From Haloplanus rubicundus (GTDB lineage: Archaea > Halobacteriota > Halobacteria > Halobacteriales > Haloferacaceae), in assembly GCF_003342675.1 (NCBI RefSeq), contig NZ_CP031148.1:496001-560000 (forward strand): a DNA stretch of 64,000 nucleotides, written 5' to 3'. A program made the translations under genes and the position numbers. The notes below the pieces were generated by a model, which saw only the letters and a program-made list of their open reading frames with translations, was not told the DNA's origin and ran no database searches. This document shows, piece after piece, positions 1 to 64,000 of this stretch; positions within the stretch are counted from its first letter, which is position 1, and every line of letters starts with the position of its first letter.

Positions 1-2627
<2,627 letters not shown>

Positions 2628-2722
2628 TCATTGATTCGCACTGTGACCCGATCGACTGTCGGGTCCAGGCGCAAACTGGATCGCACGTACATACGGTATC
2701 GACCCACCGACGCTGGCGTTAC

Positions 2723-2746
2723 GATGGTTCGATTCCATCGGTCGGC
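2723..2746 (+). other. tRNA T-arm-like hairpin in the 23S-5S spacer
   Basis: The spacer contains a perfect five-pair stem, GATGG (2723-2727) with CCATC (2735-2739), closing the seven-base loop TTCGATT. It is followed by GGTCGGC, which looks like the 3' strand of an acceptor stem. This is the geometry of a tRNA T-arm plus acceptor tail, but no matching 5' half (GCCGACC) or anticodon arm lies upstream. It may be a processing signal for the 5S end or a tRNA relic; the sequence alone does not decide. Confidence 0.45.
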
Positions 2747-2747
2747 A

Positions 2748-2869
2748 TGAAGGCGGCCAGAGCGGCGGGGACACACCCGTACCCATCCCGAACACGGACG
2801 TTAAGCCCGCCTGCGTATCGGCCAGTACTGGAGTGCGCGAGCCTCTGGGAGACCCGATTCGCCGCCTCA
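2748..2869 (+). rRNA. rrf: 5S ribosomal RNA
   Basis: The gene is recognised by the conserved archaeal 5S segments cccgtacccatcccgaac and ccagtactggagtgcgcg. Its ends are joined by the terminal helix, with AGGCGGC near the start pairing with GCCGCCT near the end. Length (about 122 bases) and position directly after 23S are as expected. The ends are estimated from helix I and may be off by one to three bases. Confidence 0.95.
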
Positions 2870-2995
2870 CCATTCATACTTCATTCACACCCGCGAGCGA
2901 CGGCCATCCCCGCTCGTCGGGATTTTATCGCCGCGAGCGGCGGCGTCAGCGCCGACCGCTAGGCTTAAGCGCGGGACGCCGATACTATTCGGTGC

Positions 2996-3071
2996 GCCAA
3001 GGTGGCAGAGTCCGGCCTAACGCAGCGGCCTGCAGAGCCGCCCATCGCCGGTTCAAATCCGGCCCTTGGCT
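2996..3071 (+). tRNA. tRNA-Cys (anticodon GCA)
   Basis: A complete cloverleaf is visible. The acceptor stem is GCCAAGG with CCTTGGC and the discriminator is T, as usual for Cys. The anticodon stem GCGGC/GCCGC holds the loop CTGCAGA with GCA at 3032-3034. The T-arm is GCCGG-TTCAAAT-CCGGC. CCA is not encoded and there is no intron. The position behind 5S is the usual haloarchaeal one. A TATA-like cttaagc at 2963-2969 could start its own transcript. The last two bases also form the foot of the hairpin that follows. Confidence 0.96.
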
Positions 3072-3101
3072 CTTCTGTCCGAGCGAAGCGAGGACGAAGA
3101 G
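3070..3101 (+). repeat. Post-tRNA hairpin with GAGCGAAGCGA loop
   Basis: CTCTTC (3070-3075) pairs with GAAGAG (3096-3101). After one unpaired T (3076), GTCC (3077-3080) pairs with GGAC (3092-3095), closing the 11-base loop GAGCGAAGCGA (3081-3091). The stem begins inside the tRNA, at its last paired base. A hairpin of the same design, including the bulged T and a related loop, follows tRNA-Gly at 46928-46959. It could be a terminator, a processing signal or an integration scar. Confidence 0.7.
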
Positions 3102-3107
3102 CCGGAC

Positions 3108-3156
3108 GGCCGTGATTTGAACTAGGGAGCGAAGCGACCGTCGTTCAAATCCGGCC
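3108..3156 (+). repeat. Mirrored copy of the tRNA-Cys T-arm around AGGGAG...CGACCG
   Basis: An inverted copy of the tRNA-Cys T-loop, GATTTGAAC (3114-3122), faces a direct copy, GTTCAAATCCGGCC (3143-3156). GGCC at 3108-3111 extends the palindrome. The 20-base centre contains AGGGAG (3124-3129) and CGACCG (3135-3140). The same centre motifs lie between inverted arms behind tRNA-Gly and near 53.1 kb. The remaining bases up to the next gene at 3242 show no gene. Confidence 0.7.
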
Positions 3157-3241
3157 ATCGTTTCGTCAAGACGATTCGAGCCGAGAGATATCTCCATCTT
3201 CGTCCCGAAATGCGACGACTGCCCGGACCACGCTCGCGACT

Positions 3242-4308
3242 TCACTCCGCGTCCTCCTCGTCCGCCATCCACCGCTGCCCGTAGGAGCGATAGCCGTCGA
3301 ACTCGCCCCGAGAGATCTCCCGCTCGATCTCTTCGCGCGTCTCGCTGCTGATCCTGACGAGATGACAGATCGGATGTCCGGGGAGGGCAACGGGGTTCTC
3401 GAGGACGCCGACGATGAGACCGGTGAACGGTGCGTCGACGGTGTGTGCCTCGTCTTTGAAGTGGTCCGTGATCGTACAGATCGCTTCCCCCTCGTGGACG
3501 AGCGGATTGGGCCCCCACTGCATCTCGACGAGGCCACCGGTGTCGGCGCGGAGCCAGCGTTTCTCCTCGTTCGGTCCCATCACCGTCCGCCACGACGGCT
3601 CGGTGACCGTCCCCTCGGGGTAGACGCCGTACTCGGCGAGGACGCTCTCGACGCCGACCAGTGCCTTCTCGATCAGTCCGGGCTGGAACCGGTGGGCCTT
3701 CCCCATCTCGACGGTGATGGTCGGGACGCCATTTCGGGAGGCGACGGTGCGGAGCGATCCGGCGTCGCCCTCGCCGGAGAGGATGACGTTCGTCCCGAAC
3801 GTCTCGGCGAGGCGTTCGGTTTCGGGATTGCCGATGTCGGCGCGGGCGTGATACATCGTCGTCCGGTTTCGGGTCGACGTGTGGAAATCGAGGCCGAGAT
3901 CGCACTGACTCACGAACCGCTGATACACCGCGTGGGCCATCCGCTCGGCCGTGTTCGACCGCTCTTTGCCCGGGAACGAGCGGTTGAGGTCCTGATCGTA
4001 GATGGGGAGATACCGCTGTTGGGCCTGATACCCGGGACGTTCACGACGTGGAGACAGACGAGGGTGCCGTGGACATCGGCCGGCCGGTAGCGTGCGGCGA
4101 CTTCCTGGAGCACTTTGACGCCGTTGAGTTCGTCGCCGTGGAGCGCCGCGGTCAGGCAGACCCGCGGCCCGTCCTGTTCGCCGTTGATGATGGTCACGGG
4201 AATCTCGACGGGGTCGCCGAGATACGTCTCGCTCACCTCGACCCGAAACTGGCGTTTCTCTCCGGGAGCGACGTCGACCCGAAACGGCCGTGCCTGGTCG
4301 TCGGACAT
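3242..4308 (-). pseudogene. Succinylglutamate desuccinylase/aspartoacylase-family gene with a frameshift
   Basis: Two reading frames together encode one zinc carboxypeptidase-like protein of about 355 residues. The first part starts at 4308 (MSDDQARPF) and runs about 92 residues, including the zinc-binding HGDELNG. The second frame carries the rest, from QAQQRYLPIYDQ through the ligand segment LGLDFHTST and the catalytic-type ITVEMGK, ending at 3242. The frame changes at the short C/G run CCCGGG (4031-4036); one extra base there would give a continuous N-V-P-G-Y-Q-A-Q-Q-R-Y. Neither half alone holds a full active site. This is either real inactivation or a base lost in sequencing. The family removes acyl groups from amino acids; the substrate is unknown here. 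Confidence 0.85.
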
Positions 4309-4367
4309 GGATGCCGAGTGAGGAGGGAGGATAGTTAACTGTCCGTTTCGACGGCCCGGCCGACCGT

Positions 4368-4685
4368 TCAGGCGCGGTTTTCGGCTGCGGCCTGCTCGAT
4401 GGCGTCGGCGACGGCGTCGTCCTCGTCGGCGCCGTCGTCGACGGCCGCCTCGAACGCCGCCGTGAAGGCGTCCATCACCTCTTTGGCGAGTTCGCGGCTC
4501 TCGGTTTCGTCCGGCTGGACGTTCTCGACGCGGGTCGACGCCTCGCGGTCCTCGTTTACGATCCACACCTCGAAGTTGCCGTCCCGGTCCGGCGTGGGCT
4601 GGAACTTCACCTCGACCTCGACGCTCAGGTTCTCGTACTCGCGGCGCCCGGTTTTCAGCCAGCCGTCTGGAACTGCTCGGCTCAT
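4368..4685 (-). CDS. Conserved haloarchaeal hypothetical protein, 105 aa
   Basis: I do not recognise a named family. The protein is very acidic. Its first half (residues 15-60) alternates short charged and hydrophobic stretches suited to beta strands. The second half (about 60-105) is predicted helical and is rich in Ala, Asp and Glu. There is no signal peptide, membrane segment or cysteine. The ATG at 4685 is the only sensible start. It lies between the frameshifted aspartoacylase gene and the ABC exporter on the same strand, so it could share transcripts with either, but nothing ties its function to them. Confidence 0.75.
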   Translation of the reverse strand: MSRAVPDGWLKTGRREYENLSVEVEVKFQPTPDRDGNFEVWIVNEDREASTRVENVQPDETESRELAKEVMDAFTAAFEAAVDDGADEDDAVADAIEQAAAENRA

Positions 4686-4726
4686 GACCGCTACTCCGTC
4701 GGTGATCGAAATAAGGTTGTTCGTCG

Positions 4727-4778
4727 GGTGAGTCGCGACGACGGAGCGGTGAGTCGCGACGGGCGGAGCGGTCAGTCG
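4727..4778 (+). repeat. 21-22 bp tandem repeat at the 3' end of the ABC transporter gene
   Basis: GGTGAGTCGCGACG plus seven or eight further bases occurs at 4727-4747 and 4748-4769. A third, partial copy beginning GGTCAGTCG covers the stop codon of the ABC transporter gene (4772-4774). The copies differ by a one-base indel and substitutions. This is a small duplication of a gene tail, of the same kind as those at serS and the DUF58 gene. Confidence 0.6.
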
Positions 4779-6664
4779 TCGGCGACCGTCTGCACGTCGG
4801 CCTGTGCGTCCCAGAGGGCGGCGTAGTCGCCGTCGGCGGCCAGCAGGTCGGCGTGGCTCCCCGTCTCGACGATTTCGCCGTCGTCGAGGACGACGATGCG
4901 GTCGGCGTCCCGAATCGTCGAGAGTCGGTGGGCGATGACGAACGCGGTGCGGTCCTCGATGAGGCGGTCGAGGCTCTCTTGGATCAGTTCCTCCGTCTCG
5001 GTGTCCACGTCACTGGTCGCCTCGTCGAAGACGATGATCGCGGGGTCGTTGAGGAGCGCGCGGGCGATGGCGAGACGTTGGCGCTGGCCGCCGGAGAGTT
5101 TGACGCCACGCTCGCCGACGAAGGTGTCGTAGCCGGCGGGCAGGTCGCTGACGAACGCGTGGGCCTCGGCCGCTTTCGCGGCCTCGATCACGCGGTCACG
5201 CGCCGCTCCGTCCTCGCTCCGTTCGGCCGCCAACGCCGTCCGATCCCCGTACGCGATGTTCTCGGCGACGGTCCCCGAGAAGAGGTAGGGGTTCTGTTCG
5301 ACGACGGCGATCTCCTCCCGGAGGGCGTCGAGGTCGTACTCGCGGACGTCGACGCCGTCGACGCGGACCGCGCCCGCATCCGTATCGTGGAACCGTGCGA
5401 CGAGTTTCACGAGCGTCGACTTGCCGGCGCCGGTCGGGCCGGCGAGGCCGACGGTCGTCCCCGCGGGCACGTCGAGGGAGACGTTCCGGAGCACCGGCTC
5501 CCGGTCACCGTAGCTGAAGGTCACGTCGTCGAACGTCACCGCGCCGTCGACGGTCTCGGGTCGATGGGGGTCGTCGGGGGACGTGATCGTCGGCTCCCGG
5601 CCCAGCAGGCCGAAGACGCGCTCGGCGCTCGATTTCGCCAGCTGATACTTGTTCGCGGACTTCCCGACCCGGCGCATCGGGGAGTAGAGACGGCGCAGGT
5701 AGAGAAAGAAGAGTGCGAAACTGCCCGCGGTGAGCGCCCCCTCGGCGCCGGTGATGTTGTCCATGCCGCCGACGTAGAGGACGAGGACGAACACGACGCC
5801 GGTGAGCAGGCGGAGCGCGGCGAAGAAGGCCCGCCGGATGCGCAACGCGGCCACCTTCTCGTCGTGGTAGTCCTGACTTCGCTCGGCGACGCGGTCGCGC
5901 TCGAAGGCGTAGCGGTTGAACGTCTTGATCACCGCCGCGCCGCCGAGGTTGTTCTCCAGTCGGGTGTTGAGCCGGGAGACGGACTCGCGAATCGACTTGT
6001 ACCGGGGCTCGATCCACGTCAGGAAGTATCCGCTCGCGACGCCGATGACGGGGACGGGCGCGAGCGCGATGGCGGCGAGCTTCGGCGAGTACGTCCAGAG
6101 GACGACGGCGATGCCGCCGACGGTGGCGACCACCCGTATGAGCTGTCGGAACTCGGTGTTGAGGAACTGCTCCAATCTGTTGACGTCGCTGTTCAGGATG
6201 GACATCATGCCGCCGGTCTGGTGGTCGACGAAGAAGTCCATCGACAGGTGCTGGAGGTGGTCGTAGGTGTCGTTGCGGAGGTCACGCTGGATCTTCTGGG
6301 CGGCCGACTGGAGGAGGTATCGCGAGCCGAAGCGGGTGAGCGACCGGACGACGTACGCGAGCGCCGCGATGGCGACGAGGCGTTCGAGCAGCGCCGTCCG
6401 CGCCGCGGTGCCGACGATGACCTCGCTCGGCAGGAGGCCGACCCGTGCGAGCAGGCCGGGGTCGGACGGCCCGAGGATGACCCGGTCGATAGCCGTCGCG
6501 ACGAGAATCGGCGGGAGGAGTCGGGCAAAGCGCGTACAGAACGCGGCGACGACGCCGAGCGTGAGTCGCGGCCAGTACGGTCGGGCGTAGGAAAGCAGGC
6601 TCACCATCGGGTGGCCGTCGAGCGTCTCGCGGACGTCCTCGAAGCCGCCGTCGTCGTCCGGCAT
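4772..6664 (-). CDS. ABC transporter, fused permease and ATP-binding domains
   Basis: This is a 630-residue half-transporter of the MsbA/multidrug exporter type, expected to work as a homodimer in the membrane. Residues about 30-330 form the six-helix exporter transmembrane domain. The nucleotide-binding domain follows, with Walker A GPTGAGKST (about 410), Q-loop VEQNPYLFSG, signature LSGGQRQRLA (about 520), Walker B IIVFDEATSDVD (about 540) and the switch His in AHRLST. The cargo cannot be read from sequence. A short acidic insertion (near nt 5195-5232) lies between the Q-loop and the signature; its DNA, with CTCGCTCCG, resembles the intergenic hairpin motifs. The start at 6664 is an ATG, and only its own 3' repeat separates it from the next gene. 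Confidence 0.93.
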   Translation of the reverse strand: MPDDDGGFEDVRETLDGHPMVSLLSYARPYWPRLTLGVVAAFCTRFARLLPPILVATAIDRVILGPSDPGLLARVGLLPSEVIVGTAARTALLERLVAIAALAYVVRSLTRFGSRYLLQSAAQKIQRDLRNDTYDHLQHLSMDFFVDHQTGGMMSILNSDVNRLEQFLNTEFRQLIRVVATVGGIAVVLWTYSPKLAAIALAPVPVIGVASGYFLTWIEPRYKSIRESVSRLNTRLENNLGGAAVIKTFNRYAFERDRVAERSQDYHDEKVAALRIRRAFFAALRLLTGVVFVLVLYVGGMDNITGAEGALTAGSFALFFLYLRRLYSPMRRVGKSANKYQLAKSSAERVFGLLGREPTITSPDDPHRPETVDGAVTFDDVTFSYGDREPVLRNVSLDVPAGTTVGLAGPTGAGKSTLVKLVARFHDTDAGAVRVDGVDVREYDLDALREEIAVVEQNPYLFSGTVAENIAYGDRTALAAERSEDGAARDRVIEAAKAAEAHAFVSDLPAGYDTFVGERGVKLSGGQRQRLAIARALLNDPAIIVFDEATSDVDTETEELIQESLDRLIEDRTAFVIAHRLSTIRDADRIVVLDDGEIVETGSHADLLAADGDYAALWDAQADVQTVADD

Positions 6665-6707
6665 TCGACGGTACTAGTCGGCAGCGCGTAACGTACCTTA
6701 CGTCTCG

Positions 6708-8147
6708 CTACTCGGCGTCGCCCCGTCGCAGTTCGACACAGAAGACGGCGCCTTTCGGCTCGTTGTCCTCGATCCAGACCCGCCCCCCGTACGTCTCGAC
6801 GAGGTTGTCGACGAGGTAGAGACCGAGGCCGCTCCCGGGGCTCTCCAGCCCTTTCTCCCCGCGGCCGAATACCTCGCGCTTGCGCGAGTCGGGGACCCCC
6901 GGTCCGTTGTCGGCGATGCGGACGACGACCGTCTCGTCGGTCACCGTCACGTCCACGTCGATCCGCACGTCGGCCTCGTCGTTGTGGAAGACGGCGTTAT
7001 CGAGGATGTTGCCGAACACCGACGACAGGATGGAGGTCGCCGTGACGGTCACGGCGGGCAGGTCGTCGTCGCCGCGGATGTCGATCCCCTCGGAACGGTA
7101 GTCGAAGTTCGAGCGCACGCGCTCGATTTCCGTCCGGAGCACGTCGTCGAGTGCGACCGGTTCGAGTTCCGGGTCGGTCGTCCCCAGGATCTTGGCGAGA
7201 TCACCCACCGCCTCGGTGAGTTCCTTGGTGTGTGTCGCGGCGGTCATGATCCGCTCGAAGGCGTCCGCGTCGTCGTCGCCGAGGCGATCCGCGAGTTCGC
7301 CGCCCCAGCCGAGGGCGACGGCCATGTCGTTGCGGATGTCGTGGCGGACGATCTGGTTGAGGAGGGCGAGTCGGTCCCGTTCGGTTTCGAGGGTCTCCTC
7401 GGCGCGCTTGCGGTCGGTCACGTCCTGTTGGAAGCCGACGTAGTGGGACGGTTCGCCGTCCGCGTCGTAGATGGGTGCGATGGTCACCTGGTTCCAGAAC
7501 TCCTCGCCGTTGCGGCGGTAGTTGCGCACCTCCACCGTCACCGGTTCCCAGTTGTCGACCGCCCGCCGCATCCGTGCGACCGTCTCGGGATCGGTGTCCT
7601 CGCCCTGCAGGAACCGGCAGTTCCGGCCGACGACTTCCGCGACCGGGTAGCCCGTGATCCGCTCGAAGGCGGCGTTGGCGTAGATGACCGGGTTGTCCGG
7701 GAGCGACGGGTCGGAGACGGTGATGCCAACCGGCGCCTCGTCCATCGCCCGTTCCTTGAGCCGGAGGTCCGCGGCCGTCTCGCTCCGAGCGGCCCGCCCG
7801 ACGTGGGTCACGACCACGTAGCGGTCGCCGTCGTGGTCGACGGCGGCGTACCGCACGATCAGCGCCTCGCCGTCGGCGTTGGCGTGGTAGGGGTACTCCC
7901 CGCTCGCCTCGCCCTCGCCGTCGGTCAGGCCCTGCAGTCGGCCGGCGACGGCCACGGCCTGGTCGTTCCCCGACCGCCGGAGTGTGTCGAGATACGGTCC
8001 CTCGTCGTCGGGGACGAGCGGGTGGTCGTGCTCGGCCGTGAACGCGCGCCACGCGGCGTTGGTCTCCACGATCCGCCCCGACTCGTCGATCACCGCGATG
8101 CGGGCCGGGAGCGTATCCAGTACCGCGTCGGTCAGCCCCGTGGGCAT
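6708..8147 (-). CDS. LOV-domain sensor histidine kinase (candidate blue-light receptor)
   Basis: This is a 479-residue soluble kinase without membrane segments. Residues 1-120 form a degenerate PAS-like domain. Residues about 131-248 match a LOV domain: GRNCRFLQG with the adduct cysteine at 177, plus the flavin-binding Asn 209 (VRNYRRNG), Asn 219 (FWNQ) and Gln 240 (GFQQD). A helical linker leads to the H-box VRHDIRND (His 269). The ATPase domain shows an N-box (ILDNAVFHN), IADNGPGVP and GSGLGLYLV. The ATG at 8147 is chosen because longer versions would run into the divergent dehydrogenase. LOV domains bind FMN and form a cysteinyl adduct in blue light; light-regulated kinase activity is therefore inferred, not shown. 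No response regulator lies beside it. Confidence 0.9.
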   Translation of the reverse strand: MPTGLTDAVLDTLPARIAVIDESGRIVETNAAWRAFTAEHDHPLVPDDEGPYLDTLRRSGNDQAVAVAGRLQGLTDGEGEASGEYPYHANADGEALIVRYAAVDHDGDRYVVVTHVGRAARSETAADLRLKERAMDEAPVGITVSDPSLPDNPVIYANAAFERITGYPVAEVVGRNCRFLQGEDTDPETVARMRRAVDNWEPVTVEVRNYRRNGEEFWNQVTIAPIYDADGEPSHYVGFQQDVTDRKRAEETLETERDRLALLNQIVRHDIRNDMAVALGWGGELADRLGDDDADAFERIMTAATHTKELTEAVGDLAKILGTTDPELEPVALDDVLRTEIERVRSNFDYRSEGIDIRGDDDLPAVTVTATSILSSVFGNILDNAVFHNDEADVRIDVDVTVTDETVVVRIADNGPGVPDSRKREVFGRGEKGLESPGSGLGLYLVDNLVETYGGRVWIEDNEPKGAVFCVELRRGDAE

Positions 8148-8280
8148 ACTGGTGTCGTCACGACCTTCCTCTGGATGCCCTCCGTAATAGACCTGTTCGC
8201 TCGCGTCCGCGCCGTGGGAGGTGGTGTCGACCCCGGTGAATGCCCGGGCTTTTGGCCCGTGACCCGTTGGTTCGGTACGT

Positions 8281-9300
8281 ATGACCGACACGATGCGTGC
8301 GGCGGTAGTCCCCGAGGCGGGTGCCGACTTCGAACTCGTCGACCGACCGATTCCGGACCCCGACCCCACCGAGGTTCGGATCGCGGTCGACGCCTGCGGC
8401 ATCTGTCACAGCGACGTCTTCGTCAAAGAGGGCACCTTCCCCGGCGTCTCCTACCCCCGGACGCCGGGTCACGAGGTGGTCGGCCGGATCGACGCCGTCG
8501 GAGCGGACGTGACGGCCTGGAGCGAGGGCGACCGCGTCGGCGCCGGGTGGCACGGCGGCCACTGTTTCACCTGCGAGCCGTGTCGCCGCGGCGACTTCCT
8601 CCTGTGTGAGAACGCCGAGATCACGGGACTCACCTTCGACGGCGGCTACGCCGAGTACGCGACCGTCCCGAGCGAGGCGCTGGCGGCGGTCCCCGACGAT
8701 CTGGACGCCGTCGACGCCGCGCCCCTCCTCTGTGCGGGCGTGACGACCTACAACGCCCTGCGCAACAGCGATGCCCGACCCGGCGACGTGGTCGCCGTCG
8801 TCGGCGTCGGCGGCCTCGGCCACCTCGGCGTCCAGTACGCCCACGCGGCGGGCTTCGAGACCGTCGCCGTCTCGCGGAGCCCCGACAAGCGTGACCTCGC
8901 TCTCGACCTCGGCGCCGATCACTTCGTCGACGCGAGCGAGACCGACCCCGCAGAGGCGTTACAGGCTCTCGGTGGCGCACGGGTCGTCCTCTCGACGGCG
9001 CCGTCGGCCGACGCCGCCGAGTCCGTCGTAGGTGGTCTCGGCGCGGACGGCGAAGTCGTCGTCGTCGGCATCCCCGGAAAACCGGTTCCGGTCGACGCCC
9101 AGCATCTCGTGGGCACGCGCGGCGCCGTCTCCGGGTGGGGCTCCGGTCACGCCCGCGACTCCCAGGACACCCTCGAGTTCAGCGACCTCCGCGATATTAC
9201 GCCCGTCGTCGAGACGTTCCCCCTCGACGAGGTGGACGCGGCCTACGACCGGATGGTCGAAAACGAGACACGCTTCCGGGCCGTGCTCGATCTCACGTAG
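8281..9300 (+). CDS. Zinc-dependent alcohol dehydrogenase family protein
   Basis: This 339-residue medium-chain dehydrogenase/reductase has the GroES-like catalytic domain followed by a Rossmann fold. Catalytic zinc ligands are expected at Cys in ACGICHSD, His in TPGHEV and Cys in PLLCAGVTTY. The structural zinc site is the four-cysteine stretch CFTCEPCRRGDFLLC. The nucleotide-binding loop is VVGVGGLGHLG, and the Ser-Arg after the second strand (AVSRSPDK) may favour NADP. It oxidises alcohols or reduces aldehydes, but the substrate is not predictable. It is divergent from the LOV kinase, sharing a 133-base promoter region, and is followed by an independent transducer gene. Confidence 0.93.
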   Translation: MTDTMRAAVVPEAGADFELVDRPIPDPDPTEVRIAVDACGICHSDVFVKEGTFPGVSYPRTPGHEVVGRIDAVGADVTAWSEGDRVGAGWHGGHCFTCEPCRRGDFLLCENAEITGLTFDGGYAEYATVPSEALAAVPDDLDAVDAAPLLCAGVTTYNALRNSDARPGDVVAVVGVGGLGHLGVQYAHAAGFETVAVSRSPDKRDLALDLGADHFVDASETDPAEALQALGGARVVLSTAPSADAAESVVGGLGADGEVVVVGIPGKPVPVDAQHLVGTRGAVSGWGSGHARDSQDTLEFSDLRDITPVVETFPLDEVDAAYDRMVENETRFRAVLDLT

Positions 9301-9424
9301 CGGTCGAAAATTATCGGCTTTCCGACCGATGTGGTCGTCTCCCGGAGCGCGAAACGACTTCGACCCGCCGTACGGCGCTCGTTCCCCCGCCATACGGTAT
9401 CAACCGAGATAATTTGTCCACCAG

Positions 9425-9434
9425 ATATATATTC
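9425..9434 (+). promoter_or_regulatory. TATA box of the transducer gene
   Basis: The AT-rich stretch atatatattc stands out in GC-rich DNA and lies about 40 bases before the ATG at 9469. An archaeal start about 26 bases downstream would give a very short leader. Confidence 0.6.
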
Positions 9435-9468
9435 GAGAACTCGATTTTCGGCGGTAGTCACGACAACC

Positions 9469-10932
9469 ATGACCGTCTCTCAAGAGTCCGGACGCCCGGC
9501 GGCCGAGTTCCCTCTGTCGTTCGACCGGATCGTCGGCCGCATCGGCGCGCCCATCTTCATTCTCGACGCGGACCACGAGGTGGTCCTGTGGAACGGGGGT
9601 ATGGAGGCGTTGACCGGCAGCAGCGAGGCCGACGCTCGGGCGGCCGAGTCCGTCGGCGAGGCCTGGTACCAGGACGGTCGCCGGGCGAAGACGCTCGCGG
9701 ACAAGGTGCTCGACGCCCCCCAAGACGCCCACCGTCAGTTCGACGTCGAGCGCATCGACGACGGCGACCACCCCGAGTACCGGGACCGGAGCACGTTCAC
9801 CGACACCCGCGGCGACACCCGCCACATCACGTTCAGCGCGTCGCCGCTGTACGACGACGGCGAACTCGTCGGCGTCGTGGAACTCGTCAAGGATCGGACC
9901 GAGGACGTCCGTCGCCGGAAGCGCGTCGAGAGCCTCGTCGAGGAGGTCACGGACGCGATGCACGCCATCCAGGACGGTGACCTCGGTGCCCGCGCGGAGT
10001 TCGAAGCCGACGAGTACGTCGACGAGGAGTTGCTCACCGTCGTCGACTCCCTGAACGAGATGGGGGCGACGCTCGACGGCCTCGTCGCGGACGTGGACGA
10101 GCAGACCCGCGAACTCCGCGAGATCACCCAGGAAGTCGCGGACAGCGCCGTCCGGATGGAGGAGCTGGCGGACGAACAGGCCGACCGCACCGAGGAGGTC
10201 GCGGGCGAGGTATCGAGCCTCAGCGCGACGGTCGAGGAGGTTGCCTCGACGGCCGACTCGGTGGCCGACACCAGCCGGCAGGCGCGGGACCACGCCGAAG
10301 GCGGCCGCGAACTCAGCCAGGAGGCCCGCGACACCATGTCGTCGGTCCGCGAATCGAGTCGCGAGGTCCGCGTGGACGTGGACGAACTCAGCGACACCGT
10401 CGACGACATCGACGCGGTGATCGAGGTGATCAACGACATCGCCGACCAGACGAACCTGCTCGCGCTGAACGCCAACATCGAGGCGGCCCGCGCCGACCGG
10501 GACAGCGAGGGCTTCGCCGTCGTCGCCAACGAGGTCAAGTCGCTCGCCCAGCAGGCCCAGGAGCAGGCGGGCGAAATCGAGTCCATGATCGTCGACGTAC
10601 AGGAACGTACGGCGGGCACGGTCGACAGCCTGGAGACCACCGAGGAGCGGATCGACGACGGGGTGCGGGAGGTCGAGGCGGGCATGGAGAAACTCGACGA
10701 CATCGTCGACGCCGTGGGCGAGGCGGTCGCCGGCATTCAGGAGGTGTCGACGGCGACGGACGAACAGGCCGCGAGCGCCGAGGAGATCGCGGCCATGGTC
10801 GACGACGCCCGTGACCGCGCCAACCAGGTCGCCGACGAGGTTCGCGAGGTCGCCCGCGCGGCCGAGCGCCAGACCGAGAAGGTGGCGGAAATAGAACGTA
10901 GCGTCGGCCAACTGCGCGGCGACTCGGTCTGA
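9469..10932 (+). CDS. Soluble methyl-accepting transducer (PAS + MCP signalling domain)
   Basis: This 487-residue transducer has no transmembrane segments, so it should sense an intracellular signal. Residues about 15-140 form a PAS domain (IVGRIGAPIFILDADHEV onward). A HAMP-like linker (about 150-210) leads into a long coiled coil. The hairpin tip that binds CheA/CheW is intact (IADQTNLLALNANIEAARA, about residue 324). Glu/Gln-rich helices on either side could be methylated. No che genes are nearby, so it would report to a chemotaxis cluster elsewhere. The ATG at 9469 is preferred over upstream starts because it follows the TATA box at the right distance. The ligand is unknown. Confidence 0.92.
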   Translation: MTVSQESGRPAAEFPLSFDRIVGRIGAPIFILDADHEVVLWNGGMEALTGSSEADARAAESVGEAWYQDGRRAKTLADKVLDAPQDAHRQFDVERIDDGDHPEYRDRSTFTDTRGDTRHITFSASPLYDDGELVGVVELVKDRTEDVRRRKRVESLVEEVTDAMHAIQDGDLGARAEFEADEYVDEELLTVVDSLNEMGATLDGLVADVDEQTRELREITQEVADSAVRMEELADEQADRTEEVAGEVSSLSATVEEVASTADSVADTSRQARDHAEGGRELSQEARDTMSSVRESSREVRVDVDELSDTVDDIDAVIEVINDIADQTNLLALNANIEAARADRDSEGFAVVANEVKSLAQQAQEQAGEIESMIVDVQERTAGTVDSLETTEERIDDGVREVEAGMEKLDDIVDAVGEAVAGIQEVSTATDEQAASAEEIAAMVDDARDRANQVADEVREVARAAERQTEKVAEIERSVGQLRGDSV

Positions 10933-10977
10933 GCCGAAACGAATTTATCGTCCGCGCGCCGTCACGAACGACTGCCT

Positions 10978-11175
10978 ATGGACCGCAGAGCGACACTCGG
11001 TATGTCGTTTTCGGAACTGGTGATGGTACGGATCGGTCACGCCGTCGGCGCGCTGTGTTTCCTGATCGTCCTGCCGGTGCTCCCCTTCATCGCCGTCGCA
11101 GCCGCCGTCTCGGCGCTCGTTCGACCGGACGCGGAGACGCCCGAACCCTCCTACCGCCCGGACTGGGCGGAGTGA
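10978..11175 (+). CDS. Small membrane protein, 65 aa
   Basis: The protein has one long hydrophobic stretch (residues about 16-47, GALCFLIVLPVLPFIAVAAA), enough for one membrane helix or a tight hairpin. A short basic N-terminus and an acidic, Pro-rich tail (PEPSYRPDWAE) flank it. I recognise no named family. The start at 10978 or an internal ATG at 11002 (MSFSEL) are both possible. Its end overlaps the convergent dCTP deaminase-like gene by 25 bases. Confidence 0.65.
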   Translation: MDRRATLGMSFSELVMVRIGHAVGALCFLIVLPVLPFIAVAAAVSALVRPDAETPEPSYRPDWAE

Positions 11176-11591
11176 GGACGGAGCGTCGACACCCGCGCGT
11201 TCTCCTTCAGGTAGAGGCCGCCGTCGCTCACCGAGAGGGGGAGCCGCGGCAGCGACGTGACGACCCGCGTCGGGTGCGCGGCGCCGCGTTCGAGGACCGC
11301 CTCGCGGGTCTGGAGGAGCAGTGGTCGGTCGGTCGAGAGGGACTCGTTGTACGCGATCAGGTAGGTGCCGCCGTCGAGGTGCCACCACTCGTAGTCGTCG
11401 TCCGGGCGCCGTTTTTCGGTCTCGTGGGGTCGCGTCCGCGCCGGTTCCAACTCGCCACCCCCGAAGTCGACGCGCCCCGCCCCGTCGACGACGAACACCT
11501 CGTCGACGGTGAGGTCGACGCCGTGGTCGTGGACCTGCGTCTCCTCGTGGAGGAGGCCGTCGACGCGCGTCACGAGGTCGTGTTCGCACAT
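11151..11591 (-). CDS. dCTP deaminase/dUTPase-superfamily protein
   Basis: This 146-residue protein resembles the haloarchaeal deoxyuridine-triphosphatase/dCTP-deaminase fold. The strand HDHGVDLTVDEVF matches the family's GVDLTV segment, WWHLDGGTYLIAYNESL fits the central strands, and RVVTSLPRLPL takes the place of the usual substrate strand. The classic Arg-Ser-Ser signature is not clear (TREAVLERG is there instead), so catalysis is uncertain. Established members hydrolyse dUTP or deaminate dCTP. The start at 11591 (MCEHDL) is the only good ATG. It lies 41 bases after the AAA ATPase stop on the same strand and may be co-transcribed with it. Confidence 0.65.
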   Translation of the reverse strand: MCEHDLVTRVDGLLHEETQVHDHGVDLTVDEVFVVDGAGRVDFGGGELEPARTRPHETEKRRPDDDYEWWHLDGGTYLIAYNESLSTDRPLLLQTREAVLERGAAHPTRVVTSLPRLPLSVSDGGLYLKENARVSTLRPHSAQSGR

Positions 11592-11632
11592 ACCGCAGTC
11601 GTCGGCCGCGGTCGACAAAAATCCCGGTTCGC

Positions 11633-12997
11633 TCAGTGATCGTGGTCGTGGTCCGCGTGCCCGCCGTCGCCCGCGACCAGTGCGTCCGAGTCGCCGTCGA
11701 TCATGTCCATGTTCTTCAGGTTGTCCCGCTCCTCGAAGTCCTCGACGGCGTCGAGGATGTCCTCCTGGGTGAGCGCCGTGCGCTCCTCGGTGAGCGCTTC
11801 GAGGACGGCTTCCCGGAGCACCATCCGGAGGTCGCTCCCGGTGAGTCCCTCGGTGCGTTCGGCCACCGACTGCGGATCGAACTCGGCGATGTCCATGCGC
11901 CGGGTGATCACCTCGAGGATCTCCGCCCGCATCTGCACGTCCGGTTTGGGGAAGTTGACGATCTCGTCGAAGCGACGCCACGCCGCGGCGTCGAGTTGGT
12001 CGGGGTGGTTCGTCGCGCCGATCAGGAGCACCTCGTCCCGGATGAGGCTGATGTCGTCGATGCTCTTGAGCAGGGTGTTGACCGCCCGCTTGAGCGCCGC
12101 GTGTTCGTCGGAGCGGCGGGTCTTGGCCACGGAGTCGAACTCGTCGATAAAGAGGATACAGGGCGAGAGCCGCTTGGCGACCTCGAAGGTCTTCTCGACG
12201 TTTTTGGCCGTCTCGCCGAGATACTGACTGGTGATCATCGACAGTTTCACCTCGACGAACGGTTGGCCGAGTTCGTGGGCGAGCGCCCGCGAGGCGGTCG
12301 TCTTGCCGGTCCCCGGCGGGCCGACGAAGAGGAGTTTGCCGATCTCGCGCAGGCCGATCTCCGCGAGATACTCGCGGTGTTCGATCGCTTTGACGATCTT
12401 CTGAATCTCGCCTTCCTGATCCGCGGTGAGGACGAGATCGTCGAGCGTCATCTCGATCTCTTCGGGCGCCCGCACCTGCACCAGATCGAGCATTTCGGCG
12501 TCGTCGTCCTCGTCGAAGTAGGCGTCGAGCAGGCTGTCGATCCACACGCGGTCGGCGTGGATCGGGCGAGTCTGTTCCCGCGCTTCGGCGAGGGTCACGT
12601 CCACGTCGTCGCGGTCGGCGACGACCGAGGCGAGCGTGGGGTTGGTCGCGATCCGGTCGCGGTCGGCCCGTTCGACGAGCCAGTCGACCGCCATGTCCGA
12701 CTGCGTGAGCGAGATGCGACCGGAGAAGTTCTCCTTCTCGGTAAACAGCAGTTCGGAGACCGCCTCCCACGGGTGTTCGACCCCCGTCGCCTGGCGTGCG
12801 GTCCGCTCGGTCACGACGAGCGGGCGTTCGATCCCGCCCGTGACGTCGCCGTCGCCGTCGTCCTCACCGTCGTCCGTGTCGCCCCAGAACACGCGTCGGT
12901 AGCGCGGCGGGAGATCGTTCTCGTCGAGGCTCCGATCGTCCGTGTAGACGTGGGCCGTCAGCAGAAACTCGACGACTTCGAGAGCCGGGTCACTCAT
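11633..12997 (-). CDS. AAA+ family ATPase with His/Asp tail
   Basis: This 454-residue protein has an alpha/beta N-terminal region (1-195) and one AAA module. Walker A is FVGPPGTGKTTASR (about 225), Walker B is CILFIDEFDSVAK (about 278), and the second region of homology shows ATNHPDQLDAAAWRRFD with its arginine. A C-terminal helical lid (DLRMVLREAVLEAL) follows. The single module most resembles the CDC48/proteasome-activating class, but the N-domain is different and the target is unknown. The protein ends in the metal-binding-like GGHADHDHDH. The ATG at 12997 (MSDPALEV) is favoured over a longer start at 13045 because that extension looks non-coding. Confidence 0.88.
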   Translation of the reverse strand: MSDPALEVVEFLLTAHVYTDDRSLDENDLPPRYRRVFWGDTDDGEDDGDGDVTGGIERPLVVTERTARQATGVEHPWEAVSELLFTEKENFSGRISLTQSDMAVDWLVERADRDRIATNPTLASVVADRDDVDVTLAEAREQTRPIHADRVWIDSLLDAYFDEDDDAEMLDLVQVRAPEEIEMTLDDLVLTADQEGEIQKIVKAIEHREYLAEIGLREIGKLLFVGPPGTGKTTASRALAHELGQPFVEVKLSMITSQYLGETAKNVEKTFEVAKRLSPCILFIDEFDSVAKTRRSDEHAALKRAVNTLLKSIDDISLIRDEVLLIGATNHPDQLDAAAWRRFDEIVNFPKPDVQMRAEILEVITRRMDIAEFDPQSVAERTEGLTGSDLRMVLREAVLEALTEERTALTQEDILDAVEDFEERDNLKNMDMIDGDSDALVAGDGGHADHDHDH

Positions 12998-13061
12998 CCC
13001 TCCCGTATTCTCGTGGCATCCGTTTAAGACCGTCGGATTCCCCACCGTTGCCGTCCCCCGA

Positions 13062-14930
13062 TCAGTTTTTCTCGGGGTGCGCGAAGTCGAGCGCCTCGGC
13101 GACCGACTCGTTGTCGCCGATGAACGTGATTCGGTCGCCGTGTTCGAGCGTACAGCTCCCGTCGGGGACGATGGTCTGGCCGTTGCGGGAGACCAGCGCG
13201 ATGAGACACCGCGGTGGCAGCTTCGGGCCGATTTCCGAGATGCTCTTGCCGACGAGTTCGTCGGAGGTGACCTCGATTTCCTGGACTTCGCCCTCGTGGC
13301 CCATCTCGCTCATCCAGTTGACGAGCGACGGCCGCTCGATGTAGTCGTCGAAGGCCATCGCCGTCGCGTCCACCGAGGAGATGGCCCGGACCCCGAGGTC
13401 CTCGAACGCGTCCACGTTGTCGGGGTTGTTCACGCGGGCGAGGATCATCTCGGGGGCGAACTTCGACTCGGCCAGCTGTGCCACGAGCAGGTTCACGTCG
13501 TCGTCGCCGGTCGTCGTGGCGACGATCTTGGCGTTCTCCGCGCCCGCCGATCTGAGCACTTCGGTGTCGGTCCCGTCACCGTGATGGACGGTCAGCCCCG
13601 CGTTGCGGGCCTGCTCCACGTTGTTCACGTCCCGTTCGATCAGGACGACGTTCTCTCCGCGGCCTTCGAGGCGACGGGCGAGGGTTCGGCCCACGTTCCC
13701 GGCGCCGATGATGATCACACGCATGGGTATCACGTCGAGGAATTCGGCGATCTGTCTGGCGAGTCCGGCTTCGAGCGCGACCGTCAGGAAGATGACGAGA
13801 AAGACGGTTCCGACGAGGATGCTCGCGGCCTCGGGCATCCCTTCGGCCCGGAACTCGACGGCGAAAAGCGTCGCGACCGAGGCGGGGATGATCCCGCGCG
13901 GGCCGACGAAACTCATGAACAGTCGCTCCTCCTGGGTGAAGCGGTCACCCCGGGTGCTGACGAACACGAGCAACGGTCGCAGTACGAGCGCGACGACGGC
14001 GGCGACGATCAGGCCGCCCAGGCCCAGGCCGAGCAGATACTCGAACTGGAGCAGGGCCGCGAGCGCGATGAAGACGAAGGAGAGGACGATCAGCGTCACG
14101 TCGCCTTTGAAATCCGTGATCTCGTCCTCGTAGGGGACGTCCGCGTTGCCGAGCAGGATGCCCGCGGTGGCGACGGCGGCGATGCCGGCTTCCGTGGCCA
14201 CCGCGTCGGCGGCTCCGTAGGCGACGAGCGCCCCGCCGAGGACGAGCAGTCTGGCGTTCTGCGGGGCGTTCCCCGGCGAGAGGTCGACGTAGCGGAGCGC
14301 GTAGAAGACGACGGCCGCGACGGCGAGACCGACGACGATGCCCGTCCCGAGTCGCTCGGTGAAGAGCGCGAACAGTTCGCCCGGCGCGCGCACGTCCTGG
14401 ATGATCGCCTCGAAGATGACGACCGCGAGGATGGCCGCCGTCACGTCGTTGACGATGCCCTCGGTTTCGAGGGCGGCACCGACCCGGTTCCGGACCGGGA
14501 CGACTTCGAGAATCGGCGTGATCACGGTCGGACCGGTGGCGACCAACAACGCACCGATCAGCGCGGCGACGGCCCATCCCGTCCCGAGGGCGTAGTGGAC
14601 GACGGCGGTCGTTCCGACGAAGGCGATGGCCGCCCCGACGGTCACGAGTTTGACCGTCGCCGTCGGCGCTTGGCGGAGCCGGTCGATCCGCAGGTGGAAG
14701 GCCCCCTCGAAGACGATGATCGCTACCGAGAGGCCGACGATGGCCGAGAGCGCGTTCCCGAAGGAGTCGGGACCGACGACGCCGAGCACTTCCGGACCGA
14801 GGATGACGCCAGAGGCGAGCAGGAAGACGACGCTCGGGATCTGGAATCGGTCGGAGAGGATCTGGGCGACGACGCCCACTCCGATCAGGGCTGCGACCAG
14901 CGTGATGAGATTCCCGCCGCCGGCGGCCAC
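13062..14930 (-). CDS. Cation:proton antiporter with C-terminal TrkA-N and TrkA-C domains
   Basis: This 622-residue protein has about twelve membrane helices (residues 5-395) of the CPA1/NhaP-Kef fold, including VATGPTVITPIL and the conserved FVGPRGIIPASVA. From about residue 402 a cytoplasmic RCK module begins: VIIIGAGNVGRTLARRL is a nucleotide-binding Rossmann loop (TrkA-N), followed by a TrkA-C domain (about 540-615) ending in GDRITFIGDNE. It probably exchanges Na+ or K+ for protons under nucleotide control, useful in a salt-in cell; ion choice is inference. The start MAAGGGNLI at 14930 places a membrane helix directly at the N-terminus. Confidence 0.92.
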   Translation of the reverse strand: MAAGGGNLITLVAALIGVGVVAQILSDRFQIPSVVFLLASGVILGPEVLGVVGPDSFGNALSAIVGLSVAIIVFEGAFHLRIDRLRQAPTATVKLVTVGAAIAFVGTTAVVHYALGTGWAVAALIGALLVATGPTVITPILEVVPVRNRVGAALETEGIVNDVTAAILAVVIFEAIIQDVRAPGELFALFTERLGTGIVVGLAVAAVVFYALRYVDLSPGNAPQNARLLVLGGALVAYGAADAVATEAGIAAVATAGILLGNADVPYEDEITDFKGDVTLIVLSFVFIALAALLQFEYLLGLGLGGLIVAAVVALVLRPLLVFVSTRGDRFTQEERLFMSFVGPRGIIPASVATLFAVEFRAEGMPEAASILVGTVFLVIFLTVALEAGLARQIAEFLDVIPMRVIIIGAGNVGRTLARRLEGRGENVVLIERDVNNVEQARNAGLTVHHGDGTDTEVLRSAGAENAKIVATTTGDDDVNLLVAQLAESKFAPEMILARVNNPDNVDAFEDLGVRAISSVDATAMAFDDYIERPSLVNWMSEMGHEGEVQEIEVTSDELVGKSISEIGPKLPPRCLIALVSRNGQTIVPDGSCTLEHGDRITFIGDNESVAEALDFAHPEKN

Positions 14931-15044
14931 TCAATCCACCTCCATGTGTGCGCGACGAGGAGGGCGACACCGATAAAAGCAGCCTTTTCGCCCCCCCGGC
15001 GTCCGCCGAAAAATCGCTCGCTCGGCCACGGCGCCGACGGCCGT

Positions 15045-15941
15045 TCAGTCCTGTTCGTCGAGGTAGCCGAGGACGCCCTTGACGTTGAGGCGGTTCTCCG
15101 CTCGGCTCTTGCGCTCGCCCCACGGCTCGACCGTCTCGGCCGTCTCGGCGAAGTACTCGATCACGGCCTCGTCGTCGTCGAGTTCTGTCCGTTTCTCGCG
15201 CACTCGGTCGACCCACCCGGTGAGTACGTCCTCGTACTCGGCCATCAGATCGGGGCTGAAGGCGGCGTGGCCGAAGTGGCCGAAACAGATGTACGCGGGG
15301 TTCCGCTCGGCGATGGTTTCGGCGTCCGCGAGACAGGCCTCCAGATCGAAGTTGACCGGCGGCGAGGTGGGGAAGAGGTCGTCGGCGCCCTCGGGGCGGA
15401 TGCCGCCGGCGTCGCCGGAGAAGAGGACGTCGTCGCCCCGGTCGTGGAAGACGACCTGATGGGGAGCGTGGCCCGGGGCGTGGATCACGTCGACGCTCCG
15501 GTCACCGAGGTCGATCTCGTCGCCGCCGTCGACCGACTCGATGCGCTCTTCGGGCACCGGTTTCGGGTCGACGTAGTACTGCCACTGGTCGCCGACGGCT
15601 GCCTTCGTCCCCGCGACGAGTCTGGAGGGGTCGACCAGGTGGCGGACGCCGATGTCGTGGACGTACACCGTCGCGTCGGGAAACTCCTCGGCCAGGAATC
15701 CCGCGCCGCCCGCGTGATCGAGGTGGATGTGCGTCGTCAGGACGGCGTCCAGCGAGTCGATCCCCACCTCGCCGATGGCGTCGAGCAGGCGGTCGACGTT
15801 CGTGCCGAGGCCGGTGTCGACGACCGCCGGCCGGTCCGCGTCGAGGATGTAGACCGACCCGTAGCCCTGTACGTCGTAGGCGCCCACGTCGACGTAGTAG
15901 AGATCGGTGCCGTCGACCGCAGTGAGATCGCCGATAGCCAT
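15045..15941 (-). CDS. MBL-fold metallo-hydrolase
   Basis: The 298-residue protein shows the metallo-beta-lactamase signature THIHLDHAG (His-x-His-x-Asp-His), then VIHAPGHAPHQVVF for the next His, FSGDAGG for the bridging Asp and YICFGHFGH for the last His, so the dinuclear metal site is complete. A C-terminal helical extension follows. The family includes glyoxalase II and lactonase-like enzymes; the substrate is not predictable. The start at 15941 (MAIGDL) gives the normal first strand; a longer start at 15992 adds a basic, coil-like segment and is less likely. It is divergent from serS. Confidence 0.9.
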   Translation of the reverse strand: MAIGDLTAVDGTDLYYVDVGAYDVQGYGSVYILDADRPAVVDTGLGTNVDRLLDAIGEVGIDSLDAVLTTHIHLDHAGGAGFLAEEFPDATVYVHDIGVRHLVDPSRLVAGTKAAVGDQWQYYVDPKPVPEERIESVDGGDEIDLGDRSVDVIHAPGHAPHQVVFHDRGDDVLFSGDAGGIRPEGADDLFPTSPPVNFDLEACLADAETIAERNPAYICFGHFGHAAFSPDLMAEYEDVLTGWVDRVREKRTELDDDEAVIEYFAETAETVEPWGERKSRAENRLNVKGVLGYLDEQD

Positions 15942-16024
15942 GGTCCAAGCCCGTCGGCGTCGGTGAAAAGCCTTCCCACCCCGTCCCGACACGGTTTTGT
16001 CGCGGCCGCGAGAAAACCGGCCAA

Positions 16025-17410
16025 ATGCTCAGCAGGCAGTATCTCCGTGAGAACCCCGACGCGGTTCGCCGGAACCTGGAGGACCGGGGGATGGCAGACG
16101 ACGTCGATCTCGACCGACTGCTGGAGATCGACGACGAGTGGCGGTCGCTCAAAAGCGAGGGCGACGACCTGCGCCACGAGCGCAACGAAGTGAGCGACCG
16201 GATCGGCCGCCTCAAAGCCGAGGGCAAAGACGAGGAGGCCGAGGAAGCCATCGAGCGCTCGCAGGAGCTCAAAGAGCGACTGGAGGAGGTGGAGGACCGC
16301 GCCGACGAACTGGAGGCCGAACTGGAGGCCAAGCTGATGGAGATTCCGAACGTCCCCGACGACGACGTGCCCGTCGGCGACGACGAGAGCGACAACGTCG
16401 AGGAGCGTCGCCACGGCTTCGACGACCTGCGCGACCTGCCCGAGACGGTCACCCCGCACTACGACCTCGGCGAGGACCTCGACGTCATCGACGAGGCCCG
16501 GGGCGCGAAGACGACCGGCGCGGGCTTTTACTTCCTGAAAGGCGACGGCGCCCGCCTCGAACACGCGCTCATCCAGTTCATGATGGACGTCCACCGCGAG
16601 CAGGGTTACGTCGACCTCTTCCCCCCGATTCCGGTCAAGTCCACGTCGATGGAGGGGACCGGCCAGCTCCCGAAGTTCGCGGAGGACGCCTACCGCATCG
16701 GCGGCGCGGAGACCGAGGACTACGACGACGACGACCTGTGGCTCTGTCCCACCGCCGAGGTACCCGTCACCAACATGTACGCCGACGACATCCTCCTCCG
16801 GGAGGACCTGCCGCTGAAACACCAGGCGTACACCCCCAACTTTCGGCGCGAGGCGGGCGAACACGGCACGGAAACCCGCGGCATCGTCCGCGTCCACCAG
16901 TTCAACAAGGTGGAACTCGTCAACTTCGTCGAACCGGAGGACAGTTACGACCGCCTCGAATCGCTGGTCGACGAGGCCGAGGAGGTCCTGCGGCGACTCG
17001 GTCTCCCCTACCGCATCCTCACGCTCTGTACCGGCGACCTGACCTTCGCGTCCGCGAAGACCTACGACATCGAGGTGTGGGCGCCGGGCACGGAGGCCGA
17101 GGACGGCCCCGAACGGGGCGGCCGGTGGCTCGAAGTCTCCAGCGCCTCGAACTTCGAGGACTTTCAGTCGCGGCGGGCGGGCCTGCGCTACCGCCCCGAG
17201 CGACACGAGTCGGCGGAGTACCTCCACACGCTCAACGCGTCGGGCACCGCCGTCGGGCGCGTGATGGTCGCCATCCTCGAATACTACCAGAACGAGGACG
17301 GTACTGTCACCGTCCCCGAGGCGCTCCGACCCTACATGAGCGGCACGGAGGTCATCGAGGGTCACGAGAAGGTGGGGGAGAGCGCCGTCGGCGCGGGCGA
17401 GCGGGAGTGA
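16025..17410 (+). CDS. serS: Seryl-tRNA synthetase
   Basis: The 461-residue class II synthetase charges tRNA-Ser. Residues 1-115 form the long antiparallel coiled-coil arm that holds the tRNA extra arm (ERSQELKERLEEVEDRADEL). The catalytic core has motif 2 around NFRREAGEHGTETRGIVRVH and motif 3 around TAVGRVMVAILEYYQ. The bacterial-type architecture, common in haloarchaea, separates it from the methanogen form. The last codons (SAVGAGERE) lie inside the first unit of a 73-bp tandem repeat that continues past the stop. The ATG at 16025 matches the usual N-terminus MLSRQYLRENPD. Confidence 0.97.
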   Translation: MLSRQYLRENPDAVRRNLEDRGMADDVDLDRLLEIDDEWRSLKSEGDDLRHERNEVSDRIGRLKAEGKDEEAEEAIERSQELKERLEEVEDRADELEAELEAKLMEIPNVPDDDVPVGDDESDNVEERRHGFDDLRDLPETVTPHYDLGEDLDVIDEARGAKTTGAGFYFLKGDGARLEHALIQFMMDVHREQGYVDLFPPIPVKSTSMEGTGQLPKFAEDAYRIGGAETEDYDDDDLWLCPTAEVPVTNMYADDILLREDLPLKHQAYTPNFRREAGEHGTETRGIVRVHQFNKVELVNFVEPEDSYDRLESLVDEAEEVLRRLGLPYRILTLCTGDLTFASAKTYDIEVWAPGTEAEDGPERGGRWLEVSSASNFEDFQSRRAGLRYRPERHESAEYLHTLNASGTAVGRVMVAILEYYQNEDGTVTVPEALRPYMSGTEVIEGHEKVGESAVGAGERE

Positions 17411-17590
17411 GTGGCGGTCGGTGGTGTGTCGGGGCCTCCCCGCGGCGACGGCGGTGGCCGTCGGCGCGGGCGAGCGGGAGTGAGCGGCGGTCGGTGGTGT
17501 GTCGGGGCCTCCCCGCGGCGACGGCGGTGGCCGTCGGCGCGGGCGAGCGGGAGTGAGCGGCGGTCGGTGGTGTGTCGGGGCCTCCCCGCG
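17384..17590 (+). repeat. 73-bp tandem repeat (about 2.8 copies) spanning the serS stop codon
   Basis: Copies begin at 17384, 17457 and 17530. Each carries gcgggcgagcgggagtga, so TGA recurs at 17410, 17483 and 17556. The copies are nearly identical (one clear T/C difference after the first TGA), implying a recent origin. Each unit contains a perfect short hairpin, CGGGG-CCT-CCCCG, which could act as a terminator stem. The period is not a multiple of three, so the repeat is not a protein repeat. The array stops abruptly before the promoter of the next gene. Confidence 0.9.
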
Positions 17591-17634
17591 TAGCGACCCC
17601 TTACTTACGGTGTTGCCCCGTCAAAATAGACGGG

Positions 17635-17928
17635 ATGACCGAGACGCCCACCCCTGACGACGACTCGACGACCCGCACCGGCGACTACTTCCAGCAGGAG
17701 TATCACGTCAGCGCGGCCGAGGCCGGCGAGTTCCTGATCGCCGTCGGCGAGTGCCTGCAGGCGGGCGAGGACGTGAGCCTCTCCGGCGACGACTGGGACT
17801 TGGAGTTCGCGTACCGCGACCCCGTCGAACTGGAGGTGGAACACGTCGGCGGCGACGACGCGGAACTCGAAATCGAACTCGAACTGTCCGCCGCGGACGG
17901 GAGCGACTCGCCGCCGTCGCTCGGCTAG
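17635..17928 (+). CDS. Amphi-Trp domain-containing protein
   Basis: The 97-residue protein carries the small amphi-Trp domain: a helix (AAEAGEFLIAVGECLQAGED) followed by the strand DDWDLEF with the characteristic Trp and then EVEHVGGDDAELEIELEL. The function of this domain is not established. It is acidic and soluble, with no signal. The ATG at 17635 is close behind the serS repeat; an earlier in-frame start would add a sequence unlike a haloarchaeal protein. Its stop overlaps the convergent NTF2-like gene by four bases. Confidence 0.8.
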   Translation: MTETPTPDDDSTTRTGDYFQQEYHVSAAEAGEFLIAVGECLQAGEDVSLSGDDWDLEFAYRDPVELEVEHVGGDDAELEIELELSAADGSDSPPSLG

Positions 17929-18263
17929 GCCGTGTACGTCCGCAGCGACTCGATGCCCGCGTCGCCGACGCGGTGGACGTCGACGAACCCGAACAGGTCG
18001 TCGCCGTCGGCGGTTCGGAGGCGGCCTTCCACGAAGACGGTCGACACCCCGTCGCCGTCGTCGACACCAACCGCCTCGACGACGTGTTCGGTGTCGGTTC
18101 GCGGTCGATCCTCCCGCATGAACTGGACGAACCGATCCCGGCCGTCGAACGTCCGATCCGGTCGGCGCTGGACGAATCCGGGTGCGAGAAGGTCGCGCAG
18201 GCGGTCGTAGTCGCCGGCGTCGATGGCGTCGTAGTAGTACCGCACGGCGTCGCGGCGGTCCAT
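17925..18263 (-). CDS. SnoaL-like / NTF2-fold protein
   Basis: This 112-residue single-domain protein has the NTF2-like cone pattern: the starting helix RRDAVRYYYDAIDAGDYDRL, the FDGRDRFVQFM helix and then strands ending FGFVDVHRVGDAGIESLRTY. Family members bind small hydrophobic ligands or act as isomerases or cyclases; no catalytic residue pair is diagnostic here. It starts with the ATG at 18263 and is divergent from the patatin gene. Confidence is high for the fold and low for any activity. Confidence 0.82.
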   Translation of the reverse strand: MDRRDAVRYYYDAIDAGDYDRLRDLLAPGFVQRRPDRTFDGRDRFVQFMREDRPRTDTEHVVEAVGVDDGDGVSTVFVEGRLRTADGDDLFGFVDVHRVGDAGIESLRTYTA

Positions 18264-18345
18264 ACCGATCCTCCCGTCCCCGGGTGGATGAACCGTTCGA
18301 TCTCTAATGACAACTGTTTAGCACGAACGGCGCGTGAGGGTTCGT

Positions 18346-19452
18346 ATGAGCGACGACCAGACGAGCGTGGCGGTCGCCTGTCAGGGCGGGGGGAGTCATA
18401 CGGCCTTCACCGCGGGCGTCCTGCGGCGGCTGCTCGCCGAACCGGACGCCGACTACGACCTGACGGCCTTCACCGGCACGTCGGGCGGCGCGCTCTGTGC
18501 GCTCGTGGCGTGGTACGGGCTGCGGACCGCCGACGCGGCGACGGCGCGGCGCGACCTCGCGGAGTTCTGGGCCGACATCGAGACGCGCGGTCCCGTCGAC
18601 TCGCTCGTCAACTTCGGCGTCGTGGGTCTCGCGCGCCTCCTCGACGGCGGGTTTCCGGTCGCGCAGATCAGCCCAGCGTACAACGCCGGCGCCCGGATGG
18701 CGAAGCGTCGCCTCCGGGACGCCGTCGAGGCGCAGGTCGACCCCGCGGTCCTCGCGGACCTCGTGGCCGAGGCCGACCCGTCGGCGCCGAAACTCCTCGT
18801 GAGCGCCGTCGACGCGACGGACGGGACCTTCGAGATATTCACGGATCGGCCGGTCGAGGTGGACGACGGCGACGTCGATCGATCCACCGCGTGGCTCGAC
18901 GAGCACCCCAAACCCCTCTCCGTCGACGCCGTCCTCGCCTCGGCGTCGGTGCCGACGGTGTTCGAGGGCGTCCGGATGCCCGACGAACCCGGTGGCCCGG
19001 TCCACGAGTACTGGGACGGCCTCTTCTCCCAGAACCCGCCGATCCGGAACCTGCTCGACGGTCCGGATCGGGCGGGGGCGAAGCCGGACGAAATCTGGCT
19101 TGTGCGCATCAACCCACGGACCCAGCGCGGCGACTTCTCCACGCTCGCGGCAATCGCCGACCGGCGCAACGAACTCGCTGGCAGTCTCTCACTCGCACAG
19201 GAACTCCACTTCGTCGATCGGGTGAACGACTGGATCGACGACGGCGTCCTGCCGCGGGAGCGGTACAAACCCGTCACCGTCCGCGAACTCGCACTCGACG
19301 AGAGCCGCCTCGACGGCGAGCGGCCCCTCCGCACGGCGTCGAAACTCGACCGGCGCGCGGGCTTCATCGAGGACTTGCTGGCGCTGGGCGAGCGACAGGC
19401 CGACGACTTCCTCGCCGACCGCGACGCCTACCACCTGCTCGGGCCGGCGTGA
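18346..19452 (+). CDS. Patatin-like phospholipase family protein
   Basis: The 368-residue protein has the patatin catalytic elements: the oxyanion-hole glycines in CQGGGSHTAFTAGVL, the nucleophile elbow GTSGGAL (Ser in G-x-S-x-G, about residue 46), and a DG pair (YWDGLFSQNPPI, about residue 225) supplying the catalytic Asp. Patatins hydrolyse acyl esters of lipids; archaeal ether lipids lack such esters, so the substrate is an open question. The TATA-like gtttagc at 18315-18321 would place transcription start next to the ATG at 18346, supporting it over a GTG at 18334. No signal peptide is visible. Confidence 0.9.
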   Translation: MSDDQTSVAVACQGGGSHTAFTAGVLRRLLAEPDADYDLTAFTGTSGGALCALVAWYGLRTADAATARRDLAEFWADIETRGPVDSLVNFGVVGLARLLDGGFPVAQISPAYNAGARMAKRRLRDAVEAQVDPAVLADLVAEADPSAPKLLVSAVDATDGTFEIFTDRPVEVDDGDVDRSTAWLDEHPKPLSVDAVLASASVPTVFEGVRMPDEPGGPVHEYWDGLFSQNPPIRNLLDGPDRAGAKPDEIWLVRINPRTQRGDFSTLAAIADRRNELAGSLSLAQELHFVDRVNDWIDDGVLPRERYKPVTVRELALDESRLDGERPLRTASKLDRRAGFIEDLLALGERQADDFLADRDAYHLLGPA

Positions 19453-19464
19453 GGTCCGAACCCC

Positions 19465-19470
19465 TTTATC
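19465..19470 (+). promoter_or_regulatory. TATA box of tsr3
   Basis: The sequence tttatc sits 22-27 bases before the GTG at 19492, the normal spacing between an archaeal TATA box and a leaderless start. This supports the GTG as the true start of the next gene. Confidence 0.6.
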
Positions 19471-19491
19471 GGCCGCCCGCCTGCTCTCGCT

Positions 19492-19980
19492 GTGGACCTG
19501 CACGTGCGCTACGCGGGCGACGACGACCCCGACAAATGCACCGCCCGCAAACTCGCGCGGTTCGACCTCGTCGAACTCCACCGGTCGGACCGGGCGACGC
19601 CGTACGGGGTCGTGCTCAACCCCCACGCGGAGCGGGCGCTCTCGCCCGCCGACGAAACGGATACCCTCGTGGCCCTCGACTGTTCGTGGGAGTCGGCCGG
19701 CGAGGCCCGCTTCTCGCTTCCCGGCGAGCATCGCGCGCTCCCCTACCTCGTCGCCGCCAACCCGGTCAACTTCGGCAAGCCGTTCCGGCTGACGACGGTG
19801 GAGGCACTGGCGGCGGGGCTGGTCATCCTCGGTGACCGGCCCGCGGCCGAGCGGGTGCTGTCGAAGTTCACGTGGGGCGAGACGTTCCTCGAACTCAACG
19901 ACGAACCCCTGCGGCGGTACGCCGCCTGCGACGACTCGGCGGACGTGGTGGCGGTGCAAGGGGAGTATCTGGACCGATAA
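19492..19980 (+). CDS. tsr3: Tsr3 / DUF367 rRNA aminocarboxypropyltransferase
   Basis: The 162-residue protein is a Tsr3-type (DUF367) enzyme. Diagnostic blocks are [16 protein letters not shown] at the start, [40 protein letters not shown] and [11 protein letters not shown], all in family order. Tsr3 transfers the aminocarboxypropyl group of S-adenosylmethionine to a modified uridine in small-subunit rRNA during late ribosome maturation. The GTG at 19492 follows a TATA box at leaderless spacing. Length is typical of the archaeal family. It lies between a patatin and a membrane protein, with no functional link obvious. Confidence 0.9.
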
Positions 19981-20023
19981 CTGGGCCCCAGTTTTGATTG
20001 GCGATGTTCGCGAAGCCGGACGC

Positions 20024-20503
20024 ATGCGTCCGAAACGAGCGATTCCCGCCGTGCTCGCCCTCGCCGGGTTCGTGACCATCGCCGTCGGCGTCCACCAGGG
20101 TCTCGTCCACGTCGCCCCCGGCTACGAGGGCACGATCACGACGGGCTGGGACGGGGCACTCAGTCACGAGGAAGTGTTGCTCGCCCGTCTGGGACTCGTC
20201 GGCGTCGTCGGCGCCGGCGCCGCGTTCCGGTGGCGACGCCTCGCCGTCGTGCCCGCCGCGACGGGCGTCGTCGTCCTGTCCTACGCCTTCCGGGCCGTTC
20301 TGCACTACGCGCAGGACCCGGGGCTCTACGCGCCGGTCACGGCCTTCGGCGGGGCATCGGTGCGGTTCGTCCTCGGCGCCGAACCGTTCCTGCTCGTCGC
20401 CGGCGGGGCGCTTCTCGTCGCTGCCGGCGTCGTCGGGTGGGGCGTGCGCCCCGCTGGGACCGACGACGGCGCGTCAGCCGCCGCATCGCCGTCGAAGCGG
20501 TAG
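20024..20503 (+). CDS. Four-helix membrane protein, function unknown
   Basis: The 159-residue protein has hydrophobic stretches at about residues 6-28, 50-64, 71-92 and 104-140, so probably four membrane segments. The loop after the first helix (HQGLVHVAPGYEGTITTGWD) is the most distinctive part and should be outside. I know no named family. The ATG at 20024 (MRPKRAIP) gives a positive N-terminus, placing it inside. The tail is short, Ala/Ser-rich and polar. Confidence 0.72.
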   Translation: MRPKRAIPAVLALAGFVTIAVGVHQGLVHVAPGYEGTITTGWDGALSHEEVLLARLGLVGVVGAGAAFRWRRLAVVPAATGVVVLSYAFRAVLHYAQDPGLYAPVTAFGGASVRFVLGAEPFLLVAGGALLVAAGVVGWGVRPAGTDDGASAAASPSKR

Positions 20504-20529
20504 TTCGGTGCCGTCGCGAACGGACGACC

Positions 20530-20536
20530 TTTTATT
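20530..20536 (+). promoter_or_regulatory. TATA box of the NOG1-type GTPase gene
   Basis: The tttatt stretch lies 23-29 bases before the ATG at 20559, the spacing expected of a leaderless archaeal transcript. Confidence 0.6.
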
Positions 20537-20558
20537 CGCCCGTGTCGAAACGCCGACA

Positions 20559-21563
20559 ATGATTTTCGAAGCCCTGCCGACCACGCCCCGGTCGGAGGAA
20601 CTTATCGACAAGGCGTTCTCGCGGGCCGCCCGGACCGGGCGCGCGAAGTCCGGGGTGGAGGCCCAGCAGTCCATGCTGCAGACGGCGGGCAACATCCTCT
20701 CGGACAACCTGGAGAACGTGGTGACCGAGTGGCCGGATTTCGGCGTCGTCGACCCGTTCTATCGCGAACTCGCCGACGCGGTGTTGCGCCGGGAGATGGG
20801 GACCAGAACCGCCGACGACGGCACCGAACAGACGGGGGTCGACGCCCTGCGGGCCAGCCTCTCGGAGGTGACGTGGGCGAGCCGTCAGGTCGAGGAGATT
20901 CAGCGCGAGTACAACGCGAAACTCCGGAAGACGGACGCCGAGACGGCCAGAAAGCACCGCAAGCAGGCGTTCGCCCGGATGGCGGACGTGGTGGAGGAAA
21001 TCGAGGCCGATCTGTTGCGGGTGGGCGAGGCCCGCGACGCCCTCCGTGACCTGCCCGACATTCGCCCGGACGAACCGACCATCGTCGTCGCGGGCTACCC
21101 CAACGTCGGCAAGTCGTCGTTCGTGAACGCGGTCACCCGCGCCGACAACGAAATCGCCCGGTATCCGTTCACCACCCGCGGCATCCAGATCGGTCACTTC
21201 GAACGGGACCACATCCGCTATCAGATCATCGACACGCCCGGACTGCTGGACCGGCCGGAAGCGGAGCGCAACGACATCGAGAGCCAGGCAGCGAGCGCGC
21301 TCGCCCACCTCGCCGACGCCGTCCTCTTCGTCGTCGACGCGAGCGAGGCGTGTGGCTACCCGCTCGACGCCCAACTCGACCTGCGGAACGCCGTCGCCGA
21401 GCGCTTCGACGCCCCCGTGCTGACGGTGTGTAACAAGAGCGACCGCTCCCGCGACGTGGACGCCGACGCCTACATGAGCGTCAGCGAGGGGGAGAACGTC
21501 GACGCGGTACTCGACCTGGCGGTCGAGACGGTCGACTGGGAGCCCGACCTGCCGTCGCGTTAA
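20559..21563 (+). CDS. NOG1-family GTPase
   Basis: The 334-residue protein pairs an N-terminal helical bundle (1-165) with a TRAFAC-class G domain. G1 is GYPNVGKSS (about 179), G2 lies in FTTRGIQIG, G3 is DTPGLLDR and G4 is CNKSD. Eukaryotic NOG1 works in 60S ribosome assembly; the archaeal form is presumed to assist 50S assembly. The C-terminal extension of the eukaryotic protein is absent, as usual in archaea. The start MIFEALPTTPRSEEL is the normal family start. Its end overlaps the convergent SIMPL gene by four bases. Confidence 0.92.
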   Translation: MIFEALPTTPRSEELIDKAFSRAARTGRAKSGVEAQQSMLQTAGNILSDNLENVVTEWPDFGVVDPFYRELADAVLRREMGTRTADDGTEQTGVDALRASLSEVTWASRQVEEIQREYNAKLRKTDAETARKHRKQAFARMADVVEEIEADLLRVGEARDALRDLPDIRPDEPTIVVAGYPNVGKSSFVNAVTRADNEIARYPFTTRGIQIGHFERDHIRYQIIDTPGLLDRPEAERNDIESQAASALAHLADAVLFVVDASEACGYPLDAQLDLRNAVAERFDAPVLTVCNKSDRSRDVDADAYMSVSEGENVDAVLDLAVETVDWEPDLPSR

Positions 21564-22270
21564 CGGCCCGAATACGTCACGTCGACGGTGGCGGTGACCG
21601 TCACGGGTGCGGGCTGGATGACCGTCTCGCCGCCGCCCGCGGTATCCTCGAACCGGGCGGTCGGGAAGGGAGCGAACGCCGCGCCGGTCGAGGCCTGCCG
21701 GACGCCGGTCACCGAGAGGTCCGCCGCGTCGGCGATGCCGTCCGCGTCGGCGCGCGCGGCGTCCATCGCCCGGTCGAGCGCCGTCGCCCGCAGTTCGGCC
21801 CTGCGCTCGTCGCTCAGCGTGAAGCGGACGCCGTCGACGCTCGTCGCACCGGCGCCGACGGCGAGGTCGATCACCTCGCCGGCGCGGTCGGGACCCGTCT
21901 CGACGGCGAGTGCGTGGACCGCGCGGTAGCCGACGAGTTCGCGCTCGCTGCGGCTGTAGTTGTAGACGGGCGCGATGCCGAACGTCGTCGTCGTCACGGC
22001 CGCGTCGGGAACGTCGGCGTCCGAGAGGGCCGTCCGCACGCGCTCGACGCCCCGGGCGACCTGCCCGCGGGCCGCGTTCGCGGTGTCGGCCGTCGACTCG
22101 ACGCCGACGTGGACGACCGCCAGATCGGGCTCGGCGCTGGCCGATCCGGTCGCGGACACCGAGATGGTCGGACCGGTCGCCCCGCCGTCGCTCGCGGCGG
22201 TCTGGAGCGGGGTGGTACAGCCGGCGAGGAGGACGACGGCAACGAGTGTCAGAGAAATCACACGTTTCAT
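21560..22270 (-). CDS. SIMPL-domain lipoprotein
   Basis: The 236-residue protein begins with a lipoprotein signal (MKRVISLTLVAVVLLAGC), so it should be exported and lipid-anchored at the Cys. The mature part is a SIMPL (DUF541) domain: ISVSATGSASAEPDLAVVHV, then two repeats of helix and strand, and YNYSRSERELVGYRAVHALAV. SIMPL proteins occur in bacteria and archaea with ill-defined roles in the cell envelope or stress. The start at 22270 is fixed by the signal peptide. It lies 32 bases after the TIGR00341 gene on the same strand, so the two may form an operon. Confidence 0.88.
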   Translation of the reverse strand: MKRVISLTLVAVVLLAGCTTPLQTAASDGGATGPTISVSATGSASAEPDLAVVHVGVESTADTANAARGQVARGVERVRTALSDADVPDAAVTTTTFGIAPVYNYSRSERELVGYRAVHALAVETGPDRAGEVIDLAVGAGATSVDGVRFTLSDERRAELRATALDRAMDAARADADGIADAADLSVTGVRQASTGAAFAPFPTARFEDTAGGGETVIQPAPVTVTATVDVTYSGR

Positions 22271-22302
22271 AGGGGAAGAGAGAGGACGGCCGAGGATATG
22301 AA

Positions 22303-23700
22303 TTACGCCGTATGTCGAGTGGTAACGCGACCCGATGCCGTGGATGGTGAACTGGGGCCGACGCTCGCTGCGGCCGCCGTGCGGTCGGCGCTCGTTCCCA
22401 CGTCGACGGCGACGTACCGGACTTCGACGGTGATGGGGCCGTCGTCGCGGAGCAGCGAGTCGTCGATGGCTTCGATCCGTTCGGCGAGGCGGCCGGCGAG
22501 TTCGGGTGTCTCCCGGCCGGGTGGGTGGCCGACGGTGACCGTCACGCGTTCCGGGCGGGAGAAGGGAAACGTCTCCTCGTAGACGACGGTGAGCGAGAGG
22601 CGCTCCAGGTCCTCGTAGTCGGCGAGGGCGTCGTCGACGGCCAGTCGGGTGTCCTCCTCGAACGTCGCGGTCCGGTAGGTGCCGTAGGTGACGCCCGCGA
22701 GTAGGGTCGAGAGGACGAGCAGGGCGACGCCGAGGGTGGCGATGCGCTTGAGCGTCGCCGTCCGCGCCTCCTCGCGCCGGAACCAGCTCTCGGGTCGGTA
22801 GCCCGTGAGCCACAGCACGGCCAGCGCCGCGAAGTTGATCGAGAGGAAGTTGACGAGCACGAGCACGAAGGCCCCGGAGACGGTGCGGGGCGACCCCCAC
22901 GCGAGGCCGATGCCGACGACGGCCGTCGGCGGAACGAGCGCCGCGGCGATCATGACGCCGACGAGCGCCGTCGAGACGCCGGTCGAGAGGGAGAGCGCCC
23001 CCGCGGCGCCCGCGCCGAGCGCGATGACCAGGGAGAGCACGTCGGGGACGAGGCGTTCGCGCACCTCGTCGATGGCGAACACGTCGGCCGCTTCGAGGGG
23101 GACGATGTGGGCGGTCCGCAGGAGCGCGGCGAAGCCCGCGGCGGCGACGACGGCCAACACCCCGCCGGCGACCTGGAGTTTCACCCCGCGGAGCAGGAGT
23201 TCGCGGTCGTCGACGACCGACCCGGTGCTCGTCGCCATCGCGGGGCCGATCAACGGCGCGATGACCATCGAGCCCACCACCACTGCGGCGGAGTCGAGCA
23301 GGAGGCCCGCGGTGGCGACGATGGCGCTCACCGCCGTCATGACGACGAACGTCCGCCACGTCGGCGCGAGCGAACGTGCCCGCGCCGCGAGTTCCTCGCG
23401 GGCGATCCGGTCACCGTTCTCCTCCCCTTCCTCGTAGCGCTCGACGAGGTCGTCGAACCGCCGCGAGATCACCGTCTCGGCGTCGAGGACGACGGTGTAC
23501 GCGTCCCGGTCGAGACCGGCTTCCCGGAGCCGCTCCAACACCGGTTCGACCGCCGCCGACGGCAGGGGGAAGGTCACCGTCGCGGTGTACTCGCGGCTGC
23601 TGGTCTCGTCGGTGACGACGTAGTCGATGCCCTCGTCGTCGAGCGCCCGCAGGATCGACTCGCGCTTGCCCGCGGGGACCATGACCTGTACGAGTCGCAC
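22303..23700 (-). CDS. TIGR00341/DUF389 family membrane protein
   Basis: The 465-residue protein has a soluble N-terminal ferredoxin-like region (RLVQVMVPAGKRESIL; residues 1-85), then the DUF389 membrane domain of about six helices with the family hallmark VVGSMVIAPLIGPAMA and the later AAALVPPTAVVGIG. A C-terminal soluble domain (about 340-465) follows. The role is unknown; transport has been suggested for the family. Its start and the SIMPL gene downstream suggest an envelope-related two-gene unit. Confidence 0.88.
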   Translation of the reverse strand: MRLVQVMVPAGKRESILRALDDEGIDYVVTDETSSREYTATVTFPLPSAAVEPVLERLREAGLDRDAYTVVLDAETVISRRFDDLVERYEEGEENGDRIAREELAARARSLAPTWRTFVVMTAVSAIVATAGLLLDSAAVVVGSMVIAPLIGPAMATSTGSVVDDRELLLRGVKLQVAGGVLAVVAAAGFAALLRTAHIVPLEAADVFAIDEVRERLVPDVLSLVIALGAGAAGALSLSTGVSTALVGVMIAAALVPPTAVVGIGLAWGSPRTVSGAFVLVLVNFLSINFAALAVLWLTGYRPESWFRREEARTATLKRIATLGVALLVLSTLLAGVTYGTYRTATFEEDTRLAVDDALADYEDLERLSLTVVYEETFPFSRPERVTVTVGHPPGRETPELAGRLAERIEAIDDSLLRDDGPITVEVRYVAVDVGTSADRTAAAASVGPSSPSTASGRVTTRHTA

Positions 23701-23740
23701 GGACGCACATCCACCCGCGCCGGCAAATAGCCTGCGTCGA

Positions 23741-24442
23741 TCACTCCGACCGCAGTCGCTCCAGCACCGGCATCTCCGCGACCCGTTCGCCCAGTTTCGC
23801 CCAGTCGATCCCCGACGGTTTCCCCGCCGCCCCCGTCCGCACGCCCCGTTCGGGCGTCACGACCAGAGCCATCGGCACGTCGTGGTCGTCCGGCGGCGGG
23901 GCGTCGTCGACGACCTGTCGCTCGTGGACCGTCGTCGCCGTCGTCGTGCCGTCGTCCACGAGGCCGAACTCCCGGAGGACGGCGAACTCCAGGTCGCTGT
24001 ACCCCTCGCCTTTCCCGACTCGGCTGCCACCTTCACTCACAGCGACGCTCCCACTGACGATCAGGTCGATCCGTTCCATCTCGTCGGGACCGACCGGCGT
24101 CCCGTACTCGTCGATGCCGCCGACCGTCGTCGAAGCGTCGACATCATCCACCTCGTCGGGGTCGAGCCGCCGGAAACACCGCTCGTCGCGCAGGCGCGGG
24201 ACGGCCACGTACAGCGCCTTGCCCGCCCGGAGCGCGGCCCGCCGCACCGGCAACTGCGGGGCGTCGGGGTTCGCCTTGATCGTCTCTGCACGCTTCCACT
24301 CGTCGGTTTCGGCGAGGCGGTCGGCCGCCTCGCTCGCACCCGCGAAGTTGGGGATGCGGTCGTGCGGTGGAAACGGGAACCGCGCTTCGCCGCTCGCCTC
24401 CAGGTCGTCCCAGATGCGCTCCCGGAGCGTCGCCTTGTCCAT
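23741..24442 (-). CDS. 5-formyltetrahydrofolate cyclo-ligase family protein
   Basis: The 233-residue protein matches the haloarchaeal cyclo-ligase-like family: N-terminal DKATLRERIWDDLE, then FPPHDRIPNF, KANPDAPQLPVRRAAL and the phosphate-binding-type GKGEGYSDLEFAVL near residue 150. Classical enzymes convert 5-formyl-THF to 5,10-methenyl-THF using ATP; several archaeal members may be RNA-binding relatives instead. The start at 24442 (MDKATLRE) agrees with the family. It is divergent from the transglutaminase operon. Confidence 0.82.
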   Translation of the reverse strand: MDKATLRERIWDDLEASGEARFPFPPHDRIPNFAGASEAADRLAETDEWKRAETIKANPDAPQLPVRRAALRAGKALYVAVPRLRDERCFRRLDPDEVDDVDASTTVGGIDEYGTPVGPDEMERIDLIVSGSVAVSEGGSRVGKGEGYSDLEFAVLREFGLVDDGTTTATTVHERQVVDDAPPPDDHDVPMALVVTPERGVRTGAAGKPSGIDWAKLGERVAEMPVLERLRSE

Positions 24443-24542
24443 ACGACCCGTACGGACGCCGCCGGCAGGTGGGTTTCGACTCCGAGGTATCGCTCGCGGG
24501 AACAGCGTTATTGTTGCTGACGGCCGATTCACATTATCCGCA

Positions 24543-27230
24543 ATGAGTGAGTCCGACGGCTCCGGCGGCGCCGAGTACGGCGAGGTGGCGCTCGCGCTCG
24601 CGGCCGTCGCGGCGCTCGTCGTCGCCGCGGCGCTCCTCCCCGGCGCCGGCCTCGGCGGCGGCGGGATGGACGACGGCGAGCGGGGGACGCCAGCGGCGAC
24701 CGGAACGCCCGGAGCGATGGCGACGCCCGAGGGCGGCGGCGAGCGTCCGGGGGGTGCCTCCGCCGGCGGCCAGCTACCCGGCGGCTCGCCGAGCGGCGTC
24801 CCGCTCTCACAGCCCCCCGAACGGACGCGAATCGGCTCCACGCAGGGGTTCGAAGGTGAACTCGCCCAGACCCCGCAGTTCGTCGTCGAGGGCCCGGAGA
24901 ACACCTACTGGCGACAGACGGCGTACGCCACGTACACCGGGTCGTCGTGGGCGAGTTCGCCGCGGTGGCGGTCCATCGCCGAGGGCGTCCCCAACGACGC
25001 CCGGACGGTCGACGGGCGGGCGATGGACTACCGCGTCACTCTCCTGGTGCCGTCGTCGTCGCTCCCGACCGCCTGGCAACCGAGCGGCGTCGAACTGCCG
25101 AACGCGAGCGCGGGCGTCGAGGCGTCGACGGTCGGCGGCGTCCGCGCGACGACCCGACTCCCCGCGGGGACGGACTACCTCGCCCGGAGCGCGGCGCCGC
25201 CCTCGGACCCGTCGACGCTCCGGGCCGCCGGCACCGACTACCCCGACCGCATCGCGGAGCGGTACACGCAACTGCCCGAGGCGACGCCGGATCGGGTGGG
25301 CGCGTTCACCGACGACCTGACCGCGGGCGACGAGACGCCGTACGACGAGGCGGTCACGGTTCGCGACTGGCTCAAAAAGAAGCCGTATTCCCTGAACGCC
25401 AGCCACGAGGCGGGCGAGCCGGTCGCCGACCAGTTCATCTTCGAGATGGAGTCGGGCTACTGCCAGTACTACGCCACCTCGATGGTCGCCATGCTGCGGA
25501 CGCAGGGGATTCCGGCCCGCTACGTCGTCGGCTACGCGCCGGGCGAGCGGGTGGGCGAGGAGGAGTATCTCGTCACCGCCGACCGGGGACACGCGTGGGT
25601 CGAGGTGTTCTTCCCCGGGACCGGCTGGGTGCGCTTCGATCCGACCGGCTCGGGGCGGCTCCCGGTGCAGAACCCACAGCCGCCGTACGACATCTCGCTC
25701 AACCGCTCGGCGGTGGCGGGGGCGCCCGTCTCCATCAGCGTCGCCAAGAACGGATCGCCGGTCGTCGGCGCGCCGGTCGAGATCAACGGCGAGCGCGTCG
25801 GCTGGACGGGCGCCGAGGGCACCGTGACGACGCGACTCCCATACGCCGCCGAGTTCACGGTCACTGCGCGACCCCCGGACGCGGCGACGAAGTACGACGG
25901 CGGGGCGAACGAGACGACTGCCGACCGGTGGGCCGGCGGTCCGATGCTCCCGGCTCGTGGCGAGACGGCGGGCCACGCCGACCGCGCCGCGTCGCCGGCC
26001 CTCCCACAGCGCGCCGCCCCGGCACCCAACGGCTCCTCGCGGACCTACCGGAGCGACACGAACGTCACGCTCGCCGTCGAGGGGACGCCCGTCGCGGGCG
26101 GCGGGACGACCGTCCGGGCGACGATCCGTGACGTGCCCGTTCGCGGGGCGACGGTGACCCTCGACGGCGAGCGCGTCGGCCGGACGGGACCGGACGGCCG
26201 CCTCGGCGTCTCGCTCGCCGACGTCTCTCCCGGCACCTACCGACTCGCGGCGCGTCGCGAGGCCGTCAATGCGACGACGACGATTCGCGTCTACGCCGCG
26301 GGCACCACCCCGACGCCCGCCGCGCCGCCGCCGGTGAACCTCTCGGTGTCGGCGCCGCTGCTCCCGCTGCCCGGCGGGTCGGCGACGGTGACGACGACGC
26401 GAAACGGGACGCCCGTCGCGGACGCGCGGGTGACCGTCGGCGGCGCCGAGTCGGGTCAAACGGCCGAGAACGGCACGCTCGGCGTGTCGCTGCCGGTCGC
26501 GGGGTCGGCCGCCGTCGTCGCCCGTGCCCCGGACGGGGCGAGCGCGCGGACGACCCTCCCGCTCGCGCGCAACGCCGGCGTCGTCGGCGCCGTCGCGTTG
26601 GGTGGCCTCGCCCTCCTCGGCCGTGCGGCGCGACGGCGCGGCCTCACGCCCCGGAGCGCGGGGCGGGCGGCGGCGACGTGGCTGTCCCGACTCGTCGCGT
26701 GGACGGCGGCCGCCTGCGTCCGCGCCGCCGACCGCCTCGTCGCCGCCGGTCGGGCGCTCCGACGCGGGCTTCGACACCTCGCTGGCCTCCCCGGGCGGCT
26801 GGCGACCAGCGGACTCGCCGCCCTCGCGGCGCTCGATCCCCGTGCGCTCGTCGGGTGGCTCCGGCGGTGGCTCGCCGGCCTGCTTGCGCGTGCCGAGTCG
26901 GCGGCGACGGCAACCGCGGACTCGACCGGGGTCAATCCACCGAGCGCGACCGGTACCGCCGACGACGACGAGGCGTCGACGGCGACGATCCGCGACCTCT
27001 GGCGCGAGTTCGTCGCCGTCGTCGCGCCACCACGGGTGACGACCCGGACGCCGGGGGAGATCGCCCGCTACGCCATCGAGCGCGGGCTGCCGGCGCCCCC
27101 GATTCACGCGCTGACCGAGGCGTATCGCGACGCCGAGTACGGACGGCTCGCCCCCGACGCGGACCGCCTCGCTCGCGCCCGCGAGGCGCTTCGGACGGTC
27201 CGCGAGGCGATGGGGGGAGGGACGGAGTGA
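24543..27230 (+). CDS. Transglutaminase-domain membrane protein
   Basis: The 895-residue protein has an N-terminal membrane helix (EVALALAAVAALVVAAALL), a Gly/Pro-rich outer linker and a transglutaminase-like core with the triad Cys 307 (SGYCQYY), His 350 (GHAWVEVFF) and Asp 366 (VRFDPTGSG). Repeated beta domains of carrier or Ig type follow (GAPVEINGERVGWTG, ATVTLDGERVGRTG), then a second hydrophobic stretch (about 680) and a cytoplasmic DUF4129-like tail. Such proteins accompany DUF58 and MoxR genes and probably process or cross-link surface proteins; the substrate is unknown. Its stop overlaps the next start as GTGA. Confidence 0.88.
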   Translation: MSESDGSGGAEYGEVALALAAVAALVVAAALLPGAGLGGGGMDDGERGTPAATGTPGAMATPEGGGERPGGASAGGQLPGGSPSGVPLSQPPERTRIGSTQGFEGELAQTPQFVVEGPENTYWRQTAYATYTGSSWASSPRWRSIAEGVPNDARTVDGRAMDYRVTLLVPSSSLPTAWQPSGVELPNASAGVEASTVGGVRATTRLPAGTDYLARSAAPPSDPSTLRAAGTDYPDRIAERYTQLPEATPDRVGAFTDDLTAGDETPYDEAVTVRDWLKKKPYSLNASHEAGEPVADQFIFEMESGYCQYYATSMVAMLRTQGIPARYVVGYAPGERVGEEEYLVTADRGHAWVEVFFPGTGWVRFDPTGSGRLPVQNPQPPYDISLNRSAVAGAPVSISVAKNGSPVVGAPVEINGERVGWTGAEGTVTTRLPYAAEFTVTARPPDAATKYDGGANETTADRWAGGPMLPARGETAGHADRAASPALPQRAAPAPNGSSRTYRSDTNVTLAVEGTPVAGGGTTVRATIRDVPVRGATVTLDGERVGRTGPDGRLGVSLADVSPGTYRLAARREAVNATTTIRVYAAGTTPTPAAPPPVNLSVSAPLLPLPGGSATVTTTRNGTPVADARVTVGGAESGQTAENGTLGVSLPVAGSAAVVARAPDGASARTTLPLARNAGVVGAVALGGLALLGRAARRRGLTPRSAGRAAATWLSRLVAWTAAACVRAADRLVAAGRALRRGLRHLAGLPGRLATSGLAALAALDPRALVGWLRRWLAGLLARAESAATATADSTGVNPPSATGTADDDEASTATIRDLWREFVAVVAPPRVTTRTPGEIARYAIERGLPAPPIHALTEAYRDAEYGRLAPDADRLARAREALRTVREAMGGGTE

Positions 27231-27892
27231 GCCGTCTCACTTGGCGCCGGGCGGCGGTCGGCCTCGCACTCGCTGGCGTCGGGTTCGCGGTCTGGTACGG
27301 TTACGCGCCGGCGACGTTCCCGGCTCCGATTCGGGATGCCCTCGACGCTCTCGATACCGACTCGGGTCTCGCGCTGGCGTTCGCCGGTGCCGTCGCCGGA
27401 GTGATCGGCCTGCTCTACTCGTGGCTCACACAGCCCGACACCGCGGCGCCGCTGTCGGAGCGGTCGGCCGGGGAGTCGGGGGGGCGCCCGCCGATTGCCG
27501 GCACCGACCTCTCCGCGCGGTACGAGCGGTCGGTCGAGAGCGGCGGTCCCGACGACGTGGCCGCCGATCCGATCCGGCGACGGCTTCGTGCCGTCGTCGT
27601 CGAGAGCGTCGCAGCCGACGACCCCGCGGACTACGTCGACCGGGGGGCGTGGACCGACGACCGGTACGCGGCGGCCTTCCTATCGACCACCGCCGACGTG
27701 GACTATCCGTGGTACCATCGGCTGTACGCGTGGCTCTACCCCGGCCGCGCCTACGAGCGCCGGGTGCACCGGACGCTCGCCGCCGTCGAGCGGACGTGCG
27801 CCGACCGGCTGTCGGGGTACGAGCCGCCGCCGTCGTCGTCGCCCCGAGGGCGCCTCCACGCCCTCCGCGCGGCGCTGGAGGGATCGTCGTGA
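27227..27892 (+). CDS. Membrane-anchored protein of the transglutaminase/DUF58 operon
   Basis: The 221-residue protein has two membrane helices near its N-terminus (RRAAVGLALAGVGFAVWYG and ALAFAGAVAGVIGLLYSWL), then a soluble domain with DDPADYVDRGAWTDDRYAAA and a conserved-looking HRLYAWLYPGRAYERRV. I know no function. The GTG start at 27227 overlaps the preceding TGA, and its own TGA overlaps the next GTG, so the three genes are translationally coupled. It probably belongs to the same surface-processing complex. Confidence 0.75.
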   Translation: MSRLTWRRAAVGLALAGVGFAVWYGYAPATFPAPIRDALDALDTDSGLALAFAGAVAGVIGLLYSWLTQPDTAAPLSERSAGESGGRPPIAGTDLSARYERSVESGGPDDVAADPIRRRLRAVVVESVAADDPADYVDRGAWTDDRYAAAFLSTTADVDYPWYHRLYAWLYPGRAYERRVHRTLAAVERTCADRLSGYEPPPSSSPRGRLHALRAALEGSS

Positions 27893-29196
27893 CCCGTCGC
27901 GTCCGGCGGTACGGTGGGCTCGCGGCGGCGGCCGTCCTGCTCGTCGCCGTCGGCGTCGCGTCGGGGACGCCGGCGCTCCTGCTCGCGGGCGTCGTCCCGC
28001 TCGCCTTCGTCGTCCACGGGGCGCTGTCGACGCTCGCCCCCCTCGACGACCGGGTACGGGTCGAACGCGAGCTGCGGCCGGAGGCGCCGCTGCCGGGCCA
28101 GTCCGTCGAGGTGACGCTGACGGCCACGAACGTCGGCGCCTCGGTGCTCCCGGACCTCCGAATGCGCGACGGCGTGCCCGAGGAGCTGTCGGTCCGGGAC
28201 GGAGCGTCGAGCGTCGGCACCGCGCTCCGCCCTGGCGAGTCGGCGACGGCGACGTACACGCTCACTGCGAACCGGGGGCGCTACGCCTTCCGTCCGGTTC
28301 GGCTCCGCGCGTCGACCGTGAGCGGAACGGTCGTCGCCGAGACGACCCGCGAAGCCGACGGCGCCGACGGGTTCGAGTGCCGCATCGACGCCGCGGACGT
28401 GCCGCTCCGGCGACGGACCACGGCGTTTTCGGGGTCGCTGGCGACCGACACCGGCGGCGTCGGCGTCGAGTTCCACGCCACCCGCGACTACCGCGCGGGC
28501 GACCCGGTCAACCGGATCAACTGGCGGCGCTACGCCAAGACCGGCGAACTCTCGACGGTCGAGTACCGCGAACAGCGCGCCGCGCGGGTGGCGGTGCTGA
28601 TCGACGCCCGGGAGCCGAGCCACGTCGCCGGCGCGGCGTCGCTCCCGACCGGTGCGACGCTGTGTGCGTACGCCGCCACGCTCGCGACCCGCGTCCTCCG
28701 CGACGACGGGCACCACGTCGGCGTCGGTGCCTTCGGGGTGGCCGACCCGCTCACCGACCGGCGGCCGGCGTGGGTGCCGCCGGACGCCGACGCCTTCGCG
28801 ACCCACGCGGCCGCCGTCTGCAACGCCGCCGCGACTGGCTCCGGCGAGTCGGTGACGGCGACGGCCGCTGAGGACGCCCGCGCCGACGGCGGCGGTGCCG
28901 ACTGCCGCCGCCTGCTCGCCGGCCTCCCCGCGACGGCACAGGTGATCCACTGCACGCCCGCCCTCGACGACGCCGCGGCGTCGATGGTCGAGTCGATCCG
29001 CGCCCACGGCCACGAGACGACGGTCCTCTCGCCGTCGGTGCCGCCGAACTCCGTCGGCGGTCGGGTGCTCGCGCTGGAGCGGGCGGTTCGACTCGACCGG
29101 ATGCGGGGGGTCGGCGCGGCCGTCGTGGACTGGGACCGGGAGGAGGAGTTGCCGGTGGCGCTGGGGCGGGTGCTTCGGGGAGGGAGCTACCGATGA
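27889..29196 (+). CDS. DUF58 domain-containing protein
   Basis: The 435-residue protein has two N-terminal membrane helices (residues about 8-50), a beta-rich region (RVERELRPEAPLPGQSVEVT) and the DUF58 motif GVEFHATRDYRAGDPVNRIN followed by WRRYAKTGELSTVEY. After it comes a von Willebrand A-like region (VAVLIDAREPSH). DUF58 proteins work with MoxR ATPases, probably in assembly or maturation of surface complexes. The last 28 codons are duplicated just downstream (see the 107-bp repeat). The GTG start at 27889 is coupled to the upstream stop. Confidence 0.87.
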   Translation: MTRRVRRYGGLAAAAVLLVAVGVASGTPALLLAGVVPLAFVVHGALSTLAPLDDRVRVERELRPEAPLPGQSVEVTLTATNVGASVLPDLRMRDGVPEELSVRDGASSVGTALRPGESATATYTLTANRGRYAFRPVRLRASTVSGTVVAETTREADGADGFECRIDAADVPLRRRTTAFSGSLATDTGGVGVEFHATRDYRAGDPVNRINWRRYAKTGELSTVEYREQRAARVAVLIDAREPSHVAGAASLPTGATLCAYAATLATRVLRDDGHHVGVGAFGVADPLTDRRPAWVPPDADAFATHAAAVCNAAATGSGESVTATAAEDARADGGGADCRRLLAGLPATAQVIHCTPALDDAAASMVESIRAHGHETTVLSPSVPPNSVGGRVLALERAVRLDRMRGVGAAVVDWDREEELPVALGRVLRGGSYR

Positions 29197-29324
29197 CGGG
29201 ATCGACGGGCGCGTCGGTCGGCGCGGCCGTCGTGGACTGGGATCGGGAGGAGGAGTTGCCGGTGGCGCTGTCGCGGGTGCTTCGGGGAGGGCGGCGGTGA
29301 TGACGGGCGCGTCGCTCGCCGACC
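29111..29324 (+). repeat. 107-bp direct tandem duplication at an operon gene junction
   Basis: The segment from 29111 (tcggcgcggccgtcg) recurs from 29218 with an offset of 107 bases. It covers the tail of the DUF58 gene, its stop and the start of the next gene (gatgacggg...gcgcgtcg). Few substitutions separate the copies, so the event looks recent. The original junction probably had DUF58 stop and downstream start overlapping directly; the second copy now supplies the working start at 29300. Confidence 0.85.
29193..29300 (+). CDS. 35-codon frame created by the 107-bp duplication
   Basis: The ATG at 29193 overlaps the DUF58 stop and opens a frame of 35 residues ending at 29300. It starts like the downstream protein (MTGSTGAS) and continues as the DUF58 C-terminal tail (VVDWDREEELPVAL). 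Its stop overlaps the next gene's start, so coupled translation through the operon could be preserved. It may be expressed or be only a passive by-product; there is no evidence of function. Confidence 0.3.
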   Translation: MTGSTGASVGAAVVDWDREEELPVALSRVLRGGRR

Positions 29325-30793
29325 GTCTCGCTCGCCCGGCGAGCCTGACCGTTGCCCTCGCCGTCGGCGTCGGCCTGATCGTCGCGGGCGTGACGGGTGG
29401 GACCGCGGCGGGCATCGCGCTGACGGCGGCGGCGGGCATCGCCCTCGGTGCCGCGGCGCTCGTCCGGTCGCGAGACGGTCCCGCCGCGGCGGCCACGGGC
29501 GCGGCGCTGGCGCCACTCGTCGCCCTCGGCGGTGTCGCGGGCGTCGTCCTCGTCGCCGCCGAGCGCGGCGTCCTCGGCGGCGGACTCGTGGCGGCCCTCC
29601 CCGCCGTCGCCCTCGCGGTCGGTGCCGGCGTGGCGGCCGTCGGGGCGACCGGCACGCTCGGCGAGGGGATCGACGAGCGGGCGGTCCGGCGGGTGTTCCG
29701 GTCCGCGGCCGCGACGCTGACGGTCGTCGGACTGGCGTTCGTGGCGCTTCTCGCCGCGCGGTTCGACGCCGTCTCCGTCCCCACGCTGTCGCCGGGTGCG
29801 CTCCTCGATCCGGTGCTGTCGCCCGGCGGGCCGACGGTGGCGCTGGTGACCTTCTTCGGCCTCGTCGTCGCCGCGGCGCTCGCCTGTCGGTGGGCGCTGT
29901 CGACCCTTCCGATCACGGAACTGCTCCCGCGGGCGCGGCGCGAGGCGGCCGAGCGGGCGGTCGACCGCCTCGACGCCGACTGCCGTGTGGCGATGAAATA
30001 CGGCGTGATCGCCGCGAGTGCGAGCCTCCCGACGGCGATTCCGGCCGTCCGCGAGGCGCTGCCGGTCGTCGGCGTCGCGGCGCTTCTCACCCCGACCGGC
30101 CCGCGACTCCTCCTGCTCTCCGTCGCGGCCGTCGCCGCGGCGCTCGCGCTCGCCGCCCGCCTCCTCCGGGCCATGGCGGGGACGACCGCGTCGACGCTCG
30201 GCCGCCTGCTCCCCGCGACGGCCGGGGGGGTCCTCGTCGTCCTCGTCGCCGTCGGTGCGAGCGGCCAGATCCGGACCGCCGTCGCGGGGCTTCCGCCGAC
30301 GGTTCGTCCCGTCGCGGTCGAGCTGCTCGACGCCCTGTCGCCGACCGGAGTCGCCCTCGGTGCCGCGGTCGCCGCCCTCGTGGCGCTGCTGGTCGCGCTG
30401 ACGGCGCTTTTCGTCGCCCTCCGGATCGACCTCGTCCCGGCTCGCGAGCGAGGTGGCGCGCTGGCCGGCGCGGGGCTGTCGACGTGCGCGGTCGTTCTGG
30501 GCGTCGGATCGGCGTCGTCGCTCGCGACGTTCGTCCTCGTCGGTCTCGGGGTCGTAGCGTGGGACGTGAGCGATCAGGGGGCGGCGGTGCGGGCGGATCT
30601 CGGTTCGGGCTCGGCGGGGCGTCTCGAAGCCGTCCACGCCGTCGGGAGCGTCGCCACGGCGACGGTCGGCGTCGGGGTAGCGTGGGCGTCGCTCGGCCTC
30701 GTCGGCGCGGTGGCGCTCTCCGACGGGGTACTCGTGGGGGCGGTGACGGCCGTCGCGGCGGCGGTGATCCTGCTCGGGGTGGTGCGGGCCTAG
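29300..30793 (+). CDS. Polytopic membrane protein of the DUF58 operon
   Basis: The protein of 497 residues is almost entirely hydrophobic, with about a dozen Ala/Val/Leu-rich segments and few charged loops (the longest around RARREAAERAVDRLDADCRV). I cannot name a transporter family; it may be a structural partner of the DUF58 and transglutaminase proteins. Start choice is the ATG at 29300, with a GTG one codon earlier also possible. The first bases lie in the duplicated segment. Its end overlaps the convergent moxR-like gene by four bases. Confidence 0.78.
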   Translation: MTGASLADRLARPASLTVALAVGVGLIVAGVTGGTAAGIALTAAAGIALGAAALVRSRDGPAAAATGAALAPLVALGGVAGVVLVAAERGVLGGGLVAALPAVALAVGAGVAAVGATGTLGEGIDERAVRRVFRSAAATLTVVGLAFVALLAARFDAVSVPTLSPGALLDPVLSPGGPTVALVTFFGLVVAAALACRWALSTLPITELLPRARREAAERAVDRLDADCRVAMKYGVIAASASLPTAIPAVREALPVVGVAALLTPTGPRLLLLSVAAVAAALALAARLLRAMAGTTASTLGRLLPATAGGVLVVLVAVGASGQIRTAVAGLPPTVRPVAVELLDALSPTGVALGAAVAALVALLVALTALFVALRIDLVPARERGGALAGAGLSTCAVVLGVGSASSLATFVLVGLGVVAWDVSDQGAAVRADLGSGSAGRLEAVHAVGSVATATVGVGVAWASLGLVGAVALSDGVLVGAVTAVAAAVILLGVVRA

Positions 30794-31785
30794 TCGGCCG
30801 TCGCCGCCGGCACCTCGACCGTGTCGAGGACGGCCGAGACGACGGCCGCGGGGTCGATCCCGCGGATGGACGCCTCGTCGGTCAACACGAGGCGGTGGGT
30901 CAGTACCACCGGCGCGACGGCCTTCACGTCGTCGGGCGCGACGTACGACCGCCCGGCGACGACGGCGCGGGCGCGGGCCGCCTCGTAGAACCGCTGGATG
31001 CCGCGGGGCGAGACGCCGACCGCCACCCGGTCGTCCTCGCGGGTCGCCCGCGCCAGGTCGACGAGATACTCCCGCACCGCGGGCTCGACGGTCACCGTCT
31101 CCGGCACTGCCCGGAGGTCGCTCACCGTCGCGGCGTCGACGACGGCGTCGACCTGTGGTTTCGTCGTCGTCCGGTTGCTCCGGCGTTCGAGGAGTTCGAG
31201 TTCGCCCGCGCGGTCGGGGTAGCCCATCGACACTTCGACGACGAAGCGGTCGCGCTGGGCCTCCGGCAGGCGGAACGTCCCCTCCTGTTCGACGGGGTTC
31301 TGCGTCGCGATGACGAAGAAGGGGTCGGGGAGGGGGAACGTCTCGCCGTCGGCGCTCACCTGCCCCTCGTCCATCGCCTCCAGCAGGGCGGACTGGGTCT
31401 TCGGCGGCGCGCGGTTTATTTCGTCCGCGAGGACGACGTTGGCGAAGACGGGGCCGCGCTGGAACCGAAAGGTCCCCTCGTGTTCGTCGTAGACGTGGGT
31501 GCCCGTGATGTCGCTGGGGAGGAGGTCGGGGGTGAACTGGATGCGGTTGAACTCCAGGCCGAGGGCGTCCGCGAAGGCGATGGCGGTCAGGGTCTTGCCG
31601 GTGCCGGGAACGTCCTCGACGAGGACGTGCCCGCGGGCCAGCATCCCGGCCAGTACCGTCTCCAGAAAGGTCCGGTCGGCGACGACGGCTTCGCTCACCC
31701 GGTCGACGATGTCGCTACAGACCCCCGCCGCCGCCTCGACGTCCATCGGTTCGCTCACGGCGTCGGACAGGGCGCGTTCGCACAT
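30790..31785 (-). CDS. MoxR-type AAA ATPase
   Basis: The 331-residue protein has Walker A EDVPGTGKTLTA (about residue 55), Walker B VVLADEINRAPPKTQSALLE (about 120), sensor 1 FFVIATQNPVEQEGT and the MoxR finger LPEAQRDRFVVEV. The C-terminal lid contains GVSPRGIQRFYEAARA. MoxR ATPases act as chaperone-like partners of DUF58/VWA proteins. Here it is convergent with that operon rather than inside it, so it needs its own promoter; an ATAATG stretch on this strand near 31830 is a candidate. The start at 31785 (MCERALSD) is the first good ATG. Confidence 0.9.
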   Translation of the reverse strand: MCERALSDAVSEPMDVEAAAGVCSDIVDRVSEAVVADRTFLETVLAGMLARGHVLVEDVPGTGKTLTAIAFADALGLEFNRIQFTPDLLPSDITGTHVYDEHEGTFRFQRGPVFANVVLADEINRAPPKTQSALLEAMDEGQVSADGETFPLPDPFFVIATQNPVEQEGTFRLPEAQRDRFVVEVSMGYPDRAGELELLERRSNRTTTKPQVDAVVDAATVSDLRAVPETVTVEPAVREYLVDLARATREDDRVAVGVSPRGIQRFYEAARARAVVAGRSYVAPDDVKAVAPVVLTHRLVLTDEASIRGIDPAAVVSAVLDTVEVPAATAD

Positions 31786-31894
31786 AGGTCTTCGGTGGGA
31801 CTCCCCGACGTGTGCTGACTCGTATCGTTCATTATCGTCCGGTTCAGACTGTCTAACGCCAGAATTATCCCGTTCGGCCACGTAGAGAGAACCC

Positions 31895-32185
31895 ATGAGT
31901 TCCGCCCCCGTTTCGTCCCCGTCGACCGACGACGCGAGCGAGCGCAAGGCCACCCTGTTCTGTCAGGCCTGTGGCCACGCCAGCCCCGCCGACGGCGACT
32001 GGACCGTCCGCACCGTCGGCGACCGCCGACGCCTCCGCTGTCCCGACTGCCGGAGCGTCGTCGACGAGCGACGCGTGCCCGACGACTGCCCCTCGCCGCC
32101 GGTCCAGCGTTACGTCGACGCTTGGCACCGCTACTGGTCGGCGTGGACGACGCTGCTCGACGACGGATCGCGCGCCGACTGTTAA
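31895..32185 (+). CDS. Small zinc-ribbon protein
   Basis: The 96-residue protein has two CxxC knuckles, FCQACGHAS (about 23-26) and RCPDCRSVV (about 50-53), enough to hold one structural zinc. The tail is aromatic (DAWHRYWSAWTTLL). No DNA-binding or enzymatic motif is evident; similar small ribbons are common in haloarchaea and rarely characterised. A TATA-like aattatcc near 31863 gives a nearly leaderless start at 31895. It is divergent from moxR and overlaps the convergent kae1-bud32 stop by four bases. Confidence 0.78.
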   Translation: MSSAPVSSPSTDDASERKATLFCQACGHASPADGDWTVRTVGDRRRLRCPDCRSVVDERRVPDDCPSPPVQRYVDAWHRYWSAWTTLLDDGSRADC

Positions 32186-33783
32186 GCGTACCGTCCCCGT
32201 CCCTCTATCTCCCGCAACCGCCCGAGCACGTCGTCGTCGCCGACGGCGGCGTAGCCGGCTTCGAACGCCGAGAGCGTCGCGTCGGCGTCCGCCTCGGCCA
32301 CCGTCCCGCGGACGCTCCCGCCGAAGACGTGACAGTCCATCGCGTGGTCCTCGACGTGACCGCTGTGGTAGCCGAGGCCGAAGTCGACGAGGGAGACCCG
32401 GTCGCCGACCCGGACGTTCCGGACCGTGGGGTCGCCGTGGACGATGCCCGCACGGTGGAGGCGTGCGAGGTGTTCGCCGACGGTCCGGGCGCGCTCGGGT
32501 GTGAGCGCGGCGGCGAGGTCACGCTTCCCCACCGTATCGAACGTGAGCGTCGCCTCGGCCACGTCCACGTCACGGACGACGGGCGTCGGCACCCCCGCCC
32601 GCCGCGCGTCGCTCGTGAGGCGTGCCTCGGCGACGGTTCGCTCGCGGCGCAGGCGGGCATCGAGGGCCGGATGGCGGTACGCCTTGGGTAGCCGCCGCTT
32701 GATCACGCGGTCGCTCCCGACGGTGACCACCGCCTCCGCGCCCTGCCGTTCGGCCGTCTCCTCGGGGGCGAAGGAGACGGACGCCTCCCCCGCCCGCCAC
32801 GTCACGGCCACCTCGTCCGGGCGGAAGTTGGGGTCGACCGCCGACTCGTCGATGGCGAGCGTCTCGCCCGCGGCGAGCATCTTCGCGCCGAGGACGGCGA
32901 TCATGCCCGCGTTGTCGCGGAGGTAGCGCGGGTCGGGCGCGTAAAACTGCGCGCCGCGGTCGGCACACATCGTCGCCAGCATCTCCCGCAGGCGCGCGTT
33001 CTGCCCGACGCCACCGCCGAGGACGAGTTCGTCCGCCCCCGTCAGGGAGAGGGCGCGTTCGCTCACCTCGGTCAGCATGGCGAATATCGTCTCCTGCAGG
33101 GCGAAACAGACGTCCTCGACGGGTGTCCCCGCGTCGTAGGCGTCCTTGGCGGCGCTCATGAGGCCGGAGAACGAGAAGTCCATCCCCTTGACGACGTAGG
33201 GGAGGTCGACGTACTCCCCCTCTTTCGCCGCGTCCTCGACTTTCGGCCCGCCGGGGTGTGACCAGCCGACGTGGCGGGTGAACTTGTCGATGGCGTTGCC
33301 GACGCCCGTGTCCATCGTCTCGCCGAGGACGCGATACCGGCCGTCGTGATAGCCCAGGAGGTGGGCGTTGGCGCCGCTGGCGTTGAGACAGACCGGCGAG
33401 TCGAAGCCGGCGCCGTACCGGCCGATTTCGAGGTGGGCGACCATGTGGTTGACGCCGACGAGGGGCACGTCGAGGGTGCCCGCGAGGGCGCGGGCGGCGG
33501 TACCGACGATGCGGAGACAGGGACCGAGCCCCGGCCCGCGGGAGAAGGCGACGGCGTCGACCGGGCCGTCGGTGGCGTCGAGGACCGACTCGATCACCGC
33601 GGGGATGGCCTCGCCCATGTGTTCGGCGGCCTCGCGCGGGTGAATGCCGCCGCTCTCGGGCTGGTAGGCGTCGGTTTCGATGACTGGTGGGTTGGCGTCG
33701 AGGGGCGCGGGGTCGTCGGGGTCGTACTCGAAGACCGCGGCGCTGGCCGCCCACGCGGTGCCCTCGATGCCGAGAACTCGCAT
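32182..33783 (-). CDS. Bifunctional Kae1-Bud32 (KEOPS tRNA threonylcarbamoyl enzyme and kinase)
   Basis: The 533-residue fusion joins two KEOPS subunits. Residues 1-330 are Kae1, with VLGIEGTAWA, the metal-binding histidines in GVNHMVAHLEIG and FSRGPGLGPCLR. Residues about 345-533 are the Bud32 kinase, with KRRLPKAYRHPALD, the catalytic loop HGDPTVRNVR and metal-binding VDFGLGYHS. Together they place threonylcarbamoyl groups on A37 of ANN-decoding tRNAs, with Bud32 as ATPase. The fusion is typical of euryarchaea. The start lies six bases after the S24e stop. Pcc1 and Cgi121 are not in this window. Confidence 0.95.
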   Translation of the reverse strand: MRVLGIEGTAWAASAAVFEYDPDDPAPLDANPPVIETDAYQPESGGIHPREAAEHMGEAIPAVIESVLDATDGPVDAVAFSRGPGLGPCLRIVGTAARALAGTLDVPLVGVNHMVAHLEIGRYGAGFDSPVCLNASGANAHLLGYHDGRYRVLGETMDTGVGNAIDKFTRHVGWSHPGGPKVEDAAKEGEYVDLPYVVKGMDFSFSGLMSAAKDAYDAGTPVEDVCFALQETIFAMLTEVSERALSLTGADELVLGGGVGQNARLREMLATMCADRGAQFYAPDPRYLRDNAGMIAVLGAKMLAAGETLAIDESAVDPNFRPDEVAVTWRAGEASVSFAPEETAERQGAEAVVTVGSDRVIKRRLPKAYRHPALDARLRRERTVAEARLTSDARRAGVPTPVVRDVDVAEATLTFDTVGKRDLAAALTPERARTVGEHLARLHRAGIVHGDPTVRNVRVGDRVSLVDFGLGYHSGHVEDHAMDCHVFGGSVRGTVAEADADATLSAFEAGYAAVGDDDVLGRLREIEGRGRYA

Positions 33784-33789
33784 CCGGCG

Positions 33790-34116
33790 TTACGCTTCTT
33801 CGGCTTCCGCGTCGGCTTCGTCCGCGTCCTCGCCGTCGGCGCTGATCTTGTTCCGGTCGAGCATGTGCTCCTGTTCCACGTCGCGGGCGTGGTCCGGACT
33901 CTCGTACACCTTGGCGTAGCCGACGGTCTTTCGCATCCCGAACTTCGTGTCGAGTTCGTGGACGACGACTTCGGCGGAGTCCTTGTTCAGTTTGGCCGCG
34001 AGACTGTCGCGCACGGAGAGCCGCGAGGGCGTCGCCTCGTCGTGCGTGATCTCGAATCGAACGTCCGTCCGGTGCAACATGGGGTTCTCGTCTTCCGCGA
34101 TGATATCGATATCCAT
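33790..34116 (-). CDS. rps24e: 30S ribosomal protein S24e
   Basis: This 108-residue protein is archaeal eS24, a small-subunit protein. It starts MDIDIIAEDENPMLHRTDVR and contains TPSRLSVRDSLAAKLNKD and KFGMRKTVGYAKVY, all family-typical. A long acidic tail (DGEDADEADAEAEEA) is common in halophiles. On this strand ccttttg near 34155 may be an internal TATA box, giving a short leader before the ATG at 34116. The gene for S27ae, often next in this archaeal cluster, is not present between here and kae1-bud32. Confidence 0.95.
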   Translation of the reverse strand: MDIDIIAEDENPMLHRTDVRFEITHDEATPSRLSVRDSLAAKLNKDSAEVVVHELDTKFGMRKTVGYAKVYESPDHARDVEQEHMLDRNKISADGEDADEADAEAEEA

Positions 34117-34179
34117 CGTTCAGTTACCCATACGTGGTCTCGAACTGGACAAAAGGATTACGAAGCGCGGAACGCGGGA

Positions 34180-34710
34180 TCAGCGGCCGCCGAGCAGCGC
34201 GAACGCGGCGTCGGTGTCGCCGTCCATCCGACCGAGGAGATCGCGGGCGAGCGAGCGCGTCTCGTCGGTCACGGGCACGAGCACCATCCCCTCGCCGGGC
34301 TGGCCGTAGACGACGCAGCCGCCGAGTGGCGCGGCGAGGATGGCCGGGAGCGCCGCGAGGTCCTCCTCGCCGTCGACGCCGACCGTCGTCGGGCCGTCGC
34401 GGCCGAGCGCCTCGACGAGCGCATCGAGGAGGGCACGCGAGAGGGTGGCGGCCGGGTTCGTCACCTCGATGTCGGGGGCGGGGAGCGAGCGGCTGATCGA
34501 TTCGTCGACGGCGTGGCGCTCGGTCTTGCCGTCGATAACCGCCACGTCCGGCGGGTGACCGGCGTCGCGGAGGTGAGCGGTGACCACGTCGCCGACGGCG
34601 ATCAGGGGTCGCCCGGCGTCGTCGGCCGCGAGCAACGAGTCTGGATCGGTGAAGACCGGTCCCAGTGGGTCCTTGAACGCTCCCCGCAGGTCGTCGGGGA
34701 GTTCGAGCAC
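34180..34710 (-). CDS. GTP-dependent dephospho-CoA kinase (DUF359)
   Basis: The 176-residue protein belongs to the DUF359 family, shown in archaea to phosphorylate dephospho-CoA with GTP, the last step of CoA synthesis. Family segments are LRGAFKDPLGPVFTD, IAVGDVVTAHL, AVIDGKTER, VTNPAATLSRAL and GEEDLAALPAILAAPLGG, with conserved acidic residues. The GTG at 34710 is the start, just after the Spt4 stop; a longer in-frame version would overlap Spt4 entirely and is rejected. Its position between Spt4 and S24e is the usual archaeal one. Confidence 0.92.
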   Translation of the reverse strand: MLELPDDLRGAFKDPLGPVFTDPDSLLAADDAGRPLIAVGDVVTAHLRDAGHPPDVAVIDGKTERHAVDESISRSLPAPDIEVTNPAATLSRALLDALVEALGRDGPTTVGVDGEEDLAALPAILAAPLGGCVVYGQPGEGMVLVPVTDETRSLARDLLGRMDGDTDAAFALLGGR

Positions 34711-34712
34711 GG

Positions 34713-34910
34713 TCAGCGGACCTTGAGCGCGTAGCCGCCGGGTGCGGAGACGTTCATCTCCTCGGCGACCTCCGAGCGTTCGGGATGAGTGATGATGACG
34801 TAGCCCGCCCAGTCCTCCGTGAGGCTCGACGATCCGCAGTTCGCACACGTCTGCGTGTCGGGATCGTTGATGAAGTGACACTCACGGCAGGCGAGGCGGT
34901 CCTCGGCCAT
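34713..34910 (-). CDS. spt4: Transcription elongation factor Spt4 (RpoE'')
   Basis: The 65-residue protein is archaeal Spt4, which binds Spt5 and helps RNA polymerase elongate. The zinc ribbon is formed by ACRECH and TCANCGS (CxxC pairs), followed by WAGYVIITHPERSEVA, the Spt5-binding strand. Its ATG overlaps the Rpo7 stop by one base, and the kinase gene follows immediately, so all are probably co-translated. Confidence 0.96.
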   Translation of the reverse strand: MAEDRLACRECHFINDPDTQTCANCGSSSLTEDWAGYVIITHPERSEVAEEMNVSAPGGYALKVR

Positions 34911-35482
34911 CAGTTACCCTCCATCTGTGCCTCGCGTTTCTGGCGCTCCTCTTCGAGCCAGCCGTGCTTGCCGAGGCCGGGCTGTTTCGCCGTCAACCCG
35001 ATCTTGCTGTCACGCGGGTTGCGCTCGTCGACGCTCTTGGTGACGATGCGCACCCGAATTTCGTCGCCGACGCCGAGGGTTCGGTTCGTCTCCGTCGAGG
35101 CGAGTTGCTGGTTCTCGCCGTCGTAGGCGAGATACTCGTCGGAGATCTGTGAGACGTGGAGCAGGCCGTCGACGGGACCGATGCCGATGAACGCCCCGAA
35201 CTCCACGACTTCGACGACCGTCCCGTCGACGACTTCCTGCATCTGTGGATCGAAGGTGATGGCGTCGAACTCGGCCTCGTAGTAGACGCCGGGGCGGTTG
35301 GGCAACACGGCGCCGTCGCCGATGTCGTGGACGTTGATGACGCTCACGACGCTTCCCACCTCTTCGTCCATCCGTCCTTCGAGCTTGTCCTGGAGCAGGC
35401 GCTTCACCCGCTCGGGCGTCACGTCGGCGAGGTGCCTCGGCGGCACTTCGACCGTATCCTTGAGTCGAACCCGTTTGTACAT
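34910..35482 (-). CDS. rpoE1: DNA-directed RNA polymerase subunit E' (Rpo7)
   Basis: The 190-residue protein is Rpo7, part of the polymerase stalk. The N-terminal RNP-like domain (MYKRVRLKDTVEVPPRHLAD, residues 1-80) is followed by an S1/OB domain (GTVVEVVEFGAFIGIGPVDG, about 85-170) that contacts RNA. The tail is basic and polar. A TATA-like tttaagg on this strand near 35518-35524, inside the PIN gene, could give this and the following genes their own transcript. Confidence 0.96.
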   Translation of the reverse strand: MYKRVRLKDTVEVPPRHLADVTPERVKRLLQDKLEGRMDEEVGSVVSVINVHDIGDGAVLPNRPGVYYEAEFDAITFDPQMQEVVDGTVVEVVEFGAFIGIGPVDGLLHVSQISDEYLAYDGENQQLASTETNRTLGVGDEIRVRIVTKSVDERNPRDSKIGLTAKQPGLGKHGWLEEERQKREAQMEGN

Positions 35483-35483
35483 G

Positions 35484-35870
35484 TTAAGGTTGTGTTATGG
35501 TCAGTGTGTTCCGACCCCTTAAACCGATTACCCGAACGCCGCGTTCGAGCAGGCGGTCACGCAGGGGGCGGTCGTTCGTCACGACGTACGCACACTCGCC
35601 CCGGTCGGCGAGTTCGACGAGCGCGTCGTCGGCGTACGACGTGTCGGTCTCCACCACACGACATCGGTCGGCGAGGTCCCGGCCCACGCTCGCGGCGGTG
35701 GCCTCCTCGCCCGCTCCCGTCGCCAGCCGGTCGAGTTCCGCGATCACCGCGGCGGGCGTCACGAACTCGACGTCACCGAGCAGGCGGTCGAGCTCGTCGA
35801 ACACGCGCACGTCGCATTCGACCGGCATCATGAGCGCGCTGGTGTCCATGGCGACGGGTGGTCCTGTCAC
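35484..35870 (-). CDS. PIN-domain protein of the aIF2-gamma operon
   Basis: The 128-residue protein is a stand-alone PIN nuclease: MDTSALMMP supplies the first Asp, [12 protein letters not shown] the Glu, [12 protein letters not shown] the next acidic pair and [12 protein letters not shown] the last Asp, so a Mg-binding site is complete. Its place directly after aIF2-gamma is conserved in archaea, suggesting rRNA processing (Fcf1/Utp24-like) rather than a toxin; this is inference. The GTG at 35870 overlaps the aIF2-gamma stop as GTGA, pointing to coupled translation; an ATG at 35849 is the alternative. Confidence 0.88.
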
Positions 35871-37099
35871 TTGAGGGTGCCGATACCGATGAGTCGCCAG
35901 CGCGCGCCGACACGGCGGTTGATGGCGATCTGATCCCCCGTCTCCGCGCAGACGGGACGTTTGAGCGACACCTCACACTCGCCGGAGCGAGCGCTCGTCA
36001 CCGCGCCGACCGTCGTCGCGGTGCCGACGGTGAGCATCAGCGGCTCGCCCGTCGAAATCTCCTCGATCTCCTCGCCCTCCTCGCCGACGACGCGGTCGAG
36101 GAGTTCGACGTCCATCTCGAAGGACTCGTAGGTCGGCGGGAGGGTGCCGGGGTCGCCGGCGACCTGCCCCGCGAGCGCGTCACCCTTCGTCAGCGAGGGA
36201 TCGAGCCCCGTGCCGACGCCGAGCAGTCCGCCGGGTCGGGCCACTTCGACCGACCGGCCGCCGGCCTGCAGCGACCGCACCTCGGTCGTGATCGGGCGCC
36301 ACTCGGTCTGGCCCTCCTCCTCGACTTCGCGGCCGGGCCGCAGTTCGAGTTCGTCGCCGACCTCGAGGGTCCCGTCGACGAGGCTCCCGCCGACGACGCC
36401 GCCGTTGAGGTCCTCCCACGTCGTCCCCGGGCGATTGATGTCGAAACTCCGGGCGGCGAACATGCGCGCGGCGTTGCTCTCGTCGCGGTCGGGCGTCGGA
36501 ATCTCTTCCTCGATGGCGCCGATGAGGAGGTCCATGTTCACCTCCTGCTGGGCGCTGATCGGGACGATCGGTGCGTCCTCGGCGACGGTGCCCTCGACGA
36601 ACTCCTCGATCTGCCCGTAGTTGTGGACCGCCTGATCGCGGTCGACGAGGTCGATCTTGTTCTGGGCGATGACGATGTTCTCGACGCCGATGATGTCGAG
36701 CGCCATCAGGTGCTCTTCCGTCTGGGCCTGCGGGACGTCCTCGGTCGCGCTCACGACCAGCACCGCCCCGTCCATGAGCGCCGCGCCCGAGAGCATCGTC
36801 GCCATCAGTGTCTCGTGACCCGGTGCGTCGACGAAGGAGACCGTCCGGAGCACGTCGCTCTCCGAACCGTCCGGACAGGTCTCGTCGACGGTGAACGCCT
36901 CCGGTTCCTCCACGCCGGGGCACTTCCGGAACGTCGCGTCCGCGTACCCGAGTCGGATTGAGATGCCGCGCTTCATCTCCTCGGAGTGCTGGTCGGTCCA
37001 GGACCCACTGAGGGCTTGGACCAGCGTCGTCTTGCCGTGATCGACGTGGCCGACGAGGCCGATGTTCACCTCCGGTTGCTGGTGTGTTTCCGTCGCCAT
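35867..37099 (-). CDS. eif2g: Translation initiation factor aIF2 subunit gamma
   Basis: The 410-residue GTPase delivers initiator tRNA to the small subunit. G1 is GHVDHGKTT (about residue 18), G3 is DAPGHETL, G4 is NKID and SAQQ provides G5. The zinc-finger-like loop has KCPG and TCPDGSES, with only two clear cysteines left. Domains II and III follow ([27 protein letters not shown]). The start at 37099 ([14 protein letters not shown]) is preceded on this strand by TATA-like stretches near 37160 and 37140. It is the first gene of the operon. Confidence 0.96.
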
Positions 37100-37265
37100 T
37101 GAGAGTAATCTTGGAGGAATTTCGCTCCCTGCCGGTGATAAAGTTGCTGTTTGCCGACGCATATACTCGCGTTCGAGCGTCGGGACCGCCCGGACGCCCG
37201 TGGGAGTGTCCGCGGAGTCACGACCGGACCGACGCCTCTTTGCCCCGACCGACCCCACGCCCGCC

Positions 37266-37895
37266 ATGCTCCGGTACGTCACGACGAACGCCGGGAAGGT
37301 GCGCGAAGCCGAAGAGTACCTCTCCGACGGCTCGGTCTCGCAACTCGATTTCGACTACACCGAGATTCAGGCGCCGACGCTCGAACCCATCGCCGCCCGC
37401 GGCGCCCGCGAGGCCTACCGCCACGCCGGCGAACCCGTCCTCGTCGACGACGCCGGCCTGTTCGTCGACGGCCTCGACGGCTTCCCCGGCCCGTACACCG
37501 CGTACGCCGAGGAGACACTGGGCATCGAGCGGGTGAGTGCGCTCGCCCGCGACGTCGCCGACCCCGAACCGGCACGCGCTGCCTTCCAGTGCGTTCTCGC
37601 GTACTGCGACGGCGATCCGTTCGACGCCAGTCCCGACCCCATCGACCGCGGCGACCGGAGCGCGGCGGCGGCCGTCGACGAGGAGGACTCGGACGCCGAC
37701 CTCCCCGTCAAACTCTTCGAGGGCGTCGTCAGGGGGCGCCTCGTCGAACCGCGCGGTGACGCCGGGTTCGGCTACGATCCCGTGTTCGAACACGAGGGGA
37801 CGACGTTCGCGGAGATGGGGCCGGCGAAGAAAAACGCCGTCTCCCATCGCGGCCGGGCGCTCGGGAAGTTCGCGGAGTGGTACGCCCAGCGCTAG
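37266..37895 (+). CDS. Non-canonical purine NTP pyrophosphatase (RdgB/HAM1)
   Basis: The 209-residue enzyme removes dITP, XTP and similar nucleotides. Visible blocks are [16 protein letters not shown] (nucleotide loop), [19 protein letters not shown] (catalytic Asp), the later [11 protein letters not shown] and [12 protein letters not shown] halophile-typical acidic insertion (around [16 protein letters not shown]) lies between strands. The ATG at 37266 fits the family. It is divergent from eif2g and overlaps the convergent PIN-like gene by four bases. Confidence 0.93.
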
Positions 37896-38368
37896 CTTCG
37901 CGGGTCCCGGTCCGGCCCCGGATAGTCCCCGTCCACCACCTCGCGATAGAGGCTCTCGGCGTCGAACAGCGACGCGAACGCCCGGGGATGCCGGGCGCTG
38001 GTCTCGACGCGTCCCCGGAGCGCGGCGCCCGCCGACGCCGACAGGAGCGCGTCGTCGAGCGTCAGGAGATGCATCGCGCCGCCGCGGTAGGCGGCGGCGA
38101 GCGCCGGGTGGTCGTCGTCGGGGTGGGTGACGAGTTCACACTCCTCGACGACCCGGGCGCGCCAGTCCCGCGCCAGGTCGGCGTCGCCGAGCGACCGGAT
38201 CACGGCCGCGGCGTCGTCGAGGAGGGGGTCGCTGGCGACGAGGGTCACCCACGAGTGTTCGCGGACGTGATCCAGCGCCGTCCGGGCGGGGCCGCCGACG
38301 AGGAGGTCCGCGGCGAGGACGTCGGCGTCGGCGGTGACCCGTGCGGGCGAGGGCTCAGTCGTCGGCAT
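37892..38368 (-). CDS. PIN-like protein paired with a 33-codon gene
   Basis: The 158-residue protein resembles a degenerate PIN fold: VTADADVLAADLLVGG provides acidic positions, SLGDADLARDWRA a helix and HLLTLDDALLSA the late Asp pair. A conventional third acidic cluster is less clear. It starts at 38368, inside the end of the tiny upstream gene on the same strand, so translation is probably coupled. This layout is common for toxin-antitoxin or small-regulator pairs, but no antitoxin family is recognised. A nuclease role is inference. Confidence 0.7.
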   Translation of the reverse strand: MPTTEPSPARVTADADVLAADLLVGGPARTALDHVREHSWVTLVASDPLLDDAAAVIRSLGDADLARDWRARVVEECELVTHPDDDHPALAAAYRGGAMHLLTLDDALLSASAGAALRGRVETSARHPRAFASLFDAESLYREVVDGDYPGPDRDPRS

Positions 38369-38456
38369 CGTCACGGTGCCGGCGGAGCGCGTCGATCACG
38401 TCCGCCTCGGTTCGGTCGTAGCGCTCGGCGCGCGCGAAGAGGTCGGCCCAGGTCAC
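38355..38456 (-). CDS. Small protein (33 aa) upstream of and overlapping the PIN-like gene
   Basis: A GTG at 38456 opens a frame reading VTWADLFARAERYDRTEAD and then VIDALRRHRDDADD, ending at 38355. The amphipathic helical character and the 14-base overlap with the PIN-like gene start argue for a real, coupled gene rather than chance. It could be an antitoxin or a subunit of the PIN protein. It has no zinc or DNA-binding motif. It is short enough to be missed by routine gene calling. Confidence 0.6.
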   Translation of the reverse strand: MTWADLFARAERYDRTEADVIDALRRHRDDADD

Positions 38457-38533
38457 GAGGGGTGTCCGCGGGGCCGAGCAAAGAGCCTTGCCCGAGGCAT
38501 ATCGCGTGACGGCATACCCCTGTCTGACGCACC

Positions 38534-38541
38534 TTTATAAT
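38534..38541 (+). promoter_or_regulatory. TATA box upstream of a structured non-coding segment
   Basis: The sequence tttataat is a near-ideal archaeal TATA box in otherwise GC-rich DNA. Transcription would begin near 38562, two bases before a strong 8-bp stem. The nearest plus-strand gene start is more than 300 bases away, so this promoter seems placed for an RNA or a long leader. Confidence 0.6.
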
Positions 38542-38561
38542 CGGGCATGGTCAGGATACGC

Positions 38562-38760
38562 CTGGGCGCGCACCACCGGCTTCAGTTCCCATCCTCCCCA
38601 CCCGCGCGCCCGGCACACCCCACTGGCACCTCGGTGCTCGGCGCCGTTCCCCCACGGCGCCGTCTTCGGCGACGCGTTAGCCGGCGGTCCGGCGACACGC
38701 TCTCGGGGCCGGGTACCGGGCTGGGGTGTCGACGCGGTCGAATCCCGGCATCTCGACGCT
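38562..38760 (+). ncRNA. Candidate structured non-coding RNA upstream of the PglX-like gene
   Basis: No convincing gene occupies 38457-38865. Within it, behind the TATA box, several perfect inverted repeats follow one another: GGGCGCGC (38564-38571) with GCGCGCCC (38604-38611); CGGCGCCGT (38639-38647) with ACGGCGCCG (38654-38662); and GCCGG/CCGGC inside GCGT/ACGC (38673-38700). Further on, a GGTACC-centred palindrome (CCGGGTACCGGG) occurs. The start and end are estimates. It lacks the signature segments of SRP RNA and RNase P RNA, and I cannot fold it as a tRNA. It may also be the long leader of the methyltransferase mRNA. Confidence 0.35.
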
Positions 38761-38865
38761 CACCGAAGACATCGACCGAGCCGTCCCGATCAAGAGCTAG
38801 GCCGGCCGTTCGCCAAGATTAAAGACGCTCCTGTCGGTCGATGTTTGCATACTGGATCACGGTCC

Positions 38866-41800
38866 ATGGCAGGCGATTCACGCTCCCGACGGACGGCACA
38901 ACTGGACAAGGCCGAACGTGAACATCTCGACGCAGTCGTCGAGAAGCTCCGCGAACGGGCCGAGGACAACGTCCGATATCAACTGACGCGGCAGGGTCTG
39001 GACGACGAGCCGGTGAATTCGGCATCGCTGGACGCGGATCTGGCGCCGCTCGTCGAGGCCATCGAGCTAGAGCGGGCCGACGGCGACACGTGGACCGAGG
39101 CGTTCGAGCAGTACGTCACGGGGGTCGGGTACACCGTCGTCAACCGGCTGGCCGCGTTGCGCTGTCTGGACGTTCGCGAGTTCGTCGACGAGGCGGTGAC
39201 CGTGTTCAAAGCGAACGGGCTGACGCCCGCCGCCGAACGGCTCGTCCACGAGGCGTTCCTGCCGGCAGACGAGGCGACTCTCGAAGCGTACCACGACGCC
39301 TGTGACGATCTGGCCGACGAGATCGGGATTCTCTTCGACCGCGAGTCGGCGTACAGCCTGGTCGATCCCGACGCCGACACGTTCGAGGAACTGTGTGGGC
39401 TGCTCGACGAGGTTCCGGACGCAGTCTGGCGCGCGGACGACGTACTCGGGTGGGTCTACGAGTATTACAACCGTCCCGTCGTCGAAGCAATCGACGCGAG
39501 GAACACCCTCGAACCGGACGATGTCGGCCCGGCAAACCAGTTCTACACGCCTCACTGGGTCGTTCGGATGCTCGCCGACAACAGCCTCGGGAAGCTCTAT
39601 CTCGAGGCGACCGGGCGGGAAGACGCCGTTCCGGAGCCCGACGCCCTCTCGCCCGAGGCACGAAAGGAACGCCTCGTCACGCCCGACGACGCACCGACCG
39701 TCGCCGAACTCTGCACTTATCTCATCCCCGACGGGGACGGCGGGGACGCCCCGTCGTTCGACCACCCCTCCGAGCTTCGCGTCCTCGACCCCGCCTGTGG
39801 GAGCGGGCATTTCCTGCTCTACGCCTTCGACATTCTGGAGCGGATCTGGTGGGCCGAAACCGACCTCGACCGACGCGAGATTCCGGCGAAGATCCTCGAA
39901 CACAACCTCTACGGGGTCGACATCGACCTGCGGTCCTGCAAGCTCTCGGCGTTCAACCTCTATCTGAAGGCGCGAACCCGGGCCGAGAAAGAGGGCGGGG
40001 CGTTCGAGATGCCGAACGTCGGCATCGTCTGTGCCGACGCTCGGGTCGCCGACGTCGAGGCGGCCATCGACGTCCTCGACCGGATCGCGGGCGACGGAAC
40101 GGCGGTGCGCGAGGCACTCGACGAGATCGTCGAGGCGTTCCGGACGACGCCGGCGCTCGGGAGTCTGCTGGACGTACAGGGGACCCTCTCGGAGGCGTTC
40201 GTCGCACAGGGGACGGACGCCGTGGAGTGGGGCGGCGACGCGCAGAAGCCGTTGAACGGGGTCCTGCGACAGCTCCGGGACGCCGTCGACGAGCGGACGG
40301 CCGATTCCTTCGACGAGCAGCACCTCCGGAGCTTCCTGCATCTGCTGGTGGTGTTGACGCAGGACTACGACGTCGCGTTGATGAATCCGCCCTACGGGGC
40401 GCGGGGCCGGATGCCGAGCGACGTCACCGACTACGTCGAGGAGCACTACAGATACGGTCCGGAATACTACGTCAATTTCGTCGAAGCCTGTGATCGGCTC
40501 TCGAAGCGGAACGGTCGTCTCGGGATGATCGTACAGCGGTCGTTCATGTACAAGCGCAGTTTTCGGGAGTTCCGCGAGGACTTCATCGGCCAACTCGGCG
40601 CGTTCGACTTCCTCGCGGAGTACGGGATCGGTGTCCTCGACAAGGCGACCGTTCGAACCGCCGGGACCGTCATCAGAACGGGGCGTAACGTCGCCGAGGA
40701 TGTGGAAGGATTGTTTTACCGCCTTCACGATCCGGATCCCGGGGAGAAACAGGACGCCTTCCTTCGATCCGCGTTCACCAGTACGACGGGGGAGATCCAG
40801 CGGCAGTACCGACGCAAGCTACGCGAGTTCGAGCGCATCCCCGGCAGCCCGCTCTCCTACTGGGCCTCCACCGAACTCCGGTCACTGTACGAGGCCGAGA
40901 CGGTGTTCGACGCGGAAAACGGGAACGTCGACCGGGACAGTCTCGGGGTCGTCAAACAGGGCCTCGCCACGGCGGACGACGCGCGGTTCACCCGACACTT
41001 CTGGGAGACTCACGACGACTCGTGGCGACCGTTCGCAAAGGGTGGTGAAGACGCGTGGACGCTGCCGTCGATCGACCTGAGCGTTCTGTGGGGTGATGAC
41101 GGCACCGAAATCAAACGATACTGTGGGTCCAGACCCCAGAATACGCAGTACTACTTCGGCGAAGCTCTCACCTACACGTACATGAAATCGAGCGGGCGCC
41201 GGTTCGGCTATCTGCATCCGTCCTCGATTTTCGGCCACGCGGGGAACGTGTTCGTCCCGAACCGGGAGACCTGGAAGGCGCTCGCGTACGCGAACAGTCA
41301 TCTGGTGACGTATCTCATGCTCTGCCAGACGCCGGAGCGACATTGGGAGGTGGGGAACGTCTCGAAGCTCCCGTGGCCCAGTAGCCTCGCGGAGGCCGAC
41401 GGCATCGTGGACTCCGTCGAACACATCGCGGGCGCGATGCTCGCGACGCGGCAGTACGATCCGGCGTCACCGCACTACGAGGGTCCCCCGCTTCTCGACG
41501 GACTCGGGGACGGCTGGGTCCCGGACGTCTACACGACCCATCCCCATCGTCGACTCACGCGAGAGATAGCCGTCCCGGACCGGGTCGAACGCGTCTCGGT
41601 CGAGACGCCGATCAGGGAGTTGGGGGCCGCACACAGACGACGCGAAGCCCGACTCCGGGGCCGAATGGAGGCCTCGTTCGACGACATCGAGCGAACGATC
41701 CGGCGAGCGCTGGATCTCGGTGACGCGGCAGTCGACGAGATACGCACGGAAGTCGCGCTTCGAACGAACGAGACCCCTTGTGAACGGGACACGGCCGATC

Positions 41801-43062
41801 CGGAATCCATCACCGACCCCGGAGGGGACCTTCCGGAGATGGTCACCCATCTCCTGCTCCATCTCACGCACCGAATCGTCCACGAGGCCGACGACGGCAT
41901 CGTCCCGATTTCGGACGTCGGTGGGGAGCCGGACCTCCTCGCTCGGCTCGAACGCGAGTTCGAGCGCATCTGGGGGCCCCACGCCCCCACTCGCCTCGCG
42001 GAGGTCGACCGAGTCCTCGGCAGCCGAACCGCGGACGAAGCGGCGTATCCGAACCTCCGCGCGTGGCTCGAAGACGATCTCTTCGACGCCCACGTCTCCA
42101 CGTTCGACCGCACGCCGATCCTGTGGCGACTCACGACCGAGCGACTCGTCTCCGACCCGGAGGGTGAGGGATTCGCCTGTCTCGTCGACTACCACCAGCT
42201 AGATTCGGGCGTCTTCGACCGCCTGCAGAACCGATACCTCGAACCGCGCAAGGCGCTCCTTCGGGAGCGACGGCGCGCCGCGAACCGGCGGCGTGGCGAC
42301 GACTCGCTCTCGGCGTGCGAGAAAGCCGCGGCAGACGAGTACACCCGCTGTGAGAGCGGGCTCGAACAGATTGCCGTCTTCGAGGAGCGACTGGCCGAGC
42401 TAGCTCGCCCGTCGCCGCGCGAGTGGCCCGAGGAGAAGCGGCGGATCGCGGCGGACGCCGTGCAGTCGGTGGCCGAGTTCAGAGAGGACACGGCGGCACG
42501 TCTGGAGACGCTGGAAGAACTGGCCGACCGCGACGACGTCGAGATGGACGCCCTGTTCAGCCCGTCCTTCTACGAGACGGTGCAGGAGAACCGAGAGGAG
42601 TGGCTCGACGCGCTCGACGATCTCCAATCTGCCTTCGAGGCCTACGCGGCCGACGGGTCCGTGCCGGTCGAGGCACACCGCTACGACCTCTTCGAGTACT
42701 ACGACGACCTCGTCGGTTCGACACACTACGCGAGCAACGGGATTCTGTTCACGACGTACTACTTCGGAACGTTCGAGGACACCGGGCGGGATCGGCTCGG
42801 CGACGGCGGTGTTTCGGAACGTGAACGCTTACTCTCCGAGTTGGCGACTGGACTCGACGAGTACGAGGACCTCGCGGATGGCATCGCCGCGGCGTGCGAC
42901 GCCGTCGCGAGCGACATCTCCGCCGAGTGGGCGGACCGAGCGCTCTCGGAGATCACGACCGCCGGCTACCAACCGAACCGAAAACACGGCGTCGAGATCA
43001 ACATTCGACCGCTCGCTGACGCGAAGGTCGTCCCGGAGACGGTCGAAGACGACGTTCTCTGA
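38866..43062 (+). CDS. PglX/Eco57I-type adenine-specific DNA methyltransferase (BREX-5-like), solitary
   Basis: The 1398-residue protein has an N-terminal helical region, a class I methyltransferase core with the SAM loop VLDPACGSGHFLLYAF (about residue 306) and the catalytic NPPYG (about 507), which marks N6-adenine methylation, then long target-recognition and coiled-coil regions. Its opening (SRSRRTAQLDKAEREHLD) and length resemble haloarchaeal BREX PglX proteins. BREX uses PglX to mark host DNA and restrict phage with PglZ, BrxC and others, none of which are in this window. It may therefore be an orphan methylase, a single-chain type IIG restriction enzyme or a relic. The ATG at 38866 is chosen because everything before it reads as non-coding. 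Confidence 0.85.
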   Translation: MAGDSRSRRTAQLDKAEREHLDAVVEKLRERAEDNVRYQLTRQGLDDEPVNSASLDADLAPLVEAIELERADGDTWTEAFEQYVTGVGYTVVNRLAALRCLDVREFVDEAVTVFKANGLTPAAERLVHEAFLPADEATLEAYHDACDDLADEIGILFDRESAYSLVDPDADTFEELCGLLDEVPDAVWRADDVLGWVYEYYNRPVVEAIDARNTLEPDDVGPANQFYTPHWVVRMLADNSLGKLYLEATGREDAVPEPDALSPEARKERLVTPDDAPTVAELCTYLIPDGDGGDAPSFDHPSELRVLDPACGSGHFLLYAFDILERIWWAETDLDRREIPAKILEHNLYGVDIDLRSCKLSAFNLYLKARTRAEKEGGAFEMPNVGIVCADARVADVEAAIDVLDRIAGDGTAVREALDEIVEAFRTTPALGSLLDVQGTLSEAFVAQGTDAVEWGGDAQKPLNGVLRQLRDAVDERTADSFDEQHLRSFLHLLVVLTQDYDVALMNPPYGARGRMPSDVTDYVEEHYRYGPEYYVNFVEACDRLSKRNGRLGMIVQRSFMYKRSFREFREDFIGQLGAFDFLAEYGIGVLDKATVRTAGTVIRTGRNVAEDVEGLFYRLHDPDPGEKQDAFLRSAFTSTTGEIQRQYRRKLREFERIPGSPLSYWASTELRSLYEAETVFDAENGNVDRDSLGVVKQGLATADDARFTRHFWETHDDSWRPFAKGGEDAWTLPSIDLSVLWGDDGTEIKRYCGSRPQNTQYYFGEALTYTYMKSSGRRFGYLHPSSIFGHAGNVFVPNRETWKALAYANSHLVTYLMLCQTPERHWEVGNVSKLPWPSSLAEADGIVDSVEHIAGAMLATRQYDPASPHYEGPPLLDGLGDGWVPDVYTTHPHRRLTREIAVPDRVERVSVETPIRELGAAHRRREARLRGRMEASFDDIERTIRRALDLGDAAVDEIRTEVALRTNETPCERDTADPESITDPGGDLPEMVTHLLLHLTHRIVHEADDGIVPISDVGGEPDLLARLEREFERIWGPHAPTRLAEVDRVLGSRTADEAAYPNLRAWLEDDLFDAHVSTFDRTPILWRLTTERLVSDPEGEGFACLVDYHQLDSGVFDRLQNRYLEPRKALLRERRRAANRRRGDDSLSACEKAAADEYTRCESGLEQIAVFEERLAELARPSPREWPEEKRRIAADAVQSVAEFREDTAARLETLEELADRDDVEMDALFSPSFYETVQENREEWLDALDDLQSAFEAYAADGSVPVEAHRYDLFEYYDDLVGSTHYASNGILFTTYYFGTFEDTGRDRLGDGGVSERERLLSELATGLDEYEDLADGIAAACDAVASDISAEWADRALSEITTAGYQPNRKHGVEINIRPLADAKVVPETVEDDVL

Positions 43063-43156
43063 GCGTGCCCGCGACCAAGCCCCTTCGTCTGGTTCGACTC
43101 CACGGGTCTTTCGTTCACCCGGCACCCATCGCTACTCGGTGGTTGAGTTCACAGAA

Positions 43157-43192
43157 AGCCTAGGCGGGATTTGGAACACCGGGGCTCTCGTC
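43157..43192 (-). repeat. Decayed copy of the tRNA-Thr 3' end (possible attachment site)
   Basis: The plus strand reads agcctaggcgggatttgg, then aacaccggggctctcgtc, against agcctaggccgggatttg, then aacccggggtctcgtc in tRNA-Thr (44091-44124). The match covers the T-arm and acceptor end with about three single-base indels, in the same orientation. The intact tRNA lies 934 bases further on, with the UPF0175/PIN pair between. This is the geometry left by integrase-mediated insertion at a tRNA 3' end, now eroded. No integrase gene is present. The rest of 43063-43323 shows no gene. Confidence 0.7.
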
Positions 43193-43323
43193 GCCGCCTC
43201 TGGCGGTCACACGTCGTGGTTTAGCGGGCTGTACCGACTGAGAAGGGAGCTGTTCACGCCGATTCCCGGTTCAACGCCCGGGCGGGTACATTCTTACGTA
43301 GGGAGGCCGGAGATAGGGATGTA

Positions 43324-43548
43324 ATGGCGTCGTCCACCAGTTCCGAACCCACCGACGAGTTGGCGACCGCCGTCGGCCAGTACGTCCTCGGTGAGATCTC
43401 CCTCGGGAAGGCCGCCGAGGCGGCAGGGATGTCCCGCTGGGAGTTCGAGGAAGTGCTTCGGGATGCCGGTTTCGAGGCACTGTACGGGCCGCGAACGGAC
43501 GACCAGCTGGAAGCGGAACTCGACACCGCCCAGGACCTCGGCGAGTAA
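43324..43548 (+). CDS. UPF0175-family antitoxin-like protein
   Basis: The 74-residue protein matches UPF0175: AVGQYVLGEISLGKAAEAAG, then MSRWEFEEVLRDAG, a helix-turn-helix-like pair. UPF0175 members usually precede PIN nucleases and probably bind DNA and the partner. The next gene starts on the base following its stop. The ATG at 43324 fits the family start. The pair sits between a decayed and an intact tRNA-Thr end, consistent with acquisition. Confidence 0.88.
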   Translation: MASSTSSEPTDELATAVGQYVLGEISLGKAAEAAGMSRWEFEEVLRDAGFEALYGPRTDDQLEAELDTAQDLGE

Positions 43549-44061
43549 ATGGCGGAACGGCATCCGCAACCGGTGTTTCTCGACACGACCGTCGTCAGCA
43601 ACTTCGCCAGCACGGACGGAATCGGATTGCTCACGACGGTGCTCGACTCGCCGGTCGTCGTGCCTGCCGTTCGCGAGGAGATCGAACGCGGGGAGCGTGC
43701 CGGATACGAGTATCTCGATGCGGTAGTCGATGCGCTCGCCGAGTCGCTACCTGTTCGAGAGGTACCGTCCGAAGCCGACCATTCGGACATCCGCGACCGA
43801 CTCGACGCGGGTGAAGCGGAGTCGATACTGGGTGCGCTCGAACACGGCGGAACGGTAGCGACGGATGACCTGGCGGCCCGTCGAGTCGCCGAGAGTAGGG
43901 AGGTCCCCGTCACGGGTTCGGTCGGACTGCTCGTGCTGGGTGTCGAACGCGGGACGATTGCTAGCGAAACGGCTGACGACTGGCTCGATGGATGGCGAAA
44001 ACATCGAGGATACTACGCGCCGGTCGAGAGCGTGAAAGAGTTACTTGACGACGAGCAGTAG
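43549..44061 (+). CDS. PIN-like toxin, DUF3368 family
   Basis: The 170-residue protein begins with VFLDTTVVSNFASTDGIGLL (first Asp, Asn), has VVVPAVREEIERG (Glu), LDAGEAESILGALEHG (acid cluster) and VATDDLAARRVAE (late Asp pair), the DUF3368/PIN pattern. Such proteins are probably RNases neutralised by the UPF0175 partner. Codons directly abut the antitoxin gene (TAA-ATG). Base use is slightly less GC-biased than in neighbours, which fits transfer but is not proof. Confidence 0.88.
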   Translation: MAERHPQPVFLDTTVVSNFASTDGIGLLTTVLDSPVVVPAVREEIERGERAGYEYLDAVVDALAESLPVREVPSEADHSDIRDRLDAGEAESILGALEHGGTVATDDLAARRVAESREVPVTGSVGLLVLGVERGTIASETADDWLDGWRKHRGYYAPVESVKELLDDEQ

Positions 44062-44090
44062 AAACGAGGACAGTCTGCGCCGCAGGCGCA

Positions 44091-44162
44091 AGCCTAGGCC
44101 GGGATTTGAACCCGGGGTCTCGTCCTTACCAAGGACGCGCTTTACCGCTAAGCTACCCAGGC
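44091..44162 (-). tRNA. tRNA-Thr (anticodon GGT)
   Basis: Read on the minus strand, the acceptor stem is GCCTGGG with CCTAGGC (one G-T pair) and a T discriminator. The anticodon stem CGTCC/GGACG holds TTGGTAA with anticodon GGT (44128-44130 on the complement). The T-arm is CCGGG-TTCAAAT-CCCGG. There is no intron and no encoded CCA. Its 3' end is duplicated, in decayed form, at 43157-43192. Confidence 0.96.
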
Positions 44163-44205
44163 ACGCGTACACCGCTTGGCCGGAATCGTCTTTAGGCGTT
44201 TCGAT

Positions 44206-44862
44206 TTACGGGTCGGCGGCGGAGGGCGCGTCGCCGCCGGCGAGCGCGAGGATGCGGTCGGCCGCCGTTTCGGGAAGCGCGGTGTCGGGTGGCGGGAGGT
44301 CGCCCTCGAACTCGCGGGCGAGGTCGGCCGCGTAGTCGAGGAGATCCTCGCCCGGGTCGACGTCGACGGCGGTGGTACCGGCGGCGACGGCGAGGGCGAA
44401 CACGTCCGCTTCGAGGGCGCGGTCGAGCGCTGTCCGGTCGGCGTCGGCCTCGCGGCGCCGGGTCTGATTCCGGCCGAACGCCCGGACCACCTCGACGGCG
44501 CGGTCGGCCGTCTCCGTGCGCGCGAGGAGGTAGAAGCCACGGGAGACGAGCACGTCGGCGGCGAGGATGTCTAGGTCGGCCCCTCGGGCGGCCTCGCCTT
44601 CGCCCTCGGCCCAGGGTTCGTCGTGGGCGAGGGTTCGCGTGAGGCGGAGCCCCTCGTAGATGAGCTGGACACCGGCGGCGCGCTCGGCGAGCGGGTCGGC
44701 GTCGACGGCGGCATCGAGCGCCGTGGCGCTCACCAACGTCAGGACGCTGGGCGTCATCGAGGCGTCCGCGAGCCGGTCGCGAAGCACCTCGCGGAGCCGT
44801 TCGGGTTCGATGTCGGCGAGCGCGTCGCGGGCGGCACGCCGAGCCCGTACGGCGTTGTCCAT
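44206..44862 (-). CDS. Haloarchaeal hypothetical protein, mostly helical, 218 aa
   Basis: The protein reads as a bundle of amphipathic helices throughout (RRAARDALADIEPERLREVL; AAGVQLIYEGLRLTRTL; ADVLVSRGFYLLARTETADRA). It resembles in general form all-helical isoprenoid-synthase-like proteins, but the Asp-rich metal motifs of those enzymes are not evident, so I assign no activity. No signal or membrane helix is present. The ATG at 44862 (MDNAVRARRAA) is the best start. It follows tRNA-Thr and nadE on the same strand but is probably separately transcribed. Confidence 0.72.
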   Translation of the reverse strand: MDNAVRARRAARDALADIEPERLREVLRDRLADASMTPSVLTLVSATALDAAVDADPLAERAAGVQLIYEGLRLTRTLAHDEPWAEGEGEAARGADLDILAADVLVSRGFYLLARTETADRAVEVVRAFGRNQTRRREADADRTALDRALEADVFALAVAAGTTAVDVDPGEDLLDYAADLAREFEGDLPPPDTALPETAADRILALAGGDAPSAADP

Positions 44863-44941
44863 TATTCATCGGTAGCGGTGGGAAGGGCAAAGGCCTTTGG
44901 AAACGGCACCCAGCGCGGCGGATCGGACGTCGCGCCGTCGG

Positions 44942-45799
44942 TTATCGATACAGTGGATCGGGCGCTGGCGGCATCGCGCGCTTGTGGGCGCTCCGTTCGT
45001 ACAGGTCGACGACGCGGTCGACCTGTTCGGGCGTCACGTCGAGCTGTCGCACCGTCGCCGACTTCGAGAGCGGGCCGTCGACGTGGAGCGCGAGGATGGC
45101 GTCGAGCGTGTCGTAACCCAGCCCCATCTCCGCCTCGTCGGTCTGTCCGATCCACATCTCCGCCGACGGCGTCTTGGTCACCAGGTCGTCGTCGACGCCG
45201 ACGTGGGCCGCCAGCTGCCGCACCTGCTGTTTGTAGAGGTTGCCGATGGGGTTGCAGTCGACCGCCTGATCGCCGTACTTCGTGAAGTAGCCGGTGAGCG
45301 CCTCGCTCCGGTTGCCCGTCCCGAGGACGATGCGGTTCTCCGCGTTGGCGACGAAGTAGTTGAGGACGCCCCGAATCCGGACCCGGACGTTCCCCGCCGC
45401 GGTTCGGAGCGGGTCGGTGTCGATCCGCTCGCCGGCGTCCTCCTCTGGGAACGCCTCGACGAGGGCGTCGAAGATGGGGCCGATGTCGATCACGTCGTAG
45501 TCGATGCCGAGGTCACGGGCGACGCGTTCGGCGTCGCTCATGTTGTCGGCCGTGTTCACGTCGCTCGGCATCACGAGGCCGTGGACGCGCTCGGTCCCCA
45601 GCGCCTCGACCGCGAGGTGGGCCGTCAGCGTGCTGTCGATGCCGCCCGAGAGGCCGAGCACCGCCCCGTCGGCGCCGGCGTCCTCGACGACCGACTCGAC
45701 GAACGCCGTAACGTGCTCCCGCGTCGCAGCCAGTTCCGCCTCCGAGAGGCGGAGGTCGAGCGGGGCCGACTCTTCCAGAATGACGGATTCGTCGCTCAT
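44942..45799 (-). CDS. nadE: NAD+ synthase
   Basis: The 285-residue enzyme makes NAD from deamido-NAD, ATP and an ammonia source. The PP-loop SGGIDSTLTAHLA (about residue 51) binds ATP; GTGNRSEALTGYFTKYGD and PSAEMWIGQTDEAEMGLGYD are the other family blocks. It lacks a glutaminase domain, so ammonia is used directly. The C-terminus (KRAMPPAPDPLYR) is typical. The ATG at 45799 fits the family. Confidence 0.95.
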   Translation of the reverse strand: MSDESVILEESAPLDLRLSEAELAATREHVTAFVESVVEDAGADGAVLGLSGGIDSTLTAHLAVEALGTERVHGLVMPSDVNTADNMSDAERVARDLGIDYDVIDIGPIFDALVEAFPEEDAGERIDTDPLRTAAGNVRVRIRGVLNYFVANAENRIVLGTGNRSEALTGYFTKYGDQAVDCNPIGNLYKQQVRQLAAHVGVDDDLVTKTPSAEMWIGQTDEAEMGLGYDTLDAILALHVDGPLSKSATVRQLDVTPEQVDRVVDLYERSAHKRAMPPAPDPLYR

Positions 45800-45902
45800 C
45801 GACCTCGTGTACGGCTGCCAGTTTGAAATACCCTCCCGTTCGCGGGGTACGGTGAACGCGCGTTCGCGCAGGAAGGGCTAAACCGCGCGAACCGACAGTT
45901 CG

Positions 45903-46196
45903 TCACTCCACGTCGAGTGTCGTCTCGTCGACGGTGCCCGTCGTCCCGCTGGCCGCGTCGCGTCGCTCGCCCGTCCGCTCGTGTTCGGGGGACTCCGTCG
46001 CCGCCCCGGCCGGGTCCTCGCTGCCCTCCCGGATTCGGAGGACGCGCTCGTAGGGGAAGAAGTCCCGGCCGTCGGCGTGGGTCACCCAGACGCCCGAGTC
46101 GTAGAAGTCGACGGCGTCGGCGCGGAGTGGGTCGCCGCCGACGTCGGCGCTCACCTCGTCGGTCAGGTACAGCGCGTATGACTGGTTGGTGCTCAT
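45903..46196 (-). CDS. Haloarchaeal hypothetical protein, 97 aa
   Basis: The first 52 residues form a compact beta-rich segment (SYALYLTDEVSADVGGDPLR, then VDFYDSGVWVTHADGRDFFP and YERVLRIREG). The rest is a low-complexity acidic and Thr/Glu-rich tail, likely unstructured. I recognise no domain. It starts at 46196 and lies between the transglutaminase-like gene and nadE on the same strand. Confidence 0.7.
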   Translation of the reverse strand: MSTNQSYALYLTDEVSADVGGDPLRADAVDFYDSGVWVTHADGRDFFPYERVLRIREGSEDPAGAATESPEHERTGERRDAASGTTGTVDETTLDVE

Positions 46197-46330
46197 GTCA
46201 ACTCCGAGCTACGACGGGGCGCAGTATAATTCTTCGGCGACGGCGGCTCGTACGGTTTACTGTCAGTCCGTCCCGGTGGGCCGCCGAGATGGTCCGGCAA
46301 CCCACCGGTACACAGTTACAATAATCCGTA

Positions 46331-46753
46331 TCAGGGTGACGACCGCAGTCGTCGCCGGAGGGCGCCGTCGTATTTCGAGTCGCGCACCCACTCGTCGACG
46401 CTCGTCTCGACGATGTCGCCCGAGGAGTAGACGCACGCGTCGTCGAACGCGATGACGTGTGTCGGCCAGGGGTACGGAAACTCCCAGCAGAAGGCGATGC
46501 CGACGCCGTCGCGGTCCCGGGCGACCGCCCAGGCGAGGGCGACGAGCGCGTAATCCTCGCAGTCACCGCGTCCCGATTCGACGCAGTCCCGGGGGTGCCG
46601 GGCGAAGTCGCGGAACCCGTTCCACGGGTCCGCGGTCCACTCGTACGTCGACCGCGACCACCCCTCGAAGTCGAACGTCCGCCACCACTCGTCCCGGTCG
46701 ACGTACCGGTCGGGAACGAGGAAGGTGAGCGGCGTCCAGCGCCGCAGCTTCAT
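46331..46753 (-). CDS. Transglutaminase-like cysteine-protease-fold protein
   Basis: The 140-residue protein contains GRGDCEDYALVALAWAV, the Cys-centred helix seen in bacterial transglutaminase-like cysteine proteases, then PTHVIAFDDACVY with the His and a possible following acid. The N-terminal part is aromatic and basic (KLRRWTPLTFLVPDRY). A triad is thus plausible, but family membership is not certain. The start could also be five codons earlier (46768). A TATA-like stretch (GTATAAATAC) lies upstream on this strand, near 46816-46826, overlapping the tRNA-Gly promoter. Confidence 0.7.
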   Translation of the reverse strand: MKLRRWTPLTFLVPDRYVDRDEWWRTFDFEGWSRSTYEWTADPWNGFRDFARHPRDCVESGRGDCEDYALVALAWAVARDRDGVGIAFCWEFPYPWPTHVIAFDDACVYSSGDIVETSVDEWVRDSKYDGALRRRLRSSP

Positions 46754-46820
46754 GTGAGACGATACCATGTCGACGAAGATAGCGGTGGCGGGCGGCCGTC
46801 GGCACCTCGTATCCGATGTA

Positions 46821-46827
46821 TTTATAC
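46821..46827 (+). promoter_or_regulatory. TATA box of tRNA-Gly (possibly bidirectional)
   Basis: The sequence tttatac lies 31-37 bases before the tRNA-Gly 5' end and would give a short 5' leader. Its complement, GTATAAA, also faces the transglutaminase-like gene on the other strand at a usable distance. Confidence 0.6.
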
Positions 46828-46857
46828 GATTCATGGGCCTTTGTCCGAACGCCACGC

Positions 46858-46928
46858 GCGCCGTTGGTCCAGTGGTAGGACAGTGGCTTCCCAAGCCACT
46901 AGCCCGGGTTCAATTCCCGGACGGCGCA
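46858..46928 (+). tRNA. tRNA-Gly (anticodon CCC)
   Basis: The acceptor stem is GCGCCGT with ACGGCGC and discriminator A. The anticodon stem GTGGC/GCCAC holds TTCCCAA with anticodon CCC. The T-arm is CCGGG-TTCAATT-CCCGG. There is no intron or encoded CCA. Its 3' 25 bases are repeated in progressively decayed form three times downstream. Confidence 0.95.
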
Positions 46929-46959
46929 TGATTGTCTCGAACGTAGTGAGAGACATCAT
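46928..46959 (+). repeat. Post-tRNA hairpin with GAACGTAGTGA loop
   Basis: ATGAT (46928-46932) pairs with ATCAT (46955-46959). After one unpaired T (46933), GTCTC (46934-46938) pairs with GAGAC (46950-46954), closing an 11-base loop GAACGTAGTGA. It starts on the tRNA discriminator base. Bulge position, inner GTC..C stem and loop length match the hairpin behind tRNA-Cys, although the outer stem differs. Confidence 0.7.
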
Positions 46960-46963
46960 CGCC

Positions 46964-47028
46964 CCGGGAATTGAATCAGGGAGTGAAGCGAGCGAACGCG
47001 AGCGGAACGACCGTGGTTCAATTCCCGG
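46964..47028 (+). repeat. Mirrored copy of the tRNA-Gly T-arm around AGGGAG...CGACCG
   Basis: CCGGGAATTGAA (46964-46975) is a perfect 12-base inverted copy of TTCAATTCCCGG (47017-47028), which itself repeats the tRNA-Gly T-arm. The centre contains AGGGAG (46978-46983), a purine-rich GCGA-type stretch and CGACCG (47008-47013). The arrangement is the same as behind tRNA-Cys. Confidence 0.75.
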
Positions 47029-47175
47029 ACGGCGCACTCCCTGCGGTCGTTTGCCGTCCGTAGTCCCCCTCGCTCACTCCGTTCGCTCACGGGACTCCCG
47101 GACAGCGCACCCCCTGCGGTCGTTTGCCGTCCGACGTCCCGTTCGCTTCGCTCACGGGACTCCCGGACAGCGCAC
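47012..47175 (+). repeat. Array of decayed tRNA-Gly 3' ends
   Basis: After the tRNA, its 3' end recurs at 47015-47037 (GGTTCAATTCCCGGACGGCG), 47091-47110 (GGGACTCCCGGACAGCGCAC) and 47156-47175 (identical to the second). Between them CTGCGGTCGTTTGCCGTCCG occurs twice (47041-47060 and 47114-47133). The last unit holds the hairpin GTCCCGT-TCGCTTCGCTC-ACGGGAC (47136-47160), whose loop is the complement of GAGCGAAGCGA. The whole 46929-47225 interval is free of genes. Confidence 0.75.
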
Positions 47176-47225
47176 TCGGACGTCCGACGCCACGATTTTA
47201 GTACCGCCGCGACCGACCGCCGGAC

Positions 47226-48341
47226 GTGTTCGCCGCCGCCCTCCAGTCAGCCCCGCCCGACCTCGCCCCGGCGCTTTTCGCCCTCGGTGCGTTCGTCGTC
47301 TTCGCTTTCGCCCTCGGTGCCGTCGGGAGCGCCGTCGCCCGTCGCCTGTCGAACCCCGTCGGCAAGTACCGGCTCCTCTATACGGCCGTCCTCTTCCCGT
47401 TCGCCCTCCTCGCGTTCGCCGTCCTCGCGCTCCTCGGATTCGGGGGCGCCGTCGCCGCCGCGGTCCTCGGGCGCACCAGCGGGCCGGCCGCGACCCTCCT
47501 CACCGACTTCGCCGCCCTCCTCGGGGCGAGCGTCGTCGGGCTGGCGGCCTACGCGCCGACGATACGCGGCGTGCGGGCCGTCCGCGGCGTCGACCTGTCG
47601 ACCGGCCGGGCGCTCGCTCGGATGGCGCGCTACGTCGTCGGCGTGAGCGCCGTCGTCACCGCCGTCCTCGCGCCGCTCCGCCTCGGCCCGGGGGTGACGC
47701 CGCTCGGCCTGGTGGGCGTCTTCGCCGCCCTCCTCGTCGCCGGCTTCGTCGGTGCGCCGTGGCTCGTCGCCGCGCTTCGCTCGACGGTGACGCCCGACGC
47801 GTCGACCCGGGAGCGCATCGAGCGCCGACGTGACCGGGCGGGCCTCGACGTGCGCGACGAGTTGGTGTTCGACACTGACGACGAGGAGACGGCGGCCGTC
47901 TACGTCCGCGGTCCGCCGGGCTACCGCCGGCTGTTCGTCACGACGACGTTCCTCGACCGCTTCGACGACGAGGCGGCGACGGCCCTGCTTGCGGCCGAGG
48001 CCGGCACCGTTCGGGCGCGCGTCGACGCCCTCCGGGTGGTGACCGTCGTCGCCACGGCGGTCCCGCTGGTCGCCGCGGTGAGCGGTACGGGACGGCGATG
48101 GCTCCTCCTCGGGGCGGCGTTCGGAACGCTGCTCGTCGGCTTCTGGCTCACCCGTCGCGGCGTGCGGGCGGCCGACGACTGGGCCGCCGACCGGGTTGGC
48201 GCCGACACACTCGCGGACGCCCTCGACCGCTACGCCGAGGTGCACGCGCTGGAGCCGACCCGGCGTCGCGTCCCGAACCCGCTCTCGACGACCGTCGCGC
48301 TCGGCGACCGGATCGACCGCCTGCGCTATCGTGGCGATTGA
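47226..48341 (+). CDS. M48-peptidase-like membrane protein lacking the zinc motif
   Basis: The 371-residue protein has about six membrane helices (at 15-33, 55-78, 95-110, 137-152, 160-178 and 275-305) and a soluble part laid out like an M48 (HtpX-type) peptidase, with RRLFVTTTFLDRFDDEAATA preceding the active-site helix. Where HExxH should stand, the sequence is LLAAEAGTVRARVD (about residue 258), and the distal Glu segment reads ADDWAADRVG. Both zinc histidines are gone, so it is probably not a protease. The GTG at 47226 is the start. A regulatory or scaffold role is possible. Confidence 0.75.
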   Translation: MFAAALQSAPPDLAPALFALGAFVVFAFALGAVGSAVARRLSNPVGKYRLLYTAVLFPFALLAFAVLALLGFGGAVAAAVLGRTSGPAATLLTDFAALLGASVVGLAAYAPTIRGVRAVRGVDLSTGRALARMARYVVGVSAVVTAVLAPLRLGPGVTPLGLVGVFAALLVAGFVGAPWLVAALRSTVTPDASTRERIERRRDRAGLDVRDELVFDTDDEETAAVYVRGPPGYRRLFVTTTFLDRFDDEAATALLAAEAGTVRARVDALRVVTVVATAVPLVAAVSGTGRRWLLLGAAFGTLLVGFWLTRRGVRAADDWAADRVGADTLADALDRYAEVHALEPTRRRVPNPLSTTVALGDRIDRLRYRGD

Positions 48342-48377
48342 AACTGTTTGCACGGCCGACCGTACGCCGCACTGCGA

Positions 48378-49115
48378 TCAGCTGTGTACCGACTTTCGAT
48401 CGCTACTATCCGGTTGCCCCTCGTCGACGACGGCCCGTAGCCGCGCCGTCGCGTCCGCGTCGTACCGGAGCACCCGCCGCCACCACGGTCCCTTCCCCGA
48501 GTCGCTCGACAGGTCGGTGACGAGGGGCCCGGCCGTCGCCCCGGCTTCGGGTGCGCTCAGCGGCACCGCCCGGTCCAGCAGTCGCGAGCCCTCACCCCCG
48601 GCGACCAGCACCTTCGCGTCGAAGTCCGCGCGTTTGACGTGGGCGTTGCTCGCGAACCGTGCCCGCTCGCTGGCGTCGAGTTCGCGGTACGTCTCGCCCG
48701 TGATGGCGCGTTCGACCCGAAACTCTCCGATCAGGTAGGCGCCCCACTCGGGCGGGAAGGCAGGCGCCTCGGCGGGGTCGCCCCGTAGCGAGAGCGTCGC
48801 GTAGAAAAAGAGCGAGTCGCCGGGGTCGAGCGTCGAGAGCGGCCCCGCCTTCACGCCGTGTTCGTCGCCGTAGGTGTAGGTCGTCGACCCGTAGACGCCG
48901 GCGAACTCCGGGTCGAGGTGGACCCGCCGGTCGGCCACGTCGCTCACGTCCACGCCGAGCGGCACCGAGAGGTCGCCGTAGGTGGGTACCGACTCGGCCG
49001 TCGGCTCCCGTTCGGGGATGGGGACGTACGCGAACCGACCGTCGGGGGTGACGGGGCCGCGGAAGCCGGGGAGCGTGGTGTTGGCGCCGACGTTGATGGC
49101 GATGGCCCGGCTCAT
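48378..49115 (-). CDS. Nmad3-like protein (nucleotide-modification-associated domain 3)
   Basis: The 245-residue protein has the layout of the Nmad3 family: an N-terminal strand (SRAIAINVGANTTLPG), GPVTPDGRFAYVPIPE, YGDLSVP, HLDPEF, YTYGD, then LDPGDSLFFYATL and EWGAYLIGEF. This family was predicted from comparative genomics to work with modified DNA bases, without a known reaction. No modification enzyme is adjacent; it shares an operon with a sugar dehydrogenase (four-base overlap). Assignment rests on motif order and is moderately sure. Confidence 0.65.
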   Translation of the reverse strand: MSRAIAINVGANTTLPGFRGPVTPDGRFAYVPIPEREPTAESVPTYGDLSVPLGVDVSDVADRRVHLDPEFAGVYGSTTYTYGDEHGVKAGPLSTLDPGDSLFFYATLSLRGDPAEAPAFPPEWGAYLIGEFRVERAITGETYRELDASERARFASNAHVKRADFDAKVLVAGGEGSRLLDRAVPLSAPEAGATAGPLVTDLSSDSGKGPWWRRVLRYDADATARLRAVVDEGQPDSSDRKSVHS

Positions 49116-50221
49116 TCCGGCGTAAACCGGAACACCCGGTCGTCCGCGCCGACGGGCGACCCCCGGCCGTCGCGGTTGCTCGTCACCGCGTGGAGGTGAC
49201 CATTCGGCCCGGTGAACACCGTCCGGAGGCGGCCGTACGCCCCCTCGAAGAGGCGTTCCTCGTCGGCGACGCTCTCGCCGTCGAACCGTACCCGGTGGAG
49301 GTGTTCGGCCTTGAGCGTCCCGAAGAAGAAGTCGCCCTGCCACGCCTCGATGGGACCGTCGTAGAACGCCGCGCTCCCGGGGGCGATGGTGGGGGAGTAG
49401 TGGGCGAGCGGGTCGGTGAACCGGTCGTCGTCGCTCGGTCCCTTTGCCTCGGGCCAGCCGTAGTTCTCGCCCGCCCGCAGGACGTTGATCTCGTCGGCGA
49501 CGTGCGGGCCGTGTTCGGTGCTGTAGAGGCGCCCGTCGCGGACGGCGAGGCCCTGCGGGTTGCGGTGGCCGTAGCTGTAGACCGGCGAGTCGAACGGGTT
49601 GTCGGGGTGGACGTCGCCGTCGAGCGTGAGTCGCAGTACCGACCCCGCGAGAACGTCCCGTCCCTGCCCGTTCGCCGCCTCCGCGGCGTCCCCACAGGTC
49701 ACGTAGAGCGCGTCGTCGTGGACGAGCAAGCGCCCGCCGTCGTGGATGTGCGCCCCCGGAATCCCGGTGAGGAGTGGCTCGCCCGCCCAGCCGTCCGTCA
49801 GGTCGTGGCGGACGAGGCGGTTCGCGAGGCCGTCGCTCGTCTCGTAGGTCTGGTGAGTGTAAGCGTAGGGTTCGGCGGGGTGGAAGGCGAGGCCGAGCAA
49901 CCCGCCCTCGCCGACGCCCTCGACGCCCTCGACGGATTCGACGACCGTCTCGACCGATCCGTCGGCGAGGCGGACGATCCGTCCCGGTCGCTCGGTGAGA
50001 TAGAGCATCCCGTCGCGAAAGGCTGCGCCCCACGGCACCTCCAGCCCGGTGGCGAGCGTCTCGACGGCGACGCCGCCGTCGGCGGCGTCGGTGCTGGTAG
50101 CGCCGTCTCCGTCCTCGCCGGCACCGGCGGTCCCGTCCCCGTCGCCGCCCCCCGACCGCCCGGCACATCCGCCGAGCGCCGCCGCGGCCCCGAGGGCCGC
50201 GAGGTAGCGTCGTCGGTCCAT
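49112..50221 (-). CDS. PQQ-dependent aldose sugar dehydrogenase, lipoprotein
   Basis: The 369-residue protein has a twin-Arg-like lipoprotein start (MDRRRYLAALGAAAALGGC) with the lipobox Cys at 19, so it should be anchored outside. The rest is a six-bladed beta-propeller of the soluble glucose/sorbosone dehydrogenase family: GLEVPWGAAFRDGMLYLTER, GLLGLAFHP, IHDGGRLLVHDDALYVTCGD, YSYGHRNPQGLAV, STEHGPHVADEIN, NYGWPEAKG. It oxidises aldoses using PQQ; whether this cell makes PQQ is not visible. It overlaps the Nmad3-like gene by four bases. Confidence 0.9.
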   Translation of the reverse strand: MDRRRYLAALGAAAALGGCAGRSGGGDGDGTAGAGEDGDGATSTDAADGGVAVETLATGLEVPWGAAFRDGMLYLTERPGRIVRLADGSVETVVESVEGVEGVGEGGLLGLAFHPAEPYAYTHQTYETSDGLANRLVRHDLTDGWAGEPLLTGIPGAHIHDGGRLLVHDDALYVTCGDAAEAANGQGRDVLAGSVLRLTLDGDVHPDNPFDSPVYSYGHRNPQGLAVRDGRLYSTEHGPHVADEINVLRAGENYGWPEAKGPSDDDRFTDPLAHYSPTIAPGSAAFYDGPIEAWQGDFFFGTLKAEHLHRVRFDGESVADEERLFEGAYGRLRTVFTGPNGHLHAVTSNRDGRGSPVGADDRVFRFTPE

Positions 50222-50251
50222 ACTGGGGGGTAGGACTGGAGCGTGAAAAGC

Positions 50252-51151
50252 CTACTTCGGGGGGGAGCGGTCCCGCCCGAACTCGTCGAAGACGTCGAGG
50301 TCCTCGGGGAGGTCGTAGTCGAGTCGGCGGGATTCTTTCCGGTTCTCGCCGCCGGCGTCGAGCGGTTCGGCCACTGCGTCCCAGCCGGGCTTGACGCGGA
50401 CGCTCTTTGCCGGCATCCCGACCGCGATGTGGTGGTCCGGCACGTCGCCCTGAACGACGGCGCGGGCGCCGACGACGGCGTTCGTGCCGACACGCGTCCC
50501 CGCGCTGACCATCGAATCGTACGTGACGCGGGCGTCGTCCTCGATGATCGTGTGGTAGTTACGCACCTCGGTCTGGTCGACGATGTCGTGGTCGTGGCTG
50601 TAGACGTGGACGCCGTCGGAGATGGAGACGCGGTCGCCGACGGTCAACTGCCCCCGGTCGTCGAGGTGGACGTCGTCGTGGACGACGACGTTGTCGCCGA
50701 CGGCGATGTTGTGGCCGTAGGTGAAGGTGATCCCCTTGAAGAAGCGACAGCCGTCGCCGCAGTCGGCGAAGAGGTGGTCGGCGAGCATCCGCCGGAACCG
50801 GAGCGCGAACTCGACGTTGTCGGCCATGGGCGTGGCGTCGAACTGCCGCCAGAGCCACTGGAGGTACTTCGACTCCTCGAACCGTTCTTCGTCCTTTTCG
50901 GCGTAGTACTCGCTCTCTAACGTCGCGTTACAGGGGTCGTACCCCTGCAGGCGAACGCGTTCGGCAGGGGACACGTCGCCGCCGTCCTGCCAGCGCTCGT
51001 ACGCCTCGCGGTCCCCGAACAGGTCGACCAGCACGTCCTGTACCACCCTACACGTATCCTCGTCGGAGGAGAGTCGCTCGTCGACGTAGTCGATGAACTC
51101 CCCGACGCCGTCCTCGGCCTCCGCGGGGAGCGAGACGTGTCGCTTCGTCAT
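50252..51151 (-). CDS. Hexapeptide-repeat acyltransferase
   Basis: The 299-residue protein has a helical N-terminal half (1-130) and a left-handed beta-helix from about 140 to 250 (ITFTYGHNIAVGDNVVVHDD, VGDRVSISDGVHVYSHDHDI, VSAGTRVGTNAVVGARAVVQ, then HHIAVGMPAKSVRVKPGW). The His-containing VYSHDHDI loop resembles the active site of maltose/galactoside-type acetyltransferases. It transfers an acyl group to a sugar or similar acceptor. It lies 30 bases upstream of the sugar dehydrogenase, likely in one operon. Confidence 0.88.
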   Translation of the reverse strand: MTKRHVSLPAEAEDGVGEFIDYVDERLSSDEDTCRVVQDVLVDLFGDREAYERWQDGGDVSPAERVRLQGYDPCNATLESEYYAEKDEERFEESKYLQWLWRQFDATPMADNVEFALRFRRMLADHLFADCGDGCRFFKGITFTYGHNIAVGDNVVVHDDVHLDDRGQLTVGDRVSISDGVHVYSHDHDIVDQTEVRNYHTIIEDDARVTYDSMVSAGTRVGTNAVVGARAVVQGDVPDHHIAVGMPAKSVRVKPGWDAVAEPLDAGGENRKESRRLDYDLPEDLDVFDEFGRDRSPPK

Positions 51152-51213
51152 GCAGCCCCGCTAGGCAACGGGCACCAAAATGGGTTCGGGTGTGCGTCGT
51201 CCGCGCGCGAGAG

Positions 51214-52713
51214 TTACGCGAGGAAGACGTGCCGCGGCCGGTCGGCGAGCACGTCACGCCCCCACGAGACGGTCTCCGAGAACTCGTCCGAGCGGAAGAA
51301 GTTCATCGCGTCCTCCTTCGAGCGCCACTGGCTGGCGATGAACATGTCGTTCTCGTCCTCGCGGTTGATCATCAGATCCGTCTCGCCGTGGCCCTCCATC
51401 TCGCCCAGCAGGCCGCCGACCGTCTCGAACTTCTCGACGAAGTCCTCGCGGTGTTCCGGCTTGACCGTGTAGAACATGCCCATGGTGCCGAAGCCGGACT
51501 CTTCGCCCGCTCGGCTGACGATGCCGGGGAGTTCGGCGAGGAAGCCGGCGGCGGTGTCCGCCGCGCTCGCGGTGTCCCAGATGCTCACGACCGCCCGCCG
51601 GTCCCGCTCCAGGGCGTCGTACACCGCCGTCTTGACGTGCGTGTCGTAGTGATCGAAGTTCGACCGCAGGCCGTCCACCTCGTCGAACAGGTCGTCCGCG
51701 TCGGCCTCGGAGTAGAGCACCGTCGCGTACACGTCCTCGCCGTGGGGTTTTCCGGCGTAGATGTTCAGGTCGGCGAGTTCGCCGCGGATGTCGTCGTCCG
51801 CGTCGGCGTCCGCGTCGTCGTCCGCGTCGTCGCCGTGCGCCTCGCCGCCGTGATGTGCGTCACCGTCGCCGCCGTGCGCGTCGCCACCGTGCTGTGCACC
51901 ACCCTCGCCGTGGGGATGCTCACCTTCCTCGTCGGTCGGCACCGACTCGCCCGCGAGGAAGGCGGGCAGGTCGCTCGGCGGGAACCGGCGGCCGACGTAG
52001 AACGGCCCGAACTCGCTGTAGCGGGCGCTCGCCTCGTCGTAGCGCATCTCGTAGACGATGTCTTTCAGGTCCGTCGGGTCCTCGGAGAAGAGCGTCACGC
52101 CCCACTCCCAGTCGTCGAGGCCGACAGAGGAGGCGACGATCTGTTTCACTCGCCCGCCGAACTCGCGGCCGTGTTCGCCGTGTTCCTCCATCATCTCCCG
52201 GCGGCGCTCGAAGGGGAGGTCGTACCAGTTGTCCTGCTCGCCCCGCTTCCGGCTCATCGGGTAGAAGCTGACGTACTGGTCCTCGGGAATCGATGGTTCG
52301 AGTTTCCCCTCGATGTACCGTTTGAGACCGGTGTCGACCTCCTCCTCGTCCTCGGCGAAGTAGGCGTCGGAGACGTAGCCGCTCACCTCCGTCACCGAGA
52401 CGTAGGAGGTGGACTGCTCGGTGAAGGCGCCGAGGGCCGTGCGGTCGAACCGCCGTTCCGCCGTCGACAGTGCGTCGAGGGTGGGTCGCAGGTGGACGAT
52501 CAGCAGGTCCGCCTTGTGCCCGACCATGGCGAAGACGGCGGAGGCGCCGTCCTCGACGTCGGCAACCGCCTCGTGGGTGTCGAGATACTCGACCCCCTCC
52601 TCGACGGCCCGGTCGCGCTCCCGTTCGGGGGCGTCACGCCACGCCGCCCAGTCGATCCGCCGGAAGTCGTGCAGTGCGTACCAGCCTTCGTCCGTCTGGG
52701 GTGGTTCGCGCAT
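51214..52713 (-). CDS. pitA: PitA-type heme protein: chlorite-dismutase domain fused to an ABM domain
   Basis: The 499-residue fusion has a chlorite-dismutase/HemQ-like domain (about 1-255; RIDWAAWRDAPERERDRAVE, QYVSFYPMSRKRGEQDNWYD, DDWEWGVTLFSEDPTDLKD) and an antibiotic-monooxygenase-like domain (about 320-499; GMFYTVKPEHREDFVEKFET and MFIASQWRSKEDAMNFFRSD). A His/Asp/Gly-rich linker (HPHGEGGAQHGGDAHGG) joins them. Related HemQ proteins decarboxylate coproheme to heme b; the fused haloarchaeal form is known as PitA. The linker could hold metal. The start at 52713 (MREPPQTDEGW) is chosen; an upstream extension is unlikely. Confidence 0.9.
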   Translation of the reverse strand: MREPPQTDEGWYALHDFRRIDWAAWRDAPERERDRAVEEGVEYLDTHEAVADVEDGASAVFAMVGHKADLLIVHLRPTLDALSTAERRFDRTALGAFTEQSTSYVSVTEVSGYVSDAYFAEDEEEVDTGLKRYIEGKLEPSIPEDQYVSFYPMSRKRGEQDNWYDLPFERRREMMEEHGEHGREFGGRVKQIVASSVGLDDWEWGVTLFSEDPTDLKDIVYEMRYDEASARYSEFGPFYVGRRFPPSDLPAFLAGESVPTDEEGEHPHGEGGAQHGGDAHGGDGDAHHGGEAHGDDADDDADADADDDIRGELADLNIYAGKPHGEDVYATVLYSEADADDLFDEVDGLRSNFDHYDTHVKTAVYDALERDRRAVVSIWDTASAADTAAGFLAELPGIVSRAGEESGFGTMGMFYTVKPEHREDFVEKFETVGGLLGEMEGHGETDLMINREDENDMFIASQWRSKEDAMNFFRSDEFSETVSWGRDVLADRPRHVFLA

Positions 52714-52802
52714 GGCCCTTCGTTGGGACTGGTGGGGTATGGGAGTTGCGTGTCGCCGATGCACACGGCCGTTTTATGCGGTATCACGGCCCACGTGATT
52801 TC

Positions 52803-53033
52803 GTGTCACTGCCGAGCGTCGGCCTCACCCCCGTCACCCAAGCCGCGCTCCTCCTCGCAGTCTGTCTCCTCGCCCTCGCGGCCATCGCCCTCCAGTTCGC
52901 CAAGGTACGGGCGCTGTACGGCGGCGAGTCGACCGCCGAGCGCGTCAACTGTCCGTCGTGTGGAGCGCGGACGCCCGTCGACAGTACGTGCGAGTACTGC
53001 GAGGAACCGCTGGAGGACGGTGCGGAGGGATGA
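52803..53033 (+). CDS. Small membrane-anchored zinc-ribbon protein
   Basis: The 76-residue protein has one N-terminal membrane helix (QAALLLAVCLLALAAIALQF) and a C-terminal zinc ribbon (NCPSCGARTP and CEYCEEPL). The function is unknown. The TATA-like ttttatg at 52771-52777 puts transcription start near 52800, so the GTG at 52803 (VSLPSVGLTP) is likely a leaderless start; the ATG at 52776 lies inside the TATA box and is rejected. Confidence 0.7.
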   Translation: MSLPSVGLTPVTQAALLLAVCLLALAAIALQFAKVRALYGGESTAERVNCPSCGARTPVDSTCEYCEEPLEDGAEG

Positions 53034-53095
53034 GTGTGGGGACGGCGAGCGGGCCGAGGGCCGACCGCAGGGAGGCCCGTCGGCTTTTGATCGAG

Positions 53096-53137
53096 CTTTT
53101 ACCAGGGAGCGAGCGGAGCGAGCGACCGCAGTAAAAG
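53096..53137 (+). repeat. Mirrored hairpin with AGGGAG...CGACCG centre between convergent genes
   Basis: CTTTTAC (53096-53102) pairs with GTAAAAG (53131-53137). The 28-base centre contains AGGGAG (53104-53109), GCGAGCGGAGCGAGCG-type purines and CGACCG (53123-53128), as in the tRNA-Cys and tRNA-Gly tails, but no tRNA is near. It lies between the ends of two convergent genes and has T-runs on both strands, so it may serve as a bidirectional terminator. Confidence 0.7.
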
Positions 53138-53143
53138 GTCGGT

Positions 53144-54925
53144 TTACAGGAGCTGCGGCCCGAAGATCATCAGGATGAGCGAGACGAGCATCGTCAGCCC
53201 GATGCTGGTGGTGATGGTCCGCACCACGCGGGGAGAGTCGGAGACGGGAAGTCGGGACACCACCGCCTCGGCGCCCATCCGCAGGATGCGCCCGCCGTCG
53301 AGGGGATAGCCGGGGATGCAGTTGAACAGGCCGAGCTGGAGGTTGACCCACGCCGCCCAGAAGAGCGTGTTCGCGAGGATGAAGACGCCGTCGCCGAGCG
53401 GAGCGAGCGGTCCCTGCACGACGTAGAAGTTCGTCACGGCGGGCGTGAATCCGGGGAAGTTCGGAATCCCGAGGACGATGGAGGCGAGCGGGAGGACGAG
53501 CGCGACGTAGACCAGCGCGAACGCCGAGTCGGTCAGGCCGCCGAAGGCCGCGCCACCCTCGCCGCCCGACCCGCCGAGCAGTTCGAGGTAGGTGCCGGCG
53601 GGGTAGGATCGAACGCCGAAGTCGGTGATCAGGAGCCCACTGGTGCCGGGGAAGATGTCGACGCCGATGAAGCCGTTGCCGTCCCGCGGGTTCTCGCCGA
53701 GGGTCACCTGATACGTCTCGAACTCGCCGTCGACGTAGGCGCGGACGGGGACGCGGTCACCCTCTCGGTAGCCGTCGAGTACTCGCGCCAAGTCCGTCGA
53801 CGACGTGACCCGCTCGCCGTCGATGCCCGTGACGATCATCGTGGCGTTCGTCGGCGCGCTGGCGTTGGCGAGCGGTCCGTCGGGGGCGACTCCGGTGATG
53901 TACGCCCCCACCGGAATCGTGCGCTCGCCGGCCGTCGTCTCGATGCGGGCGAACTCGTCGCCGGCGACCGCGTCCCGGAACTCGCCGCGGGTGTGGACCG
54001 GCGTGCCGTTGACCGCCGTCACCTCGATGGGGTCGTCCTCGACGGTCAGGTTCGCGGGGTTGCCGCCGACGCTCCCGACCACCGTGAGCGAGCGCTCGAC
54101 TCGAACCGTCCGTTCCCCGTCGATTTCGACGGCGACGGTCCGCTCCTCCGTAGCGAGGAGGGCGTCGTCTAGGTCGCGTTCGGTCGTGACGTTGGCGCCC
54201 GCGACGGCCGTGATGCGGTCGCCGTGGTCGACGCCGGCGGCCGAGGCGGGCGACCCCGCGTACGCCCCGTCGACGGCGACGCCGGGGGCGACGCCGACGG
54301 CGGCGATGACCGGCCCGAACAGGAGCGCGAAGGCGACGGCCGTGAGCACGAAGTTGTTGGTCACGCCCGCCGCGAACATCCGGGTGCGACCGCCGCGGTT
54401 GGCGTTCCGCTGACTCTCCTCGTCGGGTTCGACGAACGCTCCGATGGGGATGAAGGCCAGAAAGACGAGGCCCATCGATTCGATGTCGATGTCCTCGACG
54501 CGACAGAGGAGGCCGTGGCCGCCCTCGTGGACGACGAGGCCGACGAGCAGGCCGAAGACGATTTCGGGGGCGACGGCCAGCGGGAGGAAGTCGTTGACGC
54601 CGGGGACGACGAGGAAGTTCTGTGGCTGGTTGACCGCCGACGGCGCCGGCGGATTCTGCAGAATGCTCAGCGCCTGCACGAGTAGCAGGAGGAACATCCC
54701 GCCCATGATGACCAGGGCGACGCCGACGCCGACGTTGCTGTACGCGCGCCAGAAGCGTCTGGGCCGCGCGAGACGGGTGAGGAGGGCGCGCCCACGACGG
54801 GTGTGAATCGTCGCAATCGGCCCCTGTAGTCGCACGGCGTCGGGGAGGTAGCCGCGAATCTGGAGGGCCTTCGCCACGAGGGAGTAGACGAGGACGCCGA
54901 CGAGCACCCACAGCAGCGTGTTCAT
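53144..54925 (-). CDS. Site-2 protease family (M50) intramembrane metalloprotease
   Basis: The 593-residue protein has N-terminal membrane helices, the zinc motif VVHEGGHGLL (His 133, Glu 134, His 137), more helices, two PDZ-like domains (about 225-300 and 305-410; AGSPASAAGVDHGDRITAVA, TGIDGERVTSSTDLARVLDG) and a late helix with NCIPGYPLDGGRILRMGAE, providing the third zinc ligand Asp. It should cut membrane-spanning substrates such as anti-sigma-like regulators; archaeal targets are unknown. It starts at 54925 (MNTLLWVLVG). Confidence 0.92.
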   Translation of the reverse strand: MNTLLWVLVGVLVYSLVAKALQIRGYLPDAVRLQGPIATIHTRRGRALLTRLARPRRFWRAYSNVGVGVALVIMGGMFLLLLVQALSILQNPPAPSAVNQPQNFLVVPGVNDFLPLAVAPEIVFGLLVGLVVHEGGHGLLCRVEDIDIESMGLVFLAFIPIGAFVEPDEESQRNANRGGRTRMFAAGVTNNFVLTAVAFALLFGPVIAAVGVAPGVAVDGAYAGSPASAAGVDHGDRITAVAGANVTTERDLDDALLATEERTVAVEIDGERTVRVERSLTVVGSVGGNPANLTVEDDPIEVTAVNGTPVHTRGEFRDAVAGDEFARIETTAGERTIPVGAYITGVAPDGPLANASAPTNATMIVTGIDGERVTSSTDLARVLDGYREGDRVPVRAYVDGEFETYQVTLGENPRDGNGFIGVDIFPGTSGLLITDFGVRSYPAGTYLELLGGSGGEGGAAFGGLTDSAFALVYVALVLPLASIVLGIPNFPGFTPAVTNFYVVQGPLAPLGDGVFILANTLFWAAWVNLQLGLFNCIPGYPLDGGRILRMGAEAVVSRLPVSDSPRVVRTITTSIGLTMLVSLILMIFGPQLL

Positions 54926-54970
54926 CTACCCGAGCGAAGGCCGCGACGGCAAAAGGCGTTCGGATACCGT

Positions 54971-55663
54971 CTACGCCTCGGGGTGCTCGACACCGAGTTC
55001 GGAAAGCAGCGTCCGCGCCGCCGCGGCCGAGGAGCCGGGGCCGCGGGCGGTTACGAGGTCACCGTCCACCGTGACCGAGGTGTCGGCGTCGAGTTCGGCG
55101 TCCCAGTTCGCGCCGGCCGCTTTCACCTCGTCTTCGACCCAGTACGGCAGTTTCCGACCGTCGGGCATCAGATCCCGCTCGTCGACGATGCCCTCCTCCC
55201 ACGCGTTCGGGAAGCCGGTCACGTTCCGGCCGGCGACGAGGAAATCGCCGGCCGAATCGCGGGTAAAGGCGAGGATGCCGACGGCGTGACAGACGACGAG
55301 CGCTTTCCCCGATCCCTCCACGGCCTCGCGGAGCAGGTCGCGGGCGTGGCGGTCCTGATTCACGTCCCACTCGGTGCCGTGGCCGCCGGGGAAGACGACG
55401 GCGTCGAAGTCGGCGGCGTCGACTTCCGTGATCTGGGTCGGATCGTTCAGCCGCTCGTCGGACTCGTGGACCTCGCGGACGCGCTCGGCCATCTCCTCGC
55501 CGACGTTGGCGGGGTCGACCGACCGCTCGTCGACGACCGGCGGCTCGCCCGTCGGCGTCGCGACGGTCACGTCGACGCCCGCCGAATCGAGCGTGGTCAG
55601 CGGCTCGATACACTCCTCTCCCCAGTATCCTTCCTCGCTGACGACGAACAGTGTGGATGGCAT
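54971..55663 (-). CDS. DJ-1/PfpI family protein (class I glutamine amidotransferase-like)
   Basis: The 230-residue protein has the Hsp31/DJ-1 fold: FVVSEEGYWGEECIEPLTTL, FDAVVFPGGHGTEWDV and the nucleophile elbow ALVVCHAVGILAFT with Cys followed by His. A conserved Glu near the first strand (EEGYWGEE) fits the family. Such proteins act as chaperones, deglycases or glyoxalase-III-like enzymes. The start at 55663 gives the normal first strand (MPSTLFVVSEEG). Confidence 0.9.
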   Translation of the reverse strand: MPSTLFVVSEEGYWGEECIEPLTTLDSAGVDVTVATPTGEPPVVDERSVDPANVGEEMAERVREVHESDERLNDPTQITEVDAADFDAVVFPGGHGTEWDVNQDRHARDLLREAVEGSGKALVVCHAVGILAFTRDSAGDFLVAGRNVTGFPNAWEEGIVDERDLMPDGRKLPYWVEDEVKAAGANWDAELDADTSVTVDGDLVTARGPGSSAAAARTLLSELGVEHPEA

Positions 55664-55757
55664 GCGGCGGGGCTTGGGCCGTGAGGACTAAAGGGCCCGC
55701 GATGGGCGTCGTCGCGAAGCCGCGCGGCTTTTTCCCGCTGGACGCCAAGCCCGACAC

Positions 55758-56171
55758 ATGACACGCTTCGACGCGGCCGACACCGCGGAGCGCCGCAAGC
55801 TGTTCGCGGAGGCGGTGCTCGCCCACCGAAATCGCGGGAGTCAGTTCTGCACCATCGAGGTCGACCCCGCGGACGCACCGGGGGTGAACGCCGACGACGA
55901 GGAGCCCGCGCCGGTTCCCTGGATTCAGTTCGCCGAGAAGACGTTCAACCTCGACTGCACCGACGCGGAGCTCGACCGCCTCAAGGGCCTCCTCGACGAC
56001 TTCCCCGAGTGTCGCATCGAGCGGATCGAACGGCCCGAGGAGGCGGAGGGGGCGAACGTCCGGATCACCGCCCGGTCGGACGCGAACCGACTGGGGCAGT
56101 TCGCGGACCGTGCCCTGCAGGTCACGTTCGGTCTCGACGACGACTACCGAGCATGGGTAACACAGGTGTAA
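55758..56171 (+). CDS. Haloarchaeal hypothetical protein, 137 aa
   Basis: The acidic soluble protein has a helix-rich start (AERRKLFAEAVLAHRNRGSQ), then FCTIEVD and WIQFAEKTFNLDCTDAELDR followed by alternating strand and helix to the end (VTFGLDDDYRAWVTQV). I recognise no named domain. The T-rich ctttttcc near 55728 sits at leaderless distance from the ATG at 55758. It is divergent from the DJ-1 gene. Confidence 0.72.
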   Translation: MTRFDAADTAERRKLFAEAVLAHRNRGSQFCTIEVDPADAPGVNADDEEPAPVPWIQFAEKTFNLDCTDAELDRLKGLLDDFPECRIERIERPEEAEGANVRITARSDANRLGQFADRALQVTFGLDDDYRAWVTQV

Positions 56172-56271
56172 CGTGGGCGTCAGGGGGAAGGGTGATGGTC
56201 GTCCGCCGTTACAGGCCGTATAATGAACGTGCACTGGACGCGGCTCCGTCGAACGATCGGGAGGCTGGCCC

Positions 56272-56748
56272 GTGACTGACTCGACAGACCCGCCCGGTAT
56301 CCTGTCGCGGCCGCTCGTGCCGGTGGCGAGCGAGGACGACGCCGTCGAAACCTGTCGGACCGCCTTCCCACGGATCGCCGCCGCGGGCGGCCGGCCGGTG
56401 GTCGTCCACGTCATCGAGAAGGCGGGTGGTGCCCCGGACAAGGCGTCGGTCGAACAGCGGAAAGCGGCGGCCGAGGAGGCGTTCGCCGCCGTCCGCGACT
56501 GCGCGGCCGACTACGGCCTCGACGTCGAGACGGAGGTTCGATACGGGACGGACGTGGTCGACGCCATCGTCGCGGCGGCAGCCGACGCCGACGCGAGCGC
56601 CATCGTCTTCCACCCTCGCGGTGTGTCGTGGCTGCTCGACCTCCTGACTGGCGACGTGCGCGACAGGCTGATCGCGGAGAGCGACCGGCCGGTGGTCGTG
56701 TTGCCGGACGAGACGGACGACGGCGCGGGCGCGGAGGACGACCAGTGA
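56272..56748 (+). CDS. Universal stress protein domain protein
   Basis: The 158-residue protein is a single USP domain: RPLVPVASEDDAVETC, VVHVIEKAGG, the long helix SVEQRKAAAEEAFAAVRDCA and VVVLPDE at the end. The ATP-binding G-x2-G-x9-G(S/T) motif is altered (FHPRGVSWLLDLLTGDVRDR), so ATP binding is doubtful. GTG at 56272 is preceded by a TATA-like gtataatg at 56218-56225. Its TGA overlaps the transporter's GTG, so the pair is translationally coupled and may regulate transport. Confidence 0.87.
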   Translation: MTDSTDPPGILSRPLVPVASEDDAVETCRTAFPRIAAAGGRPVVVHVIEKAGGAPDKASVEQRKAAAEEAFAAVRDCAADYGLDVETEVRYGTDVVDAIVAAAADADASAIVFHPRGVSWLLDLLTGDVRDRLIAESDRPVVVLPDETDDGAGAEDDQ

Positions 56749-58973
56749 GCGACGAGGAACTCGCCAAGGACCTCGGCCCGCTCGCCGCCCTCACCATCGG
56801 CGTCGGGACGATGATCGGCGCGGGCATCTTCGTGTTGCCCCGGACGGCGATCAGTCAGGCCGGCTCCTTCGCGGTGGTCGCGTTCGTCCTCGGCGGCGCC
56901 ATCGCGCTGTTGACCGCCTTCTCGGCCAGCGAACTCGGGACGGCGATGCCCAAATCCGGCGGCGCGTACTACTACGTCAACCACGCACTCGGGCCGCTCT
57001 TTGGCTCCGTCGCGGGGTGGGCCAACTGGCTCGGTCTCGCCTTCGCCTCCGCGTTCTACATGGTCGGTTTCGGGCAGTACATCCAGCAGATATTCGGTCT
57101 CACAGGGACGGTGGGGATCGGTCCGATCGCGCTCGATCCGGTGAAGATCATCGCCCTCGTCGGCGCCGTGCTGTTCATCGCCATCAACTACGTCGGCGCG
57201 AAGGAGACGGGCCGCCTCCAGAACGTCATCGTCATCGTCCTCGTGGGCATCCTCGCCGTCTTCACCGCGTACGGCGCGCTCCGAGCCGATCCGGCGAACC
57301 TACCGCCGGCGGCGACGTTCACGGACACGATGGCCGTGACCGGCATCATCTTCGTCTCCTATCTCGGCTTCGTCCAGATTACGAGCGTCGCCGAGGAGAT
57401 CAAAGACCCCGGTCGGAACCTCCCGCGAGCGGTCATCGGGAGCGTCCTCCTCGTGACGGTCATCTACGCGCTCGTGCTGGTGACGATGGCCGCCGCGGTG
57501 GAACAGGGGTTCATCAACGCGCTCCCGACCGAACAGATCGCCGTCGTCGAGGTTGCGCGGCTCCTCCTCGGTCCCGCCGGCGCCATCGCCATGCTGCTCG
57601 GCGGCCTGCTGGCCACAGCCTCCAGCGCCAACGCCTCGATCCTCGCCTCCTCGCGCATCAACTTCGCGATGGGGCGGGACGGCATCGTCAGCGAGTCGCT
57701 CAACGAGATCCACCCCCGGTTCGTCACGCCCTACCGCGCCATCGCCATCACCGGCGCCCTGATCGTTCTCTTCATCGCCGCGGGGACCGTCGAGACGCTG
57801 GCCGCGATGGGTAGCGTCCTCCACCTGGTCATCTACGCCCTCCTCAACGTCGCCCTGATCGTGATGCGCGAAGCCGACCCCTCGGACTACGATCCGGACT
57901 ACACGATTCCGCTCTACCCGGTCGTCCCGATCCTCGGGGCGCTCACGGCGCTGGGGCTGATCGTCTTCATCGCGCCGCTGGTGATCGCACTGAGCGCCGT
58001 CCTCGTCGCCGGCGCGGTCGTCTGGTACTTCGGCTACGCTCGCTCCCGCGCCACCAAGCAGGGCGTGCTCTCCGAGTACATCCTCGACCGCGCGGAGCGG
58101 ATGCCCGCCGCCGCCGTCGACGCCGCGACGAGCGTTCAGCCCGACGGCGGCGAGTATCGGGTGATGGTGCCACTCGCCAACCCCGAACACGAGCGGGACC
58201 TGATCGAGCTCGCGAGCACCGTCGCCAAGGAACGCGGCGGCAAGGTCGTCGCCACTCACATCATCACGGTGCCGGACCAGACGGCGCTGGAGCGGGCGAA
58301 GGGCCGCTCCGACGAAATCGACGAAACCTCGAAACACCTGCTCGACCGGGCGCGCGAGGACGCCGAGACGTTCGGCGTCGAGGTGGAGACCCACACCATC
58401 CTCTCGCACCGCTCCTACGAGGCCATCTTCGACGCGGCACACACCCACGACGCCGACCTCGTGGTGATGGGCTGGAGTCCCGGCGCCCACGGCGCCCCCG
58501 GCCGCGTCGAGGGGACGATGGACGAACTCGTCCGCTCCCTGCCCTGCGACATGCTGGTGTTGAACGACCGCGGGTTCGACCCCTCGCGGATCGTCGTTCC
58601 CACCGCGGGCGGTCCCGACTCCGAACTCGCCGCGGAGGTGGCCGCGCTCCTCCGTCTGACCAACGACGCCGAGGTGCGGGTCCTCCACGTCGCCGACGAC
58701 GTGGCCGAGGGCGAGGCGTTCCTCGAGGAGTGGGCGGCCGCAAACGACCTCGAAGGCGCCGAACTCGTCGTCCGCTCCGGCGACGTGGAGGCCGCCATCG
58801 AGGCGGAGGCCGAAGACGCGACGATGCTCATCATCGGCGCGACCGAACGCGGCCTGCTCTCCCGGCTGGTCCGGGGGGCGCTCGTCCTCGACGTGGTGAA
58901 CGACGTGGACTGTTCGGTCCTGCTGGCCGAGCGGAAACGGGATCGGGGGCTGCTCGAACGGCTGTTCGGGTAG
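56745..58973 (+). CDS. APC-family amino acid permease with two C-terminal USP domains
   Basis: The 742-residue protein joins a twelve-helix APC permease (residues 1-440; GVGTMIGAGIFVLPRTA with the substrate-binding glycine motif, FSASELGTAMPKSGGAYYYV) with two universal-stress-like domains (about 470-600, YRVMVPLANPEHERDLIELA, and 610-742, SRIVVPTAGGPDSELAAEVA). Fused USP domains probably sense ATP or energy state and modulate uptake. Substrate is unknown. The GTG at 56745 overlaps the preceding USP stop. Confidence 0.92.
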   Translation: MSDEELAKDLGPLAALTIGVGTMIGAGIFVLPRTAISQAGSFAVVAFVLGGAIALLTAFSASELGTAMPKSGGAYYYVNHALGPLFGSVAGWANWLGLAFASAFYMVGFGQYIQQIFGLTGTVGIGPIALDPVKIIALVGAVLFIAINYVGAKETGRLQNVIVIVLVGILAVFTAYGALRADPANLPPAATFTDTMAVTGIIFVSYLGFVQITSVAEEIKDPGRNLPRAVIGSVLLVTVIYALVLVTMAAAVEQGFINALPTEQIAVVEVARLLLGPAGAIAMLLGGLLATASSANASILASSRINFAMGRDGIVSESLNEIHPRFVTPYRAIAITGALIVLFIAAGTVETLAAMGSVLHLVIYALLNVALIVMREADPSDYDPDYTIPLYPVVPILGALTALGLIVFIAPLVIALSAVLVAGAVVWYFGYARSRATKQGVLSEYILDRAERMPAAAVDAATSVQPDGGEYRVMVPLANPEHERDLIELASTVAKERGGKVVATHIITVPDQTALERAKGRSDEIDETSKHLLDRAREDAETFGVEVETHTILSHRSYEAIFDAAHTHDADLVVMGWSPGAHGAPGRVEGTMDELVRSLPCDMLVLNDRGFDPSRIVVPTAGGPDSELAAEVAALLRLTNDAEVRVLHVADDVAEGEAFLEEWAAANDLEGAELVVRSGDVEAAIEAEAEDATMLIIGATERGLLSRLVRGALVLDVVNDVDCSVLLAERKRDRGLLERLFG

Positions 58974-58974
58974 C

Positions 58975-59358
58975 TCAGTACTCGACCGTTTCGAGGTCGG
59001 CGACGCGGTCGAAGTGATCGTCGCGCGTGACGATGCTGGCGCCGTTGTGACGACAGACGCCCGCGATGAGCGTGTCACCGAGATTGACTCGGTCGCCCGC
59101 ATCGAGGAGTTCGGCCTCGACGAGCGCCGCTTCACGGGCCGCCGGCTCCGTCAACGGGAGCGGTTCGATCCAGTCGAGGCCGGAGGCAGCGCGGTCGATT
59201 CCCTCTCGACCGTCGGTGCGTGCGGCGCCCCGATACACCTCGAACAGCGCCAGCGACGGCGCGAAGAAGGGTTTGTCGGCGTTCTCGCGCAAATACGCCG
59301 CGGCGGCAGGGACACCGTCGAGGTAGTCCAGTAGGAAACTGGTGTCGAGGGCGATCAT
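58975..59358 (-). CDS. vapC: VapC-type PIN toxin
   Basis: The 127-residue protein has the VapC acidic set: IALDTSFLLDYL (Asp 5), ALFEVYRGA (Glu), RVNLGDTLIAG (Asp) and IVTRDDHFDRV (Asp pair). VapC toxins are RNases that cut tRNA or rRNA. Its ATG overlaps the antitoxin stop by four bases, the usual vapBC coupling. It ends just after the APC transporter gene in convergent orientation. Confidence 0.92.
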   Translation of the reverse strand: MIALDTSFLLDYLDGVPAAAAYLRENADKPFFAPSLALFEVYRGAARTDGREGIDRAASGLDWIEPLPLTEPAAREAALVEAELLDAGDRVNLGDTLIAGVCRHNGASIVTRDDHFDRVADLETVEY

Positions 59359-59579
59359 CGCTCGGCTCGGTTCCGAAGGTCGTCGTCCAACTCCGCTCGC
59401 GTCCCCTCGACAGCCTCGCGGAATCCCGGTGTGCCCGCCATCGATCCGAACCCCTTCAGCAGGTCGCGCTCGCTCCCCGTGAGGCGGAGAATGGTGTCGG
59501 TGAAGCTCTCGCCGTCCCGCTTGTGTTCCTTCAGCCGCTCGTACGCCTCGTCGGTGATGGTGAGGCTCTTCGTCCCCAT
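59355..59579 (-). CDS. vapB: VapB-type antitoxin
   Basis: The 74-residue protein has a short N-terminal DNA-binding strand (MGTKSLTITDEAYERLKEHK, ribbon-helix-helix/AbrB-like) and a helical toxin-binding tail. It should neutralise VapC and bind the operon's palindrome to repress transcription. The ATG at 59579 adjoins a perfect inverted repeat (59579-59598). Divergent from mutS. Confidence 0.88.
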   Translation of the reverse strand: MGTKSLTITDEAYERLKEHKRDGESFTDTILRLTGSERDLLKGFGSMAGTPGFREAVEGTRAELDDDLRNRAER

Positions 59580-59598
59580 ACGTCTACACGTAGACGTA
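59579..59598 (-). promoter_or_regulatory. Palindromic operator of vapBC
   Basis: TACGTCTAC-AC-GTAGACGTA is a perfect 9-base inverted repeat with a two-base centre, starting at the vapB start codon. It overlaps the expected transcription start, 25 bases from the TATA-like cttatta (59605-59611 on the plus strand). This is where an autorepressing VapBC complex would bind. Confidence 0.7.
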
Positions 59599-59604
59599 CA
59601 TGCA

Positions 59605-59611
59605 CTTATTA
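59605..59611 (-). promoter_or_regulatory. TATA box of vapBC
   Basis: On the minus strand taataag lies about 26-32 bases before the vapB ATG, giving a leaderless or nearly leaderless transcript starting within the palindrome. Confidence 0.55.
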
Positions 59612-59645
59612 CTCGCGGCGGCGGGGAGTCGCCCCGACCCTGACG

Positions 59646-59653
59646 GTTTTTAT
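59646..59653 (+). promoter_or_regulatory. TATA box of mutS
   Basis: The tttttatc stretch lies 24-31 bases before the ATG at 59677, so mutS is probably transcribed without a leader. Confidence 0.6.
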
Positions 59654-59676
59654 CTCTCGACCGCCCGGTAGCGGGT

Positions 59677-62382
59677 ATGAACGCGGACGCCGACACGGAC
59701 GCCGACGCCGACGGGAACGCGAGCGCCGTCACCGGCCCACCCGACGGCATGGTCGACGCCCGCGACGACCTGACGCCGATGTTGAGTCAGTACTTCGAGC
59801 GCTGTGCGGAGTACGAGGACGCCCTCCTCCTCTTCCAGAACGGCGACTTCTACCAGACCTACTGCGACGCCGCCGAGGAGGTGGCGCGGGTGTGCGAACT
59901 CACGCTTACCCAGCGCGAGGACAGCACCGGCACCTACCCGATGGCGGGCATCCCCGTCGACAACGCCGCCACGTACGTCGAACGCTTGCTGGACGCGGGC
60001 TACCGCGTCGCCGTCGCGGAACAGGTCGAACGACCCGAGGCGGCGTCGGGCCTCGTCGACCGCGCGGTCACGCAGGTGATCACGCCGGGTACCGTCGTCG
60101 ACGACGAGTTGCTGGGGACGGGGACGACAAACTACGTCGCGGCGGTGACCCGCGAGGGCGAGACCCGCGGCGTCGCGGCCGTCGACGCCGCCACCGGCGA
60201 GTGTCTGGTGACGAGCGTCGGCGACGAGGCCGGGCTGTACGCCGAACTCGACCGCCTCGCGCCCGCGGAACTGCTCGTCGGCTCCGACGCGGCCGTCGAC
60301 GCCGCGGCGCTCGCCGCCGCGCCGATGGTGACCGACCACGAGGCGGCGGCGATGGACGCCGACGCCGCGACGGAGACGCTCTCGTCGTACGTCGCCCGGC
60401 CCGACGCGGTGGTCGCAGGCGACGCCGAGCGCCGGGCCTGCGGCGCCGCCCTCGCCTACGCCGAGTGGACGCAGGGCGACGACGGTCCTCTCGAATACGT
60501 CACGCGCATCCGCCGTCACGACCCGCGCGAGTCGCTAGGCCTCGATTCGGCGGCCATCCGGAGCCTCGAACTGTTCGAGAACCGGGGCGCCGGAGCGAGC
60601 GAGACGCTCTTCGACGTACTCGACGACACGGCCTGCGCGCTCGGCCGCCGGAAACTCGACGGCTGGCTCCGCCGACCGCTCGTCGACCGCGACGCTATCG
60701 AGGCGCGACTCGACGCCGTGGCGGCCCTCACAGACGACGCCCTCGCCCGCGAGGCGATCCGCGACGCGCTCCGGGCGGTGTACGACCTCGAACGCCTCGC
60801 CGGCCGGGTGTCCCGCGGCCGGGCGGACGCCCGCGACCTGCGTTCCCTGCAGGCGACGCTCGACGCCGTGCCCGCGGTGCTGGACGGGCTGGCCGACGTG
60901 GACGCCGAGTCGGCTCGCCTCGACGAGTTGCGCGAACGGATCGATCCCGTCGACGACGCCCGCGACCTGATCGAGCGGGCGATCCGCCCCGACCCGCCGG
61001 TCGAGGTGACCGAGGGCGGCGTGATCCGCGAGGGCTTCGACGACGAACTCGACCGACTCCGAGAGACCGAACGCGAGGGCCGGGCGTGGGTGGCCGAACT
61101 CGAAGCCCGCGAGCGGGAGCGAACCGGTATCGACTCCCTCTCGGTCGGTCACAATCAGGTCCACGGCTACTACATCGAGGTGACCGATCCCAACCTCGAC
61201 CGGGTGCCCGACGACTACACGCGCCGGCAGACGTTGAAGAACGCCGAACGGTTCTACACGCCGGAGCTGAAGCGCCGCGAGGACGAGATTCTGGGAGCGG
61301 CCGAGCGGGCCGACACCCTAGAGTACGAGCGCTTCCGCGAGGTCCGGGCGTCGGTCGCGGCGGAGACGGACCGGATACAGGCGGTGGCGGACGCCCTCGC
61401 CGAACTCGATGCCCTCGCGGCGCTCGCGGCCGTCGCCGTCGACCAGAACTACGCGCGGCCGACGTTCCACGACGGGGGGATCGACGTCGAGGCGGGTCGG
61501 CACCCCGTCGTCGAGGTGACACAGGACCGCTTCGTCCCCAACGACGCGGAGTTGCCGCCCGGGAGCGTCAGCCTCGTCACCGGCCCGAACATGAGCGGGA
61601 AGTCGACGTATATGCGGCAGGTGGCGCTGATCGCCGTCCTCGCGCAGGTCGGGAGTTTCGTCCCCGCCGACGCCGCCCGCCTCCCCGTGGTCGACCGGGT
61701 GTTCACCCGCGTCGGCGCCAGCGACGACATCGCGGGCGGCCAGTCCACGTTCATGCGCGAGATGAGCGAACTCACCTCGATCCTCCACGAGGCGACGCCG
61801 GATTCCCTCGTTCTCCTGGACGAGGTGGGACGCGGCACCAGTACCGCGGACGGCCGCGCCATCGCCCGTGCCACCGCCGAGTTCCTCCACGACGAGGTGG
61901 GCGCGACGACGCTCTTTGCCACCCACTACCACGACCTGACGGGACTGGCCGAGGAGTACGCCCGGGTGCGGAACCTGCATTTCGCGGCCGAACGTGCGGA
62001 GCCACGCGCCGCGGGGAGTCGGCCGGCGGCCGACGGGGACGACGTGACCTTCCTCCACCGGGTCGCGGAGGGACCGGCCTCGTCGTCCTACGGCGTCGAG
62101 GTGGCGCGGATGGCCGGGGTGCCGGCTCCCGTCGTCGAGCGGTCGCGGGCGCTCGTCGACGGCGCCGGTCCCGAGACGAACGGGCACGACGAGGGGGTGC
62201 AGGTGACGCTTTCCGGCGTCGGCCCGGACGGGGTCGACAGGGCGGCGGACGGCGACGCGGACGCCGACGACGAAGTGGACGCCGACCTCGTCGCCACCCT
62301 CCGCGAAGTCGACCTCGCGCGGACGACGCCCATCGAGGCGTTGAACCTGCTGGCGGACCTGCAAGATCGGGTCGACGAATGA
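59677..62382 (+). CDS. mutS: DNA mismatch repair protein MutS
   Basis: The 901-residue protein recognises mismatches. The N-terminal domain has FQNGDFYQTYCDAAEE, the counterpart of the mismatch-reading Phe-x-Glu loop but with Asp instead of Glu. Core, clamp and ATPase domains follow: Walker A GPNMSGKST (about residue 636), Walker B LVLLDEVGRGTSTADG and the composite-site ATHYHDLT. The N-terminus is a low-complexity Asp/Ala stretch. MutL follows 58 bases later in the same direction. As in many haloarchaea, the pair is probably bacterial in origin. Confidence 0.96.
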   Translation: MNADADTDADADGNASAVTGPPDGMVDARDDLTPMLSQYFERCAEYEDALLLFQNGDFYQTYCDAAEEVARVCELTLTQREDSTGTYPMAGIPVDNAATYVERLLDAGYRVAVAEQVERPEAASGLVDRAVTQVITPGTVVDDELLGTGTTNYVAAVTREGETRGVAAVDAATGECLVTSVGDEAGLYAELDRLAPAELLVGSDAAVDAAALAAAPMVTDHEAAAMDADAATETLSSYVARPDAVVAGDAERRACGAALAYAEWTQGDDGPLEYVTRIRRHDPRESLGLDSAAIRSLELFENRGAGASETLFDVLDDTACALGRRKLDGWLRRPLVDRDAIEARLDAVAALTDDALAREAIRDALRAVYDLERLAGRVSRGRADARDLRSLQATLDAVPAVLDGLADVDAESARLDELRERIDPVDDARDLIERAIRPDPPVEVTEGGVIREGFDDELDRLRETEREGRAWVAELEARERERTGIDSLSVGHNQVHGYYIEVTDPNLDRVPDDYTRRQTLKNAERFYTPELKRREDEILGAAERADTLEYERFREVRASVAAETDRIQAVADALAELDALAALAAVAVDQNYARPTFHDGGIDVEAGRHPVVEVTQDRFVPNDAELPPGSVSLVTGPNMSGKSTYMRQVALIAVLAQVGSFVPADAARLPVVDRVFTRVGASDDIAGGQSTFMREMSELTSILHEATPDSLVLLDEVGRGTSTADGRAIARATAEFLHDEVGATTLFATHYHDLTGLAEEYARVRNLHFAAERAEPRAAGSRPAADGDDVTFLHRVAEGPASSSYGVEVARMAGVPAPVVERSRALVDGAGPETNGHDEGVQVTLSGVGPDGVDRAADGDADADDEVDADLVATLREVDLARTTPIEALNLLADLQDRVDE

Positions 62383-62440
62383 CGAAAACCGACCGCACGC
62401 GACCCCGCGACTGGGCGCGTCCCGACCGACGACGGCACCC

Positions 62441-64000
62441 ATGAGGCGTCTAGATCGCGAGACGGTCGACCGCATCGCCGCCGGGGAAGTCGTGACCCGA
62501 CCGGCCCGCGTCGTCGAAGAACTCGTCGAGAACGCCCTCGACGCCGGCGCGGAGCGAATCGAGATCGAGGTCGACGGCGACGGCACCGAGCGGATCCGCG
62601 TCGCCGACGACGGCCGGGGGATGAGCGCCGACGAGGCGGAACTGGCCGTCGAGCGCCACACCACGAGCAAGCTGCCCGACTGCGACCTGACGGCGGTCGA
62701 GACGCTCGGCTTCCGGGGCGAGGCGCTCGCCAGCATCGCGGACGTGGCCCGGATGACCCTGACGACGAACGACGGCGGCCCGCGGGGAACGTCGGTACAC
62801 GTCGACGGGGCGGGACCACGTTCCGCGGGGAGCCGGCCTGCGGCCGGCGACGACGTGACCGTCGACTCCGCGGGGCGCGGTCGCGGGACGACCGTCGAGG
62901 TGCGCGACCTGTTCCACAACCGCCCGGCGCGAGTGGAGTCGCTGGCCGCGCCGGCGACGGAGTTCGAACGGATCAGCGACCGCGTGGCGGCCTACGCCCT
63001 TCTGCGTCCCGACGTTGCCCTCTCGCTCGAACACGACGGCCGGCGGGTGTTCGCTACGCCGGGATCGGGCGATGCCGCGGACGCGGCGCTGTCGGTCTAC
63101 GGCCGGGAGGTGGCTCGCGAGAGCACGACGGTCGACGCGACGGCGACGGCGACGGTCGGCGACGAGAAGGCGACGGTCGAACTCCGTGGTCTGCTCGCCT
63201 ACCCCTCGATCACCCGGGCGTCGGCCGACCACGTCCGGATCGCGGTCAACGGCCGCCCCGTCTCGGTGCCCGCGCTCCGTCGCGCGGTCGAACGCGGGTA
63301 CGGCTCGCTCCTCGCCGGCGACCGCCACCCGGTCGTCGCCCTCGCCGTCTCGCTCCCGCCGTGGGCGGTCGATCCGAACGTCCACCCGACGAAGCAGACG
63401 GTGGCGCTCCGGGCGGCGGACGCCGTGGCGGGGGTGGTGGAAGACGCCGTTTCCGACGCGCTCTCGACGGCGGACCTCCGGCGGTCGGCGGACGTGGCGA
63501 TGGATCTCGACGCGGCCCTCGATCCGGTCGACACCGCGGCGTCGGCGCTCGACGACGCGACGGTTCTCGGTCGCTTCCGCGACCTGTACTTACTCTGTGA
63601 GGCCGACGACGACCTGCTGGTGATCGATCAACACGCCGCCCACGAGCGGATCAACTACGAGCGTCTGCGGGCGGCCGTCGAGTCCGAGGGCGTCGAGTCG
63701 GTCCCCCTCGACCCGCCGGCGACGCTCTCGCTCTCGCCCGGCCAAGTCGCCGCCGTCGAATCCCACGCCGACGAGCTCGAACGCCTCGGCTTCGACTGTG
63801 AGCCCTTCGGTGGCGGCACCGTGCGCGTGCGGGCGGTGCCGGCGCCGCTGGGCCGAGTGGCGGCTCCAGACACGCTGGAGTCGACGCTGACCGCCCTTCG
63901 GGAGGGCGAAGACCCGAACCGGCGCGACGAACTCCTCGCGGACCTGGCCTGTCACCCGTCGCTGAAGGCGGGCGACGAACTCACCGACGACGACGCTGCG
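62441..64000 (+). CDS. mutL: DNA mismatch repair protein MutL (3' end outside window)
   Basis: The 520 visible codons start at the ATG at 62441. The GHKL ATPase is complete: ELVENALDAGA, VADDGRGMSADEAE, TTSKL and GFRGEALASIAD, then LFHNRPARVES and the transducer domain DPNVHPTKQTVAL. The C-terminal dimer domain begins near LLVIDQHAAHERINYERL and continues to the window edge; whether an endonuclease motif follows is not visible. MutL couples MutS recognition to strand removal. Operon partner of mutS. Confidence 0.95.
   Translation, partial: MRRLDRETVDRIAAGEVVTRPARVVEELVENALDAGAERIEIEVDGDGTERIRVADDGRGMSADEAELAVERHTTSKLPDCDLTAVETLGFRGEALASIADVARMTLTTNDGGPRGTSVHVDGAGPRSAGSRPAAGDDVTVDSAGRGRGTTVEVRDLFHNRPARVESLAAPATEFERISDRVAAYALLRPDVALSLEHDGRRVFATPGSGDAADAALSVYGREVARESTTVDATATATVGDEKATVELRGLLAYPSITRASADHVRIAVNGRPVSVPALRRAVERGYGSLLAGDRHPVVALAVSLPPWAVDPNVHPTKQTVALRAADAVAGVVEDAVSDALSTADLRRSADVAMDLDAALDPVDTAASALDDATVLGRFRDLYLLCEADDDLLVIDQHAAHERINYERLRAAVESEGVESVPLDPPATLSLSPGQVAAVESHADELERLGFDCEPFGGGTVRVRAVPAPLGRVAAPDTLESTLTALREGEDPNRRDELLADLACHPSLKAGDELTDDDAA

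Follow-up and report, generated by a model that had tools for sequence, protein, structure and literature searches.

A PAS-LOV histidine kinase gene of Haloplanus rubicundus and the DICT-like genes that accompany its relatives in haloarchaea

The window (the whole 64,000-nucleotide stretch of Haloplanus rubicundus DNA that was analyzed) contains a gene whose inferred product is a PAS-LOV-histidine kinase. The gene lies between that for an ABC exporter and a divergent gene for a zinc-type alcohol dehydrogenase, which in turn adjoins a gene for a soluble transducer (Table 1). The transducer gene had been described as downstream of the kinase gene; it is in fact on the opposite strand, past the dehydrogenase gene, and the gene downstream of the kinase is that for the ABC exporter.

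Table 1. The kinase gene, its predicted functional sites and its neighbors (positions in the window)
Feature	Position	Strand	Basis or remark
PAS-LOV-histidine kinase gene (P0001), 479 aa	6708..8147	-	single uninterrupted frame; ATG at 8147, stop 6708-6710
N-terminal degenerate PAS domain, residues 1-117	7797..8147	-	PAS-like topology in model; no Pfam match; fast evolving
LOV domain, residues 128-245	7413..7766	-	Pfam, YF1 alignment, dN/dS, structure fit
Adduct-forming Cys177 codon (predicted)	7617..7619	-	invariant in 14/14 homologues
Flavin-contact Asn209 codon (predicted)	7521..7523	-	position and homologue alignment
Flavin-contact Asn219 codon (predicted)	7491..7493	-	position and homologue alignment
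Gln240 codon (equivalent to YtvA Gln123)	7428..7430	-	4gcz alignment, homologue alignment
DVT motif and helical linker, residues 243-268	7344..7421	-	model; constant spacing
Predicted phospho-acceptor His269 codon	7341..7343	-	motif, conservation; HisKA Pfam below cut-off
Catalytic ATP-binding domain, residues 331-479	6711..7157	-	N-box DNAVFHND, DNGPG, GSGLGL
ABC exporter gene	4772..6664	-	43 nt past kinase stop; neighbor in 9/10 syntenic genomes
Zinc-type alcohol dehydrogenase gene, divergent	8281..9300	+	133 nt from kinase start; neighbor in 9/10
Soluble PAS-MCP transducer gene	9469..10932	+	adjoins dehydrogenase; present in 8/10

Translation of the reverse-strand frame placed Cys177, Asn209, Asn219 and Gln240 exactly where the first-pass annotation had them. 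The motif GRNCRFLQG begins at residue 174 and keeps the canonical Phe. Pfam profiles matched the LOV part (PAS_9, residues 140-245, E 3.5e-25) and the ATPase part (HATPase_c, residues 374-474, E 1.8e-20, with the N, G1 and G2 boxes present), and a Pfam scan of the front domain gave no match. His269 is found within RHDIRND. Because the HisKA profile scored below its cut-off (19.8 against 26.9), the phospho-acceptor domain was assigned from this motif and from the structural model, His269 being invariant and located in a modeled helix that spans residues 244-286. The kinase scored 169 bits, over the LOV part only, against the NCBIfam model for YtvA family photoreceptors (NF052652; curated cut-off 250), and at 152.2 bits it is outside the equivalog of blue-light-activated histidine kinases (NF052306; cut-off 450).

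A phmmer search of the PDB gave as its top match YF1 (4gcz; E 4.1e-43; window kinase residues 128-476), a fusion of the LOV domain of YtvA to the kinase of FixL. In the 4gcz alignment, Cys177, Asn209, Asn219 and Gln240 correspond to C62, N94, N104 and Q123 of YtvA. Four further YtvA residues, N61, R63, Q66 and R79, coordinate the ribityl chain and phosphate of FMN, as set out in a passage of PMC3836802; their counterparts in the alignment are N176, R178, Q181 and R194, of which R178 and R194 match the phosphate contacts R63 and R79. In YF1, as in the window kinase, the LOV domain is directly N-terminal of the DHp and ATPase domains, and a DIT/DVT motif is followed by a helical linker. The two proteins are 25% identical in the Foldseek alignment, and YF1 differs in being engineered, in having no front PAS domain and in having a linker nine residues longer (4gcz alignment). 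We gave up inferring from the length of the linker which way light switches the kinase, the kinase part being too far from FixL.

An AlphaFold2 model of the kinase, built from 29 sequences, had a mean pLDDT of 80.6 and a pTM of 0.48, which is to say that the individual domains are good and that their arrangement is unreliable. Foldseek again ranked YF1 first (E 1.0e-25). The LOV part of the model has the PAS/LOV fold, superposing on the LOV domains of Meiothermus (9vf7) with an rmsd of 1.1-1.6 Å and of Brucella (6ph2) with an rmsd of 1.1 Å. Residues 16-117 are modeled as two strands, helices and three strands, a block with pLDDT mostly of 76-89. This PAS-like order of strands and helices upholds the description of the front domain as a degenerate PAS, even though Pfam is blind there.

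Kinases of related design are known. The LOV histidine kinase of Brucella abortus (6ph4, 6pps) has, by its entry title, the order LOV-PAS-kinase, in contrast to PAS-LOV-kinase here. Haloarchaeal LOV kinases treated in part of PMC4844311, and ALovD-1 of Lake Diamante, treated in part of PMC12202551, share the PAS/LOV/kinase architecture; according to the latter, ALovD-1 occupies the middle position among three PAS domains, and its LOV motif carries Tyr where that of the window kinase has Phe. The PAS-LOV-kinase of Haloparvum sedimenti (L063/L057) is 60% identical over its full length and has the same key residues but, unlike the window copy, lies about 150 nt from a divergent DICT gene.

We searched 60 genomes, 12 of them from Haloplanus, for orthologues. 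A syntenic orthologue was found in 10 of the 12 Haloplanus genomes, namely the window genome and nine others (70-84% identity; the homologue of Haloplanus ruber is 71% identical). The two exceptions were G004, a 79% complete assembly that has no syntenic orthologue and only a 53% homologue, and G005, from which an intact orthologue is absent. To the ten orthologues (one of them, with its front out of frame, trimmed to its later part) we added four sequences, from Haloparvum, from G004 and from two second copies, for an alignment of 14. None of the 14 varied at Cys177, Asn209, Asn219, Gln240 or His269 or in the ATP-site motifs. Purifying selection is stronger on the LOV domain than on the front PAS: over the 36 pairs formed by nine full-length orthologues, the LOV domain had a median dN/dS of 0.18 and the front PAS (residues 1-124, with a mean pairwise identity of 0.53) one of 0.55, the linker and His helix (0.20) and the ATPase part (0.26) lying between them. 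His269 stands 27 residues beyond Asp242, in the DVT motif, in all 17 family members, as would be expected if a helical linker passes the signal in fixed register. In the assembly of G002 (L053, 6028-7491), the orthologue has intact LOV and kinase parts with which its front PAS is not in frame, through either an assembly error or a genuine loss.

One position near the flavin is variable. Residue 236 is Tyr in the window kinase and Tyr, Phe or Trp among its homologues. Most Lake Diamante LOV domains, according to part of PMC12202551, have Trp or Tyr where those of other kingdoms have Phe, a site that we matched to position 236 by counting back from the Gln. By analogy with what is raised there for archaeal LOV domains, Tyr236 in place of the usual Phe could quench the flavin.

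The view that a complete LOV photosensor sits in a soluble histidine kinase was thus borne out by sequence, conservation and model, and the product of the gene is very probably a soluble histidine kinase under blue-light control. FMN or another flavin would occupy the LOV domain, and blue light would link the flavin C4a covalently to Cys177, after which Gln240 would rearrange. Starting in the LOV sheet, the signal would then travel by way of the DVT motif and the fixed-length helical linker to the His269 helix, shifting the balance of autokinase and phosphatase activities. The probable recipient of the phosphate is a response regulator whose gene lies in another part of the genome. The front PAS is probably a dimerization domain or a second, fast-changing sensory part.

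Could the LOV domain instead be mainly a flavin redox sensor that has kept Cys177 although light is not its physiological signal? A natural haloarchaeal LOV domain that has no Cys, BAT-LOV*, responds to flavin reduction, as reported in a passage of PMC4682037, and the NifL profile also matches the window kinase. Yet Cys177 and the whole of GRNCRFLQ, which redox sensing would not need, are invariant in all 14 aligned homologues, and the Cys can be lost, as it was from three Lake Diamante LOV domains (PMC12202551, in part). We regard a redox role as highly improbable.

LOV kinases had been described as only sparsely reported in archaea, an argument from rarity that fails, as the LOV motif is common in haloarchaeal genomes and archaeal LOV kinases have been in print since at least 2014. 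An exact DNA pattern for the LOV motif occurred in 264 of 391 sampled haloarchaeal genomes and 75 of 86 genera, counts that are lower bounds because variant motifs escape an exact pattern; the reversed pattern, used as a control, had no matches in any listed genome. By 2014, part of PMC4844311 already counted 167 archaeal LOV proteins, about 30% of them HTH fusions and the rest kinases. A 2025 report, PMC12202551, describes in part the purification of one archaeal LOV domain, broadly similar in kind to that of the window kinase, and its photocycle at 3 M salt; our literature search for LOV in Haloplanus found no paper. The window gene is therefore a sound, ordinary member of a family that is common in haloarchaea.

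The pattern occurred five times in the genome of the window, the other four proteins being a LOV-GAF-BAT-HTH_10 protein, a REC-PAS-LOV protein, a GAF-PAS-LOV-kinase and a LOV-kinase. The REC-PAS-LOV protein (L045, 6584-7759) has neither a kinase nor a DNA-binding domain. The gene for the LOV-GAF-BAT-HTH_10 protein, whose LOV cysteine is intact (G000:C2:689252-691700; L044, 6253-8726; L192), is followed about 60 nt downstream on the same strand by a bacteriorhodopsin-type gene, which has both Asp positions of a proton pump. Among the loci examined, a rhodopsin gene follows the LOV-BAT gene at 9 of 9 in Haloplanus and at 5 of 11 in other genera. The Bat protein of H. salinarum is reported, in a passage of PMC4844311, to have no LOV cysteine. 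Since the cysteine is intact in the protein described here, blue light may directly control the pump gene.

We turn now to the neighbors of the kinase gene, of which the dehydrogenase and the transducer had been put forward as possible outputs. On such a reading, the target of the kinase in a local circuit would be the transducer, the ABC exporter or the dehydrogenase. In keeping with this, the ABC gene is present at 9, the dehydrogenase gene at 9 and the transducer gene at 8 of the ten syntenic loci (the window and nine others), and the gaps on either side of the kinase gene are short (43 and 133 nt). The neighbors, however, vary independently of the kinase. The kinase is kept where the dehydrogenase is missing from the locus (G007), where the transducer is missing (G001 and G008, neither of which has a transducer orthologue elsewhere, the best full-length match being 41% or there being no match) and where the ABC gene is located elsewhere in the genome (G003). 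Conversely, G005, the closest relative by neighboring genes (its ABC gene is 96% identical to that of the window), retains the ABC, dehydrogenase, AAA, KefC-like, metallo-hydrolase and SerS genes at 93-96% but has, between intact ABC and dehydrogenase genes, a kinase remnant of about 60 end codons with stops and shifts (L141, about 7590-7830); of its transducer gene there is only a scrap. All of these are observations on single assemblies. The kinase gene is evidently dispensable, as its decay in G005 indicates, and is bound to no single neighbor, given that the neighbors were gained and lost independently. Furthermore, the seven family members elsewhere (7/7) have other neighbors, and no known regulator or DNA-binding protein lies between the kinase and its neighbors. 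Neither proposed output is a response regulator, and none of the 29 REC matches in the genome falls at C2:496001-560000, the window, which makes the kinase an orphan. A local circuit is accordingly unlikely, and support for the dehydrogenase and transducer as outputs is weak. Medium-chain dehydrogenase genes also occur near other members (L059, about 2.5 kb; L060, about 2.1 kb; L190, beside the DICT gene); we set this candidate aside because the subfamilies differ and the comparison was uncontrolled. Such genes are numerous in haloarchaea.

A more consistent neighbor emerged outside the synteny block. A DICT-like gene adjoins the kinase gene in 7 of 7 non-syntenic family members, a count that takes in G004, and in six of these the order is kinase then DICT on one strand. 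The DICT-like proteins of the first four pairs, two of them beside second copies of the kinase (in G002 and G003), one in G004 and one in Haloparvum, are about 253-265 residues long. The DICT gene starts some 60 nt past the kinase gene, on the same strand, in G003, G002 and G004 and is divergent in Haloparvum. The Pfam DICT cut-off was passed by L059, L063 and L190, with L058 below it and L189 and L191 having no match, so that the name DICT-like rests partly on mutual similarity. The gene that follows DICT in the LOV kinase pair of L189 (5009-5446) is an HTH_63 gene by Pfam, and one similar to it by its first residues follows DICT in L191 (5429-5869); it is possible that these provide a DNA-binding output.

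How specific is the pairing? A profile built from the DICT-like proteins of those first four pairs (threshold E <= 1e-12) had matches in 343 of the 391 haloarchaeal genomes, 1-6 in each matching genome. Of more than 150 listed matches, we examined the 30 loci with the best scores. In the first six of these (G003, G002, G025, G396, G084 and G245) a PAS-LOV-kinase lies within 1.5 kb, the kinase of G245 being split by a frame break, and the remaining 24 have no LOV motif and no similar kinase. G396, G084 and G245, which belong to another family and lay outside the profile, nonetheless ranked 4-6 among all DICT matches. When the kinase was compared with the 391 genomes, members of >50% identity were confined to those DICT loci and the syntenic Haloplanus loci. 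As a control, 95 loci from kinase searches (L062-L140, with flanks of 6 kb where the contig allows, and L172-L187, with flanks of 1.5 kb) were searched for DICT: five had it, all of them the same family members, and 90 did not. From the 1-6 matches per matching genome, we estimate that any one gene would have a DICT gene within 1.5 kb by chance in well under 1% of cases.

The syntenic Haloplanus copies are otherwise: 0 of 10 have DICT nearby (in regions of 12.5-18 kb and in the window), and there is no DICT-like gene within 1.5 kb of the window kinase. The nearest DICT gene in the window genome (L188, 1600-2560; G000:C2:1298206-1298955) contains one in-frame TAG and has an IS605 OrfB gene next to it. 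In the kinase tree, a branch (90/98) sets apart the ten syntenic copies, to which the Haloparvum gene and two long-branched rows lie closest. The six operon-type members form a group (99/96), and the placement of the out-group rows is unsure. The DICT tree likewise unites the six operon-type DICTs (90/86), and in it the Haloparvum DICT, a long row, belongs to a different clade beyond starred branches. The tree thus lends no support to the pairing having arisen only once, although the Haloparvum branch is long. Read as it stands, the DICT tree has the kinase-DICT pairing arise at least twice; if the long branch misleads, the pairing may be ancestral and have been lost in Haloplanus. A functional tie is favored either way.

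Is the DICT-domain protein, then, the partner of the whole kinase family, such that the window copy once had it and no longer does, was always without it or relies on one from another locus? We give this nearly an even chance. The adjacency in all seven non-syntenic members, the high ranks of the three members outside the profile and the two or more origins on the DICT tree speak for it, as does a role in the light response, a prediction for DICT that a passage of PMC8612252 repeats from elsewhere. Weighing on the other side are the want of DICT at all ten syntenic loci and the in-frame TAG in the nearest DICT gene of the window genome, as well as the small number of non-syntenic members (seven loci) and the fact that the function of DICT is a prediction and its structure model has a pLDDT of 36.7. 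A passage of PMC8846402 lists DICT among domains with no discernible purpose and makes no link there to LOV, and in openly licensed papers we found none that links DICT with LOV kinases. In the other lineages, the DICT protein would possibly act as a partner of the kinase.

Taking these observations together, we tentatively propose that a PAS-LOV-histidine kinase and a DICT protein, joined in one genus by an HTH_63 protein, might form a haloarchaeal blue-light module that was assembled at least twice, with DICT as partner or co-sensor, and that the window copy became separated from it. LOV kinases are common in haloarchaea and have almost no physiology, and the window kinase adds one well-conserved case. 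The DICT pairing matters more than the kinase by itself, since DICT is widespread and its role has only been guessed to be light-related. A photoreceptor kinase fixed beside DICT in two families offers a direct, testable handle on the domain. If the proposal is right, the DICT domain would gain its first concrete photoreceptor partner.

Follow-up and report, generated by a model that had tools for sequence, protein, structure and literature searches.

Many tRNA genes of Halobacteriales are followed by short, gene-less hairpin units, in which the outer arms are copied from the 3' part of the adjacent tRNA and the tip alone is constant. The units were recognized in a stretch of 64,000 nucleotides (the window) from a haloarchaeal genome of 3.77 Mb, and we regard it as an even bet that they are tRNA-anchored, gene-less hairpin cassettes of Halobacteriales, which carry target-copied arms, are lost by recombination between repeats and are partly kept as trailers. 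They form an ordered, structured and variable region behind many tRNAs of the host, and half of the Halobacteriales genomes sampled have such a region.

Units in the window and their link to tRNA genes

A sequence-only reading of the window had claimed three mirror elements, and all of them are present, with inverted arms around an AGGGAG..CGACCG centre at 3108-3156, 46964-47028 and 53096-53137. The arms consist of tRNA-Cys T-loop sequence at the first site, of CCGGGAATTGAA on the left and TTCAATTCCCGG on the right, with 12 perfect pairs, at the second, and of CTTTTAC/GTAAAAG at the third; the rest of the window holds one further AGGGAG..CGACCG pair, at 4324, which lacks arms. The same reading held that the centre always runs AGGGAG, GCGA-rich sequence and CGACCG, and that the arms are taken from local sequence. 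The motif pair indeed occurs at all three sites, but many copies carry tips such as GCAGCTTCGCTGC; local arms are found at the tRNA sites, but at 53096-53137 the arms CTTTTRC/GYAAAAG are constant across copies.

The unit at 46964-47028 belongs to tRNA-Gly(CCC), which was identified by ARAGORN and Rfam (RF00005) at 46858-46928 of the plus strand, with tRNA positions 54-73 at 46909-46928. Downstream on this strand lies hairpin 1 (46929-46960), GTCTC-GA-ACGTAGT-GA-GAGAC, whose arms are closed by tandem GA according to its sequence, RNA folding and class statistics, followed by the left arm CCGGGAATTGAA (46964-46975), which on comparison is the reverse complement of tRNA-Gly positions 54-65. The conserved centre (46978-47013), delimited by pattern search, covariation and folding, continues the helix with tandem G-A pairs, and the right arm with the direct copy of tRNA-Gly positions 54-73 (47017-47036) is identical to the tRNA at 20/20 positions. 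Two units of a second, pyrimidine type come next by sequence, also on the plus strand, at 47037-47109 and 47110-47174, both terminating in the tRNA 3'-end copy CCCGGACAGCGCA.

The tRNA-Cys(GCA) gene (ARAGORN, Rfam) is located at 2996-3071 of the plus strand, with positions 54-73 at 3052-3071. Its unit, on the same strand, contains hairpin 1 at 3073-3102 (GTCC-GA-GCGAAGC-GA-GGAC by sequence, the minimum-free-energy fold favouring a different pairing), a left arm at 3113-3122 that matches the reverse complement of the T-loop, the centre AGGGAGCGAAGCGACCG, found by pattern search at 3124-3140, and at 3144-3163 the right arm with a degenerate direct copy of the tRNA-Cys 3' end (16/20). A unit begins directly behind the final tRNA base with hairpin 1, followed by the T-loop and 3' T-stem in inverted copy, the centre, and a direct copy of positions 54-73. 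Most units are 90-140 bp long, and they occur singly or in tandem.

For searches beyond the window, a strict pattern was defined as GAAYCAGGGAG-N3-32-CGACCGTGGTTC. Among 170 distinct strict copies, 157 follow a tRNA of the same strand by no more than 600 bp, at a median distance of 54 bases and behind 33 tRNA types. The other 13 are found at contig or locus edges, behind what look, from their letters, like displaced tRNA 3' fragments, or at a non-tRNA GGTTCGAACC site, the last in Natronorubrum texcoconense. In this species, two units stand at 6799-6935 of L092 (reverse strand) behind non-tRNA sequence with GGTTCGAACCGG, accompanied by local direct copies, and the site is a candidate case of insertion away from a tRNA.

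The copies are specific to the tRNA that they follow. Right copies identical to tRNA positions 54-73 at 20/20 positions number 78, and position by position the agreement with the own tRNA, well above that with other tRNAs, extends over 54-73 in the right copy and from 54 to about 64-65 in the left arm. At position 57, where tRNAs have A or G, the match to the own tRNA is 96-97%, compared with 63-64% for other tRNAs; the left arm matches its own tRNA at 10.4 of 12 positions and others at 8.9, the own-specific positions being 57 and 62-64. In comparison with own and other tRNAs, the inverted copy stops short of the acceptor stem, and hairpin 1 as a full reverse copy of that stem was rejected, as its own-tRNA matches are no better than those to other tRNAs. 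In the host genome, taken without selection, 17 of 45 tRNA genes have both a direct copy (at least 16/20) and an inverted copy (at least 10/12), and in a larger set of 209 tRNAs, biased by selection, a tRNA 3'-end copy is found on the downstream side of 156 and on the upstream side of 1.

Intergenic DNA that is GC-rich and of low complexity may contain inverted repeats by chance, and this has to be considered, for the centre is often of low complexity and such purine runs recur across the host genome. The centre motif (gap 0-30) occurs 74 times in the whole host genome, compared with 15 times for a reversed-pattern control. Perfect arms of at least 10 bp surround 10 of 56 examined host-genome centres against 0.01 expected, and arms of at least 7 bp surround 16 of the 56 against 0.22, an excess of about 70-fold, so that the claim of centres lying between inverted arms beyond chance is upheld. 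Since the arms are moreover tRNA-specific and the reversed form of the strict pattern is found in none of 293 genomes, a chance origin is ruled out by the control and the arm statistics, and its probability is negligible.

Some details of the copies were recorded in addition. Right copies often have one or two extra T-loop bases (TTCACAATCC, TTCAACATCC, TTCGACATTCC; L101, L114, L143, L165, L197 and others), as though the T-loop in the copy were undergoing inactivation. In L013, downstream of tRNA-Phe, a tRNA-Phe fragment reaching from the anticodon arm to CCCCC is split by a hairpin exactly before GTTCAAATC, a junction that is also found in units. A module resembling CCCACTTTTTRC..GYAAAAACGTGGGGAAAAA is common to this Phe trailer and a Pro trailer (L301), and a diverged form exists at a non-tRNA site, L032 1501.

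Distribution, folding and variation of the units

The strict pattern is present in 144 of 293 Halobacteriales genomes, representing 62 of 87 genera. In a survey of the phylum, it was found in 27 of 295 genomes, all of them within Halobacteriales, and was absent from every sampled genome of the phylum outside this order. In an independent scan, the named records were all haloarchaea or haloarchaeal MAGs, except for one MAG labelled only Euryarchaeota. Because 2.9 million IMG/VR viral contigs contain no exact match to the strict pattern and the window unit has no blastn match in phage or plasmid collections, a viral or plasmid origin of the unit was rejected. A known RNA family was likewise dismissed, as Rfam 15 gave only rRNA and tRNA matches over the window, and none to the unit above the gathering score.

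The centre is a paired helix rather than a loop, and includes both tandem G-A pairs and a tip stem that covaries. In an alignment of 27 copies restricted to one ungapped tip length, 13 bases, 93.3% of cells are in standard pairs, compared with 27-47% when the partner is slid, and two-sided changes number 50 against 17.4 after shuffling; a separate shuffle test was also run. Four of the five tip-stem pairs vary on both sides (GCAGC/GCTGC, GGAGC/GCTCC, GCGCC/GGCGC, GCAAC/GTTGC). The tip stem and the conserved inner stem are separated by GA on either side, which would allow tandem G-A pairing, and the 27 aligned sequences agree with a helix in which a single G on the 3' side stays unpaired. A kink-turn reading of the tandem GA pairs was rejected by inspection, because there is no 3-nt bulge.

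Hairpin 1 stems of at least 4 bp closed by GA on both sides occur in 60 of 123 trailers on the sense strand and in 1 on the antisense strand, with 1.35 after shuffling, and one inner pair is a nearly invariant T-G wobble over C-G (146 T versus 11 C). This strand bias of hairpin 1, together with the T-G bias, indicates that the folded form is that of the tRNA-sense strand, as RNA or single-stranded DNA. In the outer arms, both arms changed together at 8 positions and one arm only at 358; strong selection on outer-arm pairing is unsupported, as one-arm changes far exceed paired ones.

At least two downstream copies are present at 60 of 209 examined tRNAs; in 28 tandem arrays the tRNA-proximal copy resembles the tRNA more closely than the last copy does, and in 9 less closely. 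Units of the second type are pyrimidine-rich on the sense strand (..CTCCCGCTCG..CGCGGGAG..) and end in a shorter tRNA 3' copy (~61-73). They were seen at 47037-47174 of the window, in L294 and L310, and at C2:3316380-3316655 of the host genome, where BLAST matches to the second-type part number four, with 79-bp spacing. Within Haloplanus, the tRNA-Gly(CCC) site has a centre-type unit and two pyrimidine-type units in the window and L209, one centre-type unit and a pyrimidine-type remnant in L214, the pyrimidine type only in L211 and L212, a remnant in L215, and no unit in L213.

Comparison of filled and empty orthologous sites, which had been proposed as a check, yielded empty sites with exact boundaries, but did not establish insertion. 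At tRNA-Leu(CAA) of Halorubrum, the unit is present in most species (L312 and others) and exactly absent in L333 and L338, in which the end of the tRNA joins directly to the sequence that elsewhere lies 3' of the direct copy; L334 retains hairpin 1 alone. As most Halorubrum species are filled, L333 and L338 are more simply explained as precise losses between the 20-nt direct repeats, and precise deletions between short direct repeats have been documented in Haloquadratum (PMC3119063). The filled Halorubrum trailer is 81-100% conserved in 15-base blocks, compared with 10-40% beyond it, which suggests constraint, with the qualification that picking the loci by DNA similarity gives preference to sites that are filled and conserved.

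Comparison with known elements and possible origin

The units resemble elements integrated at tRNAs by tyrosine integrases (SNJ2, pT26-2 and SSV types) in having a direct repeat of the tRNA 3' end, an intact tRNA and exact boundaries. They differ in being ~100 bp long and gene-less, with no integrase between the repeats, in having an inverted T-arm copy and a tip common to tRNA types, and in occupying many tRNAs per genome (17/45); nor was an attP on a virus or plasmid found in IMG/VR or the phage and plasmid collections. Integron attC sites are hairpins with variable arms and short conserved motifs, and their units are arranged serially at an anchor, all of which is true of the units described here as well; attC sites also have an unpaired base, to which the unpaired G on the 3' side of the helix may correspond. 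Unlike attC cassettes, these are gene-less and anchored at a tRNA, no integron integrase was identified, and instead of the attC core GTTRRRY/RYYYAAC the conserved ends are GGTTCRAAT/ATTYGAAYC. REP-type bacterial repeats and related stem-loop families are repeated extragenic hairpins too; the REP-type sequence is constant including the stem, whereas the stems of the present units repeat sequence of the tRNA next to them.

The MITEs, PATEs and small mobile repeats (SMRs) of Haloquadratum are also short, gene-less, palindromic and haloarchaeal, but their ends or palindromes are constant and they are not linked to tRNAs (PMC3119063). That the elements are unlike an IS or MITE was correctly noted from the first, for the arms of the tRNA units follow the neighbouring tRNA and the tip is constant; constant terminal inverted repeats are lacking, and what is repeated directly is the tRNA end (20 nt, positions 54-73) rather than a short target-site duplication of transposase type. 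As in quasipalindromes made by template switching, the arms are templated locally, but the inserted sequence is not all local, the tip being conserved across 62 genera. Small repeats of haloarchaea (PMC3119063) and integration at archaeal tRNA 3' ends (PMC8371274) have been described, but the open-access literature yielded no description of a unit that lacks genes, has both its inverted and its direct arm templated by a tRNA and carries a conserved tip.

In the cassette reading favoured here, units would be gained at the tRNA 3' end through a target-copying process, either by a recombinase or by template switching in DNA repair, and as the T-loop sequence is common to all tRNAs, the same tips would recur behind different ones. 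Single units would be lost through recombination between the 20-nt direct repeats, and the tRNA-sense strand would fold into stable hairpins, which some lineages may keep by selection, probably as the trailer of the tRNA transcript. Template switching or terminal-hairpin insertion, as suggested earlier, is a possible but unproven origin, and the insertion mechanism as a whole is unproven: no enzyme has been linked to the units, no new insertion has been polarised, and the empty Halorubrum sites fit loss as well as gain. More tentatively still, the units may be order-wide mini-elements, parasitic on tRNAs or serving them, that build their own arms from the host tRNA 3' end, so that one conserved tip could settle behind any tRNA and leave that tRNA unaltered; they would then represent a kind of mobile element with target-templated ends.

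Three other explanations account for part of these observations. A structure of the trailer RNA for transcription or 3' processing, vertically inherited with little mobility, in which the arms match because tRNAs are conserved, is rather unlikely, although the conservation across Halorubrum, the covarying tip stem, the sense-strand-specific GA hairpins, the near-invariant T-G wobble and the two RNA 3' ends that a study of Haloferax volcanii reports behind tRNA-Pro (PMC7237163) all speak for it. It explains conservation but not patchy arrays of several types: about half of the host tRNAs lack a unit, the tRNA-Gly(CCC) trailer varies within the genus of the window from one unit to other types to none, and the first unit is missing in two Halorubrum species; furthermore, second-type loops are pyrimidine-rich on the sense strand, leaving some units uncovered by an RNA-only explanation. 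We deem it unlikely that the units are attachment-site scars or minimal satellites of tyrosine-recombinase elements, with a T-loop-recognising integrase inserting small circles and the direct copies being attL/attR. Archaeal att sites are preferentially tRNA 3' ends including the T stem-loop, the haloarchaeal SNJ2 att being very short (PMC8371274), the direct copy runs from the start of the T-loop to the tRNA end, and the order and polarity of arrays fit serial insertion at the tRNA. Against this stand the size of ~100 bp, the lack of genes and the zero matches in viral, phage and plasmid collections; a conservative integrase would account for the direct copy but not the inverted one, nor for one tip behind 33 tRNA types with every tRNA intact.

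Template switching during replication alone, in which tRNA 3' ends would stall forks and yield direct-inverted-direct copies with no element involved, appears improbable. Such an order would be typical of the process, one study documents that template switching creates and maintains hairpin arms (PMC8794818), and similar local copying yields several unit types. Both copies are accounted for, but the conserved tip is not, since GAAYCAGGGAG..CGACCGTGG, found across 62 genera and 33 tRNA types, is not local and needs a donor or selection. The units offer a natural system for studying how a conserved hairpin gains target-copied arms and how tRNA 3' ends attract insertions, and they bear on whether haloarchaeal tRNA trailers hold structured RNAs. 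They also mean that short tRNA-end direct repeats in haloarchaea are, alone, no evidence of a lost provirus or island.

Other repeats that carry the centre

The hairpin at 53096-53137 (plus strand), located between convergent genes, represents a non-tRNA family, CTTTTRCC-AGGGAG..CGACCG-CAGYAAAAG, as judged by its sequence, genome searches and folding. Members of the family were found in 11 of 195 haloarchaeal genomes. Their arms do not vary except at one covarying pair, and their tips vary but are largely self-complementary in the copies listed. As the centre occurs in both this family and the tRNA units, AGGGAG..CGACCG is a module common to at least two hairpin families. In addition, GCAACGC-AGGGAGCRAAGCGACCG-AGTAGCGCAGTAGGGAGGGGATACAGYG, which has the centre inside, occurs in three near-identical genomic copies (around position 1501 of L029, L036 and L037); this repeat is possibly the end of an insertion sequence.
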